A stretch of DNA of 23,117 bases from positions 1 through 23,117 of the IMG/VR virus record IMGVR_UViG_3300017756_000119; one strand, given 5' to 3'. The notes under the pieces were generated by a model, which saw nothing but the letters and a program-made list of their open reading frames with translations, was not told the origin of the DNA and ran no database searches. This document shows positions 1-23,117 of the stretch, one piece after another. The position numbers were made by a program, and so were the translations under genes. This DNA comes from a virus. The stretch's first letter is position 1, and the number at the start of each line of letters is the position of its first letter.

Positions 1-1
1 A

Positions 2-847
2 AATATAAATGAAATGGCAGTATCAAACAAATCTGCAGTATATATCAAAAATATTGATCATATCGCTGCACAAGAATTGTCTGTTCAAAAATTAATCTCA
101 AAAGTTGACGGTTTAGCATACTTAGGATCTCAATTTGCTTCAGTAAGAGCAAGAAGAGAAGATCTACAATTAAGATCTATCCTAAATGGTGTTGCTGATA
201 AAATTTGGGGTTCAACTGCAATAGGAACTAACGATGCTGCTGCAAAAGTTGGTACTTTTGGTTTCTATACTGGTTCAGACGGAAGTGATGCTCCAAAACC
301 TTTATTTGCTAACTCTACTGGTGCTAGCCAATCAAGAAGCACATTCTTTGATACTCTATTAGATGCTATCACAGAAGTTAAAGGTGAATTTGAAGAGCCT
401 TTCTATTACTTAGTAGTAGACACTGCAACTTACAACGTTATGAGAAAAGAAAATGTTCTTGATGTTGCTCCAGTTGTAGACGGTAACTTCAATTTCTCTA
501 CTATTCTTGGTGGAAAAATTAGACTTATTATTAACAACCAATCATTAACTGCAAACTTACCATCAGGTTTAAAAGTTTCTTACATGTGTAAAGCAGGCTC
601 TGTACATTACAGTGATATTGCTCAAACAAATCCAACTGCGATTGAAAGAGACGAACTAGCTGGTAATGGTGGCGGTCTTGTTACTGTTTTATCTAGATGG
701 GGTAATATAATGCACCCTAAAGGTTTATCATGGGCTGGAAGTGCAACTGCATATCCTGCAAATGCTGATCTTGCTCTAGGTACAAACTGGACAGTACATG
801 CTACTAACGTTAACCAAATTGGTTTATTCCCAATTTATCACGGTTAA
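2..847 (+). CDS. Major capsid protein, 5' end cut by the window
   Basis: This is probably the HK97-fold shell protein that builds the phage head. The frame is open to the first bases of the window. The first in-frame ATG, at base 14, has no ribosome binding site, so the true start most likely lies outside and only the C-terminal ~280 residues are seen. The pattern fits coat proteins of the phage Gp13-like type as I remember them: a central stretch with paired hydrophobic strands (FYYLVVDTATYNVM), a LGGKIRLIINN segment, a cysteine-containing YMCKAGSVHY strand, then IERDELAG, a SRWGNIMHPKGLSW stretch and a closing NADLALGTNW segment. Its place just before the head-tail adaptor supports the call. 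The exact coat-protein family is not certain. Confidence 0.8.
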   Translation, partial: NINEMAVSNKSAVYIKNIDHIAAQELSVQKLISKVDGLAYLGSQFASVRARREDLQLRSILNGVADKIWGSTAIGTNDAAAKVGTFGFYTGSDGSDAPKPLFANSTGASQSRSTFFDTLLDAITEVKGEFEEPFYYLVVDTATYNVMRKENVLDVAPVVDGNFNFSTILGGKIRLIINNQSLTANLPSGLKVSYMCKAGSVHYSDIAQTNPTAIERDELAGNGGGLVTVLSRWGNIMHPKGLSWAGSATAYPANADLALGTNWTVHATNVNQIGLFPIYHG

Positions 848-877
848 TATTATAACTATTAGATACGGAGAAAAATA

Positions 878-1423
878 ATGGCTTTACAAAAAGGAATCAA
901 TTCATTTGTTACTGTTATAGAAGCAGAAGAATATTTTTATGACAGACTAAACCAAAGTTCTTGGGATAGTGCTACAGATGAAACTGTTGAACGAGCTTTA
1001 GTAACAGCCACAGGAATTCTCAACGACTTGGATTGGGGTGGTGAAGCTGTGCCAACTACCTCATACCCTTTATCATGGCCTAGAGATATTACCTACTGGG
1101 ATAGTAAATCCGGTGGATATGATACTTTAGAAGATGATAGAAGTACAACAAGTTTTGGAACAATTCCTGAAGATATCAAAAAAGCGACCTATGAACTAGC
1201 GTTGCATCTGATTAAAAATATGAGTACAATAGAAGATCAATCATCTGGTTCACCTAGATTGAAAGATCTAACTGTTGGCTCTGTTTCTTTAACTTTTGAT
1301 TTAGGATCGGGATTAAGTAATTTTAAAGAATTACCTGATCAAATTCAAAGATTAATTGTTAAATATGAAGATCCAGCTGCTATGAGTACAAATAGGGGAG
1401 TTAAAGTTAGTGGAGGTGCCTAA
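878..1423 (+). CDS. Head-tail adaptor (DnaT-like / gp6-like connector)
   Basis: A 181-residue protein that should sit as a ring under the portal and join head to tail. It shows the pattern of the phage adaptor family often labelled 'DnaT-like ssDNA-binding': an N-terminal NSFVTVIEAEEYFYDRL, then an alanine-rich helix (ERALVTATGILNDLDW), a SYPLSWPRD turn and an IPEDIKKATYELALHLI helix. Those labels come from a remote fold match, and its neighbours make a neck role far more likely than DNA replication. The start has a clear GGAG box at 867-870, seven bases before the ATG. Its stop shares one base with the next start (TAATG). Confidence 0.8.
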   Translation: MALQKGINSFVTVIEAEEYFYDRLNQSSWDSATDETVERALVTATGILNDLDWGGEAVPTTSYPLSWPRDITYWDSKSGGYDTLEDDRSTTSFGTIPEDIKKATYELALHLIKNMSTIEDQSSGSPRLKDLTVGSVSLTFDLGSGLSNFKELPDQIQRLIVKYEDPAAMSTNRGVKVSGGA

Positions 1424-1779
1424 TGGGTTACCATAAACTAATTCAAGATAATGTAAAAAACGCATTTAATACTATAGGTGATATAGCTGAAGATATAACA
1501 TTTACAAATAATAAAGTAGATGGTTATAATTTTGCTACACAATCTATTAGTGAAAATACTGATGCACCAATTACTGTTAAAGCTGTAATTGAAAGTCAAT
1601 ATAGAACTAATGATGATAAACCTAGGTTAGAATGTAAAATAATGATTGACTCAGCTAATTTAGATTCTAAAAATATCGATAATTACGACATTGTTGTACT
1701 TAGAGGTAAAAATTGGAAAATAAATAGTTTTGAAGATAATAATTATGTTATCAATTTAATTGTTGGAAGGGAATCATAA
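1423..1779 (+). CDS. Putative head-closure (stopper) protein
   Basis: A 118-residue protein with no motif that I can name with confidence. It is mostly beta-strand in pattern (ITVKAVIESQY, LECKIMIDS, YDIVVLRGKNWKINSFE), as expected for the small barrel proteins that close the head after DNA packaging, such as SPP1 gp16 or lambda FII. The call rests mainly on position: it lies between the adaptor and the tail terminator. It overlaps both neighbours by a single base through TAATG junctions, so translation is probably coupled. Confidence 0.55.
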   Translation: MGYHKLIQDNVKNAFNTIGDIAEDITFTNNKVDGYNFATQSISENTDAPITVKAVIESQYRTNDDKPRLECKIMIDSANLDSKNIDNYDIVVLRGKNWKINSFEDNNYVINLIVGRES

Positions 1780-2171
1780 TGGCTACAATATCTCAATTAT
1801 TAACAGCTGTTGAAGGTTTATTCGCTTCTACCGCTTGGACATCTAATAATATAAAAGCTTTTCCTGCAAATTATCAAGGGGAAATAGATGCTGATGAATG
1901 GGTACGGGTTTCTGTATTACCATTTTCTTCAGAATTAGCTTTTAAAGATGTAATAGCAAATGGTCAAATTGTATGTCAAATATTTGTTCCTAGTGGACAA
2001 GGTATGAAACGTGCATATCAAATTGCTGATATATTAAAAACTTTATTAGATCAAGAAGTAATCTCTGGATATCTACAAACAACTAATAGCTTTATAACAA
2101 ACATTGGAATTGACACGAAAGATGCAGGTTTATTTAACGTGAATTATACTGTCAATTTCAGATCAATTTAA
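1779..2171 (+). CDS. Tail terminator protein
   Basis: A 130-residue protein that probably caps the growing tail tube and docks it to the head. It fits the phage tail terminator-like family (DUF4128, lambda gpU-like): an N-terminal helix, FPANYQGEIDADEWVRVSVLP with the acidic residues before the first strand, a GQIVCQIFVPSGQGMKRAYQIADIL strand-helix unit, and a C-terminal FNVNYTVNFRSI strand. Its place immediately before the major tail protein is the usual one. The start is a TAATG overlap with the gene before. Confidence 0.7.
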   Translation: MATISQLLTAVEGLFASTAWTSNNIKAFPANYQGEIDADEWVRVSVLPFSSELAFKDVIANGQIVCQIFVPSGQGMKRAYQIADILKTLLDQEVISGYLQTTNSFITNIGIDTKDAGLFNVNYTVNFRSI

Positions 2172-2200
2172 CCAAAAATAATATAAAGGAATAACAAAAA

Positions 2201-2698
2201 ATGGCTCTAATTTCAAATATAGGTGCTGGTATTTTCACAAAACTAAAATACAAAGCTGATAGTAATTACACATTACCAACAACTGATTCATCACACCAAG
2301 CTTTTATAGCTTCTGGTGGTGACTTTGCAAGTAATACTGAAGTTACTAACATCAGAGAATTTCCTTCATTTGGTAAGCCCGCTAACATTGTTAACGTACC
2401 AAACTACGGACAATCTGTAAGTGGACAGATCCAAGGACAATCTGATGCTCCAACTTTAGAATTTACGCTTAATTATGTACCAAGTGTGCATAATCCAATT
2501 CAAGCGTTAGTTCAAGATGGACTAACATATGTATTTCAACTAGATGTTAAAAACGCATCTACTGGTGATAATGCTGCATTTTACGTAAAAGGACAAATAG
2601 CTTCTTTTGAAGTGGCTCCAAATTTGACTGATTCAAATCAGGCAACTTTGACTTTGAGTACTTCAACTGATTACACTGGTCCGTTTGCTGACGCATAA
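2201..2698 (+). CDS. Major tail (tube) protein
   Basis: A 165-residue protein expected to polymerise into the tail tube. It has the strand-rich pattern and size of lambda gpV-like tube proteins, with a typical SFEVAPNLTDSNQATLTLS stretch near the end. It has its own ribosome binding site (AAGGA, 2186-2190) and is followed directly by a strong stem-loop. That suits a highly expressed structural protein whose message is partly cut off from the weakly needed assembly genes downstream. Its codons include more GCT, GGT and AAC than the genes that follow, in line with high expression (impression only, not counted). Confidence 0.75.
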   Translation: MALISNIGAGIFTKLKYKADSNYTLPTTDSSHQAFIASGGDFASNTEVTNIREFPSFGKPANIVNVPNYGQSVSGQIQGQSDAPTLEFTLNYVPSVHNPIQALVQDGLTYVFQLDVKNASTGDNAAFYVKGQIASFEVAPNLTDSNQATLTLSTSTDYTGPFADA

Positions 2699-2708
2699 TA
2701 AAAAATTT

Positions 2709-2736
2709 TTAGGCTGGGCTTAATTGCCCAGCTTAA
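2709..2736 (+). terminator. Stem-loop terminator after the major tail gene
   Basis: An 11-pair stem with a six-base loop (TTAATT). The core GCTGGGC (2713-2719) pairs perfectly with GCCCAGC (2726-2732). It is extended by one G.U pair and three A-T pairs to 2709/2736. The downstream side is TTAATTAAATT, so the U-tract is broken; an A5T5 run lies just upstream. It probably stops only part of the transcription, as the tail assembly genes downstream have no obvious promoter of their own. Confidence 0.75.
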
Positions 2737-2758
2737 TTAAATTGTATAGGATAAAATA

Positions 2759-3067
2759 ATGATAAAACCATTTAATAAATATTATGTATTAAGAATAACT
2801 TCTTTACACATAAAAAAATCTATAGATACATCCATAAGAAAAACTTATGATAGATTAAAAGATGTAGAGGATAAACAACAAGTCTTTGAAACACTAGATG
2901 TGTTACATAAAATTAGAAAAATAATGGAAGACTTTGAATCGAATAATAAACATTTATATCAAAAACCTTTAGAGGAAATAAATAATGAAACATATAAAGA
3001 TAATAGAACTAACGAAGAAAATACCATTTCTGAAACAGGAAGTGGAGATCAAACAACTGACAGTTAA
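2759..3067 (+). CDS. Small protein of the tail-assembly region, function unknown
   Basis: A 102-residue protein with a basic, helical first half (KKSIDTSIRKTYDRL, then a helix-rich segment with many K and E) and a disordered, polar end (SETGSGDQTTDS). I do not recognise the family. It has a plausible AGGAT ribosome binding site at 2748-2752. It lies between the tube gene and the chaperone pair, where tail-assembly helpers are normal. Its last 83 bases overlap the next gene in another frame, a long overlap for this tightly packed operon. The end may have been extended by loss of an earlier stop. Confidence 0.6.
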   Translation: MIKPFNKYYVLRITSLHIKKSIDTSIRKTYDRLKDVEDKQQVFETLDVLHKIRKIMEDFESNNKHLYQKPLEEINNETYKDNRTNEENTISETGSGDQTTDS

Positions 3068-3302
3068 AGGCATTAAAGACTTACAAAAAGTTTTAGATGT
3101 AAATAAAACTGATGATGTTGCTGGTTTAAAAACTTTAAGCGCTATATTTAGACAAACTATAGTTGGAGCTGAAAATATGAAAGATTCAGAATTTGAAAAC
3201 TTTCCAATTAAAGCATTAACTGAATTATCACAAGAAATTCTTGTATATAATGGTTTAGCAGCTAAAGATGATAAAGGTGGCGAATTGGGGAAGAAGAAAT
3301 AG
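2985..3302 (+). CDS. Tail assembly chaperone, upstream (lambda gpG-like) part
   Basis: A 105-residue protein placed where phages of this type encode the chaperone that keeps the tape measure soluble before the tube forms. It starts with MKHIKIIELTKKIPFLKQEV, followed by a LTVKGIKDLQKVLDV helix, and ends in a short basic tail (GELGKKK). The start has a strong AGAGGA box at 2971-2976. The ending overlaps the downstream frame, open from 3275, and contains a run of four G before AAG. That makes this the 0-frame product of a likely -1 frameshift pair. The family match is by position, size and this arrangement, not by a sharp motif. Confidence 0.7.
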   Translation: MKHIKIIELTKKIPFLKQEVEIKQLTVKGIKDLQKVLDVNKTDDVAGLKTLSAIFRQTIVGAENMKDSEFENFPIKALTELSQEILVYNGLAAKDDKGGELGKKK

Positions 3303-3592
3303 CAGAATATGAAATGGCTCATCAATTAGGTGTTACATTAGATACTATTTATAATATGTCCAATAAAGAATATATGGGTTGGATAAAATATTTTAATGAA
3401 AGACCATACGGTTGGCGAGATGATCATAGATCTGCTATATTAGCTCAAACTACTTACCAAGGTACTAAACCTCTTAAAGTAAATGAATTATTTCCTTCGT
3501 TAAAAATAATGAAAGATAATAATACACAAAAGGATCTAAGATTAGAAGCTGGTTTTAATAAATTAAAAAGCATAGCTAAAAGATCTGATTAA
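3275..3592 (+). CDS. Tail assembly chaperone, frameshifted (lambda gpT-like) part
   Basis: This frame is open from 3275. The first ATG, at 3314, has no ribosome binding site at a normal distance. It is therefore probably made only as a -1 frameshift extension of the preceding chaperone. The segment SNKEYMGWIKYFNERPYGW, followed by D-D-H-R and a helix, fits the short tail-chaperone family (DUF4035-like) found in the T domain of G-T fusions: a hydrophobic helix, then 'W..y....P.g....D'. The rest (LKVNELFPSLK and a basic end) also fits that family. If translation does begin at 3314, it would give a 92-residue free protein. Confidence 0.65.
   Translation, partial: RWRIGEEEIAEYEMAHQLGVTLDTIYNMSNKEYMGWIKYFNERPYGWRDDHRSAILAQTTYQGTKPLKVNELFPSLKIMKDNNTQKDLRLEAGFNKLKSIAKRSD
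3287..3293 (+). promoter_or_regulatory. Candidate -1 ribosomal slippery site GGGGAAG
   Basis: The two chaperone frames differ by -1 and share an open overlap of 28 bases (3275-3302). Inside it the upstream frame reads TTG GGG AAG AAG AAA TAG. The heptamer G GGG AAG resembles lambda's G GGA AAG site in place and purpose. The P-site tRNA on GGG can re-pair fully after a one-base slip, while the A-site pairing is weaker (AAG to GAA). No strong downstream hairpin is seen. The shift would give ...GELGKEEEIAEYEMAHQ, joining the two parts. Confidence 0.5.
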
Positions 3593-3597
3593 TAGTG

Positions 3598-3615
3598 GGG
3601 CGGTGTAAACTGCCC
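3598..3615 (+). other. Hairpin with a GUAA tetraloop between two genes
   Basis: GGGCGGU (3598-3604) pairs with ACUGCCC (3609-3615) through seven pairs, one of them G.U, closed by a GUAA loop of the stable GNRA class. It lies right after the stop of the chaperone and just before the ribosome binding site of the next small gene. There is no U-tract, so it may be a message-processing or translation-tuning element rather than a terminator. Confidence 0.45.
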
Positions 3616-3630
3616 ACTTGGAAGGCAATT

Positions 3631-3792
3631 ATGAGAGATATTAAAAAATTAACTGAATATAGTAATATTGCCAAAAAAAATTTAAAACAAAAAGAATTAT
3701 CTAGAAACCTTAAAAAAGAAGTAAATATTGGTGCCAATGGTACACAAAGATATATTATTAAAAAAGGTATAAACAAAGGTAAATTAATATAA
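3631..3792 (+). CDS. Small basic protein, function unknown
   Basis: A 53-residue, very lysine-rich protein (MRDIKKLTEYSNIAKKNL at the start, IIKKGINKGKLI at the end). I chose the ATG at 3631 because a perfect GGAAGG box lies at 3620-3625. A GTG at 3595 in the same frame would add 12 residues, but it lies next to the hairpin and has no box. It overlaps the next start by one base (TAATG). No family recognised; the charge suggests nucleic-acid or protein-scaffold contact. Confidence 0.55.
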   Translation: MRDIKKLTEYSNIAKKNLKQKELSRNLKKEVNIGANGTQRYIIKKGINKGKLI

Positions 3793-4178
3793 TGGCAATA
3801 ACTACGATTGGTCTAACAACTGCTGCTAAAGATCTTCAAAAAGATATTAATAAAGCAATTGAACAGGAACTTAGATCAAGAGCATTAAAAGCTTTTGCTG
3901 ATGTAAAATTAACAACTCCAGTTGATACTGGTCAAGCTAGAAATAGCTGGTATATTGGATACACTGAAACATATAATAATCAAAAAACTGCACCTGCAAC
4001 ATCTAATGTAAATTTATTGGTTCCAAAAAATAAACCAAATAAAATTATTGTTACAAATGGTACAACATACATAGAATTCCTTAACAATGGACATTCACAA
4101 CAAGCACCTACTAAATTTATAGAGGCTGCTTTTAGAAAATACTTTGATGACGTTACTGTGGAAATAACTAACGGATAA
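3792..4178 (+). CDS. HK97-gp10-like neck/tail-completion protein
   Basis: A 128-residue protein. It carries the hallmark of the HK97 gp10 family: TPVDTGQARNSWYIG near residue 40, and a second segment TYIEFLNNGHSQQAPTKFIE near the end, followed by a helix. These proteins act at the head-tail joint or in tail completion. In most siphoviruses the gene lies before the tail terminator. Here it lies between the chaperone and the tape measure, an unusual place. Start by TAATG overlap with the small basic gene; six bases separate it from the tape measure. Confidence 0.75.
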   Translation: MAITTIGLTTAAKDLQKDINKAIEQELRSRALKAFADVKLTTPVDTGQARNSWYIGYTETYNNQKTAPATSNVNLLVPKNKPNKIIVTNGTTYIEFLNNGHSQQAPTKFIEAAFRKYFDDVTVEITNG

Positions 4179-4184
4179 AGGAAA

Positions 4185-6317
4185 ATGGCTGTAAAATTAG
4201 ATATAATTACTAATGTTAAGGGACAGAACGGAGTAAACCAATTACAATCCGGTTTAAATAAATTAGGAAGAAATGCTCAAATAGCTTCAACAAGATTAAA
4301 ACAATTACAAACTGCAGCTGCTAAATCAAGAGCAACTTTTGCAGCACTTGGAACAACTTTAAAAGTTGGTGTTGCTGCATCATTAGCTGCTGTTAGTTTT
4401 GGTCTTGGTAAATTTATAAGAGATACATTTTCTGCTGGTCAACTTACTGAATCATTACAAGTAAGATTTAAACTATTATTTAATTCGGCTACAGAGGGTG
4501 CAAAAGCATTTAAAGTATTAAATGAATTTGCTAGTAAAGTTCCTTTCTCACTAGAAGCTATTGCTGCTGGTTCTGGTAACCTAGCTGTTATTGCTAAAGA
4601 TGCTAATGAATTAGCTAAAATATTAGAAATAACAGGTAATGTTGCTGCATCTACAGGTCTTGATTTTAGACAAACTGCTGAACAAATTCAAAGAGCATTT
4701 GCTGGTGGTATAGCCGCTGCTGACGTCTTCAGAGAAAGAGGTGTTAGAGCAATGTTAGGATTTGAAGCTGGTGCTAAAGTATCAATTGAAGATACTAGAA
4801 AAAGATTTTTTGAAGTATTTGGTAGTGGTGGTCAATTTTCTAAAGCAACAAAAGATTTTGAACAAACTTTAGAAGCACAGGTTTCATTTGTACAAGATGC
4901 TTATTTTAGATTTAGACAAGCCGCTGCTCAACCTTTATTTGAAGGTGTTAAACAACAATTAGTTGATTTAGTTGGTAATTTTAAAAGAAATGATACTCAA
5001 TTAAAAGAATTAGCAAAAACTGTTGGTAATAATTTAGCACAAGCATTTAGAAATATTGAAGATGCAATTAGGTTTGTATCTAAAAATATAAATCTTTTAG
5101 TTACTGGATTTAAAGTATTTATTGGATTAAAAGTAGCTACATTTGTAGCAGGTATTGCTGCACAATTTGTAATAATGGCTACAGCTATTAAAGGTGCAAC
5201 AATTAGTTTAGCTGCTTTAAATGTAGCATTAAGAGCCAATATAGTTGGTATTGTTATAACTGCAATACAAGTAGGTGTTGTAGCATTTATTGCATTTAAT
5301 GATGCTATAATGAAAGTTGTAAATACAATTAAAGATTTTTTTATACAAAAAATGAAAGAAGCTCAATTATCTGTTCTTAATTTTATTTCTAAATTAAAAA
5401 TATTTCCAAAAACTTCAGCAGAAGCAGAAGAAGCTGCTAAAAAATTAAGTGCAGAACTTAATGCAATAAAAATGGAAGCTAATGAAGTTATTGCTTCTTA
5501 CACAACATTAAATAAAAAACAAAAAGAATTATTTTCAGGAACAAAAACTACACCAAGAGCTGAAAGGGATCCTAAATCAAGACCTAATTTTGGTGCTGCA
5601 ACTGATCCTGCATTTTTAAAAAAACAAGCAGATATAGAAGCATTAAATGAACGAATATTTACAATGAATAGACATTTTATTCGTGATCAAGCTATAGCTA
5701 ATGCTAATCAAACAACATATAGAGATTTATTACATGCATCTGGTATTGAAGCTCAATTAATTTCAAATACAATTGGAGATGCATGGGTAAATGGATTAAG
5801 AGAAGGTAATTCATTATTAGAAATTACTAAAAATATGTTTAGAAGTGTTTTACAAACTATAGCTGAAACTATTTTAAGAAAAAGTATTGAATTAGGTATA
5901 GAAAAATTATTTGAACATTTTGGTAAGAAAAAAATTACTACTGAAAAACAAATTACTGCAGAAAAAACTAAACAATTAGCTTTACAAATCGCAATTGCCG
6001 CAGCCGGTGGCGGAGGAGGCGGAGGAGGCGGAAGTTTCTTTAAATTTTTTAATAAAGGTGGAGTTGTACCTGGTGGTGCACCTTATACTGATAGAGTTCC
6101 TGCTATGTTAACTCCTGGTGAAGTTATTATACCAAGAAATAAATCACAACAATCTATGGGTTCAGTAGTTAATAATACAATTAATATATCTGGAAATGTA
6201 GATCAAAGAGCAATTGATCAAATTAGATCTGTTATATCAACAAGTCCATCTCATGTAGGTGGAGCTAATAAAAATTATACTAGGGATACTGCTGGTTTAA
6301 GAAATAGGGGAAGATAA
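4185..6317 (+). CDS. Tail tape measure protein
   Basis: A 710-residue protein that sets tail length and is ejected with the DNA. It shows helical, alanine- and lysine-rich segments, a hydrophobic stretch at about residues 52-77 and a longer one at about 303-372, as in tape measures that insert into the host membrane. The C-terminal part has a run of nine glycines near residue 607, followed at about 633-651 by YTDRVPAMLTPGEVIIPRN, a motif common in these proteins. At 710 residues it is on the short side; by the usual rule of about 1.5 angstrom per residue the tail would be near 100 nm. An AAGGA box lies just before the ATG, after the previous stop. Confidence 0.9.
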   Translation: MAVKLDIITNVKGQNGVNQLQSGLNKLGRNAQIASTRLKQLQTAAAKSRATFAALGTTLKVGVAASLAAVSFGLGKFIRDTFSAGQLTESLQVRFKLLFNSATEGAKAFKVLNEFASKVPFSLEAIAAGSGNLAVIAKDANELAKILEITGNVAASTGLDFRQTAEQIQRAFAGGIAAADVFRERGVRAMLGFEAGAKVSIEDTRKRFFEVFGSGGQFSKATKDFEQTLEAQVSFVQDAYFRFRQAAAQPLFEGVKQQLVDLVGNFKRNDTQLKELAKTVGNNLAQAFRNIEDAIRFVSKNINLLVTGFKVFIGLKVATFVAGIAAQFVIMATAIKGATISLAALNVALRANIVGIVITAIQVGVVAFIAFNDAIMKVVNTIKDFFIQKMKEAQLSVLNFISKLKIFPKTSAEAEEAAKKLSAELNAIKMEANEVIASYTTLNKKQKELFSGTKTTPRAERDPKSRPNFGAATDPAFLKKQADIEALNERIFTMNRHFIRDQAIANANQTTYRDLLHASGIEAQLISNTIGDAWVNGLREGNSLLEITKNMFRSVLQTIAETILRKSIELGIEKLFEHFGKKKITTEKQITAEKTKQLALQIAIAAAGGGGGGGGGSFFKFFNKGGVVPGGAPYTDRVPAMLTPGEVIIPRNKSQQSMGSVVNNTINISGNVDQRAIDQIRSVISTSPSHVGGANKNYTRDTAGLRNRGR

Positions 6318-6931
6318 TGTCAAAAATATTTGAATATACAAATAATATATCACTTAATAGAACTGCCAGAATCAGAAGATCAATATCTAATTCAGGATAT
6401 GCTAGGTTGGAAAGAGGAAGTCCAACATTTTATTCTATGGATTTAGATTTACCATTATTAACTAAATTAAAATATGATGAAGTTGAAGCTGAATTATTAG
6501 GTTTACAAGATGGTATTGATTTTAAAACAACTAATATACCAACAAATATTAACTTAACTTTTGCTAATGGATCTTTAGTTAATCAATCTGGTTTAACAAA
6601 AACTATAGTTAATGCTAATACAAATGGAGTTGATGTTCAATTAGCTAATGTAGATAATTCAAGTAATGTTAAAGCTGGTGATTTTATACAATTTAGTTCA
6701 AGCACTAAAGTATATCAAATTAAAGCAGATGCAACTGCAAGTAATAATATAATAAGTTTTAAATTAATGACAGGTGCAATTAATACTATTACAAGTCTTG
6801 ATACTATTACTTATGGAAGTGGAGTACAATTTAAAATGATGTTAAATGGACGACCAAATGTTACAGTTGTTCCTGGTCCAGGATTTAATTATTATCAATA
6901 TGCTACATTTTATTTTCAGGAGATATTATAA
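6317..6931 (+). CDS. Minor tail protein, probable distal tail subunit
   Basis: A 204-residue protein directly after the tape measure, where the ring protein that ends the tube (lambda gpM-like or distal tail protein) is normally encoded. It starts with strand-like SLNRTARIRRSISNSGYARLE and has a strand and helix pair around YSMDLDLPLLTKLKYDEVEAELL, then a beta-rich end with VVPGPGFNYYQYATFYFQEI. The pattern of a tube-like fold plus added domain is suggested, not proved. TAATG overlaps at both ends tie it to its neighbours. Confidence 0.6.
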   Translation: MSKIFEYTNNISLNRTARIRRSISNSGYARLERGSPTFYSMDLDLPLLTKLKYDEVEAELLGLQDGIDFKTTNIPTNINLTFANGSLVNQSGLTKTIVNANTNGVDVQLANVDNSSNVKAGDFIQFSSSTKVYQIKADATASNNIISFKLMTGAINTITSLDTITYGSGVQFKMMLNGRPNVTVVPGPGFNYYQYATFYFQEIL

Positions 6932-7518
6932 TGAAAACAATAGATTCAACTACTTTAGCTGAAGCATCACAAACAAATACTTATCCAATTCAATTAATTA
7001 AATTTCAAGTAACTAATAATAATAATGATAGTTTATTTTTAAATACAGGTTATAAAAGTATTACATATAATGGTGATACATATATACCAGGGTCTAATGT
7101 TGTAAGTTTATCAGCTGTTGAAGAAACTAAGGATGTAAAAACTAATGCAATAACTATAAAATTAAATGGTTTACCAAATACAATTATAGCTGTTTTAGAA
7201 AATGTAAATGCTATTGGTGGTATAGTTACAATATTTCAAGCTTTTTGGAATGATGAAACTAATGAAGTTCAAGGTCAAGTTTATCAAAAATGGCAAGGTG
7301 TAATTAATTCACATTCAGTTGACGAAGAAAATACTGATACTGGTAATGTTAATATATCCGTTGAATGTAAAAATATAGTTGGTGCTATATTAGAAACTAA
7401 ATCAGGTAGATTTACTTCTGATAGTTCATTTAAACAATATAACTCAACTGATGCATCAATGGAATTTGTTGCTGCAATGGTAGATTTTAATCCAAGATTT
7501 GGAGCAGAAGAAGAATAG
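6931..7518 (+). CDS. Minor tail protein, baseplate-hub/gpL-like
   Basis: A 195-residue protein. It has the pattern of the DUF2163 and gpL-type minor tail proteins: TYNGDTYIPGSNVVSLSAVE near residue 50, an ITIKLNGLPN turn, a WQGVINSHSVDE strand and the C-terminal GRFTSDSSFKQYNSTDAS followed by MEFVAAM. In lambda-like tails this protein links the tube end to the central hub. It is followed by a 17-base gap and then an unrelated GNAT-like gene. In the usual arrangement gpK and gpI genes would follow; neither is seen. Confidence 0.7.
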   Translation: MKTIDSTTLAEASQTNTYPIQLIKFQVTNNNNDSLFLNTGYKSITYNGDTYIPGSNVVSLSAVEETKDVKTNAITIKLNGLPNTIIAVLENVNAIGGIVTIFQAFWNDETNEVQGQVYQKWQGVINSHSVDEENTDTGNVNISVECKNIVGAILETKSGRFTSDSSFKQYNSTDASMEFVAAMVDFNPRFGAEEE

Positions 7519-7535
7519 TAAAGAGAATAAATATA

Positions 7536-7973
7536 ATGATAAGAATCGGAGAACATAAAGATGTTGATCAAGGTGTAAAATTACTTGAACAACATAGAAA
7601 AGAATTTGACTTTGGTCAATTTAAAGATGATAATACAGAATACTACAAAGGATTATTTAATGCAATAGCAAAAGATAAAACTTCTATAATATCACAAGAT
7701 AATGATGAATATAATGGAATGATAATGGGTCTTAAATTTCCTAATTTATTAAATCCAAATTTAATACAATTACATGTTTTAATAACATGGGTACATCCTA
7801 ATAAAAGAGGATCTTCTGTATTTTATAGAATGCATAAAGCATTTGAAAAAATGGTAAAAGAAAATCATAAAGAGGTAAAAGAAATAATTTATTATTCAAT
7901 ACCAACAACAAATATTAATTTTAATAAATTGAACTATAAAGAATTTCAATCAATGTATAAAAAGGAAATTTAA
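7536..7973 (+). CDS. GNAT-like acetyltransferase fold protein
   Basis: A 145-residue protein. The centre (residues 79-105) reads LHVLITWVHPNKRGSSVFYR and on into a helix, which matches GNAT motif A: a strand, 'V-P-x-x-R-G', then the acetyl-CoA-binding helix. The end (NFNKLNYKEFQSMYKKE) resembles motif B, 'y.k.GF....e'. The pyrophosphate-binding signature is degenerate (KRGSS instead of RGxGxG/A), so catalysis is uncertain. Similar GNAT genes are known among tail genes of marine podoviruses and myoviruses. Its substrate is unknown. It starts after a weak AAAGAG box and ends two bases before the tail-hub gene. Confidence 0.65.
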   Translation: MIRIGEHKDVDQGVKLLEQHRKEFDFGQFKDDNTEYYKGLFNAIAKDKTSIISQDNDEYNGMIMGLKFPNLLNPNLIQLHVLITWVHPNKRGSSVFYRMHKAFEKMVKENHKEVKEIIYYSIPTTNINFNKLNYKEFQSMYKKEI

Positions 7974-7975
7974 TT

Positions 7976-10549
7976 ATGGCAGCAGCTGCACCAGTTATAA
8001 CAGTACTTTCATCAGCCGGTTGGCAAGGTATGTTAGCTAGGTTTGTATTATCAGTTGCAGTTTCATTTATTGCAAATAAATTATTTGCTCCAGATGTACC
8101 TGCAGGTGGTGGATCTTTAGATACAGCCCCAGATCCTGGAGTTAAACAAAGAATAGCTTCTAATCCTGATAATAAACTTCCTGTTATTTATGGACAAGGA
8201 AGAGTATTTGGTTCAATTACATTTGCAGATATAACATCTGATAATCAAACAATGGCATTTATTATATCTTTATGTGAAGGTCCTATTAATACTATTGGTA
8301 ATATTTGGTGGGATAATTTTCAATTAACATTAGATAGTAATGGTAATGTAACAAATGCAACAGATGTAAATGGTAATAGTGATGATTTTTTAAATGGTAA
8401 TTTAACAGTTAAAAAATTTCCAGCAGGAGGCAGATGTTCTCCTATGGAAACATTTTCAACTAAATGGAATACTAATGCTGCAAATAGAACAATGCCTAAT
8501 GTTGCATATTTATATGTGGAATTAAAATATAATAGAGATGAATCTGTAACTGGTTTGACTAGTAAATTAGGTGCAGAAGTTGAAGGTAAATTAGTTAGAA
8601 CTTTTACTGGTTCTACTTTATCAAATACTACATCATACTCAAATAATCCAGCTGAATGTTTATTAGATTATTTAACAAATAATATTTATGGATGTGGTAA
8701 TATAATTTCTGATACTGATGTAAATTTAGATTCATTTATTGCTCATAAAACATTTTGTGATACTTTAATTACACATACAGATAAAAATGGAAATAGTGTA
8801 CAAAATAAAAGATATACAACAAATGGATCTTTAAATACTAATGATGAAAGAGATTTAAATATTTCTGATTTAGTTATTTGTTCTCAAGGAATATTTGGTT
8901 ATCATTTAGGTAAATTTCAAATTACTTCTGATACTACAGGATCATCTGTAATGTCATTTACTTCTGATAATATGTATGGTGATTTTACAATAGTTAATGA
9001 TGGTTTTAATAGTTCATTAAATAAAATGGATATTTCATTTAATTCTTATGATGAAAGATATCAAGATGATCAAGTATTTTTAGAATTACCTAGTAATTTA
9101 AAAGCATATAATGAACCAGAATTAATTCAAAATACAAGATTAAAATTTATAAATAATAATGTTATGGCTCAAAGAGTTGGTAATGTTATTATTAAAAAAT
9201 CAAGAGATAATTTAATTATTTCATTTAGAACAGATACAAGAGCATTAGCATTACAAGTTACGGATATAATATCAGTTACAAATAATGTTTATGGTTTTTC
9301 AAGTAAATTATTTAAAATTAATTCTATTAGTGAAACTGAAATGGGAGATGAAGGTGTTTCAGGATATTTAATTACTGCTGAAGAATATAATGCAGATGCA
9401 TATACAGAAGAGGCATTAACAGAATTTTCAACAAGTCCTAATACAAATTTAGCTAATCCACGAAATTTTGGATCAATTACAGATTTAACATCAATTAGTA
9501 ATGATACAGATTCTACTACTCCATTTGTTCAATTAAGATGGACTGTACCAACTGGATTAACAGAAACATTTGAAATATATGTTGGAAATAACGTTAATAA
9601 TGCTATTGCTGATAGAGAATTTAATATTTCATTTAGAACATCAACAGGTCCATTTACTGAAGGTGCTACAATTACACATAAAGTATTTGATATAGATTTT
9701 ACAGATACATTGGTATTTTGGGTAAGACCAATAAACCAATTTGCAAGAGGGGCATTTTCTAATGCTTATAATTTTGGTGTATTTAGACCAGATTCTGGTG
9801 GCATTACTTCAGGAAATTCTGGTGTTATTATTGATCCTAATAATGTTAAAAATCCTTATGGTGTTGTAAACAGATTTACTCAAATTAAATATGGAGATAG
9901 TAATACAGGATCTAATATAAGAGATGATTTTACAGATATTAATGCTGTTCAACAAATAGGTTATGCTGGTTCAACAATTAATACAATTACTAGAACTGGT
10001 GGAACTGATGGTTCAGGATCTATTACATTTCCTACAAATTTTAATTCTGGTACAGCAACAACAGAAGAACAAGAATTAAGTTTTACAGGAACAAGAGGTA
10101 ATGTAACACAAAAAGAATTATTACATATTAATTTAGCTGATGATATACAAAATACTACAATTAGAAAAGCAATCAACAATGCTCAAGATTGGAATGCAAC
10201 AGGTTTTTTAGTTGCTGATAGTTCAAATAATAGTGTTAAAGTTAATGGAACTTTAGAATTATCTTCATTAGTAACAGGAGGTGTTTCAAATGGATTTGGA
10301 AGATCTGTATGTATAGGTACTTCAACTATATATGTAATGTCTAATACTGAATTATATTCATTTAGATTAATTACAAATACTTGGTCACATTATGCTACAA
10401 CAAATGCAGGTGGAGTTCAAAATTTTAATGTTTCTGCTATGGGAGATGATGTTTTACTTTATAATAGTTCAACTACTGAAGGTCAAATATGGAATTATTT
10501 CTTAATTCCTCCTACAACAGGAGCAACAGGGGGCGCACAGTTTAACTAA
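7976..10549 (+). CDS. Tail hub/tip protein (gpJ-like)
   Basis: An 857-residue protein that probably forms the central tail tip. Residues about 18-38 are hydrophobic. They are followed by a proline- and glycine-rich linker and LPVIYGQGRVFGSITFAD (68-85), a pattern typical of gpJ and related hub proteins ('PviYG..rv.G'). A fibronectin-like domain is likely at about 516-605 (LRWTVPTGLTETFEIYVG, then WVRPINQFARGAFSNAY). The last ~85 residues (GRSVCIGTSTIYVMSNTELY, TWSHYATTNAGG) look like a short blade-type repeat. The protein ends in ATGGAQFN, which is shared with two other proteins here. TAATG overlap with the next gene. Confidence 0.8.
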   Translation: MAAAAPVITVLSSAGWQGMLARFVLSVAVSFIANKLFAPDVPAGGGSLDTAPDPGVKQRIASNPDNKLPVIYGQGRVFGSITFADITSDNQTMAFIISLCEGPINTIGNIWWDNFQLTLDSNGNVTNATDVNGNSDDFLNGNLTVKKFPAGGRCSPMETFSTKWNTNAANRTMPNVAYLYVELKYNRDESVTGLTSKLGAEVEGKLVRTFTGSTLSNTTSYSNNPAECLLDYLTNNIYGCGNIISDTDVNLDSFIAHKTFCDTLITHTDKNGNSVQNKRYTTNGSLNTNDERDLNISDLVICSQGIFGYHLGKFQITSDTTGSSVMSFTSDNMYGDFTIVNDGFNSSLNKMDISFNSYDERYQDDQVFLELPSNLKAYNEPELIQNTRLKFINNNVMAQRVGNVIIKKSRDNLIISFRTDTRALALQVTDIISVTNNVYGFSSKLFKINSISETEMGDEGVSGYLITAEEYNADAYTEEALTEFSTSPNTNLANPRNFGSITDLTSISNDTDSTTPFVQLRWTVPTGLTETFEIYVGNNVNNAIADREFNISFRTSTGPFTEGATITHKVFDIDFTDTLVFWVRPINQFARGAFSNAYNFGVFRPDSGGITSGNSGVIIDPNNVKNPYGVVNRFTQIKYGDSNTGSNIRDDFTDINAVQQIGYAGSTINTITRTGGTDGSGSITFPTNFNSGTATTEEQELSFTGTRGNVTQKELLHINLADDIQNTTIRKAINNAQDWNATGFLVADSSNNSVKVNGTLELSSLVTGGVSNGFGRSVCIGTSTIYVMSNTELYSFRLITNTWSHYATTNAGGVQNFNVSAMGDDVLLYNSSTTEGQIWNYFLIPPTTGATGGAQFN

Positions 10550-11076
10550 TGGCAATATTAACAACATTATCAAATTTTGATATTAGCAACAATATAGTAG
10601 ATTCAAATGAAAATATTATTGTTTGGTATAATGGAACTAAAATAAAATATTATCACAGATTTGAACAAGTAACTACTGAAGTAGAAACTATTAGTGGTGT
10701 TATATCAATTAAACTTTTAAGTGATACTAATGTAAAAATAACTACAGCTTCAAAAGTTAGAGAATTAATTTTAACAAGGCCAAGTACAACAAATACATAT
10801 ACAATTACATTAGATAGTAATTATGATAATACAAATCCTGTAAGAAAATGGGAATTATCTTTAAATAATTATGGTACGGTTTTAACAGCTACTATGTCTT
10901 CAACTGTTGCAGAAACTGCTACAGCTGTAGCTTCAGCAATTAATAATTTAAATAATTTCAGTGCTAGTGCAAACAACAATATAATTACTTATACTGATTC
11001 AACTTCACAAATTGTACAAACAAGTTCAATTGATTATAATGATTTTATTGCAACTGGTGGTGCACAATTTAACTAA
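10549..11076 (+). CDS. Tail-tip accessory/fibre protein with ATGGAQFN end
   Basis: A 175-residue protein, beta-rich and asparagine- and threonine-rich, with no recognised family. The middle (TNTYTITLDSNYDNTNP, then an LTATMSSTVAETATAVASAI helix and NNNIITYTDSTSQI) looks like the module seen repeatedly in the next, larger protein: strand, 'T-A-x-x-A-S-A-I-N', strand. It ends in ATGGAQFN like its upstream neighbour and the collagen-like fibre. It is coupled to the hub gene by TAATG and so is likely made with it. Confidence 0.6.
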   Translation: MAILTTLSNFDISNNIVDSNENIIVWYNGTKIKYYHRFEQVTTEVETISGVISIKLLSDTNVKITTASKVRELILTRPSTTNTYTITLDSNYDNTNPVRKWELSLNNYGTVLTATMSSTVAETATAVASAINNLNNFSASANNNIITYTDSTSQIVQTSSIDYNDFIATGGAQFN

Positions 11077-11091
11077 TAAAAGGAATTAAAA

Positions 11092-13230
11092 ATGGCAATT
11101 AGCTCTGTTTATGCAAATGCAGGAACTTGGGCAGGATCTGATATTATTACGGCTACTATGAGAAATAGTTTAAATAATATTCATCCTATAAGTACTACTT
11201 CTGTTATTGCAGTAAATACAACAAATACTCAAGTATATACTGATGATGGAAATGGTACATATGTTTCTCAACAAACTTATTCAGATACAGGTGATATTTT
11301 TGGTTTTGGAAAAGAATTTATTTTAAATAATAATTTATATATTTATAACAGCCCTGAACCAAGTGCAAATACAAGATGGAATACAGGTACAAATACTAAA
11401 TATTCAATAAGCTTAGGATCATTAGGTTATATAACTAATAATACATTTTCAAATAATATTGGTGTTATTGATGCATTAAATGAAATTAGAACAGCAGTAT
11501 TAGGTTTAAATATAAGTGGATTATCAGTTTCATTACCTGCTTATGTATCAGATATAAATCCTGATAGTGGTCTTGTTGATTTTTCAGGTTATGGTATAGT
11601 AATTAATACAGGTACTGCTACAAATGAAGCTACATCTTTTACAATTAATGACGTAGCTGGTGATGGTTCAAATATTATTTATAATTATGAATTTGAAACA
11701 GATGGTGCTGGAACTGGAGGATCAACAACTATATCTTTAACTGAACCTGATGGTACAGGAACTTATACATTAAATGTTGCTGCTGATCTTGAAACAGATG
11801 ATCAATCAGCTACTATTGGAGCAGATTTAATTGCATTAGTAAATAATAATACAGAATCTCCTAATAATTATACTGCTACATATGATAATACTAATAAAAA
11901 AATTACATTTACATCAACAAATACATTTGATTCAGTTCCTAGTGAATTATGGACTGCTACAGTAAATAATAATTCTGTTAGTGGTACTAATGCAGGAAAT
12001 ATAGTTTTTGGAACATCTACAATATCAAGATCGGGAACATTAGGATCAACATATAATATTACTGCTCCTAATTTATTTACTAAAACTGTAAATGGACTAC
12101 CACTATTTAGTGAAGTTACATTTACTGGTGGAACACAACAATCATTTTCAAATAATTTAAATGCTACTGCGGCTGCTCTTGAATTTAAAAATGCATTAAA
12201 TGCTTCTTTAAATGGCTTTATGACTGCAACAATAGATTCAGGTGATTCAAAAATAGTAAATTATACTACAACAATTCAAGATGATATTGGATTAGATTTT
12301 ACTTTTTCTAATTCAAATATTACAAAAAGTATTACACAAGGAAGTTTAGGTACTACTCAAACAAATATTAATAATTCTGGTAAAACAAATATTCAAGTAT
12401 TTAAACCAGGAAGTTCTAGTGCTGATTATAATAAAAGTTTTGTTGGTTTTGTTCCAACATTACCTGGTGCTGTAAATACAATAGCTGATGTAATAGAAAA
12501 TATTAATACAAATATAACTGATTGGACTATTGAAAAAGATCAACCAGTTGCTAATCAAATTAGATTTACTTCAATTGCTGATGCACATTTTAGTGATTTA
12601 TATAGATTAACTGTAATTAATAATTCAGCTAGTGGAACAACAGTAGGTAATTTTTCAACAGGAGTAGGTAATGCTACAATTACTCAAGCAGGTTCATCTG
12701 TTCCAAATTATTATGGTTTAAGATCTGTAATTTTAGCTAATAAAGATGTATTTTCAAATACTGCATCCGATTATTCTTGGTTTGAAACTACTAAAAATAG
12801 TTTAAATACTATATTACCAAGTTATAAAGTAGATACTATAAAAACTCCAGAATTTAAATTTGATGGATTTTCAAATAGTGCTGCTGCAATATCTGATGGA
12901 TATTTTGCTATAACAGCTAATTCTAATGGTCAATATGTTATTGATACTGATACACTTACTTCTAGTGAAATATCTAATATACCAGTTGATCAATCTAATA
13001 ATACAATAAATGGATCTGAAATGGTCTATTTTTCTACTAAATTATATTTAGCATATAGAGTAAATAATGACAGTGAAATTACTGCTTTATCACTAGGAGC
13101 TTCAAATTCTGGTGCAACAATTTATACAAATCCAGGAACTACTTATTCCATAACAGATAGTAATGGTGATGCTTTAATTGCATCTTATATCTATAAATGG
13201 AGTGGTACAGCTTGGATTAAAGAAACTTAA
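11092..13230 (+). CDS. Large repetitive tail-fibre protein
   Basis: A 712-residue protein, low in charge and rich in N, T, S and G, as in phage fibres. Repeats occur inside: a segment near residues 285-318 (TATVNNNSVSGTNAGN, then STISRSGT) is echoed near 502-535 (LTVINNSASGTTVGN, then ATITQAGS), each after an 'S-[LY]-[WR]' strand. Around them lie units like the one in the gene upstream. The end reads YIYKWSGTAWIKET, a Y-x-W-S-G-[ST]-A motif also seen in the collagen-like fibre ([12 protein letters not shown]). It has an AAGGA box at 11080-11084. Unlike both flanking fibre proteins it lacks ATGGAQFN. Specific function not known. Confidence 0.6.
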   Translation: MAISSVYANAGTWAGSDIITATMRNSLNNIHPISTTSVIAVNTTNTQVYTDDGNGTYVSQQTYSDTGDIFGFGKEFILNNNLYIYNSPEPSANTRWNTGTNTKYSISLGSLGYITNNTFSNNIGVIDALNEIRTAVLGLNISGLSVSLPAYVSDINPDSGLVDFSGYGIVINTGTATNEATSFTINDVAGDGSNIIYNYEFETDGAGTGGSTTISLTEPDGTGTYTLNVAADLETDDQSATIGADLIALVNNNTESPNNYTATYDNTNKKITFTSTNTFDSVPSELWTATVNNNSVSGTNAGNIVFGTSTISRSGTLGSTYNITAPNLFTKTVNGLPLFSEVTFTGGTQQSFSNNLNATAAALEFKNALNASLNGFMTATIDSGDSKIVNYTTTIQDDIGLDFTFSNSNITKSITQGSLGTTQTNINNSGKTNIQVFKPGSSSADYNKSFVGFVPTLPGAVNTIADVIENINTNITDWTIEKDQPVANQIRFTSIADAHFSDLYRLTVINNSASGTTVGNFSTGVGNATITQAGSSVPNYYGLRSVILANKDVFSNTASDYSWFETTKNSLNTILPSYKVDTIKTPEFKFDGFSNSAAAISDGYFAITANSNGQYVIDTDTLTSSEISNIPVDQSNNTINGSEMVYFSTKLYLAYRVNNDSEITALSLGASNSGATIYTNPGTTYSITDSNGDALIASYIYKWSGTAWIKET

Positions 13231-13237
13231 TAAACAA

Positions 13238-13263
13238 AAATATATGTCCATAGATATATATTT
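13238..13263 (+). terminator. AT-rich hairpin between two fibre genes
   Basis: An 11-pair stem (AAATATATGTC with GATATATATTT, one G.U pair) closed by a CATA loop, in the 60-base gap after the large fibre gene. No U-tract follows. It could be a weak terminator, a message-stabilising end or a processing site. It is followed by an AGGAG box for the next gene. Confidence 0.45.
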
Positions 13264-13290
13264 ACTCATAACTAACCTACAGGAGATAAT

Positions 13291-13740
13291 ATGAGAATAT
13301 CAAATATACAAAACTATTTAGGAGGAGCAGATAATATTATTGCTCGAGAAGTAGCTGAGGGTAATTCGTTTTTAATGTCAATAGAAGATGGTACTATAGA
13401 TTTTAGTGCTTCATCTACTGCTTTTGATATAAAAGCTGATTTATTTGAAGCAACCGTTACAAGAAAAAGAGGATCTATTGTAATTGATTCATTAACTGCA
13501 GTTGGAGGTTCAAACCAACATACTTATACAAAAGCTGAATTAATTCATAATACTGGTACTGCTGGTAAATTTGAATTATTAGTACCTGACACATTATTAT
13601 CAGATCAAGGAAATTATAGTGCTACCCCTGATGATGCATCGCCATATATTGTGGTTATGAAGGTACAATGGGCACAGGGTAATCCTGTAGTAAAAAATTC
13701 AATTAGGTTTGTATTTGTAATAAGATATCAACCTAAGTAA
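13291..13740 (+). CDS. Putative baseplate/fibre protein of unknown family
   Basis: A 149-residue protein with alternating strands: a start [12 protein letters not shown], then [37 protein letters not shown] and later [17 protein letters not shown], ending in [12 protein letters not shown]. The pattern resembles the N-terminal beta-sandwich of baseplate upper proteins that hold receptor-binding fibres, but I cannot assign a family. It has a strong AGGAG box within the 13280s and lies just before the collagen-like fibre, so an anchoring role is plausible (inference). Confidence 0.55.
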
Positions 13741-13754
13741 AGGAATAAAATAAT

Positions 13755-15944
13755 ATGACAATTAAAATAGATGGAACAACTTCAACTATAACTGTTTCAA
13801 AACAGACAGGTCCAACTGGCCCACAAGGTCCGCAAGGTCCAACTGGCCCACAAGGTCCACAAGGTGATAAAGGTGATACAGGTTTAACAGGACAAACAGG
13901 ACCAACTGGTAATCAAGATTCACAAGGTACTCAAGGTATTCAAGGAATTGTTGGCCCAACAGGCCCACAAGGTGCTACAGGTCCGCAGGGGCCTTCAGGT
14001 ACAGCAAATACTAGTGAAGTAAATGGGCTTATTGATACACGTGTAAATAAATCATTTGTTGATGCTTTAAATGTTGATGCAGATACTTTAGATGGTGTTA
14101 ATAGTACAGCATTTGAACAAATTTCTAATAAAAATCAAAATGGTGGATATGCAGGTTTAGATAGTGCTGGTAAAGTTGCAACTGCACAATTACCTAGTTA
14201 TGTAGATGATGTAGAGGAATATGCTAATTTTGCTTCATTTCCAGGTACAGGTGAAACAGGTAAAATATATATTGCTATTGATACAGGAGATGTTTATAGA
14301 TGGTCAGGAAGTGCATATGTACAAATAAATGACGCTGTAACTTCTGCTGATCAAGCAACAAAATTAGCAACTGCTAGAAATATTACTTTAACAGGTCCAG
14401 TAACTGGAACTGCTAGTTTTGATGGTACTGCTAATGCTGGTATTTCAACTACATTAGATTTATCTTCTAAATCAACTTCTGATTTATCTGAGGGATCTAA
14501 TAAATATTATACTGATGCTAGAGTTCAAACAAAAATTGATGCAAATTCAGCAGGATTTATTACTGCAAGTTCAAGTGATACTTTAACAAATAAACAAGGT
14601 AATATATCTCAATTTACAAATGATAGTAATTATTTAACTTCAGTACCAGCTCAAACTTTTACTTCATTAACAGGTAAGCCAACAACAGTTGCAGGTTATG
14701 GAATAACTGATGCTGTAACAGCAACAAGTACAACAGCTTTTACAAATAAATCAGGTAATATATCTCAATGGACTAATGATGCTGGTTATATAACAAGTGA
14801 AACTGATAGTCAAACATTAACTTTTAGTGATCCAAATTTATCAATATCAGGTGGTAATTCTGTAAATTTAAGTGCATTAACACCAACATCTTTGGCATTT
14901 AGTGCAATTACTTCAAAACCAACAACAATAGCTGGTTATGGAATTACAGATGCTTTAGCTATAGGTACAAGTGCTACAACTGCAATGGCAGGTAATACAA
15001 CATTTACTTTTTCAGAAATTACAAGTAAACCAACTACATTAGCTGGATATGGTATTACAGACGGATATACTAATGCTAATGCTGTATCGGCTGTTACTGC
15101 ATCTGATTTAGATATGGGTGGTAATAAAGTTTTATTTGCTAATATGTATTCTAATGAAGCAAGTTTGCCAAGTGCTACTACTTATCATGGTATGTTTGCT
15201 CATGTTCATGGAACAGGTAAAGGTTATTTTGCACATGGTGGTAATTGGATTAAATTAATAGATGAAACAAGTTCTGATACAGATGATTTAACAGAGGGAT
15301 CTAGTAATTTATATTATACTGATGCAAGAGTTGATGCTAGAATAGCTGCTGGAGGTTCTAATCCAACAATTAGTTCTATTTCTCCAACTACAATAGGTAA
15401 TTCTGCATCTACAATTACAGTTACAGGATCTAATTTTGATGTTGGTTCGCAAGTAGAATTTATAAATACTTCTACAGGTATTTGGTATCCTGCTACAACA
15501 ATTGTATATAATAATAGTACATCATTAACTGTTACAATTACTTTATCTGTGGATGCTCAATATAGAATGAGGGTTGAAAATGGAACTGGTAAAGCAGTTA
15601 TATCAAGTGCTAATATTTTAACTGTATCTGATGCACCTACATGGTCAACAAGTGCAGGTAGTTTAGGTTCTTTTGCTGGAAACTTTTCTGGTACAATTGC
15701 AACTCTTTCTGCTTCTTCAGATAGTGCTGTAACATTTAGTGAAGTTGGATCTAATTTATCCGGTGCTAATGTTACTTTATCTTCTGCTGGTGTTTTAGCT
15801 ACTACAGACTTTGGTGGTTCATCATCAAGTCCAACAACTTATAATTTTACAATTAGAGTAACCGATGCTGAAAATCAAACTGCTGATCGTAGTTTTAGTT
15901 TTGCTTCAACATATGGTGCTACAGGAGGCGCGCAGTTTAACTAA
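13755..15944 (+). CDS. Collagen-like tail fibre with IPT/TIG domain
   Basis: A 729-residue fibre. Residues about 18-83 are a run of G-x-y triplets ([11 protein letters not shown]..., one break at NQDSQG) that should form a collagen-type triple helix. They are followed by repeated segments: [14 protein letters not shown] three times (14659-15070 region), [15 protein letters not shown] twice, and [15 protein letters not shown] / [16 protein letters not shown], which are common in phage fibres. An IPT/TIG-type Ig domain lies at about 534-625 ([20 protein letters not shown]), then a second Ig-like end domain. The last residues are [14 protein letters not shown] box at 13741. It probably binds the host surface. 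Confidence 0.75.
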
Positions 15945-16024
15945 TGAATAAATTTAAAAAAGGAATAAAGAATATAATGAAAAAAATAATAATAATAATA
16001 AATCAAATATTGGGGGTTAAATAA
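15944..16024 (+). CDS. 26-residue peptide ORF between two fibre genes
   Basis: A short [23 protein letters not shown] and six more residues, cationic at the start with a run of five isoleucines. Its ATG overlaps the stop of the collagen-like gene by one base and its stop overlaps the ATG of the next gene by one base, the same TAATG coupling used elsewhere in this operon. An AGGA at 15960 could serve an internal ATG at 15977. It may be a real mini-protein, perhaps membrane-active, or only a coupling leader. A GGGGG box for the next gene lies inside it (about 16011-16015). Confidence 0.4.
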   Translation: MNKFKKGIKNIMKKIIIIINQILGVK

Positions 16025-17376
16025 TGGCTGGTACAAGATTAACAAGAAGTTATGGAGCAGGAGTAACTGGAAATAGAAGCAAATGGACATTTTCTGGTTG
16101 GATAAAAAGAAGTAATGAATTTGGATCAGAACAAGGTATATTAACAGTTTATAGTAATAGTTCTTATTATACAAGTATAGATATTACATCAGAGGATCAA
16201 ATTAATTTCTTTGATTTATATAATGGTGGTATTAATGGAAGAGTTAGAGCAAATGCTAGAAATAGAGATTGTACTGGTTGGACACATATAGTTTGTACTT
16301 TTGATAGAAATAACGCAACTTCTGGAGACAAAATTAGAATGTGGATTAACGGTGTAAGAATAACTGGAGCTTTAGCATCATTAGAAACTATGCCAGCAAA
16401 CGCAACTACTTTAAATTCAGATAGTCAAACACTTGAAATTGGTGCAAAAAATAATGCTAGTTATTTTAATGGACAAATGAGTCATTTACATTTTTGTGAT
16501 GGTTATGCTTATGAAGCATCAGATTTTGGTGGTTTTGATAGTACAACTGGAGAATGGTCTATAAACACTTCTCCTAGTGTAACTTATGGAACACAAGGTT
16601 GGTTTATTTTAAAAGATGGTAATTCAGTAACAGATGAATCTACTAATACTAATAATTTTACAGTTTCTAATGGTACACTTACAAAAACAGAAGATAATCC
16701 AAGTAATGTTTTTGCTACAATAGATAGACATAATGAATGTACTGCATCAGGTTTTTTTCTTGAATATGGAAATACAAGAACAACTACTTCTGATGGAGGT
16801 CAATTTGGAGGCTCAAGTAATTTAGGTGCTAAAACTGGTAAATATTATTTTGAAATTAAATTTACATCGGGAACTACAACTTGGGGAAATATAAATTTTG
16901 TATCATCTAGTAATGCTAGAGAAACTGCAAGACAAAATGTTCATGCAAATCAATTAAGTGCATCATTTCCTAGTTTTTGTTATGAATTTGATGGTAATGT
17001 TTATAAAGATAGTACAAGTACAGTGGCTAATTATGGTAGTTATGCTGTTGGAGATATTATTATGATTGCTGCAGATTTAGATAATCAATATTGTTATTTT
17101 GGAAGAAATGGAACATGGGGTAACTCATGTGATCCAACATCTGGTGCAACAGGAACAGGTGGTGCTTCTATGTCTGCAAATCCAGATTTTTGGCATCTTG
17201 CTTTAGGTGACAGGAATTCATCTGGTTATAATGTTTATGATATAAATTTTGGTAATGGTTACTTCGGAACAACAGCAGTAGCTAGTGCAGGAACTAACGC
17301 AAGCGGTAACGGAATATTTGAATATGACGTACCCACAGGCTATACGGCTTTATCTACGAAAGGACTTAACTTATAA
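16024..17376 (+). CDS. LamG/SPRY-like receptor-binding protein
   Basis: A 450-residue protein with two lectin-like beta-sandwiches. The first (about 18-165) has the LamG or concanavalin pattern: WTFSGWIKRSNEFGSEQGI, then GWTHIVCTFDRN and IRMWINGVR, then LEIGAKN. The second (about 250-430) is SPRY-like: TGKYYFEIKFTSGTTTWGNI, YAVGDIIMIAADLDNQYCY with FGRNGTWGNSC, then NFGNGYF. The end (FEYDVPTGYTALSTKGLNL) is typical of tail proteins in marine phages. It probably binds cell-surface sugars or proteins. Good box and TAATG at the start, TAATG at the end. Confidence 0.7.
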   Translation: MAGTRLTRSYGAGVTGNRSKWTFSGWIKRSNEFGSEQGILTVYSNSSYYTSIDITSEDQINFFDLYNGGINGRVRANARNRDCTGWTHIVCTFDRNNATSGDKIRMWINGVRITGALASLETMPANATTLNSDSQTLEIGAKNNASYFNGQMSHLHFCDGYAYEASDFGGFDSTTGEWSINTSPSVTYGTQGWFILKDGNSVTDESTNTNNFTVSNGTLTKTEDNPSNVFATIDRHNECTASGFFLEYGNTRTTTSDGGQFGGSSNLGAKTGKYYFEIKFTSGTTTWGNINFVSSSNARETARQNVHANQLSASFPSFCYEFDGNVYKDSTSTVANYGSYAVGDIIMIAADLDNQYCYFGRNGTWGNSCDPTSGATGTGGASMSANPDFWHLALGDRNSSGYNVYDINFGNGYFGTTAVASAGTNASGNGIFEYDVPTGYTALSTKGLNL

Positions 17377-18413
17377 TGGCTTATACAACAATTAATAAAA
17401 ATACAGATCACTTTAATACAGTAACTTATACGGGAAATGGTGGAACAAATGCAGTAACAGGTGTTGGATTTGCACCCGATTTCACTTGGATTAAAAGTAG
17501 ATCACACGCTGCGAATCATTATTTATATGATGCTGTAAGAGGTGTAGAAAATAAAATTGCTTGTAATACTACTGCTGCTGAAATAGATATGGGTACTTCA
17601 GGTTTAAATACTTTTGGTACAGATGGATTTACAGTTGGTAATGATACAGATGAAAATGCTAATAGCTCTACTTATGTGTCTTGGAACTGGAAAGCAAATG
17701 GTGCAGGAAGTGCTAATACAGATGGAGATACAAACTCAACTGTAAGTGTAAATACTACAGCAGGTTTTAGTATTGTTTCATGGACAGGTACAGGATCAGC
17801 TACGACAGTCGGTCATGGACTTGGATCAGCGCCAGAATTGATTATGTTAAAAAATAGAACTGGAGTTTATGGTTGGCAAATGTATTTTAAAGATTTAGGA
17901 AAAAATAAATACATAGCATATAATGGTACAGATGCAGTAGCAACTTCTACACAATCTTGGAATGATACAGCTCCAACTAATAGTGTTTTTTCTGTTGATG
18001 GTGATTCAAATAATAAAAGTGGACAAAATATAATTGCATATTGTTTTAAAGAAAAAACTGGTTATAGCAAATTTGGAACTTATATTGGTAACGGAAATGA
18101 TAAAGGCACTATGGTTTACACTGGGTTTAAGCCAACTTTTATTACAATGAAAAGAACAAGTCCTTCTGGAGAAAACTTTTATATGTATGATAATAAAAGA
18201 CCAACTTTTTTTAACCCAAATAAAAGTATAATAGTAGGTAGTCAAAATTTAGTTGAATATAATAATTTTGGAGATATTGATTTTTTAGCAAATGGTTTTA
18301 AAATTAAAACTACTAATAATAGTGCTAATAATTCTGGGCAAACTTATGTTTACATAGCGTTCGGACAAAGTATTGTAGGTTCAAATAACGTACCTGCTGT
18401 TACGGCATTTTAA
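17376..18413 (+). CDS. DUF7483-type tail-fibre protein
   Basis: A 345-residue protein with two similar domains. The first (about 1-110) has GVGFAPDFTWIKSRSHAANH, LYDAVRGVENK, FGTDGFTVGN and VSWNWKANG. The second (about 125-340) has FSIVSWTGTGSATTVGHGLG, SAPELIMLKNRTGVYGWQMY, a 'GFKPTFITMKRTSP' segment and FLANGFKIKTTNN. This repeated pattern is widespread in environmental marine phage fibre proteins (DUF7483-like, named from memory). It ends in YVYIAFGQSIVGSNNVPA. Likely a distal receptor-binding piece working with the LamG/SPRY protein. Confidence 0.65.
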   Translation: MAYTTINKNTDHFNTVTYTGNGGTNAVTGVGFAPDFTWIKSRSHAANHYLYDAVRGVENKIACNTTAAEIDMGTSGLNTFGTDGFTVGNDTDENANSSTYVSWNWKANGAGSANTDGDTNSTVSVNTTAGFSIVSWTGTGSATTVGHGLGSAPELIMLKNRTGVYGWQMYFKDLGKNKYIAYNGTDAVATSTQSWNDTAPTNSVFSVDGDSNNKSGQNIIAYCFKEKTGYSKFGTYIGNGNDKGTMVYTGFKPTFITMKRTSPSGENFYMYDNKRPTFFNPNKSIIVGSQNLVEYNNFGDIDFLANGFKIKTTNNSANNSGQTYVYIAFGQSIVGSNNVPAVTAF

Positions 18414-18796
18414 TGTGGTTTAGTGCTTTAAAATTAGGTGTTAATGCCGCCTCTCACATTTATAAAAAGCGGCAAGAAACCAAAATGGCTATGGCAGATG
18501 CACAACATATGCATGCTTCTAAAATGGCTAAGGGGGAAAGTGAATATCAGGGAAAATTATTGGAGGCAAGACAATCGGATTGGAAAGATGAATTTGTTTT
18601 AATTATACTTTCGGCTCCAATTTTAATTTTGGCATGGGCAGTAATATCGGATGATCCAACTGCAATGGATAAAATGAAATTGTTTTTTGAATATTTTTCT
18701 GAATTACCTAAATGGTTTACCAATTTATGGATCCTAGTAGTTGCCAGTATATATGGTATAAAAGGAACACAAATCTTTAAAGGTGGTAAAAAATAA
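18413..18796 (+). CDS. Putative holin (GTA 3TM-holin-like)
   Basis: A 127-residue membrane protein. The first half is polar and helical (KLGVNAASHIYKKRQETKM). It is followed by a conserved-looking RQSDWKDEF and two hydrophobic segments at about 61-79 (FVLIILSAPILILAWAVIS) and 101-118 (WFTNLWILVVASIYGIKG). This fits the '3TM' holin family linked to alphaproteobacterial gene-transfer agents, with the 'D-W-[RK]' before the first segment. It would make holes in the inner membrane to start lysis. No endolysin gene is seen next to it. Last gene of the rightward module, starting by TAATG overlap. Confidence 0.6.
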   Translation: MWFSALKLGVNAASHIYKKRQETKMAMADAQHMHASKMAKGESEYQGKLLEARQSDWKDEFVLIILSAPILILAWAVISDDPTAMDKMKLFFEYFSELPKWFTNLWILVVASIYGIKGTQIFKGGKK

Positions 18797-18803
18797 AATT
18801 TAA

Positions 18804-18837
18804 AATTATAGGGTGGTATAAAAGCCACCCTGTAATT
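18804..18837. terminator. Two-way terminator between converging gene sets
   Basis: A long stem centred on GGGTGG (18811-18816) pairing with CCACCC (18825-18830), with a loop ATAAAA and U.G closing pair. It is lengthened outward by mostly A-T pairs to about 18804/18837. The left flank is A-rich and the right flank U-rich, so it can end transcription from both sides. It lies exactly between the stop of the holin-like gene and the stop of the leftward small gene. Confidence 0.85.
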
Positions 18838-19036
18838 ATTCGAAATATTTTTTGATCATTTCTAATTGATCATCATATTTAGATATTATTTCTAATTCTT
18901 TTTCTATAGTTTCTATAATATCAGGATGCTCTGCTATTCCTGTTGATTTTTGTAATAATAAAATTACATTTGTTTTATGTTTTTCAATATGCCCTTTAGC
19001 ATGGGCCTTTAATGCTAATATTAATTGTTCCATCAT
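18836..19036 (-). CDS. Small conserved-type phage protein, function unknown
   Basis: A 66-residue helical protein. The pattern LKAHAKGHIEKHKTNVILLL, then GIAEHPDIIETIEKELEII and YDDQLEMIKKYFE, is one I recognise as a frequent small hypothetical protein in marine T7-like and related phages (from memory). It is the last gene of the leftward module, two bases after the SET gene's stop. Two ATGs stand in a row and there is no clear ribosome binding site, so coupling to the SET gene is likely. Its role is unknown. Confidence 0.65.
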   Translation of the reverse strand: MMEQLILALKAHAKGHIEKHKTNVILLLQKSTGIAEHPDIIETIEKELEIISKYDDQLEMIKKYFE

Positions 19037-19038
19037 AT

Positions 19039-19347
19039 TTATACTTTATACATTGTATATTTAACAGTTAATTCCTCACCTTTTTTAATTAGTCTATTCG
19101 TGACTAAATGAGTTTCTTCATGATATATACAATCTTCCCTTTCTTTAATACAATTTGGTTTATTACTATGATTAATAAATCCACCTAATGGTGTTCTAAT
19201 AGTATGATTAAATTCAGTTATAAAATGCATCATACCTAAATTAGTATTTTTCTTTATATCTTTAGTAGCAAATAATCCTAATCCTTCAATGTTTGATTTT
19301 TTTATTGTTAATGAATTAGGTAATGGTTTATACTTTCTTGTTTTCAT
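19039..19347 (-). CDS. Compact SET-domain protein (putative lysine methyltransferase)
   Basis: About 102 residues, close to the bare viral SET length. The three SET signatures are present: NIEGLGLFATKDI (residues ~19-31, S-adenosylmethionine site), GGFINHSNKPNC (~55-66, the NHS...PNC core) and GEELTVKYTMY (~90-100, with the usual catalytic-site tyrosine near 97). The ATG at 19347 has an AAAGAAAG box and the SET fold begins right after. A GTG at 19449 would add 34 residues, but that stretch has GC-rich codons unlike the phage and no SET pattern, so I reject it. A phage SET protein would methylate a host or phage protein; the target is unknown. Confidence 0.8.
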   Translation of the reverse strand: MKTRKYKPLPNSLTIKKSNIEGLGLFATKDIKKNTNLGMMHFITEFNHTIRTPLGGFINHSNKPNCIKEREDCIYHEETHLVTNRLIKKGEELTVKYTMYKV

Positions 19348-19516
19348 ATATCTTTCTTTATTTATGGGCAGTTTAAACAGGTTACCCAGCTGCTTCGGTT
19401 TACTAGTAGTGATGTAGGCCGAGAGAGGAAAAAGCCTATACTCATCCACCTACCATTGTCTGTTAGCCATTGCCTAATAGGTCTTACTTGTGGATCTAAC
19501 TTCTAACCGAATTCTA
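19348..19516 (-). other. GC-rich intergenic island with possible RNA structure
   Basis: The gap between the helicase stop and the SET start. Bases 19381-19500 hold 54 G or C in 120 (45%), against 15 in the 60 bases just before (25%). Read leftward as RNA it can form an outer stem (19505-19511 with 19394-19400, seven pairs), a hairpin (19491-19495 and 19478-19481 with 19444-19452) and another (19434-19438 with 19415-19419). It also carries an 11-base match (TAAACTGCCCA) to the region before the small basic gene at 3606-3616. Role unknown: structured leader, small RNA or remnant of other DNA. Confidence 0.4.
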
Positions 19517-21151
19517 TTATAATACTTCTTTGAAAGCAATATTACTTATATTGTAATTTAATCTTCCAGTTTCAGCATTATATGTAGCTTGACCACAATG
19601 ACCAGTATCTCCAGTAAATCTACTTTTTAAAACAGCAAATTTAACTGCATTACGTTCTGCTTTTTCAGCTGCCATCATGTTTCTACTAAAGGCTACAATA
19701 TCAAAACTAATTTGTTTAATACTTCCAGATCCCTTTATATCATCTAATGATGCCATACGGCCTTCCTCAAATGATTTATTATCCCCATGACTTTTTCTCA
19801 AATGAGATATTAAAGTTAAATGGATATTATATCTTTTAACAATTTTTAATAATGAACTCATAACCTTATCAATTGCTTCATTACCTGATAAACCTTCTGA
19901 GCCTTCAGATACAGCAATTGTTATGTGATCTAAAATTAAATATTGACAACCTAATGCAGCCAAATATTCAATCCTAGATAATAAAGAACTATCTTGAACA
20001 GATCCTTGATGATCTAATAATATTAATCTTTCATCACCAAATACTTTTTCAAAACCTTTTCTAGCTTCTTCCTCATTACAATCTTCTGGTGTTCTAATAT
20101 TTTTATTTATAGACATACCAATTAATCTAGTAGCAGTATCACCAATAGATTCTTCTAATGATATTAAACCTATTTTAGCATCAGATTGTTCTAATAAATT
20201 TAATATTGTTTCTTTAACAACAGTTGATTTACCTGAACCTGTACCAGATGTAAATAAAGTAATTTCACCTAATCTCATTCCTAACAATTTATCATTTAAA
20301 CCTTTTAAACAATCAGGATATGGAACAGATTTAGTATTAGATCTTTCCTTAAATGCCTGCCATATTTTTTCACCGGATACAAAATTATCTGGTTTATATG
20401 ATTTAGCTGACCAAACATCTTGTAAATATTCATCAATTAAACCTTTTTCTAAAGCCTCATTAGCATCTTTATGAATGCTATTTACAATATGAGCTTTACC
20501 TGGTTTAATAATATGTGCAACATCTTTTGCTGCCTCAATACCATATTCATCATTATCAAATGCCAAGAATACTTTATCGTATTTATTTACAAATTCTAAA
20601 TTAGATGCGATATTTCTTCTAGCACTTTGGGCTCCATTAACAATTGATACAACATCAAATTGTGCTTTAGCTTTTGTAAGCATTTCTAATAATGATAAAC
20701 AATCTATTTCACCTTCAGTAATAACTAAGTTTTTTCTTTTACCACTATTACATTGATTAAATAATTCAGGTACTTCAGCTTTACCAATAACTCTAAAATC
20801 TTTGGTAGCAACTATTCTTTTCTTATATGCTTTAATTTTTTTATTTACTGTTATGGGATAATAATGACTTGTAATATTTCTTTTATCATCATATTCTATT
20901 TTAACTCCAGCATTATATAAAACCTTTTTGGATATACCTCTAAATGTATCTATTGGTAATTGACTTATTTCATCCAAAGTTAATTGTGATTGTACAACGT
21001 TAAATTCAATATTTGTATCTTCTGTACCAGATGCAGCACTTTTTCTGCAACTAAAACAATATGTAGATCCATCAGAATAAACAGCATTTGCATCTGATGA
21101 TCCACAAGACTCACAGCTTGTATGTTTTATAAATGTTGTGTTTTTACCCAT
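19517..21151 (-). CDS. T7 gp4-like primase-helicase
   Basis: A 544-residue replication protein. Order of domains: a zinc-binding N-terminus (C13, C16, C32, C35 in CESC and CFSC), a Toprim-type primase core with TEGEID (E146, E148) and FDND (about D199, D201), then a hexameric DnaB/RecA-type helicase with Walker A SGTGSGKST (about 302-310, K308), an SLEES motif, Walker B LILDHI (about 405-410) and, near 511, SRFTGDTG, where the arginine finger is expected. It unwinds DNA and primes the lagging strand. The start at 21151 has a GAGGA box, and it overlaps the HNH-like gene by eight bases. All key motifs look intact. Confidence 0.92.
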   Translation of the reverse strand: MGKNTTFIKHTSCESCGSSDANAVYSDGSTYCFSCRKSAASGTEDTNIEFNVVQSQLTLDEISQLPIDTFRGISKKVLYNAGVKIEYDDKRNITSHYYPITVNKKIKAYKKRIVATKDFRVIGKAEVPELFNQCNSGKRKNLVITEGEIDCLSLLEMLTKAKAQFDVVSIVNGAQSARRNIASNLEFVNKYDKVFLAFDNDEYGIEAAKDVAHIIKPGKAHIVNSIHKDANEALEKGLIDEYLQDVWSAKSYKPDNFVSGEKIWQAFKERSNTKSVPYPDCLKGLNDKLLGMRLGEITLFTSGTGSGKSTVVKETILNLLEQSDAKIGLISLEESIGDTATRLIGMSINKNIRTPEDCNEEEARKGFEKVFGDERLILLDHQGSVQDSSLLSRIEYLAALGCQYLILDHITIAVSEGSEGLSGNEAIDKVMSSLLKIVKRYNIHLTLISHLRKSHGDNKSFEEGRMASLDDIKGSGSIKQISFDIVAFSRNMMAAEKAERNAVKFAVLKSRFTGDTGHCGQATYNAETGRLNYNISNIAFKEVL

Positions 21152-21521
21152 ATATTTCCTCTTCTGTTATTTTATATCTTTTTGTAGCCCATTTAACAAA
21201 CCTTTTAATATCTCTTCCAGTTGCAGAAGTCATCATAAGGTTTGCTATATTTGTTACAAATTCTACATTACCTCTTACATATCCTAATCTAGGATCTATT
21301 CTATCTAATGTTGGACTTAATTTACCTAAACTAATATTTGAAACTTTCATTGTGTACCCAAGAATTGGACATATTGAATTTTTAGGATAAATAGATTCCA
21401 AATAATTAGATGTTAAATTAAAAGGTAAATTTTTTATTCTAGCTCGTCTTTTAGAGGCCTTGCAAGCAGTAACAGCAATACCTCTAATAGATTGATTATA
21501 TTTTTTTTGATTGAATGCCAT
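21144..21521 (-). CDS. HNH-like (beta-beta-alpha) nuclease
   Basis: A 125-residue protein, basic at the start (ACKASKRRARIK), with a CPILGYTM turn (~51) and LSPTLDRIDPRLGYVRGNVEF (~69-88, here split: LSPTLDRIDPR then LGYVRGNVEF) followed by VTNIANLMM. The pattern 'CP..G....P.LDRId...GYv.gNv..v...aN' is a known phage HNH-like subfamily in which the usual first histidine is replaced. It likely nicks or resolves DNA and sits where T7-like phages carry their endonuclease. It overlaps the exonuclease by 26 bases and the helicase by 8. An upstream GGAG box lies about 13 bases before the ATG. Confidence 0.75.
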   Translation of the reverse strand: MAFNQKKYNQSIRGIAVTACKASKRRARIKNLPFNLTSNYLESIYPKNSICPILGYTMKVSNISLGKLSPTLDRIDPRLGYVRGNVEFVTNIANLMMTSATGRDIKRFVKWATKRYKITEEEIYG

Positions 21522-22242
21522 TTAAATAATTTCTCCAGTATTCTATTGACCATCTTGAATGATCTTTAAAGTCTTTAATAAGATATAACATTGTACCCAT
21601 TACATTTAATCTTGATAAAAAATCTTCTGGATAATGTTTTTTATAAGCTTTAATAACAGCTTCAAACTGTTCATTTAAACTTTTGTCTTTTAATATCTTA
21701 TTTGCTTTAACTGGACCAACACCTTCAATACCTGGTATATTATCTACAGCATCACCTGTTAATAATTGTTGATGAAAAAATTCTATTCCTTCAATTTTAG
21801 ATACAGCTGATAAATTATTATATAATAAATTATAAAATAAACCACCAATAGTTTTCCAATCCTTGTCTAAAGTTATAAGCATATATAATTGTTTATTTTT
21901 AATATATTTAAATGCTTCAACAGAGGCTGTATCATCAGCTTCATAATTTTTAACCATTATTGGTTTATAATTTCTAACAATATGATCACGACATTCTAAA
22001 TAATTTTCAGGTTTTTCTCTTCTTTTACCTTTATACTTTAAAAAATCTTGTTTTATTTCTTTTCTAAAATTACCACCACCGGAAATATGTAAACTATATT
22101 CATCACAAGCAGTATTCATTTTTACTTCTTCATATATATCATCAAATGTTTTTCTTACATCTAGATTATCCTTTATGGCTTTATTACAGGCTCTATATAT
22201 TAATACATCACCATCAACAATACCAATTATTTTATTGTTCAT
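21496..22242 (-). CDS. 5'-3' exonuclease (FEN/T7 gp6-like)
   Basis: A 248-residue metal-dependent nuclease. Signatures in order: VDGDVLIYRA (D10, D12), a KGKRREKPENY basic patch, NYEADDTAS (E101, D103, D104), TLDKDW (D126, D128), LLTGDAVDNIPG (D164, D167) followed by the helix-hairpin-helix GIEGVGPVKANKIL. These are the conserved acidic sites and DNA-binding helix of FEN-type nucleases. It would degrade host DNA and remove RNA primers. Starts after an AAGGT box, and the upstream cupin-like gene stops one base before it, so the two are tightly linked. Confidence 0.88.
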   Translation of the reverse strand: MNNKIIGIVDGDVLIYRACNKAIKDNLDVRKTFDDIYEEVKMNTACDEYSLHISGGGNFRKEIKQDFLKYKGKRREKPENYLECRDHIVRNYKPIMVKNYEADDTASVEAFKYIKNKQLYMLITLDKDWKTIGGLFYNLLYNNLSAVSKIEGIEFFHQQLLTGDAVDNIPGIEGVGPVKANKILKDKSLNEQFEAVIKAYKKHYPEDFLSRLNVMGTMLYLIKDFKDHSRWSIEYWRNYLNGIQSKKI

Positions 22243-22243
22243 T

Positions 22244-22729
22244 TTAATACCTTTTTAATTGCTCTTTGTGTTTATCACCTAATATATCACCTGTCCAATC
22301 TTCTGAAACATGAGATGGTTTTATATTATTTAACCATTTTTGAATTGATATAAATGCACCACCTTTATTTGATGATTGACCACCATGTAATTCATTTTGT
22401 TTAATTCTTAATGTCCAATTTGAGCACCTGGGCATATTATTTCTTTCTAATAATGCCATTTGTTTATTTATTATTGTTTTACCTTTATGAGTAAATTCCA
22501 TACCCCACAAAAACATTTCATAACTATCTATATTAGGATGTGAATGTTCTTTAATTATAACATTTGGTTCACAAATAAATAATTGAACTTGAAATTGTCC
22601 TTTTCTATAAATAGTTACTCCTGATATACCATCAATAAACATTATAGGATTATTATAAGGTACATTAATTAAATTATTTTTTAAGTACCAATTTTTAAAT
22701 TCCTTTAAATCATCATTAATGGGTTTCAT
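22244..22729 (-). CDS. Cupin-like protein in the replication operon
   Basis: A 161-residue protein. I chose the ATG at 22729 because an AAGGAA box precedes it; a GTG at 22756 would add nine residues. Both lie inside the DNA polymerase's end in another frame. The core has a metal-binding cupin-type motif, IIKEHSHPNIDSYEMFLWG (H-x-H, E after six residues, then G), and a second strand with NELHGGQSSNKGGAFISIQ. That gives the usual three His and one Glu candidates. The rest is strand-rich. It could be a dioxygenase-like or sugar- or nucleotide-binding protein; the substrate is not known. Confidence 0.65.
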   Translation of the reverse strand: MKPINDDLKEFKNWYLKNNLINVPYNNPIMFIDGISGVTIYRKGQFQVQLFICEPNVIIKEHSHPNIDSYEMFLWGMEFTHKGKTIINKQMALLERNNMPRCSNWTLRIKQNELHGGQSSNKGGAFISIQKWLNNIKPSHVSEDWTGDILGDKHKEQLKRY

Positions 22730-23117
22730 ACCAGTTATTTCCTTCTTTAGCATCACCTGCCATTTGAATATTTAAATTTAATTCCTTAGTAATAAAATCA
22801 CCAAATGAATAAGATAATATTTCTTTTACTCTTTTAATGTTTTCTGGTTTAGTTTGAACTTGAACTTCATCATGAATTAAACCTAACATATCAACATTTA
22901 AATTTTCTTCTTTAAACATTTTAAAAGCATTAACAACAGCTGATTTAACTGTAATTGCTTCATATGCTTGTAATAAATAATTTAATAATTTAAATGAAGA
23001 TTCAGCATATATTTTTCTTCCATCTAATGCTGGAATAAAACCCATCTTATCTTTATTTTGTGTTGTATAAAAAAATTTATTTAATCTATTATTTAATTCT
23101 TTTAATCCAGGAAAGGC
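22716..23117 (-). CDS. Family A DNA polymerase (T7 gp5-like), C-terminal part
   Basis: The frame is open to the right edge, so only the last 133 residues are seen. It contains LIHDEVQVQTKPENIKRVKE, the HDE motif of family A palm domains (motif C, T7 'HDE'), preceded by a helix with YEAITVKSAVVNAFKM. The end, GDAKEGNNWYETH, matches the characteristic C-terminus of T7-type polymerases. It copies the phage genome and would work with the gp4-like helicase and the exonuclease encoded after it. It overlaps the cupin-like gene, which begins inside its final codons. Confidence 0.9.
   Translation of the reverse strand, partial: AFPGLKELNNRLNKFFYTTQNKDKMGFIPALDGRKIYAESSFKLLNYLLQAYEAITVKSAVVNAFKMFKEENLNVDMLGLIHDEVQVQTKPENIKRVKEILSYSFGDFITKELNLNIQMAGDAKEGNNWYETH

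Follow-up and report, generated by a model that had tools for sequence, protein, structure and literature searches.

A conserved C-terminal peptide on three phage tail proteins as a candidate docking tag for a LamG/SPRY head that lacks its first segment

We analyzed a window of 23,117 nt from the IMG/VR record IMGVR_UViG_3300017756_000119, to which all coordinates in this text refer. The window encodes three tail proteins that end in the same octapeptide, ATGGAQFN (hereafter the tag), together with a LamG/SPRY protein and a DUF7483 protein located downstream of them:

7976–10549, + strand: gpJ-like tail hub, 857 aa, tag at the C-terminus (phrog_31, central tail fiber J, E = 1.9e-36)
10523–10546, + strand: first tag copy, at the hub end, by direct reading; its stop is shared with the next ATG (TAATG)
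10549–11076, + strand: 175-aa protein, tag at the C-terminus
11050–11073, + strand: second tag copy, at the end of the 175-aa protein, by direct reading; no overlap with the next start
13755–15944, + strand: collagen-like fibre, 729 aa, tag at the C-terminus (Pfam Collagen)
15918–15941, + strand: third tag copy, at the fibre C-terminus, by direct reading
15944–16024, + strand: ORF of 26 codons at the junction of the fibre and LamG genes, TAATG overlap at both ends, by direct reading
16024–17376, + strand: LamG/SPRY protein, 450 aa, putative tag receiver (Laminin_G_3 match, HMM-HMM comparison, and the 74/66 sorting described below)
17376–18413, + strand: DUF7483 protein, 345 aa (PF24299, E = 2.6e-113)

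The hub has a relative in the tail tip J of Kolga EXVC016S (53% identity over 69%), and the C-terminal region of the fibre (residues 552–729) is common to pelagiphage tail fibres, with identities of up to 73%. The 175-aa protein had no match in Pfam or PHROG; IMG/VR contains 44 loci related to it, with identities of 65% or more over the aligned parts, while the GenBank phages have none. The DUF7483 match reached 378.9 bits, above the curated cutoff of 27, and the ORF of 26 codons is a possible relay for translational coupling.

A preliminary description of this DNA had placed ATGGAQFN directly before TAA in the hub, the 175-aa protein, and the fibre, and translation confirmed all three 24-mers, as well as the different C-termini of the 712-, 450-, and 345-aa proteins, which lack the tag. 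Six of the eight codons vary among the three copies, at third bases only, while TTT AAC TAA is fixed, exactly as described. The three carriers are also otherwise different: no relationship among their families was seen once the tag was removed (hhalign probability 0.2–1.4%), and the tag is thus not the end of one shared homologous domain. Nor is the motif found at random places: GG[AG]QFN occurred 307 times in ORFs longer than 100 aa of the fetched loci, 307 times at the C-terminus and never internally. GGNGGNGCNCARTTYAAYTAA was present in at least 118 stretches of IMG/VR and, among the matches listed, always formed the C-terminus of an in-frame ORF; together, these two distributions exclude a chance origin of the tag.

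The tag is widespread in marine phages, mostly of the Pelagibacter type and including the cultured pelagiphages HTVC204P, Greip, and Skadi, with a conserved core A-x-G-[GS]-[AG]-Q-F-N at the C-terminus in which the T position is variable. Hub homologues in related loci end in GG[AG]QFN, and all complete C-termini of the 175-aa family are the tag or GGGQFN, GSAQFN, or SGAQFN. We rejected the idea that yet another QFN gene precedes the hub, as matches to CAATTCAATTAA end only short out-of-frame stretches. No reverse transcriptase, which might have indicated a diversity-generating retroelement as the cause of the conserved 3′ end, was found among the window ORFs examined, and our literature search returned no mention of GGAQFN or DUF7483 and no description of the tag. 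The earlier conclusion that conservation acts on the peptide rather than on the DNA holds in the main, but the third-base choices are not neutral: with a TAATG overlap, GGA/GGG was used in 67 of 71 copies, CAG in 42, and AAC in 69, compared to 7, 2, and 10 of 19 copies without this overlap. Given that wobble choice tracks the overlap with the next start codon, the silent-site claim needs this caveat.

The LamG/SPRY protein matched Laminin_G_3 (PF13385) above the curated cutoff (E = 3.1e-10; 40.8 bits, cutoff 27.6) over profile positions 16–141 of 151, while its SPRY match (PF00622) was below cutoff (18.1 bits, cutoff 26.3), with several relatives above it. Its PHROG matches were phrog_27411 and phrog_19943 only. 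The protein starts at MAGTRLTRS, and the first LamG segment is absent. This arrangement is typical of the split heads of tag-bearing phages, in which the segment is missing and the coding sequence begins with MASTYLTRT, whereas in the self-stranded heads of tag-less phages a segment [RN]-S-[LV]-R-[FL]-[NR] precedes the YLxRTP strand. Both types belong to one family (hhalign E = 9e-72), and their alignment begins exactly at the start of the split protein. Foldseek confirmed the LamG/pentraxin fold of the head, a fold in which the N- and C-terminal strands lie side by side; among solved structures the split-head profile matched only 4qvs, and no PDB chain was matched by the self-stranded-head profile. 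In most tag-less phages, including MEP301, CRP-811, SS120-1, and ctXG6705, DUF7483 is fused behind LamG/SPRY in one protein. Genes for LamG/SPRY and DUF7483 lie downstream of tagged fibres.

Head homologues gathered without reference to the tag comprised 74 split and 66 self-stranded heads, after two rows of the sample (L289 and L380) were reclassified upon inspection. All 74 heads without their own segment directly followed an ORF ending in a tag-type peptide, and none of the 66 heads with their own segment had a tag, a sorting inflated by kinship of the loci and including variant tags recognized after the fact (59 of the 74 tags fit a strict QFN pattern by script, and 15 variants, among them GSGGFN, NSMSFN, NSGRFN, GGATFN, and GGVLFP, were judged by eye). 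Wherever this lineage was seen, the hub, 175-aa protein, and fibre were all tagged, with a split LamG downstream where in view, and some split heads were in frame with the fibre behind one stop codon (NSGQFN*DNIMANSYL). The possibility that the tag is tied to the separation of DUF7483, not to the LamG segment, was rejected, given that self-stranded heads without the DUF7483 fusion are also tag-less. The LamG cores of HTVC202P and HTVC204P are 82.5% identical, yet the HTVC202P head has its own segment (VANSLRFDDG), and none of the C-termini in the 14 kb examined is of the.FN type, while the HTVC204P head lacks the segment and its fibre ends in GGGQFN. Tag type is scattered over the tree of LamG cores. 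At least four changes of type are required on a core tree, two of them forced by supported branches.

When compared in a fixed register, tag hexamers resembled the own segment of self-stranded heads (AUC 0.965 against 1702 other C-termini), and GGAQFN ranked in the top 1.1%; leaving out the F-N pair lowered the AUC to 0.77. The last LamG strand differed most between split and self-stranded heads (JSD 0.33 versus 0.05–0.22 for other strands), and within split heads it covaried most with tag type (z 8.0, versus 4.1 for the first strand and at most 2.7 for the others), although the linker after LamG also covaried with tag type and supported pairs were too few for a tree-aware test of this last-strand signal. 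When scored with a gapped profile HMM built from self-stranded heads, tag-prefixed heads did no better than controls (+0.57 versus +0.66 bits). In AlphaFold2 models of two natural read-through fusions that have the tag and LamG in one chain (L107 and L264), LamG was confident and the tag was not placed, appearing as a low-confidence coil (pLDDT about 38–52) and not as a strand of the acceptor sheet in these cis fusions.

Judging from these sequence comparisons, the tag likely docks onto the LamG/SPRY head, while we give docking by strand donation roughly even chances, both being rough estimates for parts of the overall explanation. That explanation, which we consider the best one and hold with slightly better than even confidence, is that the LamG/SPRY head is held by the C-terminal peptide, which probably supplies in trans a β-strand that the head lacks. 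ATGGAQFN would then be a C-terminal plug for the head encoded at 16024–17376: the tag of the upstream protein would take the place of the segment lost from the head, lying as the missing first strand of the LamG jelly roll beside the last strand and the first one still present. With the tag at the C-termini of the hub, 175-aa protein, and fibre, a single type of head could be carried by each of them. A broader version is tentative, and we would put it somewhat short of even: a natural split lectin in which the first LamG β-strand has moved to the C-terminal ends of several tail proteins from unrelated families, forming a universal plug and socket by strand complementation, with heads exchangeable among fibre, 175-aa protein, and hub. 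The preliminary description had proposed a docking tag with one common partner, which fits the comparative evidence well, with the LamG/SPRY head, itself the 450-aa protein listed there as tag-less, as the candidate partner; its suggestion that fibres are swapped like modules finds indirect support in the scatter of tag type over the LamG-core tree and in the HTVC202P/HTVC204P core present in both formats, while a chaperone as the partner found no support in any result.

Short linear motifs are ligands of the SPRY domains of eukaryotic SPSB proteins, and the tag could instead dock elsewhere on the same head protein, such as in a SPRY loop groove, or on the DUF7483 partner. Consistent with this, the SPRY domain is clear in several relatives, LamG/SPRY and DUF7483 genes come after tagged fibres, and in the AlphaFold2 models the tag was not part of the LamG sheet. 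However, SPRY and DUF7483 also occur in tag-less phages, and the tag goes together with the absence of the N-terminal LamG segment and covaries with strands of LamG; we regard docking at another site as unlikely, though not negligible. It is less probable still that the tag has no partner in the phage and acts at the tip of each protein, binding a receptor or capping a trimer: this would suit its C-terminal position in all copies, and gpJ and fibre C-termini are often receptor-binding tips, as established for lambda J, but receptor tips usually vary while the tag hardly does, and the 74/74 versus 0/66 division according to the N-terminal LamG segment would be left unexplained.

The close likeness of junction DNA among loci and the different wobble bases of overlapping and non-overlapping copies could also point to a DNA-level junction, either a recombination seam or a ribosome-binding element (GGAGGA...TAATG), with the peptide as a by-product. 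This is quite improbable and largely refuted by the non-adjacent tag copies: the hub and the 175-aa protein do not adjoin the LamG gene, and the copy of the 175-aa protein and many hub copies keep the peptide with other codons and no overlapping start. We give the least credence, and very little of it, to stop-codon read-through or frameshifting that fuses fibre and head in part of the molecules, with the tag as stop context. One fibre class is indeed in frame with the head, with a single, mostly TAG, stop and a conserved DNI/EYI spacer, but TAGGA can serve as a Shine-Dalgarno sequence, in most loci the head is in another frame (TAATG) and a plausible slippery site is absent, and the genes after the hub and 175-aa protein are unrelated.

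If true, docking of the tag onto the LamG/SPRY head would supply a testable attachment rule for the recognition proteins of pelagiphages, whose hosts are among the most abundant ocean bacteria and whose receptor-binding proteins are mostly unassigned. Heads and carriers could be found by the tag from their genes, the movement of LamG modules between podoviruses and siphoviruses would be explained, and a natural short C-terminal docking peptide would become available.

Host-recognition islands of marine phages have been described as variable recognition modules of lectin-like and tail-fibre genes, with no C-terminal tag or split LamG in the part of that study considered here (PMC3909814). The cyano-, roseo-, and methylophage proteins of SS120-1, CRP-811, and MEP301 unite the same three domains, LamG, SPRY, and DUF7483, in a single polypeptide and differ in carrying the first segment in cis, with no upstream tag. 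As in the detachable gp37-gp38 adhesin of T-even phages and S16, where the recognition head is believed to be mounted on the C-terminal end of the fibre, the head gene lies directly downstream of the fibre gene; unlike in that system, no gp38 family was among the PHROG matches of the head (phrog_27411 and phrog_19943), the head fold is LamG/SPRY, and one tag is found on several carriers. In SpyTag/SpyCatcher and other engineered split domains a short terminal peptide completes a β domain, whereas the system proposed here would be natural, non-covalent, and served by several carriers. Donor-strand complementation or exchange is known from chaperone-usher pili and TasA fibres (PMC9674648). The proposed system differs in that the donor would be a C-terminal tag common to unrelated tail proteins, with a LamG jelly roll as acceptor, and neither of the two fold predictions showed the tag inserted there. 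It is similar in that a strand-deficient subunit would be completed by the peptide of another subunit, and for all 74 split heads a second subunit encoded by the phage ends in such a candidate donor peptide, the adjacent tag.

Three proteins in the window end in ATGGAQFN, each directly before TAA (octapeptides at 10523-10546, 11050-11073 and 15918-15941), and the six codons that differ among the copies do so at the third base only, as the preliminary description had reported. The carriers of this C-terminal tag are a gpJ-like hub (phrog_31), a 175-aa protein that matched no Pfam or PHROG family, and a collagen-like fibre, encoded in a 23117-base virus record from IMG/VR together with the other genes considered here:

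7976-10549, gpJ-like hub, tagged
10549-11076, 175-aa protein, tagged
13755-15944, collagen-like fibre, tagged
16024-17376, LamG/SPRY protein (the head)
17376-18413, DUF7483 protein
19039-19449, minus strand, SET-domain protein of 136 aa (PF00856, E=3.5e-11)
19517-23045, minus strand, replication genes (Toprim/DnaB primase-helicase, 5'-3' exonuclease, end of a family A DNA polymerase)

The SET-domain protein is unusual for a phage, and the replication genes occupy the opposite strand. A shared homologous domain as the source of the tag was ruled out, with hhalign probabilities of 0.2-1.4% between tag-less family profiles. Random placement of the motif was not seen either: in fetched DNA, from loci chosen in part with a pattern that contains the stop codon, GG[AG]QFN was C-terminal 307 times and internal 0 times.

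DNA patterns for GGAQFN-stop and GGGQFN-stop matched at least 118 and at least 120 IMG/VR stretches, respectively. Among the listed GGAQFN matches, all were in-frame C-termini of three protein kinds, namely the hub and small protein described above, and fibres sharing a terminal Ig-like domain. The nearly fixed core is A-x-G-[GS]-[AG]-Q-F-N; the T is not conserved and the residues immediately upstream are variable. One or two fibres carry the tag in the pelagiphage isolates HTVC204P, HTVC011P, HTVC103P, HTVC121P, HTVC200P, Greip and Skadi-4. In HTVC011P (NC_020482.1, 30274-32575), the annotated tail fibre stops early and the tagged Ig-like C-terminus runs on in another frame to the LamG gene, which suggests a frameshift in the genome or in the record. 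In MedDCM-OCT-S37-C6 (5215-6714), a protein ending in the repeat TIDGGSFN, two genes upstream of a LamG fusion that has its own first LamG segment, resembles tagged proteins only superficially.

The earlier claim that the peptide, and not the DNA, is kept holds in that the peptide is maintained without overlap between the tag's stop and the next start (TAATG), but codon choice depends on this overlap, so the third bases also respond to the neighbouring start. Overlapping and non-overlapping tags differed in GGR (67/71 vs 7/19), CAG (42/71 vs 2/19) and AAC (69/71 vs 10/19); the remainder of the tag-bearing genes uses CAG at 7% and AAC at 19%.

Downstream of tagged fibres lie a LamG/SPRY gene and then a DUF7483 gene, and HTVC103P has two such complete modules (20936-29366; tag variants GGGQFN and NNGGQFN). 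A 26-codon ORF (15944-16024) joins the fibre and LamG genes of the window with TAATG overlaps at both ends, and the loci L054 and L116 have a similar gap. In MEP301, CRP-811, SS120-1 and ctXG6705, LamG, SPRY and DUF7483 form a single protein whose extra initial segment finishes with SLRF[NR]; the proteins encoded upstream carry no tag. In fused proteins, one continuous stretch (ALNTANLPDP...) corresponds to the end of LamG/SPRY (ALSTKGLNL) plus the beginning of DUF7483; this boundary is a second gene fission within the same module. In Kolga, whose hub is 53% identical to that of the window, the tail proteins examined included no tagged protein and no LamG/SPRY protein.

Head homologues were gathered by patterns within the head protein, independent of the tag. 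After inspection, the adjoining upstream ORF ended in a tag for 74/74 heads lacking the first LamG segment (split heads) and for 0/66 heads with their own segment (self-stranded), these rows being related to one another, so that the p value of a Fisher test on them serves as description only. Two rows were reclassified, L289 because its reading had run past the start codon into upstream sequence and L380 because the pattern had overlooked the segment this head carries, and 15 of the 74 tags were variants judged by eye (GSGGFN, GGATFN, NAGQFN, NAGGFC, GSMGFN, NSMSFN, NSGRFN, GGVLFP, GSGGFQ). The two head types align over the remainder of the domain (E=9e-72) from the point where the split proteins begin, and the LamG tree requires at least four switches between them, two forced by supported branches. 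In the window lineage, the tag is kept on hub, small protein and fibre wherever seen, and the downstream LamG is split where in view. These comparisons give good support to the view that tag and LamG/SPRY head belong together in function.

The most economical candidate mechanism is that the tag would replace the missing first LamG strand in trans; we infer that hub and small protein are tagged because they would hold additional copies of the head. Between self-stranded and split heads, divergence is greatest in the last LamG strand (JSD 0.33 vs 0.05-0.22 in other strands), where E changes to H at one site. Among split heads with GG-type versus NS-type tags, the excess over shuffles was 8.0 SD in the last strand, 4.1 in the first and at most 2.7 in others, and the segment behind LamG covaries with tag type as well. 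Across the LamG core tree, tag type is scattered, changing 27 times in 93 rows, and an independent-pairs test of this covariation had only two supported pairs. In a fixed register, tag hexamers have scores similar to those of the own segment (AUC 0.965, falling to 0.77 when the last two residues are dropped), and NSIQFN, NSGRFN and NSMSFN outscore all 1702 control C-termini; a gapped HMM did not separate tags from controls.

Natural fusions with tag and head in one frame across a stop exist. In L144, L264, L158, L210, L299 and other loci, fibre and LamG gene share one frame and are separated by a single stop, mostly TAG, and a conserved D-N-I or E-Y-I spacer precedes the ATG; amber read-through or a Shine-Dalgarno sequence (TAGGA) are possible explanations. 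AlphaFold2 folded LamG well in the cis fusions of L107 (stop read as Q) and L264 (mean pLDDT 80.5 and 88.7) and left the tag as a low-confidence coil, which counts against strand donation; this result is not decisive, because only a minority of alignment rows held the tag and the fusion was in cis.

A natural swap is seen in HTVC202P and HTVC204P, which share a LamG core at 82.5% identity. HTVC202P has its own segment (VANSLRFDDG) and no.FN C-terminus in the stretch 18000-32226, whereas HTVC204P has a split head and a fibre ending in GGGQFN; their core differences cluster at the start and in the last strand (DGYIAEFVLID vs HGSMSYFHFID). Foldseek gave matches to laminin G and pentraxin folds; known structures of both place the N- and C-terminal strands of a LamG fold next to each other.

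Follow-up and report, generated by a model that had tools for sequence, protein, structure and literature searches.

Most work on SET enzymes concerns proteins that write marks on eukaryotic chromatin, or bacterial effectors that are injected into eukaryotic cells. Here we ask what a SET-only protein does in a phage whose host is a bacterium. The protein is encoded in a 23,117-nucleotide stretch of viral DNA (IMG/VR record IMGVR_UViG_3300017756_000119), which was analyzed as a whole and is referred to below as the window. In a megablast search with this 23-kb record, the nearest entries were the SAR11 siphovirus Kolga and its partial sister Aegir, and we assign the carrier to the Kolga-like siphoviruses of SAR11.

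A SET gene in line with the replication operon

The early operon of the window contains the following features, from upstream to downstream.

22716..23117, minus strand: DNA polymerase family A, C-terminal part, cut by the window end (Pfam/PHROG)
22244-22756, minus strand: 170-amino-acid open reading frame between the DNA polymerase and the exonuclease
21496..22242, minus strand: exonuclease of the replication operon (phrog_107, 1.1e-47)
21144..21521, minus strand: endonuclease of the replication operon (phrog_3322, 1e-25)
19517..21151, minus strand: primase-helicase (Toprim and DnaB-like), upstream of the SET gene (phrog_239, 1.8e-148)
19365..19511, minus strand: conserved structured RNA between the primase-helicase and the SET gene (alignment covariation)
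19039..19347, minus strand: SET-domain protein, 102 amino acids (profiles, structure model, conservation)
18836..19036, minus strand: 66-amino-acid protein of phrog_1811, annotated as unknown function (E=3.8e-25)
18810..18831, minus strand: terminator-like hairpin at the end of the early operon (hairpin)

The SET gene sits beside the primase-helicase, as the first-pass annotation had stated, yet a structured RNA of about 147 nucleotides lies between the two. The phrog_1811 gene is the next gene after SET in Kolga-like phages, and beyond the hairpin the minus-strand early operon faces plus-strand genes. For the 170-amino-acid frame, neither PHROG nor PADLOC gave a match, and Pfam and NCBIfam gave none that is credible.

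The SET frame runs from an ATG at 19347 to the stop at 19039 and yields a SET-only product. This ATG is common to the relatives and is preceded by a purine-rich, ribosome-site-like sequence. A 136-amino-acid version with a GTG start 34 codons further up in the same frame was rejected: its extra part runs through the conserved RNA element, and the length of this stretch varies among relatives.

The first-pass annotation had described a minimal phage SET-domain protein with three SET signatures in only about 102 residues, and sequence profiles, the structure model, conservation and the phage context agree with this description. All three signatures are present: GLGLFA (residues 22-27) in the SET-N part, NHSNKPNC (59-66), and GEELTVKY (90-97), which includes Tyr97; His41 and RTPLGGF (51-57) are specific to the family. 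The Pfam SET profile (PF00856) matched the protein at E=1.5e-11 with 45.1 bits against a gathering score of 22.4, which supplies the profile match on which the SET assignment had been made to depend. When the alignment was scanned with Pfam, 28 of 28 members (the query included) matched SET at E<=0.001 and no member matched any other Pfam family. The protein was also matched by phrog_28741, a family annotated as unknown function (1.2e-27, model positions 2-98 of 100), and a profile search of PDB sequences returned MLL4 at 1.9e-11 and vSET at 1.9e-8 (profile positions 7-92). The SET signal is far beyond chance.

Two other assignments were considered and rejected. The NCBIfam model of a Legionella SET effector scored 26.5 bits against a cut-off of 550, reflecting a shared SET motif and not membership. 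A reading as a defence component found no PADLOC match; the scan returned 0 families at E<=0.01, with models that describe defence and not counter-defence.

The modelled protein has a SET fold with a very short SET-I segment

An AlphaFold2 model of the 102-amino-acid protein, built on the 28-member alignment, reached a pLDDT of 88.4 and a pTM of 0.77, with a poorly predicted C-terminal tail (pLDDT 44 for the last two residues). In a Foldseek search of the PDB the top ten matches were all SET proteins, vSET being second (E 7.1e-7). VIA-align gave a Z of 12.5 for MLL3 (5f6k; 3.1 Å, 95 residues) and of 11.6 for vSET (3kma; 2.4 Å over 88 residues, 27% identity), and the matches listed were SET-family proteins. 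Among viral structure models, the leading named matches were SET proteins of giant viruses and of uncultured Caudovirales. Judged by its model, the protein has the SET fold, and the comparison with vSET that had been proposed for it bears this out.

MLL-type domains matched as well as vSET or better. The MLL/KMT2 SET domains (4z4p, 5f6k) are the best matches in both sequence and fold and share the GxG, NHS-PNC and GEEL-Y motifs; they belong to larger proteins named histone methyltransferases. They differ from the phage protein between GxG and NHS: counted on the alignment, 35 residues separate G24 from N59, compared with 64 in MLL4 (4z4p), about 29 fewer. Similarly, 86 profile positions span 104 residues (3-106) of vSET. 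By this count the SET-I region, which in SET enzymes makes up one side of the substrate groove, is very short; this could mean that the peptide groove is reduced.

The protein vSET (chlorella virus PBCV-1 A612L; 1n3j, 3kma) is likewise a stand-alone viral SET protein, of 119 amino acids, and is named an H3-Lys27 methyltransferase. Its host, however, is a eukaryote with histones, whereas the host of the phage is a bacterium, and the phage protein may work like vSET at most by analogy.

Predicted catalytic and cofactor positions are conserved

Conservation was counted in 112 distinct viral sequences of at least 85 amino acids (from 146 loci) and in 79 distinct bacterial sequences (from 80). In the viral set, Tyr97, Glu92, Asn59, Gly24 and Gly38 were each present in all 112 sequences, His60 in 111, and Gly22 and His41 in 107 each. 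In the bacterial set, Gly22, Gly24, His60, Glu92 and His41 were each present in 79/79 and Tyr97 in 78/79, the remaining sequence having a gap. In the alignment with MLL4, Tyr97 falls on the second tyrosine of ELTYDY, the catalytic tyrosine of SET enzymes. Judged from these alignments, the family retains the predicted catalytic tyrosine as well as the motifs expected to contact SAM.

The viral loci had been picked by the peptides TPLGGF[IVL]N and HS[ND][KTR]PNCx[KIL], and the bacterial loci by RTPLGGF[IVL]N or SxI[EH]G[LH]G[LIV]FA, so that conservation at pattern positions is partly built in, while positions 38, 92 and 97 are free of the patterns. The counts for Tyr97 and Glu92 were not produced by selection, because the search patterns sit elsewhere in the protein. 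RTPLGGF appears to be a signature of the SET subfamily, although the searches selected partly for it.

Within the Kolga-like group, the dN/dS of the SET gene had a median of about 0.27 and a maximum of 1.2 (491/496 pairs, 32 sequences). The gene is under purifying selection; the maximum means that not every pair shows constraint.

A conserved structured RNA precedes a swappable slot

The RNA at 19365-19511 contains five helices with compensatory changes in an alignment of 31 sequences. In this alignment, 98.9% of 806 cells were paired, 34 cells were compensatory and the covariation score was 0.156, and for each of these three values 0/500 shuffles were as high. Six pairs had changed on both sides (6/500 shuffles as high), the pair-type count was not raised (486/500 shuffles as high), and slid controls were at most 52% paired. 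The single-sequence fold was not unusual (z 0.46), and the structure is visible in the alignment only. An Rfam scan of the window gave no family at gathering score and, at E<=10, only a chance-level match to a Wolbachia sRNA (E 4.8); a tRNA search of the window found none.

Pattern scans recovered the RNA in 56 and 31 viral stretches. The carriers are the window and other Kolga-like pelagiphages (L001-L041, L071, L248-L291 and L296-L304). At 65 distinct RNA loci, SET was the next gene in 47, while 18 had no SET within 700 nucleotides. In the latter, the RNA was followed by a 75-76-amino-acid protein, directly by an 81-amino-acid phrog_1811-like protein, or by only a terminator-like end; one of the 18, L303, is a contig end. 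Because 18/65 loci lack SET after the RNA, we rejected the idea that it serves SET specifically, whether as a leader or as a riboswitch that might sense SAM. Since the RNA also occurs in phages without SET, it is an independent element, and SET is dispensable cargo there. Collectively, the RNA after the primase-helicase is a new conserved structured element of Kolga-like pelagiphages, and SET, which closes on the end of the early operon, is an accessory (moron-like) gene whose position is swappable.

The subfamily is widespread in marine phages and bacteria

A single-sequence search yielded 70 viral SET loci from 73 candidates. With the alignment as query, at least 592 viral stretches among 600 candidates encoded SET relatives, as did 234 of 470 candidate stretches in genome contigs, and nine records of annotated phages, representing six distinct phages, carried relatives. 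The carriers are phages of SAR11 and Prochlorococcus and phages without an assigned host, together with marine bacteria. The proteins measure about 92-122 amino acids in phages, most being near 100, and 91-148 in the bacterial loci read. The first-pass annotation called SET methyltransferases mostly eukaryotic, which understates this subfamily: it is common among marine phages and also occurs in several groups of marine bacteria.

In the SAR11 family, 122/197 genomes had some match, and in about 27 of them the match was close (E<1e-20); the best match of G018 and of G126 looks phage-borne. The rest, which make up most of the SAR11 genomes with any match, match weakly through a second, larger SET-like protein with open frames of about 140-180 amino acids (e.g., G110:C12:16030-16143). 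SET relatives were found in 14/130 genomes of the order of a Marinimicrobia host and in 4/120 genomes of a flavobacterial family.

A quick tree was computed from 151 rows and 119 columns after sequences below 85 amino acids and near-copies had been dropped. With 70/148 inner branches open and long branches, it was used only for the SAR11 clade and a coarse host/phage split. The SAR11 chromosomal copies formed their own starred clade, apart from the all-viral group of the window. Some genome rows are evidently phage contigs within MAGs, which inflates the apparent mixing of host and phage; genome row L149, for instance, groups with viral L111. Another locus, L148 (MAG contig NZIO01000026.1, 41,965 bp, equal in length to IMG/VR contig L018), is evidently a phage binned into a "Pelagibacter MAG."

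Gene neighborhoods differ between lineages

In Marinimicrobia, SET lay directly upstream of metK in 10/11 loci, the metK frame being broken in L242, and in the four long loci ahcY came next after metK (names by NCBIfam). This metK-ahcY neighborhood places the Marinimicrobia homologue in the SAM cycle. The SET-metK loci of this lineage are L185, L213, L219, L221 and L234-L243.

In the SAR11 loci (n=17), alanine dehydrogenase was immediately upstream of SET in 12 (L168, L176-L178, L183, L188, L195, L214, L217, L218, L225 and L227); four (L189, L193, L197 and L201) had SET in glycine-betaine/homocysteine-methyl clusters, and L192 lay elsewhere. The copies in these osmolyte clusters are 146-148 amino acids long and are accompanied by the aminotransferase AptA, alanine dehydrogenase and often taurine-type transport, or by glycine-betaine demethylation genes. 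In Flavobacteria, the 97-amino-acid form (L158, L207; L161 reads 91 amino acids) lay between argC and proC in an arginine operon with the order argG-argC-SET-proC-argD-N-acetylornithine carbamoyltransferase-argB (L158 named by NCBIfam), and 38 flavobacterial loci with a 122-amino-acid form showed no informative partner gene. In Porticoccaceae, SET followed fabA-fabB in L165, L172, L216 and L194 (L172 named by NCBIfam).

Among phages, the genes around SET differ too much to single out a partner. In P-RSM6 its neighbors are baseplate genes and in P-SSM7 it comes one gene after nrdB, and homologues of metK, ahcY, alaDH, AptA, GcvT-like, BHMT or GbcA were absent from the viral loci searched. A SAM-cycle pathway as the common context, taken from the metK-ahcY neighborhood, was rejected on the differing operons of the other lineages (taurine/alanine dehydrogenase, arginine, fabAB), and the metK link may be an accident of one lineage. 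Because the bacterial operons share no common pathway, a general substrate appears likelier than a pathway-specific one.

Predicted function and alternative explanations

We consider the product of 19039..19347 to be, most probably, an active SAM-dependent protein-lysine methyltransferase of the SET superfamily with little beyond the catalytic core, a prediction from its sequence and model. Its support comes from the SET profile, the fold, the kept cofactor and catalytic positions, purifying selection, wide distribution and the swappable slot at the operon end. The metK neighbor of the Marinimicrobia homologues points the same way, unless that link is peculiar to one lineage. SAM would be bound by the GxG loop and the Asn59-His60 strand, and Tyr97 would help methyl transfer to a lysine of a protein substrate. 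Because the SET-I insert region is very short, the substrate site may be shallow and open, so that an exposed lysine or a flexible tail would fit it. Because its gene stands in line with the replication operon, the enzyme would probably act on a protein of the host or the phage, in the early to middle part of infection. In the phage and bacterial loci read, no consistent neighbor points to the substrate. For the ribosomal proteins, nucleoid proteins and RNA polymerase put forward in the first-pass annotation, the neighborhoods (variable phage loci and unrelated bacterial metabolic operons) give no support either way.

One narrower version of this explanation, with which its probability overlaps, has the active methyltransferase aimed at the host translation apparatus. 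Kolga, a close relative, also encodes ribosomal protein S21 (PMC8163748), and in infections by other pelagiphages part of the SAR11 cells are reported to have no detectable ribosomes (PMC11066056). That loss of ribosomes would fit a translation target, but the paper concerns other phages and proposes another cause; moreover, no linkage between SET and ribosomal genes was seen, S21 in Kolga lying about 12.5 kb away. We regard this special case as rather unlikely. It is unlikely, too, that the protein binds SAM without catalysis, as a sink, sensor or adaptor that, for example, lowers methylation-dependent host functions. The unusually short SET-I and the metK-ahcY neighbors of the Marinimicrobia homologues would suit such a protein; the invariance of Tyr97 outside the single bacterial gap argues against it, because a mere binder would not need this residue, and the glutamate of GEE is present in all viral and bacterial sequences.

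An active methyltransferase might instead modify something other than protein lysine, such as a free amino acid or small metabolite, given that bacterial copies occur in arginine (three loci), taurine/alanine-dehydrogenase and glycine-betaine operons. These operons share no metabolite, however, the fabAB and phage contexts do not fit, and nearly all of the SET homologues listed from the PDB bear the name of protein-lysine methyltransferases, so that we judge a small-molecule target quite improbable. Least probable of all is that the gene is an ordinary host gene recently captured from SAR11. The close homologues in about 27/197 SAR11-family genomes would allow it, but the chromosomal copies are 146-148 amino acids long with an insert and form the starred clade of their own, and the group of the window joins other viral sequences, in a quick tree with many open forks. 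As the SAR11 clade stands apart from the group of the window, a recent capture from the present host is unlikely.

Relation to known SET proteins

The closest annotated relative is Kolga gp27 (QLF88473.1), with 83% identity over all 102 amino acids and the annotation "hypothetical"; hypothetical proteins of cyanophages P-RSM6 and P-SSM7 show 46-47% identity over 95%. The phrog_28741, Kolga and cyanophage records bear hypothetical or unknown-function labels, without a SET annotation. SET in tailed phages is already on record and is not new in itself: SET proteins of uncultured Caudovirales and of MW202744.1 (annotated as a PBCV-1-like H3-K27 methyltransferase) have been deposited, and they are mostly larger. 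SET also occurs inside larger proteins of Rhodoferax phage P26218 (L294 3455-4330, 291 amino acids) and MW202744 (L295 3527-4288, 253 amino acids), both encoded among virion, DNA-ejection or terminase genes and possibly virion-borne.

A literature search, to which most subscription papers were closed, found no paper on the short RTPLGGF SET subfamily and none joining "SET domain" with "cyanophage." The available text of the Kolga paper (PMC8163748) mentions neither "SET domain" nor "methyltransferase," and that of a review of bacterial SET proteins (PMC3980110) does not mention "phage." We did not find the short RTPLGGF subfamily, or its spread in marine phages and bacteria, described before.

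The result is a SET-only family, shared by marine phages and marine bacteria, for which no eukaryotic target is apparent. Its minimal fold is informative on the question of which parts of a SET domain are indispensable. The substrate would reveal a role of protein-lysine methylation inside bacteria, and with Kolga and its cultured SAR11 host the substrate question is testable. As a tentative proposal, possible though on balance doubtful, the RTPLGGF proteins would form a separate SET subfamily found throughout the ocean. They would rank with the smallest functional SET enzymes and would methylate one conserved bacterial protein, with the copies in marine phages setting the methylation of that protein during infection. 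If this were true, SET lysine methylation would be a regular regulatory layer in the warfare between phages and bacteria, with no eukaryote involved.
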